64,000 bases of DNA from Novosphingobium sp. CECT 9465. Its GTDB lineage: Bacteria > Pseudomonadota > Alphaproteobacteria > Sphingomonadales > Sphingomonadaceae. The notes beneath the pieces were generated by a model. The model saw nothing but the letters and a program-made list of their open reading frames with translations, made no database searches and was not told where the DNA came from. The stretch lies in contig NZ_CAKLBX010000001.1 in assembly GCF_920987055.1 (NCBI RefSeq), positions 1,598,501-1,662,500 of the forward strand, read 5' to 3'. Both the position numbers and the translations under genes were made by a program. This document shows positions 1 through 64,000 of the stretch, piece after piece. Positions within the stretch are counted from its first letter, which is position 1; every line of letters begins with the position of its first letter.

Positions 1-544
1 TGCGGTGCGCGGCGGCAAGCGTGGCCGTGATCCGCGCGCGTTCGTCGGTCTGCTCATAGGGCGGATCGACCACCACCACACCGCGCGGCGTCCGGGTCGG
101 CAACATCGCCAGCCATAACTCATAGGCATCGCGCTCATGCACCGCAGCAGACGTACCCCGCATCGCCCCGCGCAGGGCATAGGCGTCATCGGGATGCTTT
201 TCGTTGAGGATCAGCAAGTCCTGCGCGCGCAGCAATTGCGCCAGAAACCGTGGCGATCCGGGATAAAGCTGCGGCTCAACTCCCGCATTCACCGCCCGCA
301 CCGCAGCGCGATAATCGTCCAGCAAGGGGTTCGTATCGGCAAAAGCCCGCAGCACGCCATGCGCAGCCTCACCCGTGCGCCCGGCCTCCTCGCCATGCAG
401 GTCGTAAAGTCCGCAACCGGCATGCGTATCGATCAGCGTCAGCGCGCTGTCCTTGATCTGCAAGGCCCGCACGAGCGCGATCAGCAGACTGTGCTTCACG
501 ACATCGGCGCTGTTGCCCGCGTGGAAGGAATGGCGGTAGTTCAT
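1..544 (-). CDS. rlmJ: 23S rRNA (adenine2030-N6)-methyltransferase RlmJ, 3' part cut off by window edge
   Basis: SAM-dependent methyltransferase that modifies A2030 of 23S rRNA. The minus-strand frame starts at an ATG at 544 with MNYRHSFHAGNSADVVKH, the conserved RlmJ N-terminus. It continues through a SAM-binding stretch (DTHAGCGLYDLHG) and reaches the catalytic DPPY motif (VVVVDPPYEQ) near the window edge. About 181 residues are visible; the family is about 280, so the C-terminal third lies outside. The start is clear from the conserved N-terminus, although no strong ribosome binding site stands directly before it. An IS element is inserted about 140 bp upstream and may have separated the gene from its original promoter. 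Confidence 0.93.
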   Translation of the reverse strand, partial: MNYRHSFHAGNSADVVKHSLLIALVRALQIKDSALTLIDTHAGCGLYDLHGEEAGRTGEAAHGVLRAFADTNPLLDDYRAAVRAVNAGVEPQLYPGSPRFLAQLLRAQDLLILNEKHPDDAYALRGAMRGTSAAVHERDAYELWLAMLPTRTPRGVVVVDPPYEQTDERARITATLAAAHR

Positions 545-682
545 TGCGATTCAGATGTCCTGACGACTTGCCTTTACTTAAATTGCCATGCGGACGAGCT
601 AGGCACGAATCGCGTGGCAAGACCAGAGAGGTGCTGGTAGAGAGTCGAGCGAACACCTTCAAACCACTTCTGAAAGGGTGTT

Positions 683-686
683 CTAG
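683..686. repeat. Target-site duplication CTAG of the IS element, left copy
   Basis: CTAG directly abuts the left inverted repeat and recurs at 1685-1688 abutting the right one. IS5-family elements commonly duplicate a 4-bp YTAR/CTAG target. Because CTAG is palindromic and short, the pairing relies on the inverted repeats ending exactly at both copies. Confidence 0.8.
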
Positions 687-1684
687 GCCGTGAACCCATT
701 AACGCGACGGTGTCTGAGCCTTCTTGATCTGTCGCACCGCCCAGATGACAATCGGAATTGTCAGAATCAGGAACACGATAAGTCGGGTGTTCCACTGCTC
801 ACCGCTGAAGAATGCGATCAAGGCAGCGGCAAAGAAGAATAGCGTCCAAGACATCCAGGGCTTCATAGGGTTCATCGTAACACGCCTTTCCTTGTTGAGC
901 GAAAGCTGATTCAGGGACTGGATGAGCCGATATGACCTGACCGATTTCGAGTGGCGTGTGATCGAACCAATGTTGCCCAACAAGCCTAGAGGCGTGCCAC
1001 GTGTCGATGACCGGCGTGTGCTGAATGGCATCTTCTGGGTGCTGCGGTCAGGGGCGCCGTGGCGAGACTTGCCGGAACGCTATGGCCCGCGCACAACCTG
1101 CTACAATCGCTTCGTGCGATGGCGAAAAGCCGGTGTGTGGGATCGAATGATGGACGCCATCACCGCCGCCCATGATGGCGATATCCAGATGATCGACAGC
1201 ACTTCCATCCGGGCGCACCAACAGGCTGCGACGGCAAAAAGGGGGATCGAGATCATTGTCTCGGTCGCTCCCGAGGCGGGCTCACCACCAAAATCCACGC
1301 GGTCGTCGATGGGCAAGGCCTCCCGATCCGGCTCAGCCTGACTGCCGGGCAAAGCCACGACGGGCAAGCGGCTGACGATCTACTCAATCACGTTGGCGCC
1401 GGAACAATCGTGCTGGCAGACAAGGCGTATGACGCCGATCGTATCCGAGCGTCTCTCCGCGAAAAGGGATCGTTTGCCAACATTCCGCCCAAGGCAAACC
1501 GGAAGTCGAAACCGTACTTCAGCACATGGCTGTACCGCGAGCGGAACCTGATCGAACGCTATTTCTCCAAATTGAAGCACTTCCGCAGAGTAGCTACCCG
1601 CTACGACAAGTTGGCCGAAAACTTTCTGGCCATGGTCCAACTCGCCTCAATGCGCCTGTGGCTGCGCGTTTATGAGTCTACGGC
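687..1684 (+). mobile_element. IS5-family insertion sequence (IS427-like group), 998 bp, apparently complete
   Basis: Both ends can be defined from the sequence. The left end (687-706) and the reverse complement of the right end (1665-1684) match at 16 of 20 positions, both beginning GCCGT and ending AACGCG. The element is flanked by CTAG on each side (683-686 and 1685-1688), the expected 4-bp target duplication for this family. It carries a two-frame transposase and, unusually, about 235 bp of left-end DNA with a small divergent reading frame. The final TAG stop of the transposase is completed by the flanking CTAG. No second copy is visible in the window. Confidence 0.88.
699..875 (-). CDS. 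Small membrane protein encoded inside the IS element
   Basis: A 58-residue frame, MNPMKPWMSWTLFFF onward, with two hydrophobic segments (about residues 8-22 and 31-46) separated by a short polar turn and a basic C-terminus (RQIKKAQTPSR). A plausible ribosome binding site (AAGGAAAGG) lies about 10 bases before the ATG at 875. The stop codon sits inside the left inverted repeat, so the gene is physically part of the element and faces away from the transposase. I do not recognise the family. It may be a passenger gene picked up by the IS, or a fortuitous frame in a long left end; the membrane pattern and ribosome binding site favour a real gene. Confidence 0.5.
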   Translation of the reverse strand: MNPMKPWMSWTLFFFAAALIAFFSGEQWNTRLIVFLILTIPIVIWAVRQIKKAQTPSR

Positions 1685-1688
1685 CTAG
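922..1688 (+). CDS. IS5-family transposase, two overlapping frames joined by a -1 frameshift
   Basis: DDE transposase split into two frames. The first runs 922-1341 (MSRYDLTDFEWRVIEPML) and holds the first catalytic aspartate (QMIDSTSIRAH). The second is in the -1 frame and ends at 1688; it holds the second aspartate (VLADKAYDADRIR) and the Y-R-glutamate region (ERNLIERYFSKLKHFRR). The frames join smoothly at the run C-AAAAA-GGGGG (1235-1245), where codon AAA or GGG can slip one base back and continue as KKGDRDHCLGRSRGGLTTKIH, the normal family sequence. Programmed -1 frameshifting is established for this IS group, so this is probably a functional fusion and not a decayed gene. Confidence 0.88.
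1685..1688. repeat. Target-site duplication CTAG of the IS element, right copy
   Basis: Right-hand copy of the 4-bp target duplication. It also supplies the TAG stop codon of the transposase (GC from the element, CTAG from the target), so any insertion into CTAG regenerates the stop. Confidence 0.8.
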
Positions 1689-1784
1689 ACTACGTTCATG
1701 GATGCGTGGAGCGCGTGAATGTATCTGTATGGTCACCACAGGGCATAGTTTAGGGCTGGTAATGAACTGGCAATACCCGGTCGT

Positions 1785-2570
1785 ATGATCGGGGACGAGG
1801 TGCTGGTCTCACTAAACGAGGTTTTGATGGAAGTAGGCACAAAAAAGGCACTTGCGATCGCTGGAGGATTTGCTGGTTCATATTTCGCCTTGGTTGAACT
1901 TATCCTGCTGTGGCCATTGGGATCAGGTGCCACGATTACCATGCTTTCTGCAGCGGACACGATCGCTCTCGCTAGCGGCGTGCTGACGGCGGCAGGCTTG
2001 TCGGCCTTGTGGCTTCAGCTTGTCGCAGCAAGTCAAGCGACAAGAGAGGTCGTTAGGCTTGAGGCAGATCGTGCAGCCGCTGCTGCGCTCCGCTTCGACG
2101 AACTGCACATGGAGTTCAACTCACAAGAGTTTCGCGTCATGCGTGATCTTGGATGGCATTATCTGAAATATGTGGTCCAAGACGAGGAGCGTCTTAAAAG
2201 CTTTGCAAATTGGTGGGTCTGCAGCGAAGGCGCAGCCCCGTCGCCGCCCGATAACCTGCTTAACGACGCCAATCTTGGGCATTTGGGCGAAAAACATTTG
2301 TCTGACTACACTTGGGCAATATCTGTAATGGTCGCGTTTTTTGTACGCATCGAGAATCGGTTAAATGCGCACTATGGATCGGCATCGATCGATCCCGAAG
2401 TTCTCCGAGTTGCCGTTGGCCCATTCTTTTGGAAATACTGGGAGACTGATCTGTTGAAACTTATCAAGGCATGCGACGAATCGTTCGCATCTTGGCCATC
2501 TGACAAAAAAGAACAGCCTTATTTTTCCGCCGCTCTCAAAAACCTGAAGAGCCGTTTCCCTTCTGACTGA
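1785..2570 (+). CDS. Hypothetical membrane protein, two N-terminal transmembrane segments
   Basis: Frame of 261 residues; translation may instead begin at the ATG at 1827 (MEVGTKKALAIAGG). The N-terminal part has two hydrophobic stretches (about residues 21-46 and 55-80), followed by a charged helix (REVVRLEADRAAAAALRFDELHME) and a mixed cytosolic domain rich in Trp and Tyr (HYLKYVVQDEERL, FFWKYWETDLLKLIKAC). This resembles the layout of DUF4760-like phage/defence-associated membrane proteins, but I cannot assign a family. The coding sequence is more AT-rich than the neighbouring chromosome and lies next to an IS, which suggests an acquired gene. Confidence 0.6.
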   Translation: MIGDEVLVSLNEVLMEVGTKKALAIAGGFAGSYFALVELILLWPLGSGATITMLSAADTIALASGVLTAAGLSALWLQLVAASQATREVVRLEADRAAAAALRFDELHMEFNSQEFRVMRDLGWHYLKYVVQDEERLKSFANWWVCSEGAAPSPPDNLLNDANLGHLGEKHLSDYTWAISVMVAFFVRIENRLNAHYGSASIDPEVLRVAVGPFFWKYWETDLLKLIKACDESFASWPSDKKEQPYFSAALKNLKSRFPSD

Positions 2571-2831
2571 TCGCTGTTTGAACACGGCCGGTTATGACAT
2601 CTACCAAGCAAAATGCGGAGAGGCGAGTTGGTGTGAAAGCGGTCGTCAATGTTTGAGGGAAAAGCGGTTGAGGGTAGGTCGTTCCCAACCAGAAGCTCAT
2701 ATTTAGAATTCTCCTTCCCGCCACACCCTGAACACCCCCCAACACCCCTATTCCTTGACCGTTCAGGTTTCCCGCCCCATCTACCCTTCCAACTGACCGC
2801 GCCGCATGAGGCGCGCTGCAAGGGGCAAGTG

Positions 2832-3509
2832 ATGCGCATTCTGATCGTCGAGGACGAACCCACTCTCGGCAAGCAGCTCAAGTCCACGCTTGAACAGACC
2901 GGCTATGCGGTCGACCTTTCGACCGATGGCGAAGACGGGCACTTCATGGGCTCGACCGAGGAGTATGACGCGGTCGTGCTTGATCTTGGTCTGCCGGAGA
3001 TCGACGGGCTGACCGTGCTCGGCATGTGGCGCAAGGAAGGCCGCAAGTTTCCCGTGCTGGTGCTGACAGCGCGCGATTCGTGGTCGGACAAGGTGGCGGG
3101 GCTTGATGCAGGCGCAGACGATTACCTGGCCAAGCCATTCCAGACCGAGGAACTGATCGCCCGGCTGCGCGCGCTCATCCGCCGCGCTTCGGGCAATTCG
3201 TCATCGGAACTGACGGCGGGCGATGTGCGGCTGGATACGCGGTCCGGCCGGGTCACGCTGGACGGTGAGCCGGTGAAACTGACCGCACAGGAATACAAGC
3301 TGCTGTCCTACCTGCTGCACCACAAGGGCAAGGTCGTCAGCCGCACCGAATTGATCGAGCACATTTACGATCAGGATTTCGATCGCGATTCGAACACCAT
3401 CGAAGTGTTCGTAACGCGCATTCGCAAGAAGCTGGGGCCGGACGTGATCACGACGATCCGCGGGCTTGGCTACAGCCTTGACGATCCCGCCGGTCCCGGC
3501 CGGGGTTAA
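2832..3509 (+). CDS. PhoP/OmpR-type response regulator
   Basis: 225-residue transcriptional regulator. The receiver domain (1-115) starts MRILIVEDE, with acidic residues E7/D8/E9, phosphoacceptor D51 (VVLDLGLPEIDG) and the conserved lysine in DDYLAKPF. A winged-helix domain follows (about 130-220; LTAQEYKLLSYLLHH, RTELIEHIYDQDFDRDSNTIEVFVTRIRKK). The ATG at 2832 is chosen because the receiver fold begins there and AAGGGG lies just upstream; an in-frame extension to 2649 has no family similarity. It is followed after 15 bases by its sensor kinase. The pair resembles PhoP-PhoQ by domain type; the inducing signal is unknown. Confidence 0.9.
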   Translation: MRILIVEDEPTLGKQLKSTLEQTGYAVDLSTDGEDGHFMGSTEEYDAVVLDLGLPEIDGLTVLGMWRKEGRKFPVLVLTARDSWSDKVAGLDAGADDYLAKPFQTEELIARLRALIRRASGNSSSELTAGDVRLDTRSGRVTLDGEPVKLTAQEYKLLSYLLHHKGKVVSRTELIEHIYDQDFDRDSNTIEVFVTRIRKKLGPDVITTIRGLGYSLDDPAGPGRG

Positions 3510-3524
3510 GCTGCGACGTGGCGC

Positions 3525-4940
3525 GTGGCTGAAAGCAGGCCTGCCAGAGATGCGCCTTCGCAGCGTGCGGTAGATACGCCGGCGCCGCACACCGGTTCAT
3601 TGACGCGACGCATGCTGCTGATCGCTTCGGCGTGGATTTCCGTGCTGTTGCTGGGCGGCGGGCTGGCGCTGGACCAGACGCTGACCGGGCTGGTAACGCG
3701 CAATTTCGACGAACAGCTTGGCTACATGCTGACCGCGATGGTCGCTTCGGCGGAAATCGGGCCGGACGGAGAAGTATTCTTCAACCGGCCGTTGGGCGAC
3801 CAGCGCTTTCTTGAACCGAACAGCGGGCTGTACTGGCAGATTTCGGGGCAGGGGCACGAGGATTTCCCCTCGCGCTCGCTGTGGGACAGGTCGCTCCAGA
3901 CCAATCTCGACCAGAACCATGTCGACCCGAAAATTGACGACAGCGACCAGTTCGAGGGCGAGCCGCTGCGGATCATCAAGCGGTCGGTGATCCTGCCGGG
4001 CACCAATACGCTGTGGGAATTCCAGGTTGCCGCCAGCCGGGGCGAATTGAACGCACAGATCACGCGCATCCGTTCGATTCTGATCTGGTCGTTCCTTGTG
4101 CTGGGCCTCGGCCTGTTCGTGATGGCGGGGCTACAGACCTATTACGGGCTGGGACCGTTGCGCCGGGTGCGGCGCGCGATCGCGCGCATGCGTGAAGGCG
4201 GGGCGAGCCGGGTTACCGATCCGCTGCCGCTGGAAGTTCAGCCGATGGTTCAGGAATTGAACGCACTGCTCGAACATTCGGAACGGCAGGCCGAAGAGGC
4301 GCGAACGCATGCGGGCAATCTTGCCCACGCTCTCAAAACCCCGCTGACTGTGGTGATGAACGCCGCCACCGCCAAGGCGCCCGACCTTGCCGATACCGTG
4401 ATCCGCGAGGCTGCGGTCATGCGGCGACAGGTGGATCACCATCTGGCGCGAGCGCGGGCGGTGGGTCGCCGCGCCGTGGGCCTTTCGCGCGCGCAAGTGT
4501 GGGAAAGCGCGCAGGCGGTGGAGCGCGCGGTGACAAGGCTTTATCCGCAAGTCCGGCTCGACATGGATGGCAACCGTGCTGCTGAAGTTTCCATCGAACG
4601 GCAGGATCTGGATGAAATCCTTGGCAACCTGATCGAGAATGCGGCGAAATATGGCGGCGGGTCGGTGTTCATCACCATCGATGCCGCGCCCGCCGATGCG
4701 AAGTTCTGCGAAATCTGGGTCGAGGATGACGGAATGGGAATCCCGGAGGAAGCGCGTGAGCGGATATTCGACCGTGGCGCGCGGCTGGATACCGGCAAGC
4801 CCGGCACGGGGCTTGGCCTTGCCATCGTGCGCGACGTGGCGGAAATCTATGGCGGCGACGTGGAACTGCGCGAGAGCGAGGATCTGGGCGGTCTGATGTC
4901 GGTGCTGCGGTTGCCGAGGCCCGTGGTGGCGGGAAAATAG
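3525..4940 (+). CDS. PhoQ-like sensor histidine kinase
   Basis: Membrane kinase partner of the upstream regulator, 471 residues from a GTG at 3525. Transmembrane segments at about 29-51 and 187-208 bracket a periplasmic sensor of some 135 residues (acidic stretch KIDDSDQFEGE). A HAMP-like linker follows. The H-box is HAGNLAHALKTPLTVV with phosphoacceptor H268; its H-A-L-K-T-P form is typical of the PhoQ group, which uses H-S-L-K-T-P. The ATPase domain has the N box (ENAAKYGG), G1 (EDDGMGIP) and G2 (GTGLGLAIV). ATG codons downstream of the GTG are possible alternative starts. The gene ends one base before convergent xerC. Confidence 0.9.
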   Translation: MAESRPARDAPSQRAVDTPAPHTGSLTRRMLLIASAWISVLLLGGGLALDQTLTGLVTRNFDEQLGYMLTAMVASAEIGPDGEVFFNRPLGDQRFLEPNSGLYWQISGQGHEDFPSRSLWDRSLQTNLDQNHVDPKIDDSDQFEGEPLRIIKRSVILPGTNTLWEFQVAASRGELNAQITRIRSILIWSFLVLGLGLFVMAGLQTYYGLGPLRRVRRAIARMREGGASRVTDPLPLEVQPMVQELNALLEHSERQAEEARTHAGNLAHALKTPLTVVMNAATAKAPDLADTVIREAAVMRRQVDHHLARARAVGRRAVGLSRAQVWESAQAVERAVTRLYPQVRLDMDGNRAAEVSIERQDLDEILGNLIENAAKYGGGSVFITIDAAPADAKFCEIWVEDDGMGIPEEARERIFDRGARLDTGKPGTGLGLAIVRDVAEIYGGDVELRESEDLGGLMSVLRLPRPVVAGK

Positions 4941-4941
4941 C

Positions 4942-5847
4942 TCAGGCGCGTGGGTGTGCGTTGCGATAGACATCCAGCAGCGTGGCCGCATCGACCTTGG
5001 TGTAGATCTGGGTCGAGGAAAGGCTGGCGTGGCCGAGCAATTCCTGAAGGGAGCGCAAGTCCGCTCCGGCGCTGAGAAGGTGTGTGGCGAAGGAATGACG
5101 CAGGGCGTGGGGCGTCGCCGTGGCGGGCAAGCCAAGATAGGTGCGGGCGCGGGCAACGGCGCGCTGGACCATGCCTTGCGCAAGCGGGCCGCCCTTTGCA
5201 CCGCGAAACAAGGGCTGATCCTTGGCGAGGGGCCAGGGGCAGAGGCGGGCGTATTCGTCCACCCCGGCGCGGACGATGGGCAGCAGCGGAATCACACGCT
5301 GGCGGCCGCCCTTGCCGGTGATAACCACCGTTTCCCCCAAGGGCAGGACCAATGCGGGCAGGGCCAGCGCCTCGGCAATGCGCATGCCCGCGCCGTAGAG
5401 CAGCAGCAGTACGGCGCGGTCGCGCGCGGCGATCCATGGCAGGGACGCATCGTCGGCCACGGTTTCCGCAAGGTTCACTGCCTCGTCCGGTGTGACCGGG
5501 CGCGGCAGGCCCTTCTTGACGCGGGGACCGCGCAGGCGCGGGCGGCTGGCCTCGCTGCGCCCATGATGATCGCCAGCCTGTTCACGGGCAAAAGCGATGA
5601 AGCTCTTGAGTGCCGACAACTCGCGCGCGGCAGAAACATTGCCGAGGCCGTCGGCGCGGCGCTCGGCCAGAAATGTGCGCAGGATCGGAGCATCCAGTCG
5701 CGCGAGGGTGGCCCAGGTCTGGCCCTCCGGCAAAGTGTGGAGCAGCCGCGCGGCAGTGGCGGCATAGGCCCGGACGGTGTGTGGCGAGCGACGCCGCGAC
5801 AGCGTGAGGTGCGCGTTCCATGCTGCAAGGATTTCGGCGACGATCAT
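4942..5847 (-). CDS. xerC: Tyrosine recombinase XerC
   Basis: Site-specific recombinase (301 residues) that with XerD resolves chromosome dimers at dif. An N-terminal SAM-like DNA-binding domain (residues 4-90, RRRSPHTVRAYAATAARLL) precedes the catalytic domain. Visible catalytic residues are R in LLYGAGMRIAEAL, K in ITGKGGRQR, the HxxR in PHALRHSFATHLL, H in ELLGHASLSSTQIY and the nucleophile Y in STQIYTKVD. It overlaps hemW by four bases (ATGA), so it is the last gene of the rph-rdgB-hemW-xerC chain. The dif site is not seen in the window. Confidence 0.93.
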   Translation of the reverse strand: MIVAEILAAWNAHLTLSRRRSPHTVRAYAATAARLLHTLPEGQTWATLARLDAPILRTFLAERRADGLGNVSAARELSALKSFIAFAREQAGDHHGRSEASRPRLRGPRVKKGLPRPVTPDEAVNLAETVADDASLPWIAARDRAVLLLLYGAGMRIAEALALPALVLPLGETVVITGKGGRQRVIPLLPIVRAGVDEYARLCPWPLAKDQPLFRGAKGGPLAQGMVQRAVARARTYLGLPATATPHALRHSFATHLLSAGADLRSLQELLGHASLSSTQIYTKVDAATLLDVYRNAHPRA

Positions 5848-6998
5848 GCGTTGACGAGCGTGTCAGGCACCAGTTCAGCGAGCAGTGCTTCCAGCAGCGG
5901 TGCGCCCTGTTCGGTAACGCGCAAAGTGCCGTTGGCGTCTGCCAGATGACCGATGGCGGTGTAGAACCGGCGCTTGGCCGGATCGATCAGTCCAGCCTCG
6001 GCAAAACCGAAGCGGGCGGCAAGTTTGGCGGGGGCAATCCCTTCGGTAAGACGCAGCCCCATGAGCACCGCTTCCATGGCCTGATCGGAAGGTGTGAGCT
6101 TGCGTTCCTCGGCGATACCGTGGCTCTGCCCGGTGCAGGCGCGCAAGAAGTTCTCCGGCTTCTTGTGGCGCATGGTGGCCATTCCAAGGCGTCGGCCATG
6201 TGCGCCGGGGCCGATGCCGATATAGTCCTGATAGCGCCAGTAGGTGAGGTTGTGACGGCTTTCCTCGCCGGGGCGGGCGTGGTTGCTCGTTTCGTAAGCA
6301 GGCATGCCAGCGGCGGCGGTCAGTTCGCGGGTGAGCGAGAACAGGTCGGCGGCTTCGTCATCATCCAGCGGCGCCAACTTGCCTTCGCGGACCAGCGTGG
6401 CGAAGCGGGTGCCGGGTTCGATGGTCAACTGGTAAAGCGAAAGGTGATCGGTTCCGAATGCCAGTGCGCGCTGGAGTTCTGCCTCCCATGCTTTTGGCGT
6501 GTGGCCGGGGCGGGCATAGATCAGATCGAAGCTGACACGGCCGAACAGCCGCTGCGCAAGATCCAGCGCGGCAAGGCTTTCGCGAACGTCATGCAATCGG
6601 CCCAGGAATTTCAACGTAGCATTGTCAAGCGCCTGAAGGCCGAGCGAGACCCGGTTGATGCCTGCGGTGGCGAGCGCGGAGAAATTGGCGGCTTCTACCG
6701 AACTGGGATTGGCTTCGAGCGTGATTTCAATGCCGGGCGCAAAACCCCACAAGCGTTCGGCTTCTGCCAGCAGCGTTTCGACCAGCGCTGGCGGCATCAG
6801 CGATGGGGTGCCGCCGCCGAAGAAGATCGAGGTGAGCGGACGGCCCTGCGTCACGGCCGCTTCATGGCGCATGTCGGCCAGCAGCGCGGTCGTCCATTCG
6901 GCAATATCCGTGCGCTCGCGGACATGGCTGTTGAAATCGCAATAGGGGCACTTTGCGAGGCAGAATGGCCAGTGAATATAGAGGGCAAGGGGCTGCAT
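5844..6998 (-). CDS. hemW: HemW-like radical SAM heme chaperone
   Basis: 384 residues. The N-terminus carries the radical-SAM cluster motif C-x3-C-x2-C (CLAKCPYC, C13, C17, C20) in the context LYIHWPFCLAKCPYCDFN, shared by coproporphyrinogen III dehydrogenase HemN and HemW. Other family marks are FFGGGTPSLM, EITLEANPSS, GINRVSLGLQA and SFDLIYARPGHT. The length and the absence of the N-terminal extension of HemN favour HemW, now regarded as a heme-trafficking protein and often annotated as oxygen-independent coproporphyrinogen oxidase. It is translationally coupled to xerC downstream; rdgB lies upstream across a strong hairpin. Confidence 0.9.
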   Translation of the reverse strand: MQPLALYIHWPFCLAKCPYCDFNSHVRERTDIAEWTTALLADMRHEAAVTQGRPLTSIFFGGGTPSLMPPALVETLLAEAERLWGFAPGIEITLEANPSSVEAANFSALATAGINRVSLGLQALDNATLKFLGRLHDVRESLAALDLAQRLFGRVSFDLIYARPGHTPKAWEAELQRALAFGTDHLSLYQLTIEPGTRFATLVREGKLAPLDDDEAADLFSLTRELTAAAGMPAYETSNHARPGEESRHNLTYWRYQDYIGIGPGAHGRRLGMATMRHKKPENFLRACTGQSHGIAEERKLTPSDQAMEAVLMGLRLTEGIAPAKLAARFGFAEAGLIDPAKRRFYTAIGHLADANGTLRVTEQGAPLLEALLAELVPDTLVNA

Positions 6999-7022
6999 TG
7001 CCCGCTCCCTAGCATTGTTCTG

Positions 7023-7092
7023 CGCCCCCGCGAAGGCGGGGGCCTCAGGAGGTTGTGCGTGGAGGCCTGAGGTCCCCGCCTTCGCGGGGGCG
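7023..7092. repeat. Long palindromic REP-like hairpin between rdgB and hemW
   Basis: A nearly perfect inverted repeat of about 27 bases per arm (CGCCCCCGCGAAGGCGGGG ... CCTCAGG and its complement), with one mismatch and a loop of about 15 bases. The core CCCCGCGAAGGCGGGG is a repeat commonly met in sphingomonad intergenic DNA. In the transcript it would separate rdgB from hemW and could block 3'-5' decay or attenuate read-through. There is no T run, so it is not a classical terminator. Confidence 0.8.
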
Positions 7093-7106
7093 CGGCAACG
7101 TCGGGG

Positions 7107-7736
7107 TCAGGAAAATTGCGCGGCGACCAGCTTTGCGAAGGCATCGGCGCGGTGGCTGATTTCGTGCTTTTCGGCGGGATCAAGCTCGGCGAAAGTGCGA
7201 TCGTAACCCGCCGGTACGAACACCGGATCGTAACCGAAGCCCAAAGTTCCGCGTGGGGGCCATGTCAGCGTACCGGGGGCGCGGCCTTCGTAAACCGCAT
7301 GTTCACCGTCGGGCCAGGCGATGGCGAGGACGCAGGCGAAATGGCCATCGCGTGGGGTGTCAGGGCCGAGTTCGGCGAGCTTGCCCTCGACCTTGCCCAT
7401 CGCCATGTACCAGTCACGGCGCGGGCCGCCTTCGAACACGTCTGCCTCGGCCCAATCGGCGGTGTAGACGCCCGGTGCGCCGCCCAGTGCATCTACGCAG
7501 AGGCCGGAATCATCGGCGAGCGAAGGCAGTTGTGATGCCTGCGCCGCCGCTTGCGCCTTGATCAAGGCGTTTTCGATGAAGGTCGTGCCCGTCTCGGCCG
7601 GTTCGGGCAGGCCCAGCGCGCCCGCCGACAGGCATTCCATGCCATAGGGGGCGAGCAGGGCCTGGATTTCCTTGAGCTTGCCCGCGTTATGCGTGGCGAT
7701 GACAAGCTTTCCGGGACCAAGGCGGCGCGACATCAC
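7107..7736 (-). CDS. rdgB: XTP/dITP diphosphatase RdgB (HAM1 family)
   Basis: Housecleaning pyrophosphatase that hydrolyses dITP, dXTP and ITP to monophosphates, keeping deaminated purines out of nucleic acids. It has 209 residues. Motifs are the substrate loop [10 protein letters not shown] (residues 15-24), the metal-binding [27 protein letters not shown], the glycine-rich FGYDPVFVP and the C-terminal [10 protein letters not shown]. Its start overlaps the rph stop (ATGA), and rph-rdgB adjacency is common in bacteria. A second methionine directly follows the first. Confidence 0.94.
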
Positions 7737-8446
7737 CGAACCGCCTTTTCCTGCGCGGCGAAGATCTGGTCACAGCCCATGCGCGACAGGCGCAGGAGAC
7801 GCAGCAGGGCTTCCTCGTCATAGGTCGCGCCTTCGGCAGTGGCCTGCACTTCGGCGATGTGGCCGCCTTCGATCAAAACGAAGTTGGCGTCGGCATCGGC
7901 GCCGGAATCTTCGATGTAATCAAGGTCGAGTACCGGCGTGCCCTTGTAGATCCCGCAGGAAATGGCGGCGACCTTGCGGGTCAGCGGATCGTCCTTGATC
8001 GCGCCGCTGGCCATCAGGCCTTGTACGGCAAGGCGCAGGGCGATCCATGCGCCCGAAATCGAGGCGGTGCGGGTGCCGCCATCGGCCTGGATTACATCGC
8101 AATCGAGCGTGATCTGGCGTTCGCCCAGCTTCTTCATGTCGGTGACGGCACGCAAGCTACGGCCGATCAGGCGCTGGATTTCCTGGGTGCGACCTGATTG
8201 CTTGCCCTTGGCCGCTTCACGGCTGCCGCGCGTGTGCGTGGCGCGGGGGAGCATCGAGTATTCGGCTGTGACCCAGCCTTCGCCCTTGCCGCGCAGGAAC
8301 GGCGGTACGCGTTCTTCGACCGAAGCGGTGACCAGCACCTTGGTATCGCCAAATCCGATCAGGACGGACCCTTCGGCATGCTTGGTAAAGGCGGTTTCTA
8401 CGGTGATGGCGCGCATTTCATCGGGCGCGCGTCCTGACGGTCGCAT
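7733..8446 (-). CDS. rph: Ribonuclease PH
   Basis: Phosphorolytic 3'-5' exoribonuclease that trims tRNA precursors; 237 residues. Characteristic sequence includes [17 protein letters not shown] at the start, [44 protein letters not shown], the catalytic stretch [18 protein letters not shown] and [17 protein letters not shown]. The ATG at 8446 matches the family N-terminus; the same frame stays open further upstream but that part is antisense to hrcA and is not coding. First gene of the rph-rdgB-hemW-xerC chain, divergent from hrcA across 93 bases. Confidence 0.95.
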
Positions 8447-8539
8447 GGGTTTTCCCTCAAAAGTTCGGCAAAGCCTCTGGCGCATTGCCCTTGCGCCTGC
8501 AAGTGCGGTAACCAGATTACCGATGATGACCCAATCTTT

Positions 8540-9604
8540 ATGAACGGCCCGACGCTTTCCGACCTGACCGACCGCGCCCGCGAGATTTTCCGTCTCGTGG
8601 TGGAGGGCTATATCGCCAGCGGCAACCCGATGGGGTCGAAGGCGCTGGCAGGGTCCGGGGGCGTGAATCTTTCCCCAGCCTCCATCCGATCGGTGCTGCA
8701 GGAATTGCAGGACGCCGGCCTGCTGGCCGCACCCCACACCAGCGCGGGCCGGATGCCGACGGAGGTAGGATTGCGGCTGTTCGTGGACGGTATCATGCAG
8801 GTGGCCGAGCCGACCGCGATCGAACGCGCGCAGATCGAACGCGGGCTGACGGCGGGCGGGTCCATCGAAACCGCACTGGTGGCGGCGAGTTCGGCGCTTT
8901 CGGAACTGTCGGCGGGGGCGGCGGTGGTGATGGTGCCGCGGCGGGAACCGCGCCTGACGCACATTTCCTTCGTGCCGCTTTCCGCAGTCCGCGCCCTGGT
9001 GGTGCTGGTGGGCGAAGATGGCGGGATCGAGAATCGGGTAATAGATTTGCCCGCGCCGGTAAGCGCATCGGCGCTGGAACAGGCGGGCAATTACCTGACC
9101 AGCCGGTTGACGGGGCGGACGCTGGCCGATGCTGTGGCAGTGGTCCGGGCCGAGATCGCAGGCGGAAAGTCCGCGCTGGATGCGGTCAGTGCGGGGCTGG
9201 TCGAACGCGGCCTTGCGGTATGGAGCTTCGATGCGGCCCAGCGCCCGGTGCTGGTGGTGCGGGGCCAGGCCAACCTGCTGGACGATGCTGCGCTGCATGA
9301 CATCGAACGTGTGCGGCAATTGCTGGACGAACTGGAAAGCACCGAAGCCATCGCAGCCGTGCTGGATGCCGCGCGCGAGGCGCAGGCGACGCGCATTTTC
9401 ATCGGTAGCGAGAACCGGCTGTTCTCGCTTTCCGGCTCGTCGGTCATCGCATCGCCGTGGCGTGATGGCGATGGGCGGGTGGTCGGGGTGGTCGGCGTGA
9501 TCGGACCAACGCGGTTGAATTATGCGCGGGTCGTCCCCATGGTGGATTTCACGGCCCAGACCCTGGGCAAATTTATCGGACAAGACGGGTTTTCAAGAAA
9601 ATGA
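8540..9604 (+). CDS. hrcA: Heat-inducible transcription repressor HrcA
   Basis: DNA-binding repressor of chaperone genes that acts at CIRCE operators; 354 residues. A winged-helix domain (about 1-80; [65 protein letters not shown]) is followed by the GAF-like sensing domain and the HrcA C-terminus ([21 protein letters not shown]). It overlaps grpE by four bases (ATGA), so the two are co-translated. No CIRCE element (TTAGCACTC-N9-GAGTGCTAA) was found in this window, including before dnaK; the target is probably a groESL operon elsewhere. Confidence 0.95.
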
Positions 9605-10161
9605 GCGATAGCGATACACGCCCCACGGATGCGGAAATCGAGGCGGAACTGAAGGGTGTGCCCGAAGACATGATCGACCAGCCTTCGAAGGACGATGAAC
9701 TTGCCCGGTTGCGGGAAGACCTTGAGGCGGCAAAGCAGGACGTGCTTTACGCCAAGGCCGAAACGCAGAACGTGCGCCGCCGCATGGAAAAGGACATTGC
9801 CGATGCGCGCGCCTATGCCGCAACCGGCTTTGCTCGCGATGTGCTTTCAGTGGCTGACAATCTGGCCCGCGCCCTTGAAACGATCCCTGCCGATCTGCGC
9901 GAGGACGACAAGTTCAAGAATCTTGTCGCCGGGCTTGAGGCGACGGGGCGCGAGGTGGAAAAGGTGTTTGCAGCACACGGCATCGTCCGCATTGCCGCAA
10001 TGGGCCTGCCGCTGGATCCGCACCAGCATCAGGCGATGATCGAAATGCCGTCTGCCGATGCAGAACCGGGCACGGTTATTTCGGAATTGCAGGCAGGCTA
10101 CATGATCAAGGACCGCCTGCTGCGGCCCGCGATGGTGGCAGTGGCGAAGAAGCCGGACTGA
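9601..10161 (+). CDS. grpE: Nucleotide exchange factor GrpE
   Basis: Cochaperone that releases ADP from DnaK; 186 residues. It has an acidic N-terminus (EIEAELKGVPEDM), a long helical dimerisation region (about 38-95; DDELARLREDLEAAKQDVLYAKAETQNVRRR) and the C-terminal beta-wing with family residues GLPLDPHQHQAM and LQAGYMIKDRLLRPAMV. Translationally coupled to hrcA. DnaK and DnaJ lie 2 kb further on as a separate unit. Confidence 0.95.
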   Translation: MSDSDTRPTDAEIEAELKGVPEDMIDQPSKDDELARLREDLEAAKQDVLYAKAETQNVRRRMEKDIADARAYAATGFARDVLSVADNLARALETIPADLREDDKFKNLVAGLEATGREVEKVFAAHGIVRIAAMGLPLDPHQHQAMIEMPSADAEPGTVISELQAGYMIKDRLLRPAMVAVAKKPD

Positions 10162-10312
10162 AGTTCCCTTCATCGCGCGACCCCGCGCAGGCCGAGACTT
10201 CAGGCCTTTGCTTGTGCTTGCCGCCGCCTGAGGGATGTGCCCCGCGCGGGTTCGGATGAGGAATGCATCACTTCGCCGCACTGGCCGGAACCCTCGGCGT
10301 GATCGCGCGTCT

Positions 10313-10331
10313 TCTCCGTAAATAACGGAGA
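10313..10331 (+). promoter_or_regulatory. Hairpin that buries the ribosome binding site of the next gene
   Basis: A perfect 7-bp stem (TCTCCGT / ACGGAGA) with a 5-base loop AAATA. The 3' arm contains the GGAG Shine-Dalgarno of the lipoprotein gene, whose ATG is at 10338, seven bases downstream. A small AU-loop stem of this type could act as a zipper-like RNA thermometer or dampen translation. The pairing is seen directly; a regulatory role is inference. Confidence 0.5.
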
Positions 10332-10337
10332 CAGACA

Positions 10338-10598
10338 ATGCGCAAGATGATCATTGCCACGCTTATCATGGGTTCCGCCGTCACGCTGGGCGGCTGCGCG
10401 CGCAATTATACCGGCGAAGGCGCTGCGCTCGGCGCGGCTGTTGGCGCGGGCATCGGTGCTGCTACCGGTGGTGATATTGCGACAGGTGCCGCCATTGGCG
10501 GCGCGGTCGGTGCAGCGGGCGGGTCCCAGATCCGCAAGCGCGATGATCGCTGCTATCGCGTGGATCGCAACGGGCGGGAATACGAAGTGCGTTGCTGA
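10338..10598 (+). CDS. Glycine-zipper outer-membrane lipoprotein
   Basis: 86 residues. The N-terminal signal sequence MRKMIIATLIMGSAVTLGGC ends in a lipobox (LGGC), predicting lipidation at C20. The mature part is a glycine zipper (GEGAALGAAVGAGIGAATGG, then DIATGAAIGGAVGAAGG), as in the SmpA/OmpA-zipper and YMGG-like small lipoproteins, and closes with a Cys-containing tail (DDRCYRVDRNGREYEVRC). Probably an envelope-stress or structural lipoprotein. The ribosome binding site is GGAG within a hairpin. Convergent with the following minus-strand gene. Confidence 0.85.
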   Translation: MRKMIIATLIMGSAVTLGGCARNYTGEGAALGAAVGAGIGAATGGDIATGAAIGGAVGAAGGSQIRKRDDRCYRVDRNGREYEVRC

Positions 10599-10599
10599 T

Positions 10600-11025
10600 T
10601 CAGCACTTCTCAAGACTTTCAGCGACTTGGGTAACCTTGGCGGCCAAAGCCTGAAGCTGGTTTGCCGGAATTACGCGCTTGAAAGTGGAAAAACTGCATT
10701 TCAGGTTAGGATTGGCGAACGTAGCAAAGGCATGTTCGCCAACCTTTTCTATAATCATTGGGGAATGAACAAGATCATTTCTTAACGGAACAACGCCGGA
10801 AAGTTTGGAAAGAAGTTGATCGATCTTCTTCTTCTTATCCTCGTTCACGGCGGTGTTAGGCTGGGCTTTTCGTACTGCTTCAATCTTTGCGCCAAGCATA
10901 TCTACCTTGGTTGACACATTTAGCTTCTGCGACAAAGCATCGACAACGGCCTCTGCTCTTGCAAAAGCGTCAATTGTTCTACTGCGCCATAGATGAAGCG
11001 CATTGTCGGAAGCTGAGGTAGCCAT
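10600..11025 (-). CDS. Hypothetical helical protein, orphan
   Basis: 141 residues from the ATG at 11025 (MATSASDNALHLWRSRTIDAFARAE). Mostly helical with no membrane segment; contains a lysine cluster (NEDKKKKIDQLLSKL) and the phrase PLRNDLVHSPM, reminiscent of HEPN/RiboL-PSP-like or AbiV-like helical proteins in which an R-x4-6-H motif is catalytic. The R-N-D-L-V-H spacing fits such an R-x4-H motif, but this is only a pattern match. Composition is more AT-rich than the neighbours, and the gene interrupts an otherwise core stretch, which suggests acquisition. No partner toxin/antitoxin gene is adjacent. Confidence 0.6.
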   Translation of the reverse strand: MATSASDNALHLWRSRTIDAFARAEAVVDALSQKLNVSTKVDMLGAKIEAVRKAQPNTAVNEDKKKKIDQLLSKLSGVVPLRNDLVHSPMIIEKVGEHAFATFANPNLKCSFSTFKRVIPANQLQALAAKVTQVAESLEKC

Positions 11026-11048
11026 TTCCAAAAAATGGCAACAAAATC

Positions 11049-11543
11049 TCAAGTATTCGTAAACGGAACAACCGAGTTGAGATCAGAAAGCGACGGGGCG
11101 GCCGGATACGGCTGGCCCCGTTTTGCCATGAACCAGTGACGTACGATTTCCGCCTGCTGTTCGATGCCGTAGCGATCGAACGGCTGCCCTTTCCGGTAGG
11201 TATAATCGTACCGGCTGAATGGATGGCGCATGAACGGCAACCACCAGCGGCCCCGCTGCTGGGCTTGCCAGACATGGACCATCTCGTGGATGAAAAGTCC
11301 TTGCGCCGGAAGTGCGGCGCAGGAGAAATCGTCGCAATAGCGTGTGCAGGCGGGCGCGAAATGGATATGACCCATCGGCGCCATCACCGTGCCGGTCGGC
11401 TGGAACGGGAACCAGCGGCGGCGGCGGATGCGGACTTGATCAGCATCTATCGCCCTGCCGAAAACTTCGGAAACAAGCGCCCGTTCGCCGCGTGTCAACG
11501 GACGTTCCCCGCCCGGTGGGCAGAGCGCGCCGTTAGCCTTCAC
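11049..11543 (-). CDS. Vgr-related zincin-like protein
   Basis: 164 residues, of the type annotated in sphingomonads as 'vgr related protein'. It has an HEMVHVWQ motif near residue 86, which fits an HExxH zinc-metalloprotease-like helix, within a sequence rich in Trp, Arg and Tyr (GRWWLPFMRHPFSRYDYTY). No signal peptide is evident. The start overlaps the stop of the upstream copper-chaperone gene (ATGA), so the two are probably co-expressed. Whether it has protease activity is unknown. Confidence 0.75.
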   Translation of the reverse strand: MKANGALCPPGGERPLTRGERALVSEVFGRAIDADQVRIRRRRWFPFQPTGTVMAPMGHIHFAPACTRYCDDFSCAALPAQGLFIHEMVHVWQAQQRGRWWLPFMRHPFSRYDYTYRKGQPFDRYGIEQQAEIVRHWFMAKRGQPYPAAPSLSDLNSVVPFTNT

Positions 11544-12088
11544 ATCCGGCTCATGTCGTGGTCCATGTCGGACTCGTCATGGGCTTGGCCCGTATCCTTT
11601 CCACCGATGGCTTCGATTGTCGCTGGAACGCTGGCCTTGTCGCCATTGTCCAGTGTGATGGTGATTTCGGTTGTCCCGCCGGCCACCAGCGTGTCATCAA
11701 GATTGAACAGCATCACATGCAGGCCGCCGGGTTTGAATGCGGTCGCCTTGCCGGTTTCCAGCGCTACTTCGTCTATCGGGCGCATCGAGGAAATGCCGTC
11801 TTCGGTCACCGTCTCATGCATTTCCGATCGTTCTACGCCTTCGACATAGACGCCTGCGATCTTGCGCGCCGGACCGCTGCCCTGGGATACGGTGAAGTAG
11901 GCTGCTCCCGGTGATCCGGGAAGGGCGGGCAGGCGCACGACCGCATCGGTGAGTGTGACGCCGGGCGCATTTTCGGGCGTGGCGTCGGCGGATTGGCTAG
12001 CGGCAGCGGTCGGACCATCCGAATTCTGGCCGCAACCTGAAAGGATCAGGGCCATGGCGGACAGTCCCGCGAACATCACCTTGCGCAT
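11540..12088 (-). CDS. PCu(A)C-family periplasmic copper-chaperone lipoprotein
   Basis: 182 residues from the ATG at 12088. The signal sequence MRKVMFAGLSAMALILSGC carries a lipobox (LSGC). The domain follows PCuAC: an early methionine/histidine site (RSEMHETV), a methionine about ten residues on (ISSMRPI) and the H-x-M close (GGLHVMLFNL), which together bind Cu(I) for delivery to cytochrome oxidase. A His/Met/Asp-rich C-terminal tail (HDESDMDHDMSRM) adds potential metal ligands. The gene is separated from the divergent dnaK by about 170 bp. Confidence 0.88.
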   Translation of the reverse strand: MRKVMFAGLSAMALILSGCGQNSDGPTAAASQSADATPENAPGVTLTDAVVRLPALPGSPGAAYFTVSQGSGPARKIAGVYVEGVERSEMHETVTEDGISSMRPIDEVALETGKATAFKPGGLHVMLFNLDDTLVAGGTTEITITLDNGDKASVPATIEAIGGKDTGQAHDESDMDHDMSRM

Positions 12089-12139
12089 AGCTATCGACTC
12101 CTCATGCAATATTGCATCACCCGGTAAGCGCACGGGGGC

Positions 12140-12167
12140 CTTGTGCCAAGCGGAACCACACCTATAT
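12140..12167 (+). promoter_or_regulatory. RpoH (sigma-32) heat-shock promoter of dnaKJ
   Basis: CTTG at 12140-12143, a 17-base spacer, then CCTATAT at 12161-12167. This fits the alphaproteobacterial RpoH consensus CTTG-N17/18-CYTATNT exactly and lies about 90 bp upstream of the dnaK start. It explains how dnaK-dnaJ would be heat induced without a CIRCE element. The match is seen in the sequence; use in vivo is inferred. Confidence 0.75.
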
Positions 12168-12257
12168 CGCCGTCAATCGAGCCGCGTTCGGCGGTCTGCC
12201 CGGCAGGGGGACTTGCCTCACCTCGCGGTGTCCTGAATGGAAGGAATTGGGGAAACC

Positions 12258-14165
12258 ATGGCTAAAGTTATCGGTATCGATCTGGGTACGACCAACAGCT
12301 GCGTTGCAGTGATGGATGGCGGTACGCCCAAGGTCATTGAAAATTCGGAAGGTGCGCGCACCACGCCGTCGATCGTCGCCTTCACCAAGGATGGTGAACG
12401 CCTGATCGGCCAGCCTGCCAAGCGCCAGGCTGTCACCAACCCGGACAACACGATTTTCGCGGTAAAGCGCCTGATCGGCCGCCGCTTTGACGATCCGATT
12501 ACGCACAAGGATACGGAACTCGTCCCCTACACCATCACCAAGGGCAAGAATGGCGATGCCTGGGTCAAGGCCGGTGGCCAGGACTACAGCCCTTCGCAGA
12601 TCAGCGCGTTCACGCTGCAGAAGATGAAGGAAACCGCCGAGGCTTATCTTGGCGAGACCGTCACGCAGGCCGTGATCACGGTTCCGGCCTACTTCAACGA
12701 CGCGCAGCGCCAGGCGACCAAGGACGCCGGGCAGATCGCAGGTCTTGAAGTGCTGCGCATCATCAACGAACCGACGGCGGCCGCGCTGGCCTATGGTCTC
12801 GACAAGCAGGACGGTAAGACCATCGCGGTCTATGACCTTGGCGGCGGCACCTTCGATATCTCCGTGCTGGAAATCGGCGACGGCGTGTTCGAAGTGAAGA
12901 GCACCAACGGCGATACGTTCCTGGGCGGTGAAGACTTTGATACGGTCGTGGTCGAATACCTCGCCGACAAGTTCAAGGCGAAGGAAAACATGGACCTGCG
13001 CGGCGACAAGCTCGCCCTGCAGCGCCTGAAGGAAGCGGCTGAAAAGGCGAAGATCGAGCTGTCTTCGGCCCAGACCACCGAGATCAACCTGCCGTTCATT
13101 ACCGCCCGCATGGAAGGTGGATCGACCACCCCGCTCCATCTGGTGGAAACGATCACGCGTTCGGATCTTGAAAAGCTGGTCGCAGGCCTGATCCAGCGCA
13201 CGCTTGCTCCGTGCAAGAAGGCGCTCGAAGATGCCGGCGTCACCGCCAAGGATATCGACGAAGTCGTCCTTGTGGGCGGCATGACCCGTATGCCCAAGGT
13301 GCGCGAAGCGGTGAAGGAGTTCTTCGGCAAGGAACCGCACACCGGCGTTAACCCCGACGAAGTCGTTGCCATGGGCGCGGCCATTCAGGCCGGCGTTCTT
13401 CAGGGTGACGTCAAGGACGTGCTGCTGCTGGACGTGACCCCGCTTTCGCTGGGCATCGAGACGCTGGGCGGCATCATGACGCGCATGATCGATCGCAACA
13501 CCACGATCCCGACCAAGAAGAGCCAGGTCTATTCGACCGCCGAGGACAATCAGCAGGCGGTGACGATCCGGGTGTTCCAGGGCGAGCGCGAAATGGCGCA
13601 GGACAACAAGCTGCTTGGCCAGTTCGACCTTGTCGGCATTCCGCCCGCACGGCGCGGTGTGCCGCAGATCGAGGTGACGTTCGACATCGACGCGAACGGC
13701 ATCGTCAACGTCAGCGCCAAGGACAAGGGCACCGGCAAGGAACAGCAGATCCGCATCCAGGCTTCGGGCGGGCTTTCGGACGCAGACATCGACCAGATGG
13801 TCCGCGATGCCGAGAAGTTTGCCGACGAAGACAAGAAGCGGCGCGCAGAAGCCGAGGCGAAGAACAACGCCGAAAGCCTGATCCATGCCACCGAACGCCA
13901 GCTTGAAGAGAATGGCGACAAGATCGATGCTTCGCTGAAGGCTGAGATCGAAGCGGCCATTGCCGAAGCCAAGACGGCGGTCGAAGGTGGCAATGCCGAT
14001 GAGATGACTGCCAAGACGCAAGCGTTGACCGACAAGGCCATGAAGATGGGCCAGGCGATCTATGAGAAGGAGCAGGCTGCCGCTTCGTCTCCGGGTGCTG
14101 AAGCACCGAAGGCCGACGACGATGTGGTCGACGCCGAGTTTTCGGAAGTCGACGACACCAAGTGA
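12258..14165 (+). CDS. dnaK: Molecular chaperone DnaK (Hsp70)
   Basis: 635 residues from the ATG at 12258 ([19 protein letters not shown]). The nucleotide-binding domain (1-380) shows [23 protein letters not shown] and [24 protein letters not shown]. The substrate-binding domain ([14 protein letters not shown] onward) and helical lid follow, ending in an acidic tail ([16 protein letters not shown]) of the EEVD-like bacterial type. Works with DnaJ (next gene) and GrpE (upstream unit) in protein folding. Expressed from the RpoH-type promoter at 12140-12167. Confidence 0.98.
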
Positions 14166-14237
14166 TGTTGCGATGAACCAGACCCGTCGCCTGCGCAAAG
14201 GTGCTGGCGGCGGGTCGTTATTTGTCAGGGAAACGCA

Positions 14238-15374
14238 ATGTCGACCGAGATCGACTTTTACGAATTGCTCCAGGTAGATCGCACCGCCGACGACAAGGTG
14301 CTGAAGTCTGCCTATCGCAAGCTGGCGATGGTCCACCACCCGGACAAGAATCCCGGTTGCGCGGAATCCGAAGCGAAATTCAAGCAGATCAACGAGGCTT
14401 ATGCCTGCCTGTCCGATCCGCAGAAGCGGGCGGCCTATGATCGCTATGGCCATGCCGCGTTCCAGCAGGGTGGCGGAGGCAATCCCGGCGGCTTTGGTGG
14501 CGGCGGCGATTTCGGTGACATCGGCGATATATTCGAAACGATTTTTGGCGGCGCATTCAGCGGCGGTGGCGGGCGCCAGCAGGCGCGGCGCGGCGCGGAT
14601 TTGCGCTATGACATGGAAATCAGCCTCGAAGACGCCTTCCACGGCAAGGATGCCGAGATCGCGGTCGAGGTTTCGCAGACCTGCGAGCCTTGCGCCGGAT
14701 CGGGCGCGACGCCCGGCACTTCGGCACGACGCTGCAACTTGTGCAAGGGCCACGGCAAGGTCCGGGCGCAACAGGGCTTTTTCATGGTCGAAAGGCCATG
14801 CCCTACCTGCCATGGCCGGGGCGAGGTCATCGAAAGTCCATGCAAGCATTGCCGGGGCGAAGGCCGCGTCGATGCCGAGCAGAAGTTGCAGGTCAATATT
14901 CCCGCAGGTGTCGACAACGGCACGCGCATCCGGCTGGCGGGCAAGGGCGAGGCCGGGCCGTTCGGCGCGCCGGCAGGCGATCTTTACATATTCCTGCACG
15001 TCCAGCGGCATCGCGTGTTCGAGCGCGATGGCACCACGCTGCTGACGCGCTGCCCGATCAGCTTCACCAAGGCGGCGCTGGGCGGCGAAGTCGAAATTCC
15101 GGGCATGGACGGCAGAGTCCACACCATCGAGATTCCGGCAGGCATCCAGTCCGGCAAGCAATTGCGCAAGCGCGGTGCGGGCATGCCTGTGTTGCAAGGG
15201 CGCGGCGTGGGTGATCTGGTCGTGGAAATCCAGGTGGAAACGCCAAGCAAGCTGTCTGCCCGCCAGAAGGAATTGCTGCGCGAATTCCAGGCCACCGAAA
15301 CCGGCGAGGAATGCCCGCAGTCCAAGGGGTTCTTCGAACGGATCAAGAGCGTCTGGACCGATCTTACGGAGTAG
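14238..15374 (+). CDS. dnaJ: Chaperone DnaJ (Hsp40)
   Basis: 378 residues, full type-I architecture: J domain (1-70) with the HPD motif in [10 protein letters not shown]; Gly/Phe linker ([16 protein letters not shown]); zinc-finger region with four CxxC repeats (CEPC, CNLC, CPTC, CKHC); C-terminal substrate-binding domains ([21 protein letters not shown]). It stimulates the DnaK ATPase and presents substrates. It lies 72 bases after dnaK; a GC-rich hairpin in the gap (around 14180-14218) could reduce read-through. A 13-bp hairpin follows the stop. Confidence 0.97.
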
Positions 15375-15379
15375 GGAAT

Positions 15380-15413
15380 TTGCTGCGCTCCCCCGATCGC
15401 GGGAGCGCAGCAA
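15380..15413. terminator. Bidirectional hairpin between dnaJ and the patatin gene
   Basis: Perfect 13-bp inverted repeat (TTGCTGCGCTCCC / GGGAGCGCAGCAA) with an 8-base loop, placed between two convergent stop codons. Neither side has a long T run, so it may act as a Rho-assisted or mRNA-end-protecting structure serving both genes. Confidence 0.65.
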
Positions 15414-15417
15414 TCGG

Positions 15418-17730
15418 TCAATCCGGCAGTGCCGCAACCACCTCCGCCCTGATCCGGGCGATCAGTTCAGGTTCCGCAACAAGGCGGCCTTCCTCCTCTT
15501 CCAGAATGGCAAGGAAGGCGTCGCGCTTGAACGCGCGTATCACGGGGTCGGGGAGGGGTACTTCCACCGTCGAAGCGATCAGGTCGATCATGCGTTCCGC
15601 CCCGTGCAGGCGGCCCCACAGATAATCGTTCTCGCGATAGGCCCTGCTGAAGAACGCGCCGAAATTGAAGAATTCGACACCGCGCAAGCAGGCAAATGTT
15701 CCGCCCTTGCGGATCGACGTGGCATCGTCAGGCGATATGCGATCGACCTTGATCGAATCAAACTCGTTCATGCCTTCGCCCTGCAGCAAGGGCAGGGTGG
15801 CGATGTCATAGAACGGAAAGCCGAGGTAGGCGTGGAGGAAGCGGCGGCGCAACGGTTTGTCCATGCTGTCGAGCGCGGCGACGAGTATCGAATCCACCTG
15901 CAGGTCCAGCCCGACAAGATCGCGCCGCGTGGCGATGGCGGCGAGCACCGCTCCCGGATCGACCATGGCCACGCTTGCTGTTTCGGCAAAACCCGGTCCC
16001 AGACCTTCAGCGGTTTCGCGCCCCTGATAGAGCGCCTGGGCGCGGTAGACCGCATCGCGGGCAGCCTCGCGGGCGGCAACAGATATATCTTCGCCCAGTT
16101 CCCATTCGTGTGTCAGGCGCCGGGCCAGCAGCTTCAGCCTGCGGATCCGAAACGCAATGTCGTGTGTGCGAAAAAATTCTATCGCCTGATCGGTTGCGCC
16201 GCCGTGAGTGCCGGAAAGGTCGCCAAGTCCGGCTTGGGTCAGATGTCCCCATAACACCCGTTCGATGGCGGCGGCGGGGGCCGATTGGGGTGCGGCTTCA
16301 TGGATCAGTTCTGCCAGACTTGCGATGATGCCGGCCAGTTTGGTCTGCGCATAGCTGTGATAGGCAAAGCCTGAACGCTCTGCCGCGGCTTGTTGCGCCT
16401 TGTTGCGCCATGACGTCAGGCGGCGGGCTGAAGGCCTGTCGAAGAACAGTGTGCGGCCAAACAGACCTTCGACGGTTTCCTCGATTTCGGGACGCAGTGC
16501 TTCGACGATGGTGCGCAGGCGCGCGCGCTGGCGTGACTGGCGTTCGAGCATTTCCAGATTGTCGCGGATCGGCTGTTCGCGCGGGATCGATGACAGCGAG
16601 CCGAAAATCGCCGAGAAGAAGCCTACCGTCCGCCCGCCCCTGGGGGCGATGCGCATGTGATCGGGGCTGGGGTCAATATAGACGAAGCGGCGGTCCACTT
16701 CGCGCCGCGCCGGGCGATCGCGCAGCACGCCGATGGCCTGCGCGAAGGGACGGTTGACCAGCACTGCGCCGTCAACCAGCGCGACATTGCCGATGTCGCC
16801 GCGCTTCCAGTGGCTTGGCATGATGCGCTGAAGAAAGCGATCTCTGCCCGGCCAAGCTGCCTGGCGTTCCTGCACCAATCCGTCGATCTCCTCAACCAGC
16901 AGTGGCGGGAACGCGCCGGGAAAGCTGGCGGTGGAACGCGCTGCCAGAACCAGTTCGGGGAAAGGCGCCAGATCGCGCGGTCCGCTGCGGCTGGCGGTGT
17001 GGCGGAAGGCGATGGACAGGCGGTGTTCGCTTTCCACCACTGTCGCCGGACTGTTGAGCCGGATCTCTTCAAGGTGGCCGTTGAAATCGGTTGCGGTTAC
17101 CAGCAGATCGATCGGGTGTCCGTCGGGCAGCAGCGGATCCCCCTCTGGCGCGGCCTTCATCGCATCGAGCGCATCGGCGATCATTCGTGAAAATCCGATG
17201 CCGCTGAATGGCGGGGCGAACCACCGCGCGCGGATCAAACGTGAAACCTTGCGCCGCACTTCCGAACGGGTTTGCGGCGCGACCGTGCTGCTGACGACGT
17301 TGCCGGGGCGCTTGAGCACGAACCACACCAGCGGCTGCGCCCAGAACTTCGCGAAGCGTCCCCACGGCTTGGCGTCTGGATCGAGCAACACATCGATGTC
17401 GGCGCGTTCCAGCCACATCGCGGTGAGCGGTTCGAGGCTTTGTCCGGTGGCGACGGCTTGCGCAAGGAATACGCCGTTGATGCCGCCCGCGCTGGCGCCG
17501 GAGATGATGTCGGGCAGAAGCCGCAGGCGCAAGTCGCGGGTGAGGGCGATTTCTTCGAACAGGCGGAGATATACACCCGCAACCCCGCCCACATTGTCGC
17601 TTTGCGGGCAATGGAACGCGCGACTGGCGCGGGTTGCATGCCACAGTTCCTTCGTCACGCCGTGCATGTACACCGCGAGGCTGATGCCGCCGTAGCAGAC
17701 GAGCGCTATGCGCAATTCTTTCTGCCGCAT
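15418..17730 (-). CDS. Patatin-like phospholipase/acyl hydrolase (DUF3376-type)
   Basis: 770 residues. Patatin Ser-Asp dyad elements are visible: the oxyanion-like start IALVCYGGISLAVYMHGVTKEL, the nucleophile elbow GASAGG (PDIISGASAGGINGVFL) and the D-G-[AG] motif (VALVDGAVLVNRPF). The extended length and C-terminal helical part (YLGFPFYDIATLPLLQGEGMNEFD) match the patatin-related TIGR03607/DUF3376 group. Probably lipid acyl hydrolysis at the membrane; substrate unknown. Starts at the ATG at 17730; convergent with dnaJ and divergent from the sugar-transferase gene. Confidence 0.85.
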   Translation of the reverse strand: MRQKELRIALVCYGGISLAVYMHGVTKELWHATRASRAFHCPQSDNVGGVAGVYLRLFEEIALTRDLRLRLLPDIISGASAGGINGVFLAQAVATGQSLEPLTAMWLERADIDVLLDPDAKPWGRFAKFWAQPLVWFVLKRPGNVVSSTVAPQTRSEVRRKVSRLIRARWFAPPFSGIGFSRMIADALDAMKAAPEGDPLLPDGHPIDLLVTATDFNGHLEEIRLNSPATVVESEHRLSIAFRHTASRSGPRDLAPFPELVLAARSTASFPGAFPPLLVEEIDGLVQERQAAWPGRDRFLQRIMPSHWKRGDIGNVALVDGAVLVNRPFAQAIGVLRDRPARREVDRRFVYIDPSPDHMRIAPRGGRTVGFFSAIFGSLSSIPREQPIRDNLEMLERQSRQRARLRTIVEALRPEIEETVEGLFGRTLFFDRPSARRLTSWRNKAQQAAAERSGFAYHSYAQTKLAGIIASLAELIHEAAPQSAPAAAIERVLWGHLTQAGLGDLSGTHGGATDQAIEFFRTHDIAFRIRRLKLLARRLTHEWELGEDISVAAREAARDAVYRAQALYQGRETAEGLGPGFAETASVAMVDPGAVLAAIATRRDLVGLDLQVDSILVAALDSMDKPLRRRFLHAYLGFPFYDIATLPLLQGEGMNEFDSIKVDRISPDDATSIRKGGTFACLRGVEFFNFGAFFSRAYRENDYLWGRLHGAERMIDLIASTVEVPLPDPVIRAFKRDAFLAILEEEEGRLVAEPELIARIRAEVVAALPD

Positions 17731-17967
17731 GTGTGCAGCATGGCAGGGATAAGCGTTGCGTTCCAGTACGATATTGTACCACGTTGCTGTAAAATCAGCC
17801 GACAGACGATTTAGGCAGTGTAAGATAAATATCTGAAATATTGAAATAAATAAGAAATTTTGGCGAAGTGGGCGGTTGTCAGATTTACCGACGCTTTACT
17901 CTTTCGCCCTAAGGCTCTCAGCCAGGGCCTGCTTCCGGGCCTGCCAAGGGTATCGAGCGCCGGTGCG

Positions 17968-19353
17968 ATGATCCGACTGTTCAAGCATTACATCCCGCAT
18001 TCGGTCCTGTTGCTGGGCCTGCTGGACTTCATCCTGCTGATCGGCGCGGGCGAGGTGGGCTGGCAATTGCGCGCGCACCAGATCGGCATCGATCCGGGGT
18101 TGGTGCCGATGCGCGTTACGCCGCTGCTGCTGTTTGCGGGGCTGGTGCAGACGGCGATGATCGCAGTCGGCGTCTATGGATCGGATGCATTGCGATCGAT
18201 GCGTTATGCCACGGCGCGGTTGCTGGTGGCGGTCAGCCTTGGCATCATCGCACTGTCGGTCGTCTATTTCATGCTGCCGGGGCGCACATTGTGGCGCTCG
18301 AACCTGCTTTACGCGATGTTCCTGGCCATGGGATCGCTGGTGCTGATCCGTCTTCTTCTGGGCGGCCTGCTGGGCACGGCGGCGTTCCGCCGTCGCGTAC
18401 TGGTGCTGGGAGCTGGTGCGCGGGCTGAACGCCTGCGCAAGCTGGGTGACAGGCCGGAGGCGGGCTTCGCCATCGTCGGCTATGTGGGCATGAGCAGTGC
18501 AGCGCCGGTCGTCGTCGAGGCGATCCACCGCGATGCGATCAACAATCTGACGCGCTATGTGGAGAACCTTGGCGTCAGCGAAGTGGTGCTGGCGCTGGAA
18601 GAAAGGCGCAATGCCTTGCCGCTGAAGGACCTGTTGCGGATCAAGACGACAGGTGTCCACGTCAACGATTTTTCCACGTTTATGGAGCGCGAGACGGGCC
18701 GCGTCGATCTCGATACGGTCAACCCCAGTTGGCTCATCTTCTCGGATGGCTTCTCATCCGGGCGGGCCATTTCCAGCGCGGCAAAGCGGCTGTTCGATAT
18801 AGCGGCGAGCCTGCTGTTGCTGACCTTGACGCTGCCGGTGATCGTGCTGTTCGCGCTGATCGTGAAGATCGACAGCAAGGGACCGGCGTTTTTCCGCCAG
18901 ACCCGCGTCGGGCTTTATGGCCAGCCGTTCAACCTGATCAAGCTGCGTTCGATGCGCACAGATGCCGAAGTGAACGGCGCGCAATTTGCGCAGGAAAACG
19001 ATCCGCGCGTCACCCGCGTCGGGCGCCTGATCCGCAAGCTGCGGATCGACGAACTGCCGCAGACCTGGACGGTGCTCAAGGGCCAGATGAGTTTTGTCGG
19101 CCCGCGCCCGGAACGCCCCGAATTCGTGGCCGATCTGGAAGAGCAGCTTCCCTATTATGCAGAGCGGCACATGGTGAAGCCGGGGATCACCGGCTGGGCG
19201 CAGATCAATTATCCTTATGGCGCCTCGATCGAAGATTCGCGCCACAAGCTGGAGTACGATCTGTATTACGCCAAGAACTACACCCCCTTCCTCGATCTGC
19301 TGATCCTTTTGCAAACCCTGCGCGTCGTGCTGTGGCACGAAGGCGCGCGCTGA
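17968..19353 (+). CDS. PEP-CTERM-associated polyprenyl-phosphate sugar transferase (EpsB2/TIGR03013-like)
   Basis: Initiating sugar-phosphate transferase for exopolysaccharide; 461 residues from the ATG at 17968. MIRLFKHYIPHSVLLLGLLD is the typical family start, so the longer in-frame extension is not used. Four N-terminal transmembrane segments (to about residue 135), a Rossmann-like CoA-binding domain (VLVLGAGARAERLRKLG) and the bacterial sugar-transferase domain follow (KRLFDIAASLLLLTLTLPVI, KGPAFFRQTRVGLYGQPF, KLRSMRTDAE, RIDELPQTWTVLKGQMSFVGPRPERP, ITGWAQINYPYGAS). First gene of a run with prsK and prsR, which points to the exosortase/PEP-CTERM exopolysaccharide locus. Confidence 0.9.
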   Translation: MIRLFKHYIPHSVLLLGLLDFILLIGAGEVGWQLRAHQIGIDPGLVPMRVTPLLLFAGLVQTAMIAVGVYGSDALRSMRYATARLLVAVSLGIIALSVVYFMLPGRTLWRSNLLYAMFLAMGSLVLIRLLLGGLLGTAAFRRRVLVLGAGARAERLRKLGDRPEAGFAIVGYVGMSSAAPVVVEAIHRDAINNLTRYVENLGVSEVVLALEERRNALPLKDLLRIKTTGVHVNDFSTFMERETGRVDLDTVNPSWLIFSDGFSSGRAISSAAKRLFDIAASLLLLTLTLPVIVLFALIVKIDSKGPAFFRQTRVGLYGQPFNLIKLRSMRTDAEVNGAQFAQENDPRVTRVGRLIRKLRIDELPQTWTVLKGQMSFVGPRPERPEFVADLEEQLPYYAERHMVKPGITGWAQINYPYGASIEDSRHKLEYDLYYAKNYTPFLDLLILLQTLRVVLWHEGAR

Positions 19354-19363
19354 GGCCGGCGGG

Positions 19364-21499
19364 GTGCTCAGTCCCTTCACCTGGCAAGGTTTCGGGCAGT
19401 GGATGTTCCTGGCATCCGCTTTCGCGTTCCTGCTGCTGGTCGGCTGGCGCTGGGATCGTCGCAGGCGGGGAAGTGTCACCGCTGGGCGCACCGAGATCAT
19501 CGCCTTTGCGCTCACCGCAGCATGGTCGCTGGTGGTGGCGGGCACCGGCCATGAAACATTGGTTGGCCAGTTCTTCGAAACCCTGCGCAGCCTGGCGCTG
19601 CTTGGCCTGACGCTCGCACTGTTCACGCGCGATGGACGCCACGCCAGCGTCGGTCCCATTCGCCCGGTGCTTGCTGCACTGGTCTTTGTCGAGCTGCTGC
19701 AATTGCTGCTGATGATGATGCAGTTGCGCTATGCCGACAATCAGGTTGCGCAGGCGATGATCTTCCAGATCTCGGTGATGTTCCGGTTGCTGGTGGCAAC
19801 GGGCGCGCTGGTGCTGGTGCACAATCTTTATGCAGGCGCGATGGCGCAGCAGCGGGTTGCCTTACGCTGGACCTGCGCGGCGCTCGGCATGATCTGGGGT
19901 TACGACCTCAACCTTTACACCATCGCCTACCTTTCGCGCACGATGCCGCTGGAACTCGCCGCATTGCGCGGGCTGGCCCAGGTTGCGGCGGCGGGGCTGC
20001 TGGTGATCGGCGCTGTCCGCGGACGTTCGGCGCTGCGCTTCTCGCCCTCGCGCGCGGTGGCGTTCCAGTCGCTCTCGCTGATGGTGATTGGCGGGTACAT
20101 GATCGTGATGGTGGGCGCGGCGCAATCGCTGGCGTGGCTGGGTGGCAACGCCAGCCAACTGGCGCAGCTGGGCTTCATATTCGTGTCCAGCGTGCTGATC
20201 GTCGCGATCCTCCCTTCGGGACGAGTGCGGGGCTGGCTCAAGGTCATGCTTGCCAAGCACTTTTTCCAGCACCGTTATGATTATCGCGCGGAATGGCTGC
20301 GGTTCACCCGCACCATCGGCAGGGCCGGGTCGCAAGCGCCGCCCTTGCACGAACGCGTGGTGCAGGCTGTGGCAGATATTACCGACAGTTCTGCCGGGCT
20401 GCTGCTGGTTCCGGCAGAAAGCGGCGAACTTGTGCTTGCTTCGCGCTGGCAATGGCCGACAGCCGATGTGCCTGCCGAAGCACTGGCGGCCGCCGACGTG
20501 ACGTTCTTCGAAAAGCGCGGGTTCATCGTTGATCTGGATGAAGTGCGGGCAGGCATTGACCATCAGGGTGAACCGCAGGCTGTCCCGGCGTGGATGCTGG
20601 AGGAAGTTTCGGCGTGGGCGCTGGTGCCGTTGCTGCATTTCGACAGGCTGGTAGGACTGGTCGTGCTGGGACGACCGCAAGTGGCGCGCAAGCTGGATTG
20701 GGAAGACTTCGACCTGTTGCGCGTGGTGGGCATGCAATTGGCAAGCTATCTGGCCGAACATGCGGGCCAGTCGGCCCTGCTCGAAGCCAGCCGCTTCGAT
20801 GAGTTCAACCGACGTATCGCTTTTGTGATGCACGACATCAAGAACCTGGCGAGCCAGATCAGCCTGCTTGCCCGCAATGCCGAGCGGCATTCGGACAACC
20901 CCGAATTTCGCGCCGATATGCTGATTACCCTGCGCAATGCTGCGGACAAGCTCAATGCATTGCTGGCGCGCCTCTCGCGCTATGGCGGCAACGGTACGGA
21001 GCGGGTCGAGGATATCAATGCGAGCGAAGTGATCCGTGCGATTGCCGCGCGATACAATGCGCCGGGCATGCCGCAGGTTCACGTCACGCACAATGCGCCG
21101 TGCCATGTTCTGGCCAATCGCGAGGCGTTGGAGCAAGTCATTCTCCATCTGGTACAGAATGCCATCGATGCGAGCGCCGAGGGCATGGCCGTGTTTTTGC
21201 AGGCCAATGTGGATGGTTTGCACGGGGCAATCGAGGTGATCGATACCGGCAGCGGAATGAGCGCCGAGTTCATGCGCAATCGCCTCTTCAAGCCGTTTGT
21301 CTCAACCAAGCCGGGCGGCTTCGGGATCGGCGCTTTCGAAGCGCGCGAATTGGTCAAGGCCATGCGCGGGCGGCTTGAAGTGGAAAGCCGCGAGGGGTTG
21401 GGCAGCCGGTTCACCGTGCGCCTGCCGCTGACGTCCGCCCAGCCATTGATAGATTCCATCGCGGGGAGCGCAAGCTCGCCCGACAAGAAGGTAGCATGA
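19364..21499 (+). CDS. prsK: PEP-CTERM system sensor histidine kinase PrsK
   Basis: 711 residues from a GTG at 19364, ten bases after the sugar transferase. An N-terminal membrane region of about eight hydrophobic segments (to about residue 285) is followed by a GAF-like domain (about 325-475) and a kinase core. The H-box is unusual but typical for this family: FVMHDIKNLASQISLL, with H-D-x-K-N in place of H-E-L-R. The ATPase domain has QNAIDAS, DTGSGMS and the G2-like GGFGIGAFEARELV. The start of prsR overlaps its stop. It probably senses an envelope state and phosphorylates PrsR. Confidence 0.92.
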   Translation: MLSPFTWQGFGQWMFLASAFAFLLLVGWRWDRRRRGSVTAGRTEIIAFALTAAWSLVVAGTGHETLVGQFFETLRSLALLGLTLALFTRDGRHASVGPIRPVLAALVFVELLQLLLMMMQLRYADNQVAQAMIFQISVMFRLLVATGALVLVHNLYAGAMAQQRVALRWTCAALGMIWGYDLNLYTIAYLSRTMPLELAALRGLAQVAAAGLLVIGAVRGRSALRFSPSRAVAFQSLSLMVIGGYMIVMVGAAQSLAWLGGNASQLAQLGFIFVSSVLIVAILPSGRVRGWLKVMLAKHFFQHRYDYRAEWLRFTRTIGRAGSQAPPLHERVVQAVADITDSSAGLLLVPAESGELVLASRWQWPTADVPAEALAAADVTFFEKRGFIVDLDEVRAGIDHQGEPQAVPAWMLEEVSAWALVPLLHFDRLVGLVVLGRPQVARKLDWEDFDLLRVVGMQLASYLAEHAGQSALLEASRFDEFNRRIAFVMHDIKNLASQISLLARNAERHSDNPEFRADMLITLRNAADKLNALLARLSRYGGNGTERVEDINASEVIRAIAARYNAPGMPQVHVTHNAPCHVLANREALEQVILHLVQNAIDASAEGMAVFLQANVDGLHGAIEVIDTGSGMSAEFMRNRLFKPFVSTKPGGFGIGAFEARELVKAMRGRLEVESREGLGSRFTVRLPLTSAQPLIDSIAGSASSPDKKVA

Positions 21500-22887
21500 T
21501 GAGCGAACCCCAGCCCCACAAGCGGACGGGACAGCGGCCTGTGCTGCTGATCGTTGAGGACGATCCCGGTCTACAGGCACAGTTGAAGTGGGCGTACGAG
21601 GATTTCGACGTCGTGATCGCTGGCGACCGTGCCAGTGCACTGACGCTGCTGCGCGCGGAAGAACCCGCGGTAGTGACGCTCGACCTCGGACTGCCCCCGG
21701 ACCCTGACGGTACGACCGAGGGCTTTGCCGTGCTGGACGAAATCATGGCGCTGCGCCCCGAAACCAAGGTTATCGTGGCCTCCGGTCATGAAGCCCGCGA
21801 AAGCGCGCTCAAGGCCATCGAGAAAGGCGCTTACGACTTTTACCAGAAGCCGGTCGATATCGATGCGCTCGGTTTGATCGTGCGCCGGGCGCTGCATCTT
21901 TCGCGGATCGAATCCGAGAACCGGAACTTGGCGACGCGGGCATCTTCGGACAACAAGGTGCTGGGCCGGATGATCACTGCCGCACCGGAAATGATCAAGG
22001 TCGCGCGTACGATCGAGCGCGTGGCGAACACGAATGTGTCGGTCATGCTGCTGGGGGCAAGCGGCACCGGCAAGGAACTGCTGGCGCGTGGCCTGCACGA
22101 TGCTTCGAACCGCGCGAACGGATCGTTCATTGCGATCAATTGCGCGGCAATCCCGGAAAACCTGCTCGAAAGCGAATTGTTCGGGCACGAGAAGGGCGCT
22201 TTCACGGGCGCGGTGAAAACCACCGAGGGCAAGATCGAGCTGGCCAGCGGAGGTACGCTGTTCCTTGATGAAGTGGGCGACATTCCCCTTCAATTGCAGG
22301 TCAAGCTGTTGCGCTTCCTGCAGGAGCGCACGATCGAACGCATCGGCGGACGGCGTTCGATCGAGGTGGACACGCGCATCGTTTGCGCCACGCACCAGAA
22401 CCTTGAAGCGATGATCGCCGACAACCGTTTTCGCGAGGATTTGTACTATCGCCTTGCTGAAATCGTTGTGCGCATTCCCAGTCTTGCCGAACGTCCCGGT
22501 GATGCCACGCTGCTCGCCAAGACCTTCCTGATGCGCTTTGCGGGCGAGATGAACCCGCATGTCAAAGGCTTTGCACCCGATGCGTTGGCTGCCATCGATG
22601 GCTGGAACTGGCCGGGCAACGTCCGCGAACTGGAAAACCGGGTGAAGCGCGCCGTGATCATGGCCGATGGCAAGCTGGTGACTGCCGCCGACCTTGATCT
22701 GCCTGGTGCGGCGCAGGACCAGGCATCGCCGCTGAACCTGAAAACCGCGCGCGAGGCGACCGATCGCAAGGTGATCCGCCATGCCCTGGCGCGCAGCGAA
22801 GGCAATATTTCGAGCACGGCGCGCTTGCTTGGGATCAGTCGGCCGACATTGTATGACCTGCTCAAGCAGTACGATCTCCAGAACTAG
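21496..22887 (+). CDS. prsR: PEP-CTERM-box sigma-54-dependent response regulator PrsR
   Basis: 463 residues. The receiver domain (residues 15-130) has D-D near 22 and phosphoacceptor in VVTLDLGLPPDPDGTTEG. The AAA+ central domain shows Walker A GASGTGKE, the sigma-54 contact loop GAFTGA and Walker B GGTLFLDEVGD. A Fis-type helix-turn-helix lies at the C-terminus (GNISSTARLLGISRPTLYDLL). Its family activates sigma-54 promoters upstream of PEP-CTERM genes. Overlaps prsK by four bases; the following TPR gene starts inside its last 35 bases. No -24/-12 promoter was recognised in the window. Confidence 0.94.
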   Translation: MMSEPQPHKRTGQRPVLLIVEDDPGLQAQLKWAYEDFDVVIAGDRASALTLLRAEEPAVVTLDLGLPPDPDGTTEGFAVLDEIMALRPETKVIVASGHEARESALKAIEKGAYDFYQKPVDIDALGLIVRRALHLSRIESENRNLATRASSDNKVLGRMITAAPEMIKVARTIERVANTNVSVMLLGASGTGKELLARGLHDASNRANGSFIAINCAAIPENLLESELFGHEKGAFTGAVKTTEGKIELASGGTLFLDEVGDIPLQLQVKLLRFLQERTIERIGGRRSIEVDTRIVCATHQNLEAMIADNRFREDLYYRLAEIVVRIPSLAERPGDATLLAKTFLMRFAGEMNPHVKGFAPDALAAIDGWNWPGNVRELENRVKRAVIMADGKLVTAADLDLPGAAQDQASPLNLKTAREATDRKVIRHALARSEGNISSTARLLGISRPTLYDLLKQYDLQN

Positions 22888-24451
22888 GTTCATCTGCGCG
22901 ACGCTCGCGTTGCTGGTGCTGGCGCCCGCGCCGGTGCGCGGCGACGCGCCCGCTGATGGTCTTGCAAAGGCGCGTACGGCGCTGGCGAAGGGGGATGGCA
23001 TCGCGGCCGAGGCGCCTTTGCGCGCGGCCATTCGCAACGGGGCGAAACCCGATAGCGTGCGGGCGGAACTGGGCGAAGCGCTGCTGCTGCAGGGTGATCG
23101 CCGCGCGGCGCGCGAAGTCTTGTACGGCGGTGATTTTGTGCCGGGCAGCGCCGCCCATGGCTGGCATGTGCGCGGGCGGCTGGAACTGGCCGAACGCCGC
23201 CTGCCCGAAGCGGGGCAGGCGTTTGACCGGGCATTGCGGCTGGATGGCACCGACGCGGCATTGTGGATCGATATTGCCCGGCTGCGCTTTGCCGGGGGGG
23301 AGCAGGCACAGGCCATCGAAGCGGCCGACCGCGCGGTGAAGCTCAGTCCGAAAGATCCGCGCGCGCTGGAACTGCGCGGGTTGCTGGTGCGCGAACAATT
23401 CGGCCTTTACGCTGCCCTGGCATGGTTCGAAGCCGGGCTGAGGGTGGCGCCGGACGATCCCCGTCTGCTTGGCGAATATGCGGCAACGCTGGGTGACATG
23501 GGGCAGTACAAGGCCATGCTGGTCGTATGCCGCAAGCTGGCCGAGATCGATCCCGGCAATGTGCGCGCGCTCTATCTTCAGGCGGTTCTGGCCGCGCGGG
23601 CCGGGCAGACCACGCTGGCGCGCCAGATACTGCTCAAAACCGGAAAGGCGCTACAGGATGTGCCGGCGGCGGTCTTGCTCAACGGCGTGCTGGAATATCG
23701 CGCAGGCAACACCAATCTCGCGGTCGGTCACTTCGACCGGTTGGTGCGGATGCAGCCTGACAACCTTCAGGCGCGAACGCTGCTGGTGCGCGCGCTGAAG
23801 CGACAGGGGCTTGATGCAGAAGCCGTCGATGCCGCCGGATTGTGGGTCAGTCAGCCGTCGGCGCGGCCCTATCTTCTGGCCGTTACCGCGCAAGCCCATG
23901 CCGCTATCGGAAGGAAACAGGAGGCCGCAGCCATGCTGGCGCGCTCCGAAGAACTGGGCGAACAGGATGCGGACCCCATATTTTCCGCGCAACCGCTGGG
24001 CGCGCTCGCTCTCACCTACGCCGATGCGCCGAACTTTGCCGGCAACGCGGTGCCCTATATCCGCGCTCTGATCGGGGACGGGGATGGGCAACGCGCCATC
24101 GCCGTGGCCGACCGCCTGCGGATGGCCAATCCGGGTGCGGCGGATGCGTGGCTGCTGTCAGGCGATTCGCGCATGGCGGCGGGCGATGAATTAGGCGCGC
24201 TGGACATGTACGGGCGGGCAGCGCTGATCCGGTTCAACCTGCCCACCCTGCTGCGGATCGATCACGCCATGCGCGCACTTGGCCGCCCCACGGATGCAAA
24301 CGCCATGGTTGCGCGTTATCTGCGCCAGAATCCTGGCAATCCCCAGGCGTTGAAACTGTTGTCGTTCGGACGGGCCTCTGTCGGAGATGGCATCGGGGCA
24401 GGGCGGATCGAGGCGGTGCTTCGGGCAAGGGGCCTGCGCAACCCGTCCTGA
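22853..24451 (+). CDS. Secreted tetratricopeptide-repeat protein
   Basis: About 532 residues from the ATG at 22853, which overlaps the 3' end of prsR in another frame and places a signal peptide (RFICATLALLVLAPAPVRGDA) near the N-terminus. The rest is a string of TPR-like helical repeats (HGWHVRGRLELAERRLPEAGQAFDRALRLDG, ALYLQAVLAARAGQTTLARQILL, AWLLSGDSRMAAGDELGALDMYGRAAL). PEP-CTERM loci often carry the TPR lipoprotein PrsT after PrsR; this one is shorter and has no lipobox, so it may be a divergent analogue. Likely an assembly scaffold in the periplasm. Confidence 0.8.
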   Translation: MTCSSSTISRTRFICATLALLVLAPAPVRGDAPADGLAKARTALAKGDGIAAEAPLRAAIRNGAKPDSVRAELGEALLLQGDRRAAREVLYGGDFVPGSAAHGWHVRGRLELAERRLPEAGQAFDRALRLDGTDAALWIDIARLRFAGGEQAQAIEAADRAVKLSPKDPRALELRGLLVREQFGLYAALAWFEAGLRVAPDDPRLLGEYAATLGDMGQYKAMLVVCRKLAEIDPGNVRALYLQAVLAARAGQTTLARQILLKTGKALQDVPAAVLLNGVLEYRAGNTNLAVGHFDRLVRMQPDNLQARTLLVRALKRQGLDAEAVDAAGLWVSQPSARPYLLAVTAQAHAAIGRKQEAAAMLARSEELGEQDADPIFSAQPLGALALTYADAPNFAGNAVPYIRALIGDGDGQRAIAVADRLRMANPGAADAWLLSGDSRMAAGDELGALDMYGRAALIRFNLPTLLRIDHAMRALGRPTDANAMVARYLRQNPGNPQALKLLSFGRASVGDGIGAGRIEAVLRARGLRNPS

Positions 24452-24475
24452 CGCTGACCCTGCGCCATCGAAAGA

Positions 24476-25543
24476 TCAGTCTGCGCGCAGCGCCGCGTCA
24501 ATTTCGGTATCGGGGTACTTGCGCTTGTGGCGGATCGACCACCACAGCGACAGGCCGATCATCGCCGCGCCAATCAGGCCGGTGATCGTTTCGGGGATGT
24601 GATATTTCGCCGAAAGCAGCATGATCGCACCCAGCGCGATGATCGCCCAGAACGCGCCATGTTCAAGAAAGCGGTATTCCGAAAGCGTTCCTTTCTTGAC
24701 CAGCATGATCGTCATCGAACGTACGAACATCGCCCCGATCGACAGGCCGAGCGCGATGATCACCATGTTGTTGGACAGGGCAAATGCGCCGATCACGCCA
24801 TCGAAGCTGAACGATGCGTCTAGCACGTTAAGGTAGAGGAACCCGCCAAGACCGGATCGTACGACCAGACCTGCCGCCTTCTGGGCTTCGTCGCGCATTT
24901 CGAGAATCGTGCCCAAGGCCTCCACTGCGATGAAGGTGACGAGGCCGAGAACGCCCGATACCATGAACGTCAGCGCGTCTTCGGCAGGCAGAAGCAGTGA
25001 AATTCCGTAGATCGTCAGCAGGAGCAGCGCGATTTCTGCTGCCTTGATGTTGGAGACGACCGCAAGCTTTTCTTCTACCCACTTGATCCAGTGGACTTCC
25101 TTTTCACCATCGAAAAAGAACGACAGGCCGACCATGGCAAGGAACGCGCCGCCAAATCCGGCGATGCCGACATGGGCGCTGCTGACGATCTCTTCGTAGC
25201 GCTTCGGATCGTTCAGCGACAGGGTGAGCGCCTCGACCGGACCGAGACCGGCCGCAATCGCCACGATCGCCAGCGGAAAGACGATCCGCATGCCGAATAC
25301 CGCGATGATCATGCCCCAGGTCAGGAAGCGCTTCTGCCAGACCTCGTCCATGTCTTCGAGCACGGCGGCATTGACCACCGCGTTATCGAACGACAGCGAG
25401 ATTTCGAGTACGGACAGGACGACCACGATCCACAGCAGCGACATCGTGCCGCCGACCGTTCCGGTCTGCATCCAGCCATAGGCGACAGCAAGCGCCAGGC
25501 AGACCAGCGTGAAAAGGATCGAACCCTTGTAGAAGCGGAGCAA
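24476..25543 (-). CDS. DUF475/TerC-family integral membrane protein
   Basis: 355 residues with about nine transmembrane segments. Diagnostic acidic membrane motifs are EISLSFDNAVVNAAVL near residues 47-62 and VLDASFSFDGVIGAF near 240, the paired aspartate sites of TerC-type transporters. Annotated widely as DUF475, a relative of tellurite-resistance TerC; metal (Mn or Ca) handling is suggested for the superfamily but not shown for this protein. Convergent with the TPR gene; panB lies 33 bases upstream on the same strand. Confidence 0.88.
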   Translation of the reverse strand: MLRFYKGSILFTLVCLALAVAYGWMQTGTVGGTMSLLWIVVVLSVLEISLSFDNAVVNAAVLEDMDEVWQKRFLTWGMIIAVFGMRIVFPLAIVAIAAGLGPVEALTLSLNDPKRYEEIVSSAHVGIAGFGGAFLAMVGLSFFFDGEKEVHWIKWVEEKLAVVSNIKAAEIALLLLTIYGISLLLPAEDALTFMVSGVLGLVTFIAVEALGTILEMRDEAQKAAGLVVRSGLGGFLYLNVLDASFSFDGVIGAFALSNNMVIIALGLSIGAMFVRSMTIMLVKKGTLSEYRFLEHGAFWAIIALGAIMLLSAKYHIPETITGLIGAAMIGLSLWWSIRHKRKYPDTEIDAALRAD

Positions 25544-25576
25544 TCTGAATTCCCTGAATGTAAGGTATGAAGCCGG

Positions 25577-26446
25577 TTACTTCGGCTGGTAGGTCTGTTC
25601 AATACCCGGAAAAGTCCGCGCGCGAACTTCCTCGGCATATAGCGCGGCTGCGCCCGAAATGGTTCCGGCAATGTTTTCGTAGATTTTCACGAAGCGCGGC
25701 ACGCGGTCGAACATGCCGAGCATGTCATCGGTGACCAGCACTTGCCCATCACACTGCGCCGAAGCGCCGATGCCGATGGTCGGGCAGGGCACCGCCTGAG
25801 TGATAGCGATGGCAAGCGGTTCGATCACGCCTTCGATCACGATCGCGAACGCTCCGGCGTCAGCCAGCGCCCTGGCATCGCCGACGATCTTGGCGGCTTC
25901 CGCTTCGCTGCGCCCACGCGCGTTGTAGCCCCCCAGCACATTGACCGCCTGAGGCGTCAGCCCGACGTGCCCCATCACCGGAATCCCGCGCGCGGTAAGG
26001 AATGCCACGGTCTCGGCCATGGCCTCACCGCCCTCCAGCTTTACTGCCGCGCAGCCGGTTTCCTTCAACAGCCGGGCGGCGCTTTCGAACGCCTGTTGCG
26101 GCGAAGCCTCATAGCTGCCGAACGGCATGTCGACCACAACGGCGGCGTGATAAGACCCGCGCACAACCGCCGCGCCATGGGCCGCCATCATGTCCAGCGT
26201 TACCGGCACACTCGATGGCAGGCCGTAGATTACCTGTCCCAGCGAATCCCCGACCAGCAGAAGGTCGCAATGCTCGTCAAGCAACTGTGCCTGCCTGGCG
26301 GTGTAGGCGGTCAGCATCACCACGGGCTGCGCGGTCACGCCATCCTTCTTGCGCTGGCGGATCGCGGGGATCGTCAGGCGCTTCATGGGGGCAGGGGTGG
26401 GGTTGGCGCGGCTGGTCGCGGTATCGAGCTGGAAGGTCGTGGACAT
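25577..26446 (-). CDS. panB: 3-methyl-2-oxobutanoate hydroxymethyltransferase (ketopantoate synthase)
   Basis: First step of pantothenate synthesis: transfers a hydroxymethyl group from methylene-THF to 2-oxoisovalerate. It has 289 residues from the ATG at 26446. Family residues include [25 protein letters not shown] (metal-binding D), [31 protein letters not shown], the catalytic E in FAIVIEGV and [11 protein letters not shown]-rich in-frame extension to 26626 lacks family similarity. No panC is adjacent. Confidence 0.95.
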
Positions 26447-26640
26447 GAATGCGCATCCTGTCAGGCGGGCCAATGCTTCTACTGCCTTGGCAAAAACCCG
26501 CAAGGCCGCGCACCTTATGCAGTTGTTGGGGAAAAATGGCTTGCGCGAAAGCCGGTTCCCGCTAGCTTCCCGGCCATTACCTGGTTTCCGAAGCAACCGC
26601 ATCGGCGGTTTGGCGCTTCGGTCCAAGGCGGGAGAATTTC

Positions 26641-28161
26641 ATGTTCGGTCGCGTCAAACCGCTCGACGCCATTCTAGCTACTGCAGAAAAGAAATCGCTG
26701 CACCGCTCGCTGGGCGCATTCCAGCTTACCATGCTCGGCGTTGGTGCCGTCATCGGCACCGGCATCTTCGTGCTTACGGCCGAAGCGGCGCAAAAGGCCG
26801 GGCCAGGCATGATGATCAGCTTCATCATTGCCGGGTTCGTCTGTGCGGTAGCTGCGTTATGTTACGCTGAAATGGCTTCGATGGTCCCGGTATCGGGATC
26901 GGCTTATACCTACAGCTACGCCGTTATGGGCGAATTGATCGCCTGGATGGTCGGCTGGGCACTTATCCTCGAATACGCGGTGGCCGCAGGCGCGGTCAGT
27001 GTGGGCTGGTCCGGCTATGTCGTCGGCCTCGTCGAAAATGCGTTCAGTATCGACATACCCGATCTGCTGGTGCGGGGCCCCTACGATGGCGGCCTCGTCA
27101 ACCTTCCCGCCATGCTGATCGCAGGGCTTGTCACCTGGCTGCTGGTCATCGGCACCAAGGAAAGCGCTTCGGTCAACGCGGTGCTGGTGGCGATCAAGGT
27201 AGCTGCCCTTACCCTGTTCTGCATCCTGGCGCTGCCGGTTATGAAGATGGAAAACTTCGAACCGTTCTCCCCTCTGGGCTTCGGCGGCATCGGGGCCGCA
27301 GCAGCATCGATCTTTTTTGCCTACGTCGGGTTCGACGCGGTTTCGACCGCGGCAGAGGAAACGAAGAACCCGCAGCGCAATATGCCGATCGGGCTGATCG
27401 GCAGCCTTGCAATCTGCACCGTGTTCTATCTGCTCGTGGCCGCAGGCGTGATCGGTTCGGTCGGGGCGCAGCCGGTGCTCGATGCCAGCGGCCTCGGCAT
27501 GGAGCCGGGAAGCCGCGAACTGGCCGCGCAGTGTGCCGCCATTGGCGATCAGGCGGTGGTCTGCTCGAAGGAAGCGCTGGCGTGGACGCTGCGTGAAATC
27601 GGCTGGCCCCAGATTGGCAACCTGATCGGCCTCGCGGCGGGCCTTGCCCTGCCATCGGTCATTCTGATGATGATGTTCGGGCAAACCCGCATCTTCTTCG
27701 TGATGAGCCGTGACGGGCTGCTGCCGGCATCGTTTTCGAAGATCCATCCGCGCTACAACACGCCGCACGTCATCACGATCATCACCGGCGTTTTCGTCGC
27801 GCTGTTCGCCGCATTCTTCCCGGTGGGGCTGCTCGCCAACATCTCCAATTCGGGTACGCTGTTCGCTTTTGCGGCCGTCTCGATCGCGGTGCTGGTGATC
27901 CGCCGACGCGAACCGGGGCGTCATCGTCCGTTCCGTACCCCGGCAATCTACGTCACGTCACCGCTGGCATTCTTCGGCTGTCTTTACCTGTTCTACAAAC
28001 TGGATGCCAAGAGTCAGATGCTCTTCGTAATCTGGGCTGTGATCGGTCTTGTGGTCTACTATGCCTACAGCCGCAGCCGCAGTCATGTCGGCCGCGGATC
28101 GGTCGAAGTGCATGAAATGGATACCGACGTGCCGCCAACCTCGGTTCCCCCGATCGAGTGA
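26641..28161 (+). CDS. APC-family amino-acid permease (cationic amino-acid transporter type)
   Basis: 506 residues, 12-14 hydrophobic segments. The conserved APC first helix is clear (TMLGVGAVIGTGIFVLTAEAAQ), as is the helix-6/8 region (FFAYVGFDAVSTAAEETKNPQRNMPIGLI). The arrangement is close to the YfnA/CAT group. Probably imports amino acids by proton symport; substrate not determinable. A strong terminator follows its stop; panB is divergent. Confidence 0.9.
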   Translation: MFGRVKPLDAILATAEKKSLHRSLGAFQLTMLGVGAVIGTGIFVLTAEAAQKAGPGMMISFIIAGFVCAVAALCYAEMASMVPVSGSAYTYSYAVMGELIAWMVGWALILEYAVAAGAVSVGWSGYVVGLVENAFSIDIPDLLVRGPYDGGLVNLPAMLIAGLVTWLLVIGTKESASVNAVLVAIKVAALTLFCILALPVMKMENFEPFSPLGFGGIGAAAASIFFAYVGFDAVSTAAEETKNPQRNMPIGLIGSLAICTVFYLLVAAGVIGSVGAQPVLDASGLGMEPGSRELAAQCAAIGDQAVVCSKEALAWTLREIGWPQIGNLIGLAAGLALPSVILMMMFGQTRIFFVMSRDGLLPASFSKIHPRYNTPHVITIITGVFVALFAAFFPVGLLANISNSGTLFAFAAVSIAVLVIRRREPGRHRPFRTPAIYVTSPLAFFGCLYLFYKLDAKSQMLFVIWAVIGLVVYYAYSRSRSHVGRGSVEVHEMDTDVPPTSVPPIE

Positions 28162-28184
28162 TCGGGCAGAATCCTCAAAAGCAG

Positions 28185-28215
28185 AGGGCCGCTCCGGAAG
28201 GAGCGGCCCTTTTTG
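28185..28215 (+). terminator. Rho-independent terminator of the amino-acid permease gene
   Basis: Perfect 11-bp stem (AGGGCCGCTCC / GGAGCGGCCCT) with a GGAA tetraloop, followed by TTTTTG. The stem is preceded by AAAAGC on the 5' side, so it could also serve the convergent minus-strand gene. Confidence 0.9.
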
Positions 28216-28241
28216 TATGCCTGCCTATCAACGCTTGCAGG

Positions 28242-28724
28242 TCACAGCGTGGTTTCGGCAAACCCGCCCTTGACGTCGTCGGTGATGTCCATGCCCAGCG
28301 CCATTTTTGCTGTAGCCACGATACCGAGTTCGCCTGCCCAGATCGAGGCATCGCCCAGATTCATGCGCATGAACAGCAGGTTCGGCGCATCTTTTCCGCC
28401 CGGAAACCAGGCCGCGACAAAGTTGTTCCACTGCTTGTCCAGCCGCGCCCGATCGGTCTCTTCCACCAGAACGCCATGAAAGCGCGCAAAGACATCGTGG
28501 CCTTTGCTTGAGAACGTGGCGGTGGCCCCGCCCATCTTGGCAAAGCGGTTGTCGCGGGTGGTAAAGAACCAGATCGCGCTATCGGCGTCCTTGTCGAGTT
28601 GCGCCGTCATCGGCGCAGCGGAATCCGGGTCATCATCAAGCTGCAGCATGACATAGGGCGATGCCACCATCGCCTTCCAGAACTTGTCGCGCAGTTCCAC
28701 GGGATTTCCTTGATCGTACTTCAT
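28242..28724 (-). CDS. General-stress-protein-26-like, FMN-binding split-barrel protein
   Basis: 160 residues with the pyridoxamine-phosphate-oxidase-like fold of the stress protein family (GSP26/YdaG): YVMLQLDDDPDSAAPMTAQLDKDADSAIWFFTTRDNRF, ATATFSSKGHDVFARFHGVLVEETD, KDAPNLLFMRMNLGDASIWAGE. The family binds flavin; no enzymatic function is established. Together with the neighbouring alpha/beta hydrolase it forms a minus-strand pair, with an 88-base gap. Confidence 0.85.
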   Translation of the reverse strand: MKYDQGNPVELRDKFWKAMVASPYVMLQLDDDPDSAAPMTAQLDKDADSAIWFFTTRDNRFAKMGGATATFSSKGHDVFARFHGVLVEETDRARLDKQWNNFVAAWFPGGKDAPNLLFMRMNLGDASIWAGELGIVATAKMALGMDITDDVKGGFAETTL

Positions 28725-28812
28725 GGGAAATTGCCTTTCCTGTCAGGGGATTTCTGCATGAACGGAACCGGGCACGGGATGTTCCCCACCAGCGCCATTC
28801 TGACGAACCGGC

Positions 28813-29709
28813 TCAGAATGGCGGTGTGATCAGCGCTTGCGCCGTCAGCCTGTCCACCACCTCTTGCGGCACTTCATCGGCGGGCCGGCCGCTGACGAAA
28901 TCGATCAGATCCCGGATCAGCCGATCGGTCTGCGTGGCGAACACACCATGTGGCTCGCCGTCATATTCGAGGAGGGTCGCGTGTGGTACGGATCGTGCCA
29001 CTGCGCGCGCCGTGGCATCGATCGGGACTGTCTTGTCTGATGTTCCGTGAATGATCAGAGTCGGAACGCGGAACGACGCCAGATCGGGGCGGAAGTCGGT
29101 CGTCGCAAAGGCCTTGGCCGCTGCCAGGGTTGGTCGCAGACCGGCCTGCATCGCCGTTATCCACGCCAGATGCAGCACTTCGTCGCTCACGGCCTGGCTC
29201 AAAAAGCCAACACCGAAAAAGTCCTTGAAGAACCCGGTGAAGAACTTTGCCCGATCGGCAAGCATGCCCTCGGTCATGTCGTCGAAGGTCGCCTGGGGCA
29301 CACCTTCCGGGTTGTCGTCGGTCTTGAGCATGTAAGGCACGACGGAGGAAACCAGCGCCACGCGTGAAACCCCGGCGCCACCGTGATTTGACAGGTATCG
29401 GGCGACTTCACCCCCGCCCATCGAGAAGCCGACGAGCGTGACATCCTGCCTCGCGTCCATGGCTGTCATGACGTCGGCCAGGTCGTTTGCAAAAGTGTTG
29501 TAATCGTATCCGGTCGAAGGTTGATCCGATCGTCCGAAACCGCGACGGTCATAGGCGATCGCACGAAAGCCTGCATCGGCAAGTGCGTTGCTGACCGGGT
29601 CCCAACTGTCACCCGATAGCGGCCAACCGTGAATCAGTACGACAGGTGGCCCATCGCCCCAGCTTTTCGCGTAGAGCTGCGTTCCGTCGCGCGTTTCGAT
29701 CATGGGCAT
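28813..29709 (-). CDS. Alpha/beta hydrolase (non-heme chloroperoxidase/arylesterase type)
   Basis: 298 residues. Alpha/beta-hydrolase features: oxyanion HGWPLSGDSW, nucleophile elbow GFSMGGGE, an acidic residue in IIHGTSDKTVP and the histidine in DGEPHGVF. The pattern MPMIETRDGTQLYAKSWGDGPPVVLIHGWPLS with YDRRGFGRSDQP is typical of the cofactor-free haloperoxidase/esterase group. Slightly over usual length (about 275) with a short extra C-terminus. Shares its upstream region with the SOS-box-controlled radical-SAM operon. Confidence 0.88.
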   Translation of the reverse strand: MPMIETRDGTQLYAKSWGDGPPVVLIHGWPLSGDSWDPVSNALADAGFRAIAYDRRGFGRSDQPSTGYDYNTFANDLADVMTAMDARQDVTLVGFSMGGGEVARYLSNHGGAGVSRVALVSSVVPYMLKTDDNPEGVPQATFDDMTEGMLADRAKFFTGFFKDFFGVGFLSQAVSDEVLHLAWITAMQAGLRPTLAAAKAFATTDFRPDLASFRVPTLIIHGTSDKTVPIDATARAVARSVPHATLLEYDGEPHGVFATQTDRLIRDLIDFVSGRPADEVPQEVVDRLTAQALITPPF

Positions 29710-29812
29710 GAAACTGTCTCCTTCAGCCGTCCTTCCTGACCCAACCGTCCGGCGCGGTTCATGTTCCGCTGGCTACCTGCCTGATAGTTCGGGCTGGCGC
29801 ATTGGTGAAATG

Positions 29813-29827
29813 GAACATAAAAGGAAC
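29813..29827 (+). promoter_or_regulatory. Candidate LexA (SOS) box before the radical-SAM/UdgX operon
   Basis: GAAC-ATAAAAG-GAAC, a perfect direct repeat with 7-base spacing, which is the alphaproteobacterial LexA site GTTC-N7-GTTC read on the other strand. It overlaps the ribosome-binding region and ends two bases before the ATG at 29830. The same spacing and half-sites occur before lexA itself (45708-45722). A four-base half-site repeat can arise by chance, but the position and the repair function of the genes support it. Confidence 0.65.
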
Positions 29828-29829
29828 GC

Positions 29830-31095
29830 ATGCCCCAAATTGCCTTGCCTGCGCGAAAGTCGATTCTCGAACGTCTTGAAATACTTGCTGATGCGGCAAA
29901 GTATGATGCGTCCTGCGCATCCTCAGGCACGGCAAAGCGGAACAGCGTGGGGGCCAAAGGTATCGGTTCGACCGAAGGCATGGGCATTTGCCACGCTTAT
30001 GCCCCGGATGGGCGCTGTATCTCGCTGCTCAAGATACTGCTGACCAACCACTGCATTTTCGATTGCCACTATTGCATCAATCGCAAGAGTTCGAACACGC
30101 CACGCGCCCGCTTCACGCCGCAGGAAGTGGTGGATTTGACGCTGTCGTTCTATCGCCGCAACTATATCGAGGGGCTGTTCCTTTCCTCCGGGATCGTGAA
30201 AAGCTCCAGCCATACCATGGAGCAGATGATAGAAGTTGCTCGTATCCTGCGGGAAGAGCACGATTTTCGAGGGTATATTCACCTCAAGACGATCCCCGAA
30301 GCCGATCCTGAATTGGTCGCCCGCGCCGGGCTTCATGCCGATCGTGTCTCGATCAATGTCGAACTGCCCACCGTAGCGGGGCTGACGCGCCTCGCACCGG
30401 ACAAGTCCGCCACGCAGATTGAAGGTGCGATGGCTTCGCTGACGGATGCGATTGACGAAGCCAGGGATGCCCGCAAACGATTCCGTCACGCCCCCCGGTT
30501 TGCCCCCGCTGGACAATCGACGCAGATGATCGTCGGTGCGGATGCGGCAACCGATGCCGATATCGTCGGCCGGGCGAGCAAACTCTACGGCAGTTTCGGC
30601 CTGCGCCGCGTCTACTATTCGGCGTTCAGCCCGATACCGGATGCCAGCGCGGTCCTTCCGCTCAAGCGCCCGCCCTTGATGCGCGAACATCGGCTCTACC
30701 AGTCGGACTGGCTCATGCGCTTTTATGGATATGCCCCGCACGAGGTCCAGCAGGCCGCAGGCGCGGATGGAATGCTCCCGTTGGATATGGACCCGAAGCT
30801 GGCGTGGGCACTGCAATTCCGCGCGGAATTTCCGATCGACGTAAACCGCGCGCCCCGCGAACGGCTGCTGCGCGTACCCGGCCTGGGGGTACGCGCGGTG
30901 AATGCGATCATTGCAGCGCGGCGCCAGCGTCGCCTTCGGCTTGAGGATGTCGGCAAACTGACTGTCTCGGTCGCCAAGGTGCGCCCGTTCATTGTCGCAG
31001 ACGACTGGCGGCCGGTGATATTGGCCGACCGGGCCGATCTTCAGAGCCAGATTGCGCCGCCCCGTTCCGAGCAACTCGAACTGTTCGCGTCATGA
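29830..31095 (+). CDS. Putative DNA modification/repair radical SAM protein (TIGR03916-like)
   Basis: 421 residues. The radical-SAM motif C-x3-C-x2-C is in NHCIFDCHYCINRKSS (about residues 76-86). A C-terminal helix-hairpin-helix DNA-binding motif follows (INVNRAPRERLLRVPGLGVRAVNAIIAARR, about 337-366). This architecture is the family annotated as putative DNA modification/repair radical SAM protein; the reaction is unknown. Its stop overlaps the start of the DUF4130-UdgX gene (ATGA), its usual partner, and a candidate LexA box sits at its start. Confidence 0.9.
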   Translation: MPQIALPARKSILERLEILADAAKYDASCASSGTAKRNSVGAKGIGSTEGMGICHAYAPDGRCISLLKILLTNHCIFDCHYCINRKSSNTPRARFTPQEVVDLTLSFYRRNYIEGLFLSSGIVKSSSHTMEQMIEVARILREEHDFRGYIHLKTIPEADPELVARAGLHADRVSINVELPTVAGLTRLAPDKSATQIEGAMASLTDAIDEARDARKRFRHAPRFAPAGQSTQMIVGADAATDADIVGRASKLYGSFGLRRVYYSAFSPIPDASAVLPLKRPPLMREHRLYQSDWLMRFYGYAPHEVQQAAGADGMLPLDMDPKLAWALQFRAEFPIDVNRAPRERLLRVPGLGVRAVNAIIAARRQRRLRLEDVGKLTVSVAKVRPFIVADDWRPVILADRADLQSQIAPPRSEQLELFAS

Positions 31096-32525
31096 CGCCT
31101 GCACGCGCTGCCGGGCAGGCCACGACGTTTCGCGTTGCACTGGCTGCGCCCGATGATTTCGACGAATGGCGTGAAGTCGCACGCAGGCTGGTGCAGGCCG
31201 CTATTCCGCCTGAGCGAGTGGAATGGAAATCTTCTGAGGATCAGGCTGGTGATCTATTTGCGCAAGGCGACTGCCCCTTGCCGGAACCGCCTGCCGATGC
31301 ACCGCTTCCCAGGGCCTCGCGCGAGTTCGTGTTACTTGCCAGGAGCGTCATCCTTCATTCTGATGGAAAACGCTTTTCCCTGCTCTATGAAGTGCTCTGG
31401 CGACTTCAGGTGAACACGCAATTGATGGGCGATAAGGCCGATCCCCATGTGCGCCGGATCAATGACCTTGCCCGACAGGTCCGGCGCGATATCCACAAGA
31501 TGCGCACCTTCCTCCGATTTCGAGTGATCGATGAGCCAGACGGCGAGCGCTACGTTGCGTGGTTCGAACCGGACCATCACATCCTGCGGGCCAATGCCGC
31601 GTTCTTCGTGCGCCGGTTCACGACCATGCACTGGTCGATTCTCACACCGCGCGGCAGTCTCCATTGGGACAAAGAGACATTGCGCGAAGGGCCGCCCGCG
31701 ACACGTGCCGATGCGCCAACGGGCGATCCGGTCGAGGCATTGTGGCGGGGGTACTATGCATCCATCTTCAACCCGGCGCGTCTGAAGATCGGGGCAATGC
31801 TCAAGGAAATGCCCCGCAAGTATTGGAAAAACATGCCTGAGGCGACTCTGATTCCCGAACTGATTGCCGGGGCGCAAGCGCGGGAGGCACGGATGGTGAA
31901 GGCGGGCCAACAGGACGCGGGTGGGCGGCCCGATTCACTGGAGGGAATCGCGCAGGCCATTCAGGAATGCCGACGCTGCCAGATCGGCTGCAATGGTACG
32001 CGCGCGGTCATGGGTGAAGGGCCAGGCGATCCGCAATTGATGATTGTGGGAGAACAGCCGGGCGATCAGGAAGAGCGGCAGGGGCATCCCTTCGTCGGGC
32101 CTGCGGGGCAGGTGTTGCGATCCCATCTGGAGCATGTCGGTATTTCCAAAGACCGGACATACGTGACCAATGCCGTCAAGCATTTCAAATTCACCCTTAG
32201 CGGCAAGCATCGGCTGCACCAGTCACCCACCGCCGGGGAAATCGATACCTGCCGCTGGTGGCTGGAAGGCGAACGCGCACAGGTGCGTCCGCGAATTGTG
32301 CTGGCGCTGGGCGCCAGTGCAGCCCGCAGCCTGCTCGGCAGGACCGTCAGCGTCCAGAAGGAACGCTCGCGCGCCTTCCCGCTGGAGGATGGCAGCGAAC
32401 TGTGGATCACGACGCATCCCAGCTATTTGCTGCGCCTTTCCGACGCTGCTCGTGCTGATGAGGAGCACAAGTTTATCAATGACTTGCACAGGGTTCATCG
32501 ACGATTGTCGCAACTCCGGTCGTAA
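31092..32525 (+). CDS. DUF4130 - UdgX fusion, uracil-DNA binding/crosslinking glycosylase
   Basis: 477 residues. N-terminal part (1-270) is the TIGR03915/DUF4130 domain found beside the radical-SAM partner (LLYEVLWRLQVN, DKADPHVRRINDLARQVRRDIHKMRTFLRFRV). C-terminal part (about 290-475) is UdgX: CRRCQIGC with Fe-S-type cysteines, GEQPGDQEE, HPFVGPAGQVLRSHLE, and the R-loop GKHRLHQSP. H376 aligns with the histidine that in Mycobacterium UdgX forms a covalent bond with the abasic sugar after uracil excision. The pair may find and trap uracil in DNA during SOS. Confidence 0.9.
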   Translation: MTPARAAGQATTFRVALAAPDDFDEWREVARRLVQAAIPPERVEWKSSEDQAGDLFAQGDCPLPEPPADAPLPRASREFVLLARSVILHSDGKRFSLLYEVLWRLQVNTQLMGDKADPHVRRINDLARQVRRDIHKMRTFLRFRVIDEPDGERYVAWFEPDHHILRANAAFFVRRFTTMHWSILTPRGSLHWDKETLREGPPATRADAPTGDPVEALWRGYYASIFNPARLKIGAMLKEMPRKYWKNMPEATLIPELIAGAQAREARMVKAGQQDAGGRPDSLEGIAQAIQECRRCQIGCNGTRAVMGEGPGDPQLMIVGEQPGDQEERQGHPFVGPAGQVLRSHLEHVGISKDRTYVTNAVKHFKFTLSGKHRLHQSPTAGEIDTCRWWLEGERAQVRPRIVLALGASAARSLLGRTVSVQKERSRAFPLEDGSELWITTHPSYLLRLSDAARADEEHKFINDLHRVHRRLSQLRS

Positions 32526-32537
32526 GCGGCCGGCAGG

Positions 32538-35078
32538 TCAGGTACGCAGGCGCTCGATCCCCTGCGCCAGCGCCACGTAAAGCTTGCCCATGTCCGAAGA
32601 AAGCAGCGTAACGCCCAGCGCATTGCCATCGCGCGTTGAAAGCAATTGCCGCAACATCGTCTCGAAATCGTGGATGTAGCGATTGACGTGATCGCGGAAC
32701 TCGCTCTCAGCTTCATAGTGCGCCTGCACCGCCTTGGCCTCGGCAGCTTCAAGCAGCGATACGGCCCGCCGGGTGAAAATCCCCCGGTCGCCACGAAGGT
32801 ATGATGCCCACGCTGTTTCCGAAACATCGGCCGAGAGTGCCTTGGCAATGTCGATCGACGAGGAATTGAGGGATTCGGTGATCAGTGCGGCGCGGCGGGC
32901 GAAGTCATTGTCGACATGTTCCTCGGCCCGTTCGCGTGCCCGTGATACCCGTGCTTCAAGATTGCCGGCAAGCTCATCTACCAGTGTCAAGTGATCGCGC
33001 ATCTGGACCGCGGTTTCGCGGCTTGCCGATGCGGCCGCGTCGATCGCTTGTTCCAGTCGCCCGACCAGTTCGGCGGCGCGGCCCTGCAGAACGCGGGCAA
33101 CGGCAGCACTGCTTTCCTCGCCCAGCCGGGCCGCCAATGCCTCGATCTCGGCTGCGGTGCTGGTGCGCAAGGTTTGACCGGTCTCGCCCGCCGCTTCGGA
33201 AAGGCTCGCAATCGCGCCGGTCAGACGCGTTTCGATCTGTGCAGACAGCACTTCGCTATCGCGCTTGGCGTCGGACAGGACCTCACGCAAGCCTGCAATC
33301 AGGCCTTCGCGCTCGGCCATCTGTTCGGCCAGCATCTTTTGCGCCTTGGTCAGTTCCTTGAGCGTTGCGGCAATTTCGCCGCGGGCCAGTCCGACGTTTT
33401 CCGACAGTATCCGGCCACCATCGCCTGCTTCGCGCAGTGTATCGCGCAGGGTAAACACCCGGTCTTCCAGTCCTTTCAGCCCGGCTTCGGTGCTGCGAAG
33501 CGCTTCGGGAATTTGCGTTCGCGAATGATCGCCGCCTGCCTGGATCAGTTCGAGCAAGCGGACCGCCGAATCGGTAAGGTCACCGATCTGCAGATCGGTG
33601 CCTGCCAGCGCATGGCGCATTTCCGCCAGCCGCGTGTTCAATTGGCTCATGGCAGTATCGACCGTGGCGGCCGTTTCGGCACCTTGCTCACCCGATTTGC
33701 GAACGACATCGGAGAACGCATTGACCTTGCTCCCTATTTCCTCGCAGGTTTGCGCAAGACGGGCGGCCTCGGCCACTTGCACCTTGCGCTGGGCATCGAT
33801 GGCATGATCGAGCTCGGCGAGCTTTCGCGCGAGCGCTTCGGCAGCATCAGCGGCTGCACGTTCCATGGCGATGCGCCGTTCGGCAATCGCACCATCGATC
33901 TCGTCCAATCGGCTTTCGAGAAACTGTCGCTGTTGCGCGGCGGCCGCTTCGGCGGAGGCGCGTCGTTGCGCAAGCTGCTCGTCAAGGCTTCTGGACTGCT
34001 CCCCCAGAAGCCCCGTTAAGGACCGTGCCGATTCTTCAAATCGCGCGAGCCGTTCTGCAGACGCGGTCAGCAGAATCTCATGCTCTTTCGCCATCTGGGC
34101 CAGCGCCTCGCGCAAGCTTGCCATGTGCTGGTCCGACCGTTCGTGCCATGCGGCCAACGCTACCTGTTCGTTCCGCGCGGCAGCAGATGTGAAATCTGCG
34201 CTGCGAATCGATAGGGCATCGAAGCGGCTTTCGGCCAGTCCCGCCAGTTCCTCACCCGATCGCGCGAACTGTCCCAGTGCCGTGTCCACGCGCTCGCGCA
34301 GGGAAAGCACCTGCCGTTCGCTGGCAAGGCCGAATTCGTTCAGGCGCTGGAAGCCTGAAACCATTTCTTCCAACTGGAGGTGCGCGGTGCGCCCGGCATT
34401 GCCGATGTTGTTGGTCACGTCCTTTGCGGAATTGGCGATGACGGGCAATTGGCTGCGCAGCTTGTCCATGTTGTCGAGAGCGCTGGTCGAAACTTCTGCG
34501 ATCAGATCGATGCGCTGACGATTTTGTGAGACAAGGTCTTCCAGCTGTGCCGCACTTCCAGAAAGACGGTCGACCGCCACCCTGCCAAGCGATTCCAGAT
34601 CGCGTCCCTGGGCAGCGATAAAATCGCGCGCTAGCGAAAGTTCGGTGTTGAGACCGGCCAGTCGCTTTTCCAGCCGCGCCGATTCGCGCGCCAGCGAAAG
34701 TGAAACGTCGGAAAACCGTGCAGCTTCACGCTTGCTGGTGCGCAAGGCCGCCAGCCACAGCACTACAACCAGCAGAACCGGAGTCGACCATTGGGCTACC
34801 CACCATGCCCACTGCTGCGGTTCGGCCACATAATCGGATCTGGCAACGACGGCCCACGTAAAGAATGCCGTCCATATCGCGATTACCGCGACGGCGCAGG
34901 CGGGACCGATCCAGCTGCGATCGGGAACGGCGTCATCGACAGGCTCATCGTCAGCCCAGTCGGCAGCCGAAAGCGGGGATGCGCCTTGGTGCGCGTCAAC
35001 GCCCGAAAGCTCGCCTTGGCCGGCGTCCTGTTCGACGCTATCGATCGGAATTATCCGTGTTCCCCCGTTCATTGGCAT
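32538..35078 (-). CDS. Large coiled-coil membrane protein (TipN-like layout)
   Basis: 846 residues. An acidic cytoplasmic N-terminus (EQDAGQGELSGVDAHQ) is followed by two transmembrane segments (about 58-79 and 91-110), then about 700 residues of almost unbroken helical coiled coil with repeated Ala/Glu/Leu/Arg heptads (KRLAGLNTELSLARDFIAAQGRDLESLG, EAAAAQQRQFLESRLDEIDG). Two N-terminal membrane helices plus a long C-terminal coiled coil of this size is the layout of the Caulobacter polarity factor TipN; no sequence homology can be claimed by eye. It may organise a pole or division site. Divergent from the Hpt-like gene; convergent with the UdgX gene. Confidence 0.75.
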   Translation of the reverse strand: MPMNGGTRIIPIDSVEQDAGQGELSGVDAHQGASPLSAADWADDEPVDDAVPDRSWIGPACAVAVIAIWTAFFTWAVVARSDYVAEPQQWAWWVAQWSTPVLLVVVLWLAALRTSKREAARFSDVSLSLARESARLEKRLAGLNTELSLARDFIAAQGRDLESLGRVAVDRLSGSAAQLEDLVSQNRQRIDLIAEVSTSALDNMDKLRSQLPVIANSAKDVTNNIGNAGRTAHLQLEEMVSGFQRLNEFGLASERQVLSLRERVDTALGQFARSGEELAGLAESRFDALSIRSADFTSAAARNEQVALAAWHERSDQHMASLREALAQMAKEHEILLTASAERLARFEESARSLTGLLGEQSRSLDEQLAQRRASAEAAAAQQRQFLESRLDEIDGAIAERRIAMERAAADAAEALARKLAELDHAIDAQRKVQVAEAARLAQTCEEIGSKVNAFSDVVRKSGEQGAETAATVDTAMSQLNTRLAEMRHALAGTDLQIGDLTDSAVRLLELIQAGGDHSRTQIPEALRSTEAGLKGLEDRVFTLRDTLREAGDGGRILSENVGLARGEIAATLKELTKAQKMLAEQMAEREGLIAGLREVLSDAKRDSEVLSAQIETRLTGAIASLSEAAGETGQTLRTSTAAEIEALAARLGEESSAAVARVLQGRAAELVGRLEQAIDAAASASRETAVQMRDHLTLVDELAGNLEARVSRARERAEEHVDNDFARRAALITESLNSSSIDIAKALSADVSETAWASYLRGDRGIFTRRAVSLLEAAEAKAVQAHYEAESEFRDHVNRYIHDFETMLRQLLSTRDGNALGVTLLSSDMGKLYVALAQGIERLRT

Positions 35079-35143
35079 AGCCTACCACGATTTTGGCCAA
35101 GTCATAAACCCCGCCTTAACGGTTTGGCGCATAGCGCTTTCAC

Positions 35144-35449
35144 ATGGCCTACGAAGGCGGTTCTCTTGACGCAAACCTTGCTGCTGCTGCGGGATATGAC
35201 CCGGAGCTGGTCCGCGAACTGCGCGCGGCGTTCATCGAAAGTGCGGAACGACAGATCGATCTGCTCGGTCGTTCGCGTTGCGATGGCAACTGGCAGGTTG
35301 CGGCAATGCGCCTGAAAGGTCTTGCCGCCAGTTTCCACGCCGATGGTCTGCTCGCCCTTGCCGAAGAAGCGCTCGAAACCGTTCCGGGCGATCCTGCTAT
35401 CCTGCGCCGATTGCAGCGGATGATGGCCGACTTCGCGGTTGCTCCCTGA
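35144..35449 (+). CDS. Hpt-domain-like protein lacking the phosphoacceptor histidine
   Basis: 101 residues, helical, with the shape of a histidine phosphotransfer domain: FIESAERQIDLL for helix A, then AAMRLKGLAASFHADGLLALAEEALE for the core. In Hpt domains the core reads H-x-L-K-G; here position 55 is methionine (M55-R-L-K-G), so the phosphorylatable histidine is missing while the flanking L-K-G is kept. A histidine at 65 sits where small residues are usual. It might bind kinases or regulators without transferring phosphate. Divergent from the coiled-coil gene and first in a run of four genes. Confidence 0.7.
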   Translation: MAYEGGSLDANLAAAAGYDPELVRELRAAFIESAERQIDLLGRSRCDGNWQVAAMRLKGLAASFHADGLLALAEEALETVPGDPAILRRLQRMMADFAVAP

Positions 35450-35517
35450 CACTTGATCGACGCGCTGCTTGGCAGCAGCCGTCGCAGTCCCTACCATGTC
35501 CGTCAGGAGGCAGGCTC

Positions 35518-36792
35518 TTGCGGGTCGCAGTTTTATCGTTGATCGAGGCCGCCGGACCGGATCCGGGTGCTTTACGCGGATACCTGCCAATTGGCGGGCG
35601 TTCGATCCTGCGCCATCAGATCGGGTTCGCCCTGTCGCTTGGCTGCAAACGGATCGTCGTCATGGCGGAAGGCATCAGCGGCGAACTCGTGGCGCTCCAG
35701 CATGTGGTGGAGCGCGGCGGCGCGCAGTTCCACGTCGTGGCAACCGCTCGTGCACTCGTTCCGCTGTTGCAGCCAGAGGACGATGTCTTCGTGCTTGGCG
35801 ACGGGCTTCTCGCCATGCCCGATGCCTTGCGCGATCTGCTCGAAGCAGGACCCGTGCTGCTGACATTGCCGGTGGAAACCGCATTGCCGCTGGGATTCGA
35901 ACGTATCGATATCAACAGCGCCTTTGCCTTTGCCATGCGCTTTCCCGGACGCGTTGCCGCTGCCCTTGCCGATCTGCCACCTGAATGGAATGCCCAGTCT
36001 GCGCTTCTGCGGCTTGCGATACAGGCACGAATCAGCCAGCGGGGAGTGCCCGCTGCCCTGCTGGATGACGGCCGGTGGGCCATTGTCCGAAATGAGGAAG
36101 ACGCACATCGGGCCGAACGGCGATGGCTGCGGTTGCATACCGATGTGGCAGGTGCGGGCGCGCGGGCGCCGGGCGGGGCGATGGCGATTGCCATTGTCAG
36201 GCGCTTTGGTCCGGCGATGCTTCACGCCGGAACCCGGCCCGCGCTGGTCGGACTGGCGGCGGGGCTGGTTGGCCTGCTGGGTGGAGGAATGGGTTGGCTG
36301 GGCAATTTCGCTACCGGCTTTGTCCTGCTCGGTATTGCCTGGCTGATCGAACGGGTGGCCAGCCTGCTTGGCCAGGTCGAACGGGATTCGCTGCTGGCCT
36401 CCGGCCTTGCGCGCAGAAGCGTGGCGGCATTTCACGGACTGATCGATGTAGGCTTCGTGGTGGTCGCCACATGGCGCAGCGAATTGCCCAACGGGCCGGG
36501 CCTGGCTTGGGGGCTTTCCGCCTTTGCTCCGCTGTTGCTGGTTCTTGCCGCGCGCCTTGTGCCGCTGGCCTTGCCCGGCAACCGCTGGGCGCATTTCCTG
36601 CAAGACCGCCTGCTGATGGGCCTGTTTCTGGCCCTGGCGAGCGTGTTCCTGCCGTTCGATGCCATGGTCGGTCTTTGTGTCATCGCCATGATCGCGCTTT
36701 GCCTCTTCCTGCTCCAGACCGGCGCAGATATTGGTGCCACAAGGGACCCGGCGAAGCCTCCGCCTAACCCGCAGTTAACCAGTCGGCAGTAA
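35518..36792 (+). CDS. Nucleotidyltransferase-like/CDP-alcohol-transferase-like membrane protein without the usual catalytic motifs
   Basis: About 424 residues from a TTG start at 35518, chosen because CAGGAGG lies seven bases before it and the fold begins there (LRVAVLSLIEAAG). The N-terminal 200 residues read like a sugar nucleotidyltransferase (YLPIGGRSILRHQIGFALSLGCKRIVVMAEG, DDVFVLGDGLL) but the G-x-G-[TS]-R nucleotide loop is replaced. The C-terminal half has about five membrane segments, laid out like a CDP-alcohol phosphatidyltransferase (TRPALVGLAAGLVGLLGG), yet the D-G-x2-A-R motif is not visible (ERVASLLGQ instead). Probably an inactive or altered descendant; function unknown. Confidence 0.65.
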   Translation: MRVAVLSLIEAAGPDPGALRGYLPIGGRSILRHQIGFALSLGCKRIVVMAEGISGELVALQHVVERGGAQFHVVATARALVPLLQPEDDVFVLGDGLLAMPDALRDLLEAGPVLLTLPVETALPLGFERIDINSAFAFAMRFPGRVAAALADLPPEWNAQSALLRLAIQARISQRGVPAALLDDGRWAIVRNEEDAHRAERRWLRLHTDVAGAGARAPGGAMAIAIVRRFGPAMLHAGTRPALVGLAAGLVGLLGGGMGWLGNFATGFVLLGIAWLIERVASLLGQVERDSLLASGLARRSVAAFHGLIDVGFVVVATWRSELPNGPGLAWGLSAFAPLLLVLAARLVPLALPGNRWAHFLQDRLLMGLFLALASVFLPFDAMVGLCVIAMIALCLFLLQTGADIGATRDPAKPPPNPQLTSRQ

Positions 36793-36801
36793 GAGTTGCG
36801 T

Positions 36802-37770
36802 ATGGCATTGACCGCAACCACCGGCGTCGACACCGGATCTATCGATACGTTACTGAAGGACGACCTGTTCCATGCGGATCAGGCGATGCTCCACATGGGA
36901 CCTATCCTGCGGCATCTCCTGCGCAATGACGACAGCTCGATCTTCAGTGATGAAGTAATCGCGCGGGTGCGCGGCATGCTGGCCGACATTTCCCGGCAGC
37001 TTGTCCAGGCGCTGGGTGAGGCGGCAGGCCATGCCGACGCCGCCGCATGGGCACGCAAGGCAGGTCCCGGTCTGGTTGACATGCTGGCAGGTGATCAGGC
37101 TCTCCTCAATCACCTGCACATGCTGGCGGTGGAATGGCAGATGGCCGACAGGCTGCAAGGGCGCCTTGGCATCGATCCGGTACTGACCCCGCTGCTGCAG
37201 GATATCATCGCCGCGCACGATCATGATCTGGCGGCGCGCGGGATGAACCTTCTGGCCGCGCAGGCCCGGTTCGGACAGGCTATCCGGCGCATGCAAATTC
37301 CATTGGTCGAATTGCCCGCCGACCTTCATCAGGTAACGCTTACGACGATGCAGGCCTATGTCGCGCAGGATCCGTCAGGCGTTGCTGCTGCCGATCTGGC
37401 AGAAACGGTCCTGCGCAAGGCGCGGGCGCAAACGGCATCGCGGATCGATCTGCTGGCCTACGCCATTTCAGCCACCGCTGCGCAGCCATCGGCAACGCTT
37501 TCATTGCAGAACGCGGGGGTCGCCCTTTTCCTGACGGCGTTGAGCCTGGGAACCGGGCTGTCGCGCGAAACGGCCATCATGTGCAGCACCGAAAGCCAGA
37601 TGCCGCGGCTTGCCCTGTCGCTGGCGGCTGCGGGTGTCGGCAGGGAAGGCATTGTCGAAACCTTTGCCGCGCTCCATCCCGATATCGCTCTGCCGGAATC
37701 GCTGACGCAATTGCATCCTGATCGTGCCGCGGCCTTGCTTGCTTCGGCGCAAGCGGAACTGCGCGCCTGA
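36802..37770 (+). CDS. Hypothetical all-helical protein, possibly DUF2336-like
   Basis: 322 residues from the ATG at 36802 (a TTG at 36796 is an alternative two codons earlier). No membrane segment; Ala/Leu-rich helices throughout, with histidine-bearing stretches (FHADQAMLHMGPILRHLL, HLHMLAVEWQMADRLQ, DIIAAHDHDLAARGMNLLAAQ). The repeated-helix character and its place before a histidine kinase recall DUF2336 proteins of alphaproteobacteria; I cannot confirm this. Closely spaced with both neighbours (9 and 18 bases), so probably co-transcribed. Confidence 0.7.
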   Translation: MALTATTGVDTGSIDTLLKDDLFHADQAMLHMGPILRHLLRNDDSSIFSDEVIARVRGMLADISRQLVQALGEAAGHADAAAWARKAGPGLVDMLAGDQALLNHLHMLAVEWQMADRLQGRLGIDPVLTPLLQDIIAAHDHDLAARGMNLLAAQARFGQAIRRMQIPLVELPADLHQVTLTTMQAYVAQDPSGVAAADLAETVLRKARAQTASRIDLLAYAISATAAQPSATLSLQNAGVALFLTALSLGTGLSRETAIMCSTESQMPRLALSLAAAGVGREGIVETFAALHPDIALPESLTQLHPDRAAALLASAQAELRA

Positions 37771-37788
37771 GATGGCGGGCCGATCGCG

Positions 37789-39159
37789 ATGACCGCTGCC
37801 GGACCGATCCGTGCCCGCTGCGATGGCGCCGACCGCCTGATAGAGGCCGATGAAACGCTTGCTGCGCTTCAGGTGCGGCTTGGTGGCAGCTTTCCCGGCG
37901 TGATCGCGCTTCCCGGCCTGATGGCGCTTGTTTGCAAGGCGCGGCATTCGGGCGTCGCGCTGTCGGGTTTGCTGGTCGTGCAGGATGAACGCCAGCCGGT
38001 ATCCTTTCGCGCCCTGGCTGTTCCCGACGCCGACGGCACGTCCATCGAAATCACGGACTGGAAGCTTGCGGCAGAGGCCTGGACGACTGAAACCGCAGTT
38101 GCGGCCGCGGGCGAGGCACTGCTGCGCCAACTGGCCGAAGCCCACGTGGTTCTCGATGCCGAACAACGGGTGATTTCCGGCGTTGTCGATGCTGCGGACC
38201 TTGCCGACTTCGGCAGGGGCTTGCGCCAGGCTTTCGGGCGCTATTGGACTGATCTGGTAGAGCTACGCGAAACCGCTCATCGGCAGCCGCTTCATTGGCG
38301 CCTGCTCGATGATGCCGCTCTTGCCGTTCCGGGATCGTCGAGGCGGTGGAAAGCGCGACTGCTGCCGTTGCGGGCTGGCGGTTTCGAACTGCTGCTTGTG
38401 GCCGATACGGTGCTGCCCCGGATCGCGGCTGACGATGGTCCGCCGCCACAAACGCCGGATTTCAGAGGATTGCTTGGGCGGAACCTCGCGCCTGCGCTGC
38501 GTCAACCCATCAACCGCATCGTCGCCAATGCCGAAACGATCCGTACGCGCCTTGCCGGGCCATTGGCGGATCAGTATGCCGGCTATGCGGGCGACATTGC
38601 CGAGGCGGGCCGCCATCTGCTGGGGCTGGTCGAAGATCTTGCCGATCTTGAAACGGTGGAGGATGCGGGCTTCGATCCGGCACCGGACGAAATCGACCTT
38701 GCCGATTGCGCAAGGCGAGCGGCGGGAATTCTTAGCGTTCGGGCGCAGGAGCGGTCCATCGTGCTTGCTACACCGACGGCGAACGATCCTGCGCCTGCGA
38801 TTGGCGAATTTCGCCGTGTGCTGCAGATTCTCTTCAACCTGATCGGCAACGCCATCCGCTATACGCCCGGTCACACCACGGTTACGATCGAAACGGGTGT
38901 GGATGGCCAGACGGCCTGGCTTTCGGTGACCGACGAGGGTGAGGGACTGTCAGAGGAAGATGCGGCCAAAGTCTTCGAGAAGTTCGAAAGGCTTGGGCGC
39001 AGCGGTGATGGGGGCAGTGGGCTGGGTCTGTACATATCGCGCAAGCTGGCGCGCGCGATGAATGGTGACCTCTCGGTTCAATCCGCGCCCGGTCGCGGTG
39101 CCCGCTTCGTGCTCAGCCTTCCGGCAGACCGCGCGGCAAAAGCCAGCGCGGCGGGCTGA
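37789..39159 (+). CDS. Histidine-kinase-like protein lacking the phosphoacceptor histidine
   Basis: 456 residues, no membrane segments. The N-terminal region (1-215) resembles degenerate PAS-like sensors. The dimerisation helix aligns as RNLAPALRQPINRIVANAETI; where kinases have S-H-E-L-R-T-P-L-N, this has A-P-A-L-R-Q-P-I-N, so the histidine is P235. The ATPase domain keeps its boxes: NLIGNAIRYTPG (N), VTDEGEGL (G1), FEKFERLG (F), GGSGLGLYISRKL (G2). It can thus probably bind ATP but not autophosphorylate in the normal way. It ends one base before a convergent small gene. Confidence 0.85.
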   Translation: MTAAGPIRARCDGADRLIEADETLAALQVRLGGSFPGVIALPGLMALVCKARHSGVALSGLLVVQDERQPVSFRALAVPDADGTSIEITDWKLAAEAWTTETAVAAAGEALLRQLAEAHVVLDAEQRVISGVVDAADLADFGRGLRQAFGRYWTDLVELRETAHRQPLHWRLLDDAALAVPGSSRRWKARLLPLRAGGFELLLVADTVLPRIAADDGPPPQTPDFRGLLGRNLAPALRQPINRIVANAETIRTRLAGPLADQYAGYAGDIAEAGRHLLGLVEDLADLETVEDAGFDPAPDEIDLADCARRAAGILSVRAQERSIVLATPTANDPAPAIGEFRRVLQILFNLIGNAIRYTPGHTTVTIETGVDGQTAWLSVTDEGEGLSEEDAAKVFEKFERLGRSGDGGSGLGLYISRKLARAMNGDLSVQSAPGRGARFVLSLPADRAAKASAAG

Positions 39160-39351
39160 TCACGGGCGTTTGGCGCCTCGCCACAATGCGAGCACGCCGA
39201 CCAGCATAAGCCCGGCGCCGATCACAGCCCACTGTCCTTGTGCCAGCATGAAACTGGACGAAGGCCACAGGATCACGCCCGTACCCTGACCTACCCACAA
39301 CCCGCCCATCAGGATGGCGGCGATACCGAAAATCTTCAGAAGCATCGCCAT
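39160..39351 (-). CDS. Small two-helix inner-membrane protein
   Basis: 63 residues: MAMLLKIFGIAAILMGGLWVGQGTG and ILWPSSSF followed by a second helix (WAVIGAGLMLVGVLALW) and a basic end (RGAKRP). This small conserved membrane protein type is common in sphingomonads without a known role. It lies 21 bases after gltA on the same strand, so it may be the last gene of that transcript. Confidence 0.75.
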   Translation of the reverse strand: MAMLLKIFGIAAILMGGLWVGQGTGVILWPSSSFMLAQGQWAVIGAGLMLVGVLALWRGAKRP

Positions 39352-39372
39352 CGCCGCCTGTCCCTGTTGCTA

Positions 39373-40659
39373 TCAGCGTTCGCTGAGCGGAATGTAATCG
39401 CGCTGCGTCGGTCCGGTGTAAAGCTGGCGCGGACGGCCGATCTTCTGGCCTGGATCGGAAATCATTTCGTTCCACTGTGCCACCCATCCCACGGTGCGGG
39501 CAAGTGCGAACAGCACGGTGAACATCGTGGTCGGGAAACCGATCGCCGAAAGGATGATGCCCGAATAGAAATCGACGTTCGGGAACAGCTTCTTTTCAGC
39601 GAAGTAGGGATCGCTCAGCGCGATCTCTTCCAAGCGAAGCGCGGTTTCGAACAGCGGGTCCTGCACGTTCAGCGCCGCGAACACTTCGCGGACGGTGGTC
39701 TGCATCACGGTCGCGCGCGGATCGTAGTTCTTGTAGACGCGATGACCGAAGCCCATCAGGCGGAACGGATCGTTCTTGTCCTTGGCGCGATCGATATAGT
39801 GCTGGATCTTGTCCGGCGTACCGATTTCCTTGAGCATGTTGAGCGCAGCTTCATTCGCGCCGCCATGCGCCGGTCCCCACAGGCAGGCAATGCCTGCTGC
39901 GATGCATGCGAACGGGTTCGCACCCGAAGAGCCAGCAAGGCGGACGGTGGATGTCGATGCGTTCTGTTCATGGTCGGCATGCAGCGTGAAGATGCGATCC
40001 ATCGCCTTTTCGACAGCGGGAACGACTTCATATTCCTCAGCCGGAACGCCGAAGGTCATCTTCAGGAAGTTGCCGGTGTAGGACAGCTTGTTGTCAGGAT
40101 AGACGAAGGGCTGGCCGACAGAATACTTGTAGGCCATCGCCGCGATCGTAGGCATCTTGGCAATCAGGCGGTGCGAACTGATCTTGCGGTGGGTAGGGTC
40201 CGCGATATCGGTGGAATCATGGTAGAATGCCGAAAGAGCACCAACCACACCACACATGATCGCCATGGGATGCGCATCGCGGCGGAAACCGCGATAGAAC
40301 GTGGCAAGCTGTTCGTGCAGCATGGTGTGCCGCGTGATCGTGCGGCTGAATTCGGCCAGTTCACCTGAGCTTGGCAATTCGCCATTGAGCAGGAGATAGC
40401 TCACTTCCATGAACGACGAATGTTCAGCCAGCTGGCCGATCGGATAACCGCGATGGAGCAGGACGCCTTCGTCACCATCGATGTAAGTGATCGCCGAATC
40501 GCAGCTTGCCGTTGAGGTGAAGCCGGGATCGTAAGTGAACATGCCCGTCTGCGCATAGAGCTTGCGGATGTCGATGACATCGGGGCCGATGGTCCCGCTG
40601 TTTACGGGCATATCGATTGTCTTGCCGCCAGCGGTCAAAGAAGCCTGGTTATCGCTCAC
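39373..40659 (-). CDS. gltA: Citrate synthase (type I)
   Basis: Condenses acetyl-CoA and oxaloacetate, entry to the citric acid cycle; 428 residues. Active-site histidines are seen in [15 protein letters not shown] and [16 protein letters not shown], the aspartate in the region [14 protein letters not shown], and CoA contacts in [15 protein letters not shown]. The length and N-terminal domain are those of Gram-negative hexameric citrate synthase. gltX lies 46 bases upstream on the same strand. Confidence 0.97.
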
Positions 40660-40705
40660 GCTTTAGCCCTCCTGTTCCATGTCATTAGTTCAATACTGCC
40701 CCGAC

Positions 40706-42169
40706 TTATGCCGCATGGTCGCGAATGCGCGCCAGCGACTCGTCCCTGCCGAGCAGCGCCAATACGTCGAAAATGCCCGGTGAGGTAGCCTGTCCCGTCA
40801 AGCTTGCGCGCAGCGGTTGGGCTATCTTGCCCAAGCCAATCCCTAGCCCCTCAGCCATTTGTTTTACCGTGGCCTCGAGGTCTTCGGTTGTCCAGCCGTT
40901 TTCGCCTTCCAGGACGGTTGCAACCTGCGACAGGATCGCGCGAGCATCGTCATTCAGGATTACCGCCGCTTTTTCGGCCAGCGGAAGCGGGCGTCGGGCG
41001 AACAGGAACACAGCGCCCTGCGCCAGTTCGTTCAGGTCTGCCGCGCGCACCTTCAGAACGGGCATTGCGCGCGTCAGCAGGTCGAGTCCGCTTTCAGCCG
41101 AAAAGCCCGGCGCGAGAGCTTCCAGCCGCTTGGCCACCAGTGCCGCCAGCCTCGTATCGTCGGCCTCGCGGATATACTGACCGTTCAGATTGAGCAGTTT
41201 CTTGAGATCGAATCGCGACGCGCCCTTGTTCACATCGATGATGTCGAACCATTCCACCGCCTGATCGCGACTGATGATTTCCTCGTCGCCATGGCCCCAG
41301 CCCAGCCGCAGCAGGTAATTGAACACCGCTTCGGGCAACAGGCCCATCTCGTCGCGATAGGCATCGACGCCCAGTGCGCCATGGCGCTTGGAAAGCTTCG
41401 CCCCGTCCGCTCCGTGGATCAGCGGGATATGGGCATAGACAGGGTCCGGCCATGTCCCCTCGATGTCCTGCATCGCGCGGATCACCACCAGTTGGCGGAA
41501 GGCGTTGTTGATATGGTCGTCGCCCCGGATTACGTGAGTGACGCCCATGTCATGATCGTCCACGACGACCGCCAGCATGTAGGTCGGCGTACCATCGGAA
41601 CGCAGGATCACGAAATCGTCAAGTTCGCCGTTCTGAACCGTGATCGATCCCTGAACCTGATCGGCTATCACTGTTTCGCCCTCGCGCGGGGATTTCATCC
41701 GCACAACGTAAGGCGCGCCTTGCGGCCACTGGTCCGGCGTGGCTTCGCGCCATTCACTGTCGATACGGAACGGGCGGCGCTCTGCCAGCGCCTGTTCGCG
41801 TCGGGCGGCGAGTTCTTCCTGTGTCAGGTAGCAGCGATAGGCGTGGCCGGCGTCGAGCATCTGGTGCGCGACCTGGGCATGGCGATCCGACCGGGCAAAC
41901 TGGAACACCGGCGGTTCATCGCCGCCAAGACCAAGCCATTCTAGCCCGTCGAAAATCGCGTCGATGGCCGCATCGGTTGACCGCGCGCGGTCGGTATCCT
42001 CGATGCGCAGCAGGTACGTTCCACCGTGGTGACGGGCATAAAGCCAGTTGAACAGCGCGGTGCGCGCGCCGCCGATGTGCAGAAACCCCGTGGGCGATGG
42101 TGCAAAACGCGTAACCACCCCGCCTACGGGGCGCGATCCTGCAGAAACGGTATCAGTGGCGCTTGCCAT
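40706..42169 (-). CDS. gltX: Glutamyl-tRNA synthetase
   Basis: Class I aminoacyl-tRNA synthetase, 487 residues from the ATG at 42169 ([14 protein letters not shown]). HIGH-type motif in [25 protein letters not shown]-type motif as [16 protein letters not shown] substrate region. The anticodon-binding C-terminus is complete. The frame is open further upstream, but that part is antisense to comEC. The start is 29 bases from the divergent comEC start, so promoters must overlap. Confidence 0.96.
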
Positions 42170-42198
42170 TGGCCGCGCTTTCCTTCCCTTTGAAATCC

Positions 42199-44547
42199 AT
42201 GGCGTCCGCGTTACCCGAAGCTCCGGCATCTGATAGCCAGGCAGCAGGTTTCCCTGCCGCCGGGCCAGACGGAGCACCAAGCGGACGCGGGCGGCATTGG
42301 GACATCGCGGCGCGATTGTCCAGCATCCTCGATCATGCCGAAGCCTTCCTTGAAGCCCACCCGTTTGAACGGGGATTGTGGCTGGTCGTCGCCTTTGCCT
42401 CAGGCATCGTTGCCTGGATCGCATTGCCCGGCCCGGAGCACTGGATCGCCATGCTGCTGGGCATGTCCGGGCTGGCGCTGCTTTCATCCGTCCTGCTTGA
42501 TGAGATACGGTGCGGGCATCTGCGGCTTGCCATATTGGGCCTTGGCGCCATGGCTTGCGCCGGGATGACGACGATCTGGGTCAAGTCCGAACTGGTCGGC
42601 CAACCTGGCATCGCCAGTCCGCGCGTGGCTTGGCTGCAAGGGAGGGTGATAGAGCGGCGGGAAGAACCCGCAAAAGCGCGGGCAAGGCTGGTCCTGCGTG
42701 TTCCGCTGGATGGGTACCCTTCGCCCGTGATGGTCCGGGTCAATCTGCCGAGGGAAAAGGATAACCCCGCCGCGCCGCAAGGCGCCGAGGTCCGCTTGCG
42801 CGCAAGGCTTATGCCCCCTGCGCCGCCGATGCTGCCGGGCGGATACGACTTTGCCCGAACCGCATGGTTTGGCGGTATTGCCGCCACCGGCTCGGTCCTC
42901 AGCAAGGTTCAGGTCCTGCGCGAATCGGATCGCAGCACCACCTTGCGCGGGGTGCAGGCATCTCTGGCCGCGCATATCCGTTCGATGCTGGCGGGGTCCC
43001 CCGGCAATATCGCCGCGGCACTCGCCAGCGGGGATCGGGGCGCGATTTCGACGTTTGATGAAGATGCGATGCGCGATGCAGGGCTGACGCACCTGCTCTC
43101 GATCAGCGGCCTGCACGTCAGCGCGCTGGTCGGCTTCGTCTATTGGCTGTTCGCCCGCGCGCTTGCACTGCTGCCCTGGATCGCGCTGCGCATTCGCGTG
43201 CCCATCGCCGCCGCGCTGGCAGGTGCCTTGGCCGGAATTGCCTATACCCTACTCACCGGCGCGGAAGTTCCGACCGTGCGATCGTGTATCGGCGCGCTGC
43301 TGGTACTGGTGGCGCTCGCCCTGGGGCGTGATCCGCTGTCGCTCAGGCTTGTGGCGGTCGGCGGGCTGCTGGTCGTGCTGTTCTGGCCCGAAGCGGTCGT
43401 CGGTCCCAGCTTTCAGATGAGTTTTGCCGCGGTCATCGCCATCATTGCATTTCATTCCGCCGCCCCGGTGCGGGGATTTCTGACCGCCGAACATCACGGA
43501 CCGCTTGTACGCATGGGCCGCAGCCTGATCCTGCTGCTGGCCACCGGCGTGGTCATCGAAATGGCGTTGATGCCCATCGGTCTGTTCCACTTTCACCGCG
43601 CAGGCGTCTACGGCGCGCTGGCAAACGTGATCGCCATTCCGCTGACCACATTCGTCACCATGCCGCTGATGGGTATCGCGCTGATACTCGACCTTGCAGG
43701 CCTTGGCGCGCCGGTATGGTGGCTCGTCGGCAAGTCGCTGGAACTTTTGCTGGCCATAGCGCACTTCGTTGCCGCGCGTCCGGGCGCAGTCACGATGCTG
43801 CCGCCGGGCGCGCCATGGAGCTTTGCGCTGTTCATCGCCGGAATGCTGTGGCTCGCGCTGTGGACCGGGCGCGTTCGCCTGTGGGGCATTGTCCCGGCAG
43901 GCATCGCAATCTGCGCCATGATAGCAGCGCCCACGCCCGACATTCTGGTCACGGGCGACGGGCACCACGTTGGCATTACCGGGCAAGGCCGCGACCTCCT
44001 TTTCCTGCGGGCGGGGCGAGGGGACTACATGCGCGACAGCCTGCTCGAACTCGCCGGAATGGAAGGCGATCTACGCACCATCGAGGACTGGCCCGCCGCC
44101 CGGTGCAGCGCCGATTTCTGCACACTGGCCATTGTCAGGGGCGGCAGGCGTTTCGTCCTGCTGATGGCCCGGACCCGTGAATATGTCGACGATATGGACC
44201 TTGCCGCGGCCTGCGAACGCGCAGACATCGTCATAGCCGACCGGCGGCTGCCTTTCTCATGCCGCCCCCGGATGCTGAAGGCGGACCGCATATTCCTCGC
44301 GCAAACGGGCGGTATCACCATCAATCTTGCATCCGGGCGCATTCGCACAGTTGCCGAAGGGCAGGGACGGCAGGGCTGGTATCGCTGGCCGATCCCACCC
44401 TTGCCCGCAAAGTTCGATAAGCGCGCTGCAACTCGTGGACAGGTGACAGCGAGTTCCGCCGCCACTCTGCCCGCGCACCACGAACGATCGACCAGAGTTG
44501 AAAGACCTGTTGCCGAACACGTCAGGTCGGCACAACCGAACAGGTAG
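42199..44547 (+). CDS. comEC: ComEC/Rec2-family membrane protein with degenerate C-terminal domain
   Basis: DNA-uptake channel family, 782 residues from the ATG at 42199. DUF4131 region (about 50-220), then the ComEC competence domain ([39 protein letters not shown]) with about ten membrane segments. The C-terminal 200 residues occupy the place of the metallo-beta-lactamase-like nuclease domain, but its H-x-H-x-D-H motif is absent ([26 protein letters not shown] instead), as in other alphaproteobacterial ComEC. Transformation is inferred from the family only. Confidence 0.9.
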
Positions 44548-44720
44548 GCGCATTTTCAGGGATTCGTCGTTCCATCGATGCGGGAACTATCCACCGCAGA
44601 CCCTGCCAAATTTCGCTTGCGGCAATCGGCGAAGCATTATGGCGATCGATGACGACCGTCATCGCATTGGCATATGCTTTTCCCCATTCGGTTGGCGATT
44701 ATACCCTTTGCAAACATTAT

Positions 44721-44819
44721 TTCGTCATTGCGAGGAGGCGAAGCCGACGAAGCAATCCAGCGCCGTTATACACTGCTCTGGATTGCTTCTCCCCGCTTCG
44801 CGGCGCTCGCAATGACGAA
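44721..44819. repeat. Palindromic REP/MITE-like element (TTCGTCATTGCGAG type)
   Basis: Arms TTCGTCATTGCGAGGAGGCG and AAGCAATCCAG mirror CTGGATTGCTT and CTCGCAATGACGAA at the other end, giving a long imperfect hairpin around a short AT-rich centre. This sequence class (CGTCATTGCGAG ... GCAATGACG) is widespread in bacterial intergenic DNA. Only one copy is in the window. Confidence 0.85.
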
Positions 44820-44922
44820 GCTGAAACTTGTGTTTGCAAAAGACATTATCGCCATTCGGTTAGCGTCAACTCGTTTCCAATCCCATCTCTCATCACGAAC
44901 TGCCGTGCCAGTGCAGGGATGG

Positions 44923-44943
44923 TCCCCGGATCAAGTCCGGGGA
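44923..44943. repeat. Short palindromic repeat (TCCCCGGA-TCAAG-TCCGGGGA)
   Basis: 8-bp perfect stem around a 5-base centre. The CCCCGGATCAAGTCCGGGG pattern is a familiar repeat in alphaproteobacterial intergenic regions. It lies about 40 bases downstream of the lexA stop on the lexA side and could help end that transcript. Confidence 0.75.
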
Positions 44944-44984
44944 GACGAGGAGGGTAAGACCATATGCAAAAGCGATAATCGCGA

Positions 44985-45689
44985 TCAATGATAGCGGCGC
45001 AGCAATCCGGCGAGTTTGCCTTGCACGGCCACTTCATCGGGCCGGTAGAACTGGGGATCGTAGGCGGCATTGGCGGGATCGAGCCGGATCATGCCCTTTT
45101 CACGGTGGAGATACTTGAGCGTTGCTTCCTCTCCGCGTACCAGTGCAACGACGATTTCGCCATCGCGCGCGGCGTCGGTCTTGCGCACGAGCGCATAGTC
45201 ACCATCGAAAATGCCAGCTTCGATCATGGAATCGCCCGACACTTCCAGTGCGTAATGCTCGCCCGCGCCAAGCAGTGCGGCAGGCACGGGCAAGGTTGCA
45301 GCCGTTTCAAGCGCCTCGATCGGCATGCCAGCGGCGATTTTGCCGTGTAGCGGCAATTCGATGACGTCATTCGCCGGCGCGGGTGTGGCCTTTGGCGCGG
45401 CGCGCGGCGGGGCGGCCACTGAAGCGATGTTGGCAGCCGGTTGCAACGGCGCCGAGGCAGGTTTGCTTACTGCGCTTTCAGGCTGGCGGATGACTTCCAG
45501 CGCGCGGGCGCGATTGGCCAGGCGGCGAATGAAGCCGCGCTCTTCCAGTGCCGAGATCAGGCGATGCACCCCCGACTTCGACTTGAGATCAAGCGCTTCC
45601 TTCATTTCCTCAAAACTGGGGGAAATGCCGGATTCTTCCAGACGGATCTGGATGAAGGTGAGCAGTTCATGCTGCTTGCGCGTCAACAT
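44985..45689 (-). CDS. lexA: SOS repressor LexA
   Basis: 234 residues. N-terminal winged helix ([53 protein letters not shown]). A long alanine/proline linker (about 75-125) carries several A-P repeats. The peptidase domain has the cleavage site in [10 protein letters not shown] (Ala-Gly), nucleophile serine in [15 protein letters not shown] and the lysine in [11 protein letters not shown]. It represses SOS genes and self-cleaves with RecA-ssDNA. A GTTC-N7-GTTC box just upstream indicates autoregulation. Confidence 0.97.
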
Positions 45690-45707
45690 TGGCGGTTCTC
45701 CGCGAGT

Positions 45708-45722
45708 GAACGAATGCGGAAC
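45708..45722 (-). promoter_or_regulatory. LexA (SOS) box of lexA
   Basis: Read in the direction of lexA: GTTC-CGCATTC-GTTC, the alphaproteobacterial SOS box GTTC-N7-GTTC, ending about 19 bases before the lexA ATG. Autoregulation of lexA through such a box is established in alphaproteobacteria. Confidence 0.88.
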
Positions 45723-45746
45723 GGATAAGCAACCAATTGCAACCCG

Positions 45747-46952
45747 TCAAGCAATACCGCCATTTTCGAGCAGGTAAACCGGAACATGCGCTCCTGTCGG
45801 CCTGGCATCGGCTCCGGCATCGCGCACGATCAGGGCGTTCGCGCGGGAAAGTGGGGATAGCGCCCCTGAATCCTGCAAGGGATCGAGCGCCACCGTGGCT
45901 CCATCCCACTGCGCCCGCAGGAATTCCATGCGACTTCCCCCCTTGCCCATCGGACCGGCGAGGCGGGCTGGAATCGTTCGCGGCAAAGGCTGCGCTGCGC
46001 CAAGCATGGCGCGCAGCAGCGGCATCAGGAACAGGAAGGCGGTGACATAGGCCGAAGCCGGATTTCCCGGCAGGCCGATGATGATCTGCGTGTTCCGCCT
46101 GGCAATGAGCAACGGTTTGCCCGGCTTTATCCCGACGCGCCAGAAATCGATGGTGGCGCCAATGGCTTCGAGCGCGGGGCGGACAAGATCATGGTCACCG
46201 ACCGAAGCGCCGCCGCTGGTCACTATCACATCCGCATCGCGGGCGGCGTCCAGAGTGGCGGCAAGGTCTGCAAGGCTGTCTGCCACAGGGCCGCGGTGTG
46301 TGATTCGGGTGGGAAGCGCGGCGGCCATCGCGCACAGCATCGGTCCGTTGCTTGCCGGGAGCTGATGCAAATCCGGCAATTGGCCGGGCAGAACAAGTTC
46401 ATCGCCGCTGTCGATGACGGTCAGCGAGATCGGGCGATGGACCGGGAGGTGGCTGTAGCCGCCTGCAATGGCGAGCGCGATCTGCGCGGGGCCGATGCGG
46501 CTGCCCGCCGCAATCAGCACGGAATGTTCGGCAAAGTCCATTCCGGCGGGACGGATATGCCGCTGGAGCGGCGCGGGCGCCTCGCCGGTCAGGCGCACCG
46601 CGTCGCCTTCGCGGGTGGCGTCTTCCTGCAACAGCACCATGTCCGCGCCTTGCGGAACGACCGCGCCGGTGCTGATCCGGGAGGCTTGGCCTTTGCCGAT
46701 CGTGCCTGCGAACGGATGGCCCGCAGCGCTTTCCCCGATCACGTCGCACGGTCCGGGAAGGTCTGCGGAGCGCAAGGCATAGCCGTCCATGGCCGAGAGC
46801 GGCGCGGCGGGCTGGGTACGGCGGGCGTGCAGCGGGGCCGCGAGATAATGGCCGATGCATTCACCGACGGCGCGGTGTTCGACCGGAACGGCAGCGGCGA
46901 GCGCGAGCAGGCGCGCCTGCGCTTCGGCGAGGGGAAGCGGCGGCGTTCTCAT
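45747..46952 (-). CDS. moeA: Molybdopterin molybdenumtransferase MoeA
   Basis: Inserts molybdenum into adenylated molybdopterin; 401 residues from the ATG at 46952, which overlaps the moaC stop (ATGA). MoeA motifs: [48 protein letters not shown], the phosphate-binding [11 protein letters not shown] and [17 protein letters not shown]. An upstream in-frame extension over moaC is not coding. lexA follows after 57 bases, carrying its SOS box in the gap. Confidence 0.95.
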
Positions 46953-47422
46953 TCGGGCGCTACCCAAATGCCGGACTTGCCGCCGCGCTTCTCGATCAGG
47001 CGGATACCTTCGATGACCATGCCTTTGTCCAGCGCCTTGGCCATGTCGTAGACGGTCAGCAGCGCGACCGATACGGCGGTGAGCGCTTCCATCTCGATCC
47101 CGGTCTTGCCTGTCAGAGAGGCGGTGGCGGTGCATTCCACACCGGTTTCGGTGAACGCAAAGTCCACGTTCACCGCGTCGAGCGCGAGGGGGTGGCACAG
47201 CGGGATCAGATCGCCGGTCTTCTTCGCGGCCATGATCCCGGCGATGCGCGCGGCGCCGAGCACGTCGCCCTTGGGCGCGTTGCCCTCGCGCACGGAGGCG
47301 AGCGTGGCCGCGTTCATGCGGATCGCACCCTTGGCGATGGCCACCCGGTGCGTCTCGGCCTTCGCACCGACATCGACCATCCGCGCGGTGCCGCCCGAAT
47401 CGAGGTGAGTCAATCCGTTCAT
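46949..47422 (-). CDS. moaC: Cyclic pyranopterin monophosphate synthase MoaC
   Basis: 157 residues. Second step of molybdenum cofactor synthesis, forming cPMP from the MoaA product. Family residues: [72 protein letters not shown] (with catalytic K/D). Translationally coupled to moeA. Its usual sphingomonad neighbour trpC is displaced by a glycosyltransferase cassette just upstream. Confidence 0.96.
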
Positions 47423-47647
47423 CCCAGCCCTAACTTCCCTGAACAGGTTTATACAGTCCAGAGCAAAACTCCGACGCCCCCGCTTTGGCCCGGAATGCGG
47501 GGCTTTTCAAGGAGAGTGCCACCTGACAAGGCGGCGAGCACGACCGGCGACGGTGCCGTGCACGAGAGATGTATCGGGCTGGAGAGAATACGATGATCGT
47601 ACTATATCGAAAGTAAGTATAGTATATTCAAATAAAAATAGTCCACT

Positions 47648-47676
47648 TTGGTTCTGAGAATATGGAATGCTATAAT
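47648..47676 (+). promoter_or_regulatory. Sigma-70-type promoter of the glycosyltransferase cassette
   Basis: TTGGTT at 47648-47653, a 17-base spacer and a perfect TATAAT at 47671-47676, with AT-rich flanks. Textbook spacing; such an E. coli-like -10 is uncommon in this GC-rich genome. Confidence 0.6.
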
Positions 47677-47867
47677 ATTTATATATCTCAATGCTTTCTG
47701 CAAAGTCTGTGGAAGGTCGCTGCAAGCAGGGCTACCTTGATTGTGTCAAGAGATGGGTGCAGCGCAAAAATATAAAATTAAGTAATATCAATGCAAAATA
47801 TCATATATAGCAAAGAATTGCTGCGATGCGGCAAAAACGGATTGACTCTCCTTTTTCAAGATAAGAG

Positions 47868-47881
47868 TAAGTATATACTTA
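47868..47881. promoter_or_regulatory. 14-bp perfect palindrome TAAGTATATACTTA in the leader of the GT2 gene
   Basis: Perfect inverted repeat about 20 bases before the preferred GTG start at 47902. The same half-site AGTAAGTATA occurs at about 47611-47622, so two related sites bracket the promoter region. Could be an operator for an unknown regulator. Confidence 0.4.
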
Positions 47882-47901
47882 TCATAAAAGGGTCATCCCA
47901 G

Positions 47902-49056
47902 GTGGCAAGCATTCTTCGATCCGAAGTGCAGGCGGAGCGCCATGTACTGGCCCCTCGTTTGTCTGTAGTCATTCCCACTTTCAATGAATTTTCAAACATC
48001 GCGCCGCTGGTAGAGGCTGTGCGCGGAGTGTTAGGGGATTTGCCGTGGGAAATGATCGTCGTTGATGACGATAGTCGTGATGGTACTTACGACGAAGTGT
48101 TGCGTATCGCGCAAACAGAGCCAAGACTGAGATGTCTTCGCCGGATCGGTCGCAGGGGGTTGTCTTCGGCAGTGACCGAAGGGGTGCTGGCGGCGAATGG
48201 TGATGTCATCGCGGTAATGGACGCCGATTTTCAGCATGACGAAACAAAATTGCCAATCATGTACCACCGCCTTTTGGACGAGGACGCAGATCTGGTTGTT
48301 GGCACCCGGTACGCCGGGGATGGTTCAGTAGGGGATTGGGACGCGACGCGCGCCCGGATGAGCGATCTTGCGACCCGTCTCAGTCGTCGACTGACCGGCT
48401 ATCAGGCAACCGATCCGGTCAGCGGATTTTTTCTCATTCGTCGTGCCGTGTTTGTCTCCACGCTCTACGGACTTTCGCAGCAGGGTTACAAGATACTGAT
48501 CGATATTCTTACATCGGCCACGCACAAATTAAAGGTGATTGAAGTACCGTACATTTTCAGAAATCGTGCCCAAGGTGAAAGCAAGATCAGCCTGATGGTT
48601 GTTGCCGAGTTCGCATTTTTGCTTATCGACAAGGTGACGCGTGGATGGATACCGCCACGGTTCGTTCTTTTCGCCGGAGTGGGTGGGCTGGGTCTGCTGG
48701 TTCATCTGGCAGTTCTTTTCAGTGGTGCGCGGGGGGGCATGAATTTTATTCATGCGCAAGCGCTGGCAACGTACACTTCCATGATATTCAATTATGTCAT
48801 CAATAATGAGTTTACCTACCGCGATCGCCGTCTTGTCGGCTTGAATTTCGTGCGGGGGCTGGCTCTTTTTATCATCATTTGCAGTATAGGCGCGATTGCC
48901 AATGTCGGCGTTGCCGAACTCGTTATAAGTCGTACGCAAAGCTGGACGATTGCGGGCATTGGCGGTGCTTTGATGGGGGCGGTTTTCAACTTCGGTGCAG
49001 CAAGCAGCATCGTATGGGGACAACACAAGCGTCGGCGGGCAGGGGCGCCAAAGTGA
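47902..49056 (+). CDS. Family-2 glycosyltransferase (DPM1-like) fused to GtrA-like membrane domain
   Basis: 384 residues from a GTG at 47902, preferred because AAAAGGG lies about ten bases before it; an ATG at 47791 in frame would add 37 residues of AT-rich, unfamily-like sequence and lacks a ribosome binding site. GT2 domain: LSVVIPTFNEFSNIAPLVEAV, IVVDDDSRDGTYDEV, VIAVMDADFQHDE, GTRYAGDGSVGDW, DPVSGFFLIRR, EVPYIFRNRAQGESKI - a dolichyl/polyprenyl-phosphate mannosyltransferase pattern. The C-terminal 130 residues form four membrane segments of the GtrA type (FVLFAGVGGLGLLVH, YTSMIFNYVINNEFTYRD). It probably makes and flips a polyprenyl-linked sugar. Confidence 0.88.
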   Translation: MASILRSEVQAERHVLAPRLSVVIPTFNEFSNIAPLVEAVRGVLGDLPWEMIVVDDDSRDGTYDEVLRIAQTEPRLRCLRRIGRRGLSSAVTEGVLAANGDVIAVMDADFQHDETKLPIMYHRLLDEDADLVVGTRYAGDGSVGDWDATRARMSDLATRLSRRLTGYQATDPVSGFFLIRRAVFVSTLYGLSQQGYKILIDILTSATHKLKVIEVPYIFRNRAQGESKISLMVVAEFAFLLIDKVTRGWIPPRFVLFAGVGGLGLLVHLAVLFSGARGGMNFIHAQALATYTSMIFNYVINNEFTYRDRRLVGLNFVRGLALFIIICSIGAIANVGVAELVISRTQSWTIAGIGGALMGAVFNFGAASSIVWGQHKRRRAGAPK

Positions 49057-50618
49057 TTTTGGATTGCATAACGCGTCTGGTGACACGTGCAGGATTCTCC
49101 ATCAGAGAAGCACTATTTCTTGCAGCGCTCATAATTGCTGCGATTATTGTGCGGATTGAATTGGCTGACTACTCCTTGGGGTTCGATGATTTTGCATCGC
49201 TGTTTTTTGCAGAGCAGCCCCTGTCAGTACTGTGGAGCGATTGGATGGTGCGGGAAACAAACCCGCCTTTATACTATTCTATGCTTCATGTATGGGTTTC
49301 CTTGTTCGGTCACTCAGAAATGGCGATACGCTGGCTATCAATCATCGGCGCGGCAGTCGGGATTGCGATGCTGGCGATGTTGGTGCGGCCTCGCTTCGGC
49401 ATTCGAGCGGCAATCGCTGTCGTCGTGCTGACAGGCTTATCGGCGCACCATGTGTTTTTCAGTTTGGCCGCCCGCGGATATATCTTTGCGTTCGATGGAG
49501 TCGTGCTGTCTCTCTTTGGGCTGTTTGCCATGATAGAGCAGCCGCAGATGGATAGGCGGCATGCGCTGCCAGCGGTTGCGTGTTATGCGATTGGATCGCT
49601 TGTCGCGATCTACAGCCACACCACCATGGTGATCTGGCCGGTGGCAGCCACTGCTGGTGTATTTGTATTGCGCTGGCGCACATTGCTGGAAAACCGTGGA
49701 CGCCTCCTTGTGATCCTTGCAATTGCCAATTTAGTAGTTCTGGTGGGCGCGGCGTGGTGGCTCTCGATCACCGTCATCCAGATGCGCGGCGTCAATCACA
49801 ACATCAGCTGGATAGAACCGGTCGGTGGACGCAAACTTGCGCGATTGGTTTCGAGAAACAGCTATCTCGTTCGCGCAGTCGATGGAGCAGAGCGTATCAC
49901 CTTCGTCATGATTGCCGGTTTGATTGTTTTGGCAATGGTGAGGACTTGGAGTACGTTGGCGACGCGGGCGATCACGATTTTGCTTGTTTTGGCAACGGTC
50001 GTGTTTTGCGCCGTCGGCTATGTAAAGCCGATCGTTGCACCTCGTACGCTGTTCTGGCTCAATGTGTTTCCACTGCTGCTCGTCGCCATCGCGATTGGAT
50101 CGATCAAATCCCGCTTAGGATATTTGGCTGTGTTAGCGACTATGGTCGGCTTGTTTGTTGCAAACCTTTCCTGGAGCCATTGGACTTTCCTGGAAGAAGA
50201 CGGATATTCCGAAGGGCTGATGCATGTCGCGGCAGATCCGAACCGGGTTATGGTCGTTGAAAGCGAAGCGATGGGCAATATCGTGCAGCGCGCCTGTCGG
50301 GTTACTTACCCTGACAAAGCCCGTTGTCCGATCCGCATTTTCACCATCAGGACAAATAAGAAAGCTGATGTCTGGGCAACCGGGACTATCGCTGAGCCAA
50401 TTTTACCTTGGAATCGGTTACGTGAAGTGATTCCGCTGCGCACTGAGATATACACTTTGGGACGATGGGGGATTTATGATCCTGCCTCCAAAATCTACAA
50501 GAGTTACTGGATCAAACCTACCGCAGGCCCGATGAGAGTGAGATTGGATGGACCATTTTCAGCCGAACATTTTGCGCACGTGACCACCAATCTTTCGGAC
50601 CACGCGCAACGCAAGTAG
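49053..50618 (+). CDS. GT39/ArnT-like integral membrane glycosyltransferase
   Basis: 521 residues from a GTG at 49053 that overlaps the previous stop (GTGA). About ten transmembrane segments. The first periplasmic loop carries the family's acidic motif (LGFDDFASLFFAEQPLSVLW) followed by ETNPPLYYSMLHVWVSLFGHSEMAIRWLSIIGA, the characteristic G-[DE]-[DE]...P-P-L-Y-Y...RW signature of lipid-linked-sugar transferases. A soluble C-terminal domain (about 410-521) follows. Likely uses the polyprenyl-sugar made by the upstream GT2-GtrA protein. AT-rich, like its partner. Confidence 0.85.
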   Translation: MILDCITRLVTRAGFSIREALFLAALIIAAIIVRIELADYSLGFDDFASLFFAEQPLSVLWSDWMVRETNPPLYYSMLHVWVSLFGHSEMAIRWLSIIGAAVGIAMLAMLVRPRFGIRAAIAVVVLTGLSAHHVFFSLAARGYIFAFDGVVLSLFGLFAMIEQPQMDRRHALPAVACYAIGSLVAIYSHTTMVIWPVAATAGVFVLRWRTLLENRGRLLVILAIANLVVLVGAAWWLSITVIQMRGVNHNISWIEPVGGRKLARLVSRNSYLVRAVDGAERITFVMIAGLIVLAMVRTWSTLATRAITILLVLATVVFCAVGYVKPIVAPRTLFWLNVFPLLLVAIAIGSIKSRLGYLAVLATMVGLFVANLSWSHWTFLEEDGYSEGLMHVAADPNRVMVVESEAMGNIVQRACRVTYPDKARCPIRIFTIRTNKKADVWATGTIAEPILPWNRLREVIPLRTEIYTLGRWGIYDPASKIYKSYWIKPTAGPMRVRLDGPFSAEHFAHVTTNLSDHAQRK

Positions 50619-50653
50619 TTGATATACTTCACAACCTAAAAGATGGCTTGTTA

Positions 50654-51442
50654 TCACCCCTCCAACAACCCCCGCGTAGCCGCTTCCACATCTGCTTGGC
50701 GCATCAGCGCTTCGCCCACCAGAAACGTACGCGCGCCGCACTTTTCGAGGCGCAACAGGTCCGCGTGGGTGTTGATGCCGCTCTCTGCCACAAGCAGTGT
50801 GCCTTCGGGTGCTAATGGCGCAAGGCGCTCCGTGGTGTCGAGGTCGGTAACGAAGCGTTTGAGGTCGCGGTTGTTTACGCCGATCAGGCGGGATTTGAGG
50901 CGGGCGGCGCGTTCCATTTCCGCTTCGTTGTGGACTTCGACGAGGGCGTCCATGCCGTGTTGGCGGGCGGCGGCTTCGATCTCGGCCATTTGCGCGTCTG
51001 ACAGGCAGGCGGCGATGATCAGGATGGCGTCGGCGCCGATGGCGCGGGCCTCAAGGCACTGCCACGGATCGACCATGAAATCCTTACGGATCACTGGCAG
51101 GGTGCAGGCGGCGCGGGCTTCGATCAGGTAGTCCTCGTGGCCCTGAAAATAGGGCGCGTCGGTGAGGACCGAGAGGCAGGCAGCGCCTCCCGCCTGATAG
51201 GCGGCAGCGTGGGCGGCGGGGCTGAAATCGGCGCGGATCAGACCCTTGGACGGGCTGGCCTTCTTGATCTCGGCAATCAGCGCATATCCGGTGGCGGCCT
51301 TGGCGCGAAGGGCTGCTTCGAACCCGCGCGGCGGCGTTTGCTGCGCGGCGCGGCTTTCCAGTTCGCCACGGCTGATGGCTGCCTTGCGGGCGGCGACTTC
51401 GCTGCGCTTGGTGTCGCAGATTTCGGTGAGTTTGTCGGTCAT
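50654..51442 (-). CDS. trpC: Indole-3-glycerol phosphate synthase
   Basis: Fourth step of tryptophan synthesis; 262 residues from the ATG at 51442. TIM-barrel residues: [15 protein letters not shown] (catalytic E/K), [66 protein letters not shown]. An upstream frame extension over repeat DNA is not coding. A repeat-filled 307-bp gap separates it from trpD. Confidence 0.96.
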
Positions 51443-51749
51443 GGTGGGGCGGCTTTTGGCCTGTGGGGCGGGTTTAGTCGAGTGGGTTTTGGGGCCGGTG
51501 TGGCGCATGTCCTTCGACAGGCTCAGGACGAACGGGGCGGGTGTGGTGCGTGGGGCGGAGTGTGTCTCGACTTCGCTCGACACGAACGGGGTTTGTGGGT
51601 TGGGTTGAGGCTAAGGCCCACCCCGCTGCGACTAACTTCACTGCGTTCAGTAAGTCTCGCGGCCCTCCCGCTTGCGGGAGGGCTATTGGTCGTGCGGCAT
51701 TCGTTCTCCCCTCCCGCTTGCGGGAGGGGTTGGGGGTGGGTGGACGTGC
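51443..51749. other. Repeat-rich gap inside the trp operon (trpD-trpC)
   Basis: 307 bp without a gene. Holds four small repeats of types common in sphingomonad intergenic DNA: CCTTCGACAGGCTCAGGACG (51511-51530), TGTCTCGACTTCGCTCGACA (around 51560-51580), and two copies of CCCTCCCGCTTGCGGGAGGG (51663-51682, and 51708-51729 with one extra base pair). Because genes on both sides are normally adjacent, repeats have accumulated in the operon. Confidence 0.7.
51663..51729. repeat. Tandem pair of CCCTCCCGCTTGCGGGAGGG hairpins
   Basis: Two near-identical perfect hairpins 25 bases apart (51663-51682 and 51708-51729); the second is followed by GGTTGGGGGTGGGTGG, another element of this repeat family. 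In the trpD-trpC transcript they could act as transcript-stabilising or attenuating structures. Confidence 0.75.
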
Positions 51750-52742
51750 TTATTTGAGCGCCGAAATCCAGCAGTTGAGCAGCGCATTGGCGAGGCCCTT
51801 GTCGATGGCTTCGGCGACTTCTTCTACGCCTTCGTGCCAGTCCCGCGCTTCGCCTGCCACGATCAGCGCGGCGGCGGCGTTGAACAGGACGGCGTTGCGG
51901 TAGGGGCCTTGTTCACCCTGGAGGAGCGCGCGCAGGGCGGCGGCGTTGTGGGCGGCGTCTCCGCCACGGATGGCATCGACCGGGGCGGTGGGCAGGCCTG
52001 CGTCTGCAGGGGTGATCCGGCGCATGGCGAGTTCACCGTCTTTCACTTCGGCCAGTTCGTTGCCGCCCGCCAGACTCAGTTCGTCCAGGCCTTCATCGCC
52101 GGAAATGACCAGGCTGTGGTCGGTGCCAAGGCGCAGGAGGGCTTCGGCGTAGATCGGCACATAGGCGGGTCGGGCGATGCCGACGAGCTGGCGGCGGACG
52201 CCTGCGGGATTGGCCAGTGGTCCCATCAGGTTGAAGATGGTGCGGCGGCCCAGCGCCTTGCGGATGGGCATGATGCGGCCCATCGACGGGTGGTGGCGCG
52301 CGGCAAAGAGGAAGCATATGCCGAGATCGTTCAGCGTGGCCTCGGCGGTTTCGGCCGCGCGATCGAGGTTCAGGCCGAGCGCTTCCAACGTGTCAGCAGC
52401 GCCGGCCTTGGAACTGGCGGCGCGATTACCGTGCTTGGCGACGGGCACCCCGCAGGCCGCAACAACGAGGCTGACAGCGGTGGAGACGTTGAGCGTGTGA
52501 TGCCCATCGCCGCCGGTGCCGCAGACGTCGATGGCATTGTCAGGCGCGATGATGGGGATCATGCGGGCGCGCATGGCGCGGGCGGCACCTGCGATTTCGC
52601 TGGCTGTCTCACCGCGATCCGACAGCGCGACGAGGAAGTGGGCGATCTGATCGTCGGGCACCTTGCCATCGAGAATCGCGGCGAAGGCCTGTTCGGCTTC
52701 GGCCTCTTCCAGCGGGTGGAGGGCGTCGGGCAGCGCGCTCAT
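51750..52742 (-). CDS. trpD: Anthranilate phosphoribosyltransferase
   Basis: 330 residues. Transfers phosphoribose from PRPP to anthranilate. Motifs: [25 protein letters not shown] (PRPP/anthranilate binding), [70 protein letters not shown]. Its start overlaps the stop of trpG (ATGA). Confidence 0.96.
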
Positions 52743-53326
52743 GCCGGGACAGGGCGGATGTTGATGCCGCAGAGCTTGAGGAAATTGCCGATCATCGCGT
52801 GGCCGTGCTCGGTGGCGATGCTCTCCGGGTGGAACTGGACGCCGTGGATGGGTAGCGAGGTGTGGCGGAAGCCCATGACGTGCGTGTCATCGGACTGTGC
52901 GTTGACTTCGAGGCAGGCGGGAATGTCGGTGACGATCAGCGAGTGATAGCGCGTGGCGATGAACGGGCTGGGCAGCCCTTCGAACACGCCGGTGCCATCG
53001 TGGGTGACGGGCGAGGTCTTCCCATGCATCAGCCCGCCGCGCACGACCTTGCCGCCGAAATACTGTCCGATCGACTGGTGGCCGAGGCACACGCCGAGCA
53101 GCGGCAGCTTGGCGTCGGCAGCGGCTCCGACGAGGTCGAGGCTGATGCCCGCCTCATTGGGGGTACACGGGCCGGGCGAGAGCAGGAACCCTTGTGCACC
53201 GGTTGCGATGGCCTGTGCGGCGGTGAGCGCATCGTTGCGCACGACTTCGACCTCCGCGCCCATCTCCATCAGGTAATGGACGAGGTTCCAGGTGAAGCTG
53301 TCGTAGTTGTCGATGACGAGGATCAT
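52739..53326 (-). CDS. trpG: Anthranilate synthase glutamine amidotransferase subunit
   Basis: 195 residues. Class-I glutamine amidotransferase that feeds ammonia to Trp[32 protein letters not shown], catalytic cysteine in [17 protein letters not shown], catalytic H/E in [14 protein letters not shown]. The complete protein is encoded separately from trpE. It overlaps trpD and lies eight bases after the YcxB-like gene. Confidence 0.95.
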
Positions 53327-53334
53327 TGGCCGGC

Positions 53335-53868
53335 CTAGCGAATTGGCACGTTTGCGGCGATGAGTGCACTGCGCAGTGCCTCAAGCTCGCCAACATCAAC
53401 TTGCGACTTGGGAATACAGAAGAACATCATTCGTGTCCGGCAGAGCAGTATCATCCGAGTATTTTCTGTCCAAGTCGTGATGTGGTCCCAAGGGAGCCGT
53501 GCGGTGCCCAATGTATTGGACACCAGCAGTTCGGTCTGATTGAAAGTGTAAGTCGTGGCAACGCCATCAAGTTTCAGTTCGGCATATGCCTTTCGCGCGG
53601 AACGCGGAACGGACCAACTAAACCACAAAAAGGTCACGGCCAGCGCTCCCGCCGCAAATGCGAGACCCAAGAGTAACGATGCTACAAGTCGGGCAGCGTC
53701 GAAACCGTCGCGGACCCACGCACCAGATTCGATGATTGCAGCCAAGATAGGACCCAAAACCAGCAGGTACCTGATGACACCGCGCCACAACCAGTTTCGA
53801 CGAATCATTAGCCAGTTTGCTGCCAGATACTCCTCGAAAGGCATGGTGACCGCAAAGCTGGTGCTCAT
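53335..53868 (-). CDS. YcxB-like membrane protein embedded in the trp operon
   Basis: 177 residues from the ATG at 53868, which overlaps the trpE stop (ATGA). Two transmembrane segments (about 32-50 and 63-85) followed by a beta-rich domain with YcxB-type features ([49 protein letters not shown]). The function of YcxB-like proteins is unknown. Its translational coupling between trpE and trpG is unusual, since those two are normally adjacent. Confidence 0.8.
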
Positions 53869-55403
53869 TGTCCAAATCCCGCTTCGCTCGCCACACGCAC
53901 TGCCTCGCGCGCCGCAGCGAACAAAGCGCCCGACTTCAGCTCGCATTCGCGTTGTTCGTATTCGGGGGTGCTGTCGGCGACGATGCCTGCGCCTGCCTGG
54001 GCGTGGAGCATGCCGTCTTTGACGATGCCGGTGCGCAGGACGATGCAGCTGTCGACCGAGCCGTCGGGGGCGAAGTAGCCGACGCCGCCGGCGTAGGCGC
54101 CGCGGGTTTCGGGTTCGAGCTGCGCGATGATCTCGCAGGCGCGCACCTTTGGCGCGCCGCTGACGGTGCCTGCCGGGAAACCGGCGAATAGGGCGTCCAC
54201 GCTGTCGGCGCGGGTGGTGTCGAGCTGGCCGACCACGTTCGAGACGATGTGCATGACGTGGCTGTAGCGTTCGACGGTGTAGCTTTCGGTGACCTTGACC
54301 GTGCCTGCCTTGGCTACGCGGCCCACATCGTTGCGGCCGAGGTCCAGCAGCATCAGGTGTTCGGCGCGTTCCTTGGGGTCTTCGAGCAGGCTCAGTTCGT
54401 TGGCGCGGTCTTCCTCAGGCGTTTTGCCGCGCGGGCGGGTTCCGGCGATGGGGCGGATGGTGACTTCGCCATCGCGGATGCGGACAAGGATTTCCGGGCT
54501 GGAGCCGGTGAGCGCGAAGCCCGGCAGGTCGAGGAAATAGAGGAACGGCGAGGGGTTAATGCGGCGCAAGGCGCGATAGAGCGCGATGGGCGGCAGCGGG
54601 AAGGGCGCGGTGAAGCGCTGGGCGAGGACGACCTGGAAGATGTCGCCTGCCTCGATATAGTCCTTCGCCGCGTTCACCATGCCGGCATAGTTGGACGCGG
54701 GCATGACCGGTTGGGGGGTGACGTCCACCGTTTCCGAAAGGCGCGGATCGGCAGGCACGGCGTCGGCCAGCTTGCGCAGGGCGTTGTCGATGCGGTCTGT
54801 GGCTGCTTCGAGCAGGTGTGCAGGGCTGCCGCCTTCGGCCCAGACCGGCGCAATGGCGAACAGTTCGTCGGACAGACGGTCGAACACCAGTACCACCGTG
54901 GGCCGGGAGAACAGCATGTCGGGCAGGACGAGATCGCTTTGCGGCGCGCGGGGAAGTTTCTCGACAAGGCCGATGGTCTCATAGCCGAAATAGCCGACGA
55001 GGCAGGCCAGTGCCGGGGGCAAGGCGACGGGCACATCGATACGGCAGGCCGCGACGAGCGCGCGCAGTTCGGCAAGGGCGTTGCCGGGGAGCGTGACGAA
55101 CGAGGCCTTGTCATGCCGCCAGATGCGGTTGATTTCGGCGCTGGTGCCCGTGGCGCGAAAGACAAGGTCGGGATCGAGGCCGAGCAGGCTGTATCGTCCC
55201 CGTACTTCGCCGCCCTGCACCGATTCCAGCAGGAAATCGCCACGGCCTGATTCCATCAGCTTGAGCGCTGCGCCAACCGGCGTTTCGGTATCGACGATCA
55301 GCTTGCGCCAGATCAGCGCCGGGGCACCGGCGGAAAGCTGGGCGAGCGCGGGGCCGTGGTTTTCAGGCAGTGCGGCGGTGATGGTGGCGTCAATCGTAAG
55401 CAT
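53865..55403 (-). CDS. trpE: Anthranilate synthase component I
   Basis: 512 residues. Converts chorismate to anthranilate with TrpG. N-terminal regulatory part has the tryptophan-binding L-L-E-S motif (FLLESVQGGEVRGRYSLLG), so feedback inhibition is likely. The chorismate-binding domain shows IFQVVLAQRFTAPFPL, NPSPFLYFLDLPGFALTGSSPEILVR, PIAGTRPRGKTPEEDRANELSLLEDPKERAEHLMLLDLGRNDVGRV and AGIVADSTPEYEQRECELKSGAL. Starts only four bases after ppiD, hence co-transcribed with it. Confidence 0.96.
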   Translation of the reverse strand: MLTIDATITAALPENHGPALAQLSAGAPALIWRKLIVDTETPVGAALKLMESGRGDFLLESVQGGEVRGRYSLLGLDPDLVFRATGTSAEINRIWRHDKASFVTLPGNALAELRALVAACRIDVPVALPPALACLVGYFGYETIGLVEKLPRAPQSDLVLPDMLFSRPTVVLVFDRLSDELFAIAPVWAEGGSPAHLLEAATDRIDNALRKLADAVPADPRLSETVDVTPQPVMPASNYAGMVNAAKDYIEAGDIFQVVLAQRFTAPFPLPPIALYRALRRINPSPFLYFLDLPGFALTGSSPEILVRIRDGEVTIRPIAGTRPRGKTPEEDRANELSLLEDPKERAEHLMLLDLGRNDVGRVAKAGTVKVTESYTVERYSHVMHIVSNVVGQLDTTRADSVDALFAGFPAGTVSGAPKVRACEIIAQLEPETRGAYAGGVGYFAPDGSVDSCIVLRTGIVKDGMLHAQAGAGIVADSTPEYEQRECELKSGALFAAAREAVRVASEAGFGQ

Positions 55404-55407
55404 CGGA

Positions 55408-57348
55408 TTACTGGGCGTTGGCGCCGGTCAACTGGTCGCGCACCGCCTTGATCGCAGCTTCGTTGCGTTCGACGCCGACATCGTTGCGGATCGCGCGGCG
55501 CAGGCTTTCGGCATATTCGTTGCCCGTGACCGTGCTGAATTCACGCGATGCCTGCGCCAGCACGGGATCGCCGCGCTTGATATCGCCCGGCACGATGTCC
55601 TTGAGGCTGACGACATACCAGCCCGCCTTGTTGGGGCCTTCGAGACGCTTGTGCGAGCCTTCGGCCATGGCGAACAACAGCGCCAGCGCAGGCGGCACTT
55701 GCCCTTGCATGGCGGAAAGCTGCTGGCGGCCCATTTCGACCGGCTGCGGTGCGGGCAGGGGAACGCCTGCGACCTTGATCGCATCGGCAAGCGGGGTGCC
55801 TTTGGCCAGCGCGGCAAGAATCTTGTCAGCGGCAGCCTTTGCCTTGGCCGAACCTTGATCGAGGCCCCAATCGCGCATCACGACGTCCCTGATCCGGTCA
55901 AGCGGGGCGGGTGTGGATGCCGTCAACTGGCCAACGTCGAACACGGCGAAGACTTCGCCGGGCTTGAGTTCGGCTAGCTGCGGTTCGCCTTCGCGCTCCA
56001 TCGCAAAGGCCGCCTGGATGAGCGGCGCAACTTCAGCCGGGGCCTTTTCGGCAGGTTTGCCGAACACGCTGCCATCGGCGAGCAAAGGTTGCGTGGTCGA
56101 GAGGGTGAGGCCGAGAGTCTTGGCAATATCGGCAAGGCCGGTGCCGCCATCGACTTCCTGTTCGACTTGCGCAGCCAGATCGGACAGCGCGGCGCGGCGC
56201 TTTTCCAGAGTCAGCATTGCGACGAGTTCGGCGCGCGCCTGATCGAGCGTCTTGCCGGGATTGCGCTTGACCGCATCGACCTTGATGACATGCCAGCCGA
56301 GGCCGGACTTGGCGGGTGCGGCCAGCGTTCCCGATGCTGCGGCAAAGGCTGCATCGGCCACGGCTTGCGCCGTCTGGTTGGCGAGGTTCTGCTTGGTCTG
56401 ATCGACCAGCTGGCTGGCGGCAAGGCCCTTGGCGCGGGCGGCGGCATCAAGCGACCCGCCCTTGGCCACTTCACCGGCGAGCGCCTTTGCTGCGGCTTCG
56501 GTGGGCACGATCACCTGTGTTACCGTGCGCTGTTCGCTGGGGGCGTAGACTGCGCTGTTCAGTTTGTAGCGGTTGGCAATTTCCGCCTCGGTCGGCGCGG
56601 CGACATTCTTCAGGCTCGCCTCGTTGACCAGGGTGTAGCGGATCGTGCGGCGTTCCGGCTGCATGTAACGGGCCTTGTTCGCGTTGTAGAACGCGGTGAC
56701 CGTCGCTGCATCGGGCGGGGTTTGCGGAATGAAGGCAAGCGAGGGTATGGTAAAGACGGTGCCGCTGCGCTTTTCGGTCAGCAGGGAGGCATAGCGGACC
56801 ACCGCTTCGGTGGGCATTTGCGCACCGAAGGCTGCGGGCAGCAGAAGTTGCCGGGCCATCAGGCCCTGCGCGAGATCGGAGCGAACTTCCTTGTCAGTCA
56901 GGCCGCGCTGGGCGAGCAGTTGTTCGTAGGCCGACTGGCTGAATTTGCCGTCCGGTCCCTGAAACGCGCCAATCTTGACGATTTCGCTATCGACCAGACG
57001 ATCGCTTACCGCAAGGCCGTGCTTCTTGCCCCATTCGGCAAGCGCGAGCCGGTCGACCATGTCGTCAAGCACGCCATCCATGCCGCCGCTATCGAGGAAC
57101 TGCTTCATGGTCAGGCCGGGTGACTTTTGGCGCTGCTGTTCGAAGGCGTTGGTGAGTGCCTTGGTCAATTCTGCCGTGCCGATGCGGGCAGAGCCGACCT
57201 TGGCCACGCGATCGCCGCCCGCGATGCCGCCAAAGCCGCTGCCGGTGACATCTGCGCTGGCAAAGGCGAGCGCGATAAGGCCAAGGAACACGAGCGCGAT
57301 GGCAGCGCCGAAGCGGGACTTGAGAAAGGAGCGGAAGAAGCCGAGCAT
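55408..57348 (-). CDS. ppiD: Peptidyl-prolyl isomerase/periplasmic chaperone PpiD (SurA_N type)
   Basis: 646 residues from the ATG at 57348. One N-terminal membrane anchor (FGAAIALVFLGLIALAFASADV), then a SurA-like N-terminal chaperone region (LTKALTNAFEQQRQKSPGLTMKQFLDSGGMDGVLDDMVDRLALAEWGKKHGLAVSD) and degenerate parvulin domains (TVTQVIVPTEAAAKALAGEVAKGGSLDAAAR; SGLGWHVIKVD). It assists outer-membrane protein folding at the inner membrane. Placed directly ahead of trpE. The frame continues upstream but has no family similarity there. Confidence 0.9.
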   Translation of the reverse strand: MLGFFRSFLKSRFGAAIALVFLGLIALAFASADVTGSGFGGIAGGDRVAKVGSARIGTAELTKALTNAFEQQRQKSPGLTMKQFLDSGGMDGVLDDMVDRLALAEWGKKHGLAVSDRLVDSEIVKIGAFQGPDGKFSQSAYEQLLAQRGLTDKEVRSDLAQGLMARQLLLPAAFGAQMPTEAVVRYASLLTEKRSGTVFTIPSLAFIPQTPPDAATVTAFYNANKARYMQPERRTIRYTLVNEASLKNVAAPTEAEIANRYKLNSAVYAPSEQRTVTQVIVPTEAAAKALAGEVAKGGSLDAAARAKGLAASQLVDQTKQNLANQTAQAVADAAFAAASGTLAAPAKSGLGWHVIKVDAVKRNPGKTLDQARAELVAMLTLEKRRAALSDLAAQVEQEVDGGTGLADIAKTLGLTLSTTQPLLADGSVFGKPAEKAPAEVAPLIQAAFAMEREGEPQLAELKPGEVFAVFDVGQLTASTPAPLDRIRDVVMRDWGLDQGSAKAKAAADKILAALAKGTPLADAIKVAGVPLPAPQPVEMGRQQLSAMQGQVPPALALLFAMAEGSHKRLEGPNKAGWYVVSLKDIVPGDIKRGDPVLAQASREFSTVTGNEYAESLRRAIRNDVGVERNEAAIKAVRDQLTGANAQ

Positions 57349-57685
57349 TTTGCGGGTGTTCGTCTCGTCAATCTGGGCACGAATATTGGCCCGGAGGGAA
57401 AATTTCCGACGCTTTAGGGGGCAAAGACATTTCCCGCAATGCCCGGTATGCCTGTGCCGCCCATGCAGGGCGGAATGCACTTGAAACCTGTGGTTGGTGC
57501 GCGCGGTCACGCAAAGATTTTGTTGACCGTGCGATGATCGTTTTTGCCGGTTATGCGATCAGGCGTTTTGCAGAATCGGCAAGGGTTTGATAGCCGCGCG
57601 GCGACTCAGGATATTTTGTAGCTGAGAAACAGGGATCGAGGCGGGGCAATACCGCCTCAGGTTATTGCAGGGGAATTGGCCGAAT
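57349..57685. other. Divergent intergenic region between ppiD and tpiA (337 bp)
   Basis: No gene seen. It must hold promoters for both directions. A 7-bp perfect hairpin (GAGGCGG / CCGCCTC, 57638-57658) lies in the tpiA leader, followed by AGGGGAA as ribosome-binding site. No riboswitch or regulator site was recognised. Confidence 0.6.
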
Positions 57686-58456
57686 ATGCCACATCGTCCA
57701 TATATCGTCGGCAACTGGAAGATGAACGGGAGCCGTGCCATGCTGGCCGAAGCCCGCGCGATCGACCGCGCTGCGGGCCGTTATCCCGATGTGCAGGTGG
57801 CGTTGGCGCCGCCGTTCACGCTGATCGGCGCACTGCGTGAGGCCGTTACCGCAATGGGCGTGGGCGGGCAGGATTGCCACGCACAGGTCAAGGGCGCGCA
57901 TACGGGCGACGTTTCGGGCGCGATGCTGGTCGATGCCGGGGCGGACTTCGTTATCCTTGGCCACAGCGAGCGGCGCAAGGATCATGGCGAAAGCGATGTG
58001 CAGGTGCGGGCCAAGGCCGAGGCGGCGCTTGCTGCGGGACTGGGCATCATCGTGTGCGTTGGCGAGACGCTGGCAGAGCGCGATGCGCGCAAGGCGATCA
58101 AAGTGGTTTCCGGTCAGGTCGATGGTTCATTGCCAGTGGGCGAAGGGTCTGCCGATGCGGTTGCATTGGGCAGGATCGCCGTGGCGTACGAGCCGGTATG
58201 GGCAATCGGCACCGGCCGCGTGGCGGCTGTCGAGGACGTGGTAGAGATGCATGCCGCGATCCGCGAGCGGTTGGTGAGCCTTTATGGCGAAGCGGGTGAA
58301 AAGGTCCGCATCCTGTATGGCGGTTCGGTGAACGCCGGGAATGCGGCCGAATTGCTGGCAGCCGAAGGCGTGAGCGGAGCCTTGGTGGGCGGCGCGAGCC
58401 TGACTGCCGAAGCCTTCCTGCCCATCATCGCCGCTGCGGGAATCGGAGAAGCCTGA
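57686..58456 (+). CDS. tpiA: Triose-phosphate isomerase
   Basis: 256 residues from the ATG at 57686. TIM-barrel enzyme interconverting DHAP and G3P. Signatures: YIVGNWKMNGS (catalytic K), VILGHSERRK (catalytic H), AYEPVWAIGTG (catalytic E), ILYGGSVNAGNA and LVGGASL phosphate-binding loops. secG follows 135 bases downstream, a frequent bacterial neighbour. Confidence 0.97.
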   Translation: MPHRPYIVGNWKMNGSRAMLAEARAIDRAAGRYPDVQVALAPPFTLIGALREAVTAMGVGGQDCHAQVKGAHTGDVSGAMLVDAGADFVILGHSERRKDHGESDVQVRAKAEAALAAGLGIIVCVGETLAERDARKAIKVVSGQVDGSLPVGEGSADAVALGRIAVAYEPVWAIGTGRVAAVEDVVEMHAAIRERLVSLYGEAGEKVRILYGGSVNAGNAAELLAAEGVSGALVGGASLTAEAFLPIIAAAGIGEA

Positions 58457-58591
58457 ACTGAGGGCGTGATCGGTATCGCCTGCGTCTGGCGGCTTGCGCC
58501 AGCGCGCTCGTACGCCTACATGCCCCCTGATCGAGGACCTTCCATCGAGGCCGGATATTCCTGCGCGGCATCGCGCCAAGGGTAGAGATAC

Positions 58592-58990
58592 ATGTCGCTG
58601 TTCATTTTCCTGACCGTGGTTCAGGCCATCGTTGCAGCCCTTTTGGTAGTGGCGATCCTGATGCAGAAGTCCGAAGGCGGCGGCCTTGGCGTGGGCGGCA
58701 GCCCTGCGGGCTTCATGTCCGCGCGTGGCGCAGCGGATTTCATGACGCGGGCAACGACGGTGCTGGCGACAGCCTTTGTGGTGCTGAGCATCGTGCTGGC
58801 AACGCTGGCGGTCGGCCAGACATCGGGCCGCGAGATCGATACGTCGCTTGACCGCGCGACGCCGGTGCAGAACGCACCCGCGGCCGATCCGCTGGCCCCG
58901 GCCCAGGGGGCTGGCACACAGGGTACGCCTGTGCAGCAGCAGGTCCCCGCTCCGGCCAGCGATCCACTGAACGGCGCCGCCGGACAGTAA
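58592..58990 (+). CDS. secG: Preprotein translocase subunit SecG
   Basis: 132 residues. Two transmembrane helices (FIFLTVVQAIVAALLVVAILMQ; LATAFVVLSIVLATLAV) with the conserved cytosolic loop SEGGGLGVGGSPAGFMSARG. The proline/alanine/glutamine-rich C-terminal tail (about 45 residues) is typical of alphaproteobacterial SecG. Part of the SecYEG protein-export channel. Confidence 0.93.
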   Translation: MSLFIFLTVVQAIVAALLVVAILMQKSEGGGLGVGGSPAGFMSARGAADFMTRATTVLATAFVVLSIVLATLAVGQTSGREIDTSLDRATPVQNAPAADPLAPAQGAGTQGTPVQQQVPAPASDPLNGAAGQ

Positions 58991-59145
58991 CGCAAATCTG
59001 CAATGCGGCAATGCCGCCTCGCTGCCGTTCGGGTTGCGGGGTGGCTTTGGTGTTGCGTTCCATCAATGCCAATCCATCCAAGCTTGTGGATTGCCGTGAA
59101 GATTACAGCGGCAACCACTTGCGCGTGTGCAACTTCTGACGCTAA

Positions 59146-60786
<1,641 letters not shown>

Positions 60787-60794
60787 CAAAACCT

Positions 60795-60819
60795 AAAAGG
60801 ACTGGCCAGCCAGCCTTTT
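60795..60819 (+). terminator. Terminator of pyrG
   Basis: Stem AAAAGG-(A)-CTGG / CCAG-CCTTTT with a CCAG loop, a single bulged A and a terminal T4 within the stem followed by CCC. Located eight bases after the pyrG stop. The stem is modest, so efficiency is uncertain. Confidence 0.6.
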
Positions 60820-60863
60820 CCCTGATTATTTGCGCGGGTAACGCTTTTGGGGGCGAAGGCAGC

Positions 60864-61553
60864 ATGGACGCGGCAAAACTGGCAGACACTTTAACTGCGC
60901 AGAGCCTGTTCGCGGATTGCGAGCAAGCGGAGCTTTCCGACATCATCGCGCGCGGAAACGTGCGGCAGTTCAAGCCCGGACAGGAATTGATGGCGCAGGG
61001 TGAGGAGGGCAAGACCCTCTTCATCGTGCTCAAGGGGCTGGCACGAGTCAGCATGGTCGCGGCCAACGGACGCGAGATCATTCTCGACTATGCCGAATCC
61101 GGGCATGTGCTGGGCGAAATCGCTTTTCTGGATGGCGGAGACCGTACAGCCTCGGTCGAGGCAATCGATCCGGTGGAGGCGCTGGTGCTGACGCGCGGGG
61201 CCTTTGCCGACATCATCGAAAAGCACAAGGGGCTGTCGCTGCGCCTGCTCAAGGCCATGGCGCGACGGCTACGCCAGAACAACGCGGTGATCGAGGCCGA
61301 CCGTGCCTATACGTCCGGGCCGAGGCTGGCGCGCTTCCTGTTACGCCTGATGATGGGCGATAACAGCGAAGCCGGAAACCAGCTCAAGATCGCGCTGAGT
61401 CAGGGCGAACTGGGCAATTTTGCCGGCATGTCGCGTGAGCAGATCAACCGCCAGCTTTCGGCGTGGGTGGATAACGGCATCGTGGCGCTCAAGGGCGGAC
61501 GGGTGACCATCCTCGACCGAGAAGCGCTGGTTGACGTGGCCGAGGCCTGGTGA
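60864..61553 (+). CDS. Crp/Fnr-family transcriptional regulator
   Basis: 229 residues. N-terminal cyclic-nucleotide-binding fold (about 12-130; LKGLARVSMVAANGREIILDYAESGHVLGEIAFLDGGDRTASVEAI) and a C-terminal Crp-type winged helix (LSQGELGNFAGMSREQINRQLSAWVDNGIVALKGGRVTILD). No N-terminal cysteine cluster, so it is not an oxygen-sensing Fnr. The effector is unknown. It lies 77 bases after pyrG; the gap contains a terminator, so it likely has its own promoter. Confidence 0.9.
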   Translation: MDAAKLADTLTAQSLFADCEQAELSDIIARGNVRQFKPGQELMAQGEEGKTLFIVLKGLARVSMVAANGREIILDYAESGHVLGEIAFLDGGDRTASVEAIDPVEALVLTRGAFADIIEKHKGLSLRLLKAMARRLRQNNAVIEADRAYTSGPRLARFLLRLMMGDNSEAGNQLKIALSQGELGNFAGMSREQINRQLSAWVDNGIVALKGGRVTILDREALVDVAEAW

Positions 61554-61555
61554 TG

Positions 61556-61589
61556 CCAAAAAAGGGGCGAACCGCGCGGCCCGCCCCTT
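61556..61589 (-). terminator. Terminator of the hsp20 gene (minus strand)
   Basis: Read on the minus strand: 8-bp stem AAGGGGCG / CGCCCCTT around a GC-rich 12-base loop, followed by TTTTTT. It directly follows the stop of the small heat-shock gene and lies between convergent genes. Confidence 0.8.
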
Positions 61590-61610
61590 CGCAATTATCG
61601 CCAGACCCGA

Positions 61611-62072
61611 TCAGGCAGCGGCGGTGTTGTCGCCTTCGATGACCTTGAGCGGGGTCTGGGCACCGATCAGCACCTTCTTGGGCTTCATCGCCTCTGGCAC
61701 TTCCCGCACGAGATCGATGGTCAGCAGGCCATCGGCCAGATCGGCGGCCTCGACGCGGACGTAATCGGCCAGTTCGAAGCGCCGTTCGAACCCGCGATTG
61801 GCGATCCCGACATGGAGGTATTCGCGGTCGTGCGGTTCGGCGCGACTGCCCTTGACCGTCAGCAGGTTTTGCTGGGCGGTAATATCGATATCGTCGGGCT
61901 TGAACCCTGCCACGGCCAGCGTGATGCGATAGGCGTCATCGCCCCGGCGTTCGATATTGAAGGGCGGATAATTGTCACCGGCATTGGCGCGGGCCTGCCG
62001 TTCGAGCAGGTCGAACAAGCGGTCAAAACCCACGGTGGTGCGGCGATAGGGGGTAAAATCAAGACGGTTCAT
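61611..62072 (-). CDS. Small heat-shock protein, Hsp20/alpha-crystallin family (IbpA-like)
   Basis: 153 residues from the ATG at 62072 (MNRLDFTPYRRTTVGFDRLFDLLE). Alpha-crystallin domain about residues 38-130: PPFNIERRGDDAYRITLAVAGFKPDDIDITAQQNLLTVKG, NRGFERRFELADYVRVEAADLADGLLTIDLVREVPE. Holds unfolding proteins under heat stress. The ribosome binding site GAGGA is enclosed in a ROSE-like hairpin, and a CTTGAAA box lies further upstream, so both RNA thermometer and sigma-32 control are likely. Confidence 0.93.
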   Translation of the reverse strand: MNRLDFTPYRRTTVGFDRLFDLLERQARANAGDNYPPFNIERRGDDAYRITLAVAGFKPDDIDITAQQNLLTVKGSRAEPHDREYLHVGIANRGFERRFELADYVRVEAADLADGLLTIDLVREVPEAMKPKKVLIGAQTPLKVIEGDNTAAA

Positions 62073-62140
62073 GGCAATATCCTCATCATTTGAGCAATCT
62101 GCACTTACCCTTGCCAGCCTGGGAACCCGGCGCTGGCACA
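62073..62140 (-). promoter_or_regulatory. ROSE-like RNA thermometer in the hsp20 leader
   Basis: Read on the minus strand, the terminal hairpin pairs A-UUGCUC with GAGGA-U (62079-62098) around the loop AAAUGAU. UUGCU opposite AGGA with one unpaired G is the signature of ROSE elements, which mask the Shine-Dalgarno at low temperature; the AUG follows seven bases later. A second hairpin (GCCAGC / GCTGGC, 62113-62137) stands upstream, as in multi-stem ROSE leaders. CTTGAAA at 62211-62217, with CACACAT 18 bases on, may be the sigma-32 promoter. Confidence 0.6.
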
Positions 62141-62238
62141 GGCGGTTCTTCGGCCATGCCCGACTTGCGGCGCATGACACGAACAACCATGTGTGTTAGC
62201 GAAAACCGCATTTCAAGACCCCAAATTCAGAGGTTTCC

Positions 62239-62505
62239 ATGGCCGATACACGCAAGGTTGAGATTTATACCAAATGGGGTTGCCCCTATTGCTTCCGCGC
62301 CAAGGCGCTGCTCGATGGCAAGGGCGTGACTTATGAAGAAATCGACGTGACCATGGGCGGGCCGAAGAAGGCAGAGATGCTCGAACGCGCGCCGGGACAT
62401 GCAACGGTTCCATCGATCTTCATTGATGGCGCGCATGTTGGCGGGTCTGACGATCTGGCTGCGCTTGAAGCCGCGGGCAAGCTGGACGCGATGCTGGCGC
62501 CGTGA
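62239..62505 (+). CDS. grxC: Glutaredoxin 3 (GrxC type)
   Basis: 88 residues. Dithiol glutaredoxin with active site C-P-Y-C (KVEIYTKWGCPYCFRAKALL), the cis-proline region ATVPSIFIDGAHVGGSDDLAALE. Reduces disulphides with glutathione. Overlaps the nitrilase-family gene by four bases (GTGA), so co-translated. Confidence 0.95.
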   Translation: MADTRKVEIYTKWGCPYCFRAKALLDGKGVTYEEIDVTMGGPKKAEMLERAPGHATVPSIFIDGAHVGGSDDLAALEAAGKLDAMLAP

Positions 62506-63347
62506 GCGTCCCGTCGGCGCGCGGTCCGGCCAGGGTCGCGCTGTTCCAGATGACCAGCGGCATCGATCCGCAGGCAAACGCAATCGCTATCGCCGATGCG
62601 GCACGGCGGGCAGCGGCTGGCGGCGCGGTTATGCTTTTCACGCCGGAAATGTGCGGGTTGCTTGATCGCGACCGGAAGCGGGCGGCGCCCCATATCGTCG
62701 TCGAAGCGGACAACCCTGTGCTGTTGGCCGCGCGCGAGACTGCGCGCGAACATGGCATCTGGATCGACCTTGGATCACTGGCGGTTCTGCGCGAGGACTG
62801 CAAGTGGGCCAACCGGGGGGTCGTGATCGACCCCGAAGGCGCGATCGGCGGCCGTTACGACAAGATCCACATGTTCGATGTCGATCTGGCGACGGGCGAA
62901 ACCTGGCGCGAATCAGCGGCCTACACGCCGGGCGAAGCGGTGGTTACGGTCGACACGCCGATCGGGCGGCTTGGGCTTGCCATCTGTTATGACGTGCGGT
63001 TTCCGGCGCTGTTCGAAGAACTGGGGCGGCGGTGCTGCGATGCCATCCGCATTCCGGCCGCGTTCACCGTGCCAACCGGCAAGGCGCACTGGCACCTGAT
63101 GCAGCGCGCGCGCGCGGTCGAGGCCAGCGCGTGGGTGATTGCCACCGCGCAGGCAGGGCGACATGAGGATGGGCGAGAGACGTTTGGGCATTCGCTGGTG
63201 ATTGATCCATGGGGTGAAGTGGTGCTGGACATGGGCGATGCGGCAGGGCTGGGATTTGCCACCATCGATCCTGCGCGCACGGCTGAGGTGCGCGCCCAAT
63301 TGCCCAGCCTTGCCAACAAGCGCGAAATCCCTAAGTCGGACGCATGA
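62502..63347 (+). CDS. Nitrilase-superfamily carbon-nitrogen hydrolase (Nit1/NIT2-like)
   Basis: 281 residues from a GTG that overlaps the grxC stop. Catalytic triad E-K-C: FTPEMCGLL (E), GRYDKIHMFDVDL (K), LAICYDVRFPALFEEL (C). The sequence is of the type near glutathione-related genes, probably the deaminated-glutathione amidase/omega-amidase group, which fits the grxC neighbour; substrate not provable by eye. Overlaps the following DUF1178 gene (ATGA). Confidence 0.9.
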   Translation: MSVPSARGPARVALFQMTSGIDPQANAIAIADAARRAAAGGAVMLFTPEMCGLLDRDRKRAAPHIVVEADNPVLLAARETAREHGIWIDLGSLAVLREDCKWANRGVVIDPEGAIGGRYDKIHMFDVDLATGETWRESAAYTPGEAVVTVDTPIGRLGLAICYDVRFPALFEELGRRCCDAIRIPAAFTVPTGKAHWHLMQRARAVEASAWVIATAQAGRHEDGRETFGHSLVIDPWGEVVLDMGDAAGLGFATIDPARTAEVRAQLPSLANKREIPKSDA

Positions 63348-63856
63348 TTGTCTTCGATCTGCAATGCACGCCACTGGGGCACCGGTTTGAAGGATGGTTC
63401 GGCTCGTCATCCGACTATGAAAGCCAGCAGGCGCGCGGGCTGGTGTCGTGCCCGTCGTGCGGATCGCTTGACGTGAGCAAGGCAGTGATGGCCCCCCATG
63501 TGGGACGCAAGGGCAACCAGATTGCTGCGCCATCGACCAGACAGGAAAAGCCCGCGTCGGAAGCGGACCAGTCTTCATCCGTTCCTGTATCGCAACCGAT
63601 GGCCAACATCCCCATTCCGCCGCAAGCCGTGGCCATGCTGAAGGCGGTGGCCGCAATGCAGGCCGAGGCGCTCAAATCATCGACATGGGTGGGCGAAAAG
63701 TTTGCCGACGATGCCCGCGCAATGCACTACGGGGAAAAGGATGTCGCCCCGATCCACGGCCGCGCCACCTTGAAGGAGGCGCAGGAATTGGCTGAGGAAG
63801 GTATTCCGGTCGCTCCGGTACTGGTCCCGGTGATTCCCCCCGAAGAAGCGAACTGA
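63344..63856 (+). CDS. DUF1178 family protein
   Basis: 170 residues. N-terminal zinc-ribbon-like part (MIVFDLQCTPLGHRFEGWFGSSSDYESQQARGLVSCPSCGS) with cysteines at C8 and C-P-S-C, followed by a variable linker and a conserved C-terminal end (YGEKDVAPIHGRATLKEAQELAEEGIPVAPVLVPV). Widespread in alphaproteobacteria beside the grxC/nitrilase pair; function unknown. Last gene of the three-gene chain. Confidence 0.92.
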   Translation: MIVFDLQCTPLGHRFEGWFGSSSDYESQQARGLVSCPSCGSLDVSKAVMAPHVGRKGNQIAAPSTRQEKPASEADQSSSVPVSQPMANIPIPPQAVAMLKAVAAMQAEALKSSTWVGEKFADDARAMHYGEKDVAPIHGRATLKEAQELAEEGIPVAPVLVPVIPPEEAN

Positions 63857-63917
63857 GGCTGGATTTGCGCCAAAAGCGCGTTGCCAGCGTGAGTGCCGCT
63901 GCCTAAAGGAGAGGCGG

Positions 63918-63994
63918 GCACCCGTAGCTCAGCAGGATAGAGCACCAGATTCCTAATCTGGGGGCCATGGGTTCGAATCCCGTCGGGTGCACCA
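63918..63994 (+). tRNA. tRNA-Arg (anticodon CCT)
   Basis: 77 bases with encoded CCA. Acceptor stem GCACCCG / CGGGTGC, D-arm GCTCAGCAGGATAGAGC, anticodon arm CCAGA-TTCCTAA-TCTGG with anticodon CCT, T-arm with GTTCGAATCCC. Reads AGG arginine codons, rare in this GC-rich genome. Confidence 0.96.
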
Positions 63995-64000
63995 TTAATT

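Follow-up and report, generated by a model that had tools for sequence, protein, structure and literature searches.

Can an operon built like a phosphorelay keep a role once the histidines that should carry the phosphate are gone? The window analyzed here, a stretch of 64,000 nucleotides from Novosphingobium sp. CECT 9465, raises this question with a four-gene run at 35144-39159 that encodes a histidine kinase-like and an Hpt-like protein, neither with its phosphoacceptor histidine. The genes, the gaps between them (68, 9 and 18 bases) and the residues reported in a first-pass annotation made from the sequence alone were all confirmed. The run and its divergent neighbor comprise the following features.

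32538-35078, minus strand: CC846, 846 amino acids, coiled-coil-like and with hydrophobic segments at its N-terminus; neighbor of the Hpt-like gene in divergent orientation.
35105-35121, plus strand: direct-repeat element TAAACC-N5-TTAACG, between the divergent CC846 and Hpt-like genes.
35144-35449, plus strand: HPt-fold protein without the phosphoacceptor histidine (M55), from Pfam, alignments and a structure model.
35518-36792, plus strand: NTP, a membrane protein related to IPCT-DIPPS in which the D..DG..AR motif is absent, from a family profile and a pattern search.
36802-37770, plus strand: all-helical protein, a diverged DUF2336 homolog, from PF10098 matches in aligned homologs and a structure model.
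37789-39159, plus strand: pseudo-histidine kinase with P235 at the acceptor site and an apparently intact CA domain for ATP, from Pfam and alignments.

At 29830-32525, next to CC846, lies a pair of genes whose products look like a radical-SAM protein of DNA repair and a uracil-DNA glycosylase of the UdgX type.

The kinase-like protein (Pfam HATPase_c 1e-26, HisKA 1.1e-5) has the N, G1, F and G2 boxes of a HisKA kinase, and the H-box histidine is replaced by Pro235, the acceptor-site residue of the window's near clade. Among the 111 genomes read (kinases counted once per genome, at E < 1e-40, with G005 admitted as an exception), the acceptor histidine is absent in 102, where 12 other residue types occur: P 58, R 11, A 9, Q 7, T 4, K 3, E 3, G 2, S 2 and N, V and D once each, next to H 9. 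No tyrosine was found at this position in the 111 genomes. An alignment of 64 derived kinases reveals where constraint persists. The histidine is missing in 62/64, the E/D that follows it is gone in all 64, and T at H+4 is retained in 6 and P at H+5 in 62; the acceptor column ranks fourth most variable among 64 DHp columns. The ATP-site residues N, N, D, G, G, G and G (N-box N/N, G1 D/G, G2 G/G/G) are invariant in 64/64, with a further G1 glycine in 62/64 and the F-box phenylalanine in 59/64. The initial claim that all the usual catalytic residues are gone is thus correct for the acceptor histidines and for the CDP-alcohol motif of NTP, but not for the kinase, whose ATP site is intact.

A complete ATP site would also fit persisting phosphate chemistry, in which a different residue or protein receives phosphate in trans from the CA domain, for example His276 in helix alpha-2, present in 64/64 derived kinases and in 7/7 canonical relatives. 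Since His276 is equally fixed in the canonical kinases, however, it is no replacement acceptor, and the loss of the E/D after the acceptor in every derived kinase, together with the lack of any invariant histidine in the alignments of the Hpt and helical proteins, makes such chemistry very unlikely in our view.

The small protein encoded first in the run falls below the Pfam cut-off for Hpt (0.0022), and its structure model is matched best by HPt structures; the helical fold is present, and Met55 stands where the phosphoacceptor histidine is expected. With one Hpt-like protein taken per genome at E < 1e-3, the histidine is absent in 86 of the 94 genomes read in the bacterial family of the window. 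The acceptor residues are M 33, L 23, W 15, H 8, Q 6 and A 3, with six further residues found once each. Four of the eight histidines belong to genomes with canonical kinases (G007, G040, G085 and G150) and one to G005; the remaining three occur in a scattered way, in G034, G127 and G179. Other families of the order, with a match in 32 genomes, have the histidine in 12/12 homologs read. A search for a different histidine in the right place yielded no replacement in the Hpt-like protein and, in the kinase, the alpha-2 residue shared with canonical relatives.

The losses are shared across the family and not specific to one strain, homologs with histidines being found mainly in a seven-genome group and in other families, besides the scattered cases. 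A kinase-like match (E up to 1e-30) occurs in 159/199 family genomes, an upper bound, since the weakest of these matches (E about 1e-37 to 1e-42) may represent different kinases; two of them, in G031 and G077, come without a DUF2336-like match. An Hpt-like match (E up to 1e-3) occurs in 129/199, with both proteins in 123 genomes, the kinase alone in 36, the Hpt alone in 6 and neither in 34. Titled records that carry the operon, among them Novosphingobium capsulatum, N. nitrogenifigens, Sphingobium sp. SYK-6 and two Sphingopyxis, come from a set of 80 loci, of which 13 (L181-L193) were read, the other 67 being far weaker matches. The kinase acceptor is replaced in all 13, as is the Hpt acceptor in all 10 with an Hpt match.

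Gene order is conserved as a tendency. In the usual arrangement, CC846 points away from Hpt-NTP-helical-kinase, and a convergent citrate synthase gene often lies downstream; this order speaks for the first-pass interpretation. Obligatory clustering is not supported: the Hpt and kinase ends lie apart in nine genomes read at both places (G011, G044, G075, G081, G091, G118, G122, G149 and G186), where Hpt stays with CC846, and NTP is missing in two loci (L093 and L094).

The rare kinases that retain a histidine suggest what the operon derives from. Seven of the nine have canonical SHELRTP boxes (G007, G012, G040, G052, G056, G085 and G150), and each adjoins a DUF2336 gene. In a kinase tree whose root we set on these seven, a strongly supported branch divides them from the rest. 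The other two belong to the group g25 and carry the box IDHSFKPP; their sister has arginine. At least two changes are needed on the tree, one separating the canonical seven and one within g25. The g25 genomes (L077, L078 and L134) are three small genomes of about 2.1 Mb that retain NTP, DUF2336 and the kinase, with Hpt undetected; in two of the three a histidine occupies the acceptor position within a non-canonical box.

In other families, the histidine-bearing Hpt is divergent from CC846 in 11/12 loci read. Many of these loci continue with a gene for a receiver-domain protein (183 aa) and then one for a second protein with an Hpt domain (about 166 aa), both domains identified with Pfam and each gene aligned from seven loci; in L102 and L104 neither gene was seen. 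Within the family, the receiver-type and second Hpt genes occur in the same 4/199 genomes (G007, G040, G052 and G056), all with canonical kinases, and the canonical genomes G012, G085 and G150 are without them. G007 has the order CC846|Hpt-receiver-Hpt2-NTP-flgK-flgL-DUF2336-kinase, the full joined set that is found in this genome only; in this genome, which is 86% complete, a single frame covers receiver and Hpt2, whereas NTP, flgK and flgL are each broken up over several. G052 has receiver-Hpt2-NTP-(Wzi-like)-flgK-flgL-DUF2336-kinase with Hpt undetected, and G040 has CC846|Hpt-receiver-Hpt2 at one place and flgK-flgL-DUF2336-kinase at another. The likeliest ancestral state is the one with histidines, receiver and second Hpt, and on the simplest reading of these sequences the window run would be a shortened descendant of a phosphorelay-type operon. 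Its lineage lacks the receiver-type gene, the second Hpt gene and both acceptor histidines, and has kept the folds, the ATP-site residues and the open frames.

The receiver-type protein has asparagine at the expected acceptor aspartate (VISNWDM, where CheY has VISDWNM) in 8/8 aligned sequences (e.g., L101:5960-6508 and L113:8197-8745). It may itself be a pseudo-receiver, and the older relay may for this reason have been out of the ordinary even before the histidines were lost.

The combined loss of the two histidines in one operon, central to the first-pass annotation, is not strictly joint. G005, G034 and G127 have the Hpt histidine without the kinase one, nor does the distribution of the CDP-alcohol motif follow that of the histidines. 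An independent-pairs test of Hpt and kinase histidine loss gave p = 1; the losses are essentially nearly one event, and their correlation therefore has no statistical weight.

Whether the operon is kept for a function or is decaying can be judged from its rates and residues. At the closest genome pair, dN/dS is 0.04 for Hpt, 0.19 for NTP, 0.14 for the helical protein and 0.09 for the kinase; the other listed pairs give 0.24-0.73 at dS near 0.5-1. The derived proteins have also acquired fixed residues of their own. In the kinase (numbering shifted by one to the full protein; derived set without G005, G017, G024, G109 and G170), Arg243 is found in 54/59 derived sequences against Ala in 7/7 canonical ones, Arg401 in 59/59 against Gln in 6/7, and Tyr415 in 53/59 against His in 7/7. 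In the Hpt-like protein (groups without G034 and G127), Phe64 is found in 46/47 derived sequences against Ile in 14/16 of the comparison group. Upstream, the best match to a 12-position repeat motif is placed 20-24 nt ahead of the Hpt start in 34/47 loci without the Hpt histidine and in 2/19 loci with it, a placement expected by chance in about 5 of 184. The repeat of the window, TAAACC-N5-TTAACG, is CtrA-box-like, yet no regulon is visible in this genome.

The low dN/dS, the newly fixed residues and the positioned repeat argue against decay alone. An operon that is a relic of little function, kept by chance or for the sake of one gene, could explain why genomes differ in which parts they lack (the receiver-type gene, the second Hpt, the CDP-alcohol motif and, to some extent, also Hpt or NTP), and why 34 of the 199 genomes match neither Hpt nor kinase. 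It accords poorly with open frames across many genera and with the signs of constraint just given, and we regard it as highly improbable. The earlier judgment that chance decay is unlikely, the genes being intact, is strengthened by the closest-pair dN/dS and by losses common to the family.

NTP has no Pfam match alone, and its family profile (A2) matches the inositol-phosphate cytidylyltransferase/DIPP synthase structure 4mnd (E 3e-10). The CDP-alcohol phosphotransferase pattern D..DG..AR is found in 3/67 NTP homologs and is absent from the window protein; PF01066 is matched in 2/29 family members. In G085, G150 and G017, NTP retains the motif and is followed by genes for a myo-inositol-1-phosphate synthase and a MobA-like nucleotidyltransferase. 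In these genomes an inositol cluster (myo-inositol-1-phosphate synthase, MobA-like protein, motif-bearing NTP-CDP-alcohol transferase and Wzi-like protein; L079:7409-10636, L088:7783-11016 and L121:11563-14832) separates Hpt or CC846 from the DUF2336-kinase pair.

The window copy of the helical protein has no PF10098 match, its model is all helical (pLDDT 91), and 18/30 aligned homologs match the family (E up to 0.1, best 1.1e-52). It is probably too diverged for the Pfam DUF2336 model and homologous to that family via its aligned relatives. A DUF2336-like match is present in 60/69 kinase loci and is missing or too diverged in nine. The open-access literature searched yielded no paper on DUF2336. 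Genes for CheW and CheR, recognized by Pfam, stand close to a DUF2336 paralog in G040 (L112:353-8133), and the family may on this ground be linked with motility or chemotaxis. CC846 has no match above cut-off in Pfam and none in NCBIfam; its profile matches beside Hpt in the family Hpt loci read and in 11/12 other-family loci. Its layout, coiled-coil-like with a hydrophobic N-terminus, is reminiscent of that of the Caulobacter pole marker TipN.

These parts could be assembled into a mechanism as follows. The kinase-like protein would still bind ATP, and a nucleotide-dependent movement of its CA domain would reshape the DHp helical bundle, so that the signal passes by partner binding and not by phosphate. 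Its likeliest direct partner would be the DUF2336-like protein, encoded beside it; the Hpt-like protein would probably be an adaptor for CC846, with which it stays when the operon splits; and the inert membrane protein NTP could serve as an anchor or lipid-sensing scaffold. An ATP pocket that is invariant next to a highly variable acceptor column is what an ATP-gated, phosphate-free device would predict. The example of DivL, whose boxes are likewise intact and which binds an ATP analogue weakly (PMC4211667), counts against it. On this footing, we hold the chances evenly balanced that the operon is an ATP-gated, phosphate-free protein switch, with its putative input, output and partners as proposed. 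Its wider form, a phosphorelay turned within one bacterial family into a phosphate-free assembly of a pseudo-HPt, a DUF2336-like protein, an inert membrane enzyme and a coiled-coil protein, driven by nucleotide binding of a pseudo-kinase, we put forward tentatively, as possible but on balance doubtful.

Two further readings involve partners outside the operon. A pseudo-kinase can lower or redirect the activity of an active kinase by forming a heterodimer with it, as RetS does. The DHp region is kept here, RetS structures are among the structural matches, and such a subunit, having lost its acceptor, would be dominant negative, but no partner kinase was seen beside the pseudo-kinase in the derived loci whose genes were read, and this reading appears quite unlikely. 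In the other, the pseudo-kinase would act like DivL, reading a distant response regulator through its DHp-CA surface and informing another kinase, with ATP in a structural role only. The aligned kinase family matches the DivL structure 4q20 (E 2e-30) and keeps the proline at H+5 in 62/64 derived kinases, and DivL keeps all boxes except the acceptor and works without kinase or phosphatase activity (PMC4211667). Several active kinases match the family better than DivL does, however, the acceptor site is not tyrosine, and the ATP site is invariant where the CA domain of DivL is dispensable (PMC4211667). A DivL-like sensor is accordingly unlikely, though a more credible alternative than a decoy subunit.

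Single pseudo-histidine kinases are already known; this family allows a relay-type operon to be compared in two states, showing which parts are missing (the receiver-type gene, the second Hpt and both acceptors) and which are constrained (the ATP pocket, the HPt fold and the DUF2336 neighbor). This makes the role of ATP binding in an acceptor-less kinase a testable question, in laboratory strains such as Sphingobium sp. SYK-6, and shows that DUF2336, a family so far unexplained, is repeatedly found beside a kinase. No paper on the operon was found in the open-access literature searched, and the first-pass statement that no system of this kind had been described may hold for the set as a whole but not for pseudo-histidine kinases, of which DivL is an example.

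Among comparisons with known systems, NTP shares with IPCT-DIPPS (4mnd) profile homology over the membrane C-terminal part and a nucleotidyltransferase-like N-terminus, whereas the D..DG..AR motif is not found in 64/67 homologs. The Hpt-like protein has the helical fold of HPt proteins such as ShpA and HptB and R-L-K-G after the acceptor position, but differs from them in that most of the family replaces the histidine with M, L, W, Q or other residues. DivL, for its part, has a conserved tyrosine at the acceptor (alanine in one described ortholog) and signals via DivK and CckA (PMC4211667). Like DivL, the kinase studied here is alphaproteobacterial and keeps the DHp and CA domains with N, G1, F and G2 boxes while its acceptor histidine is replaced. 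Unlike in DivL, the Hpt of the same operon is also without its histidine, and the constraint is reversed: the acceptor site is free and the ATP site is frozen.
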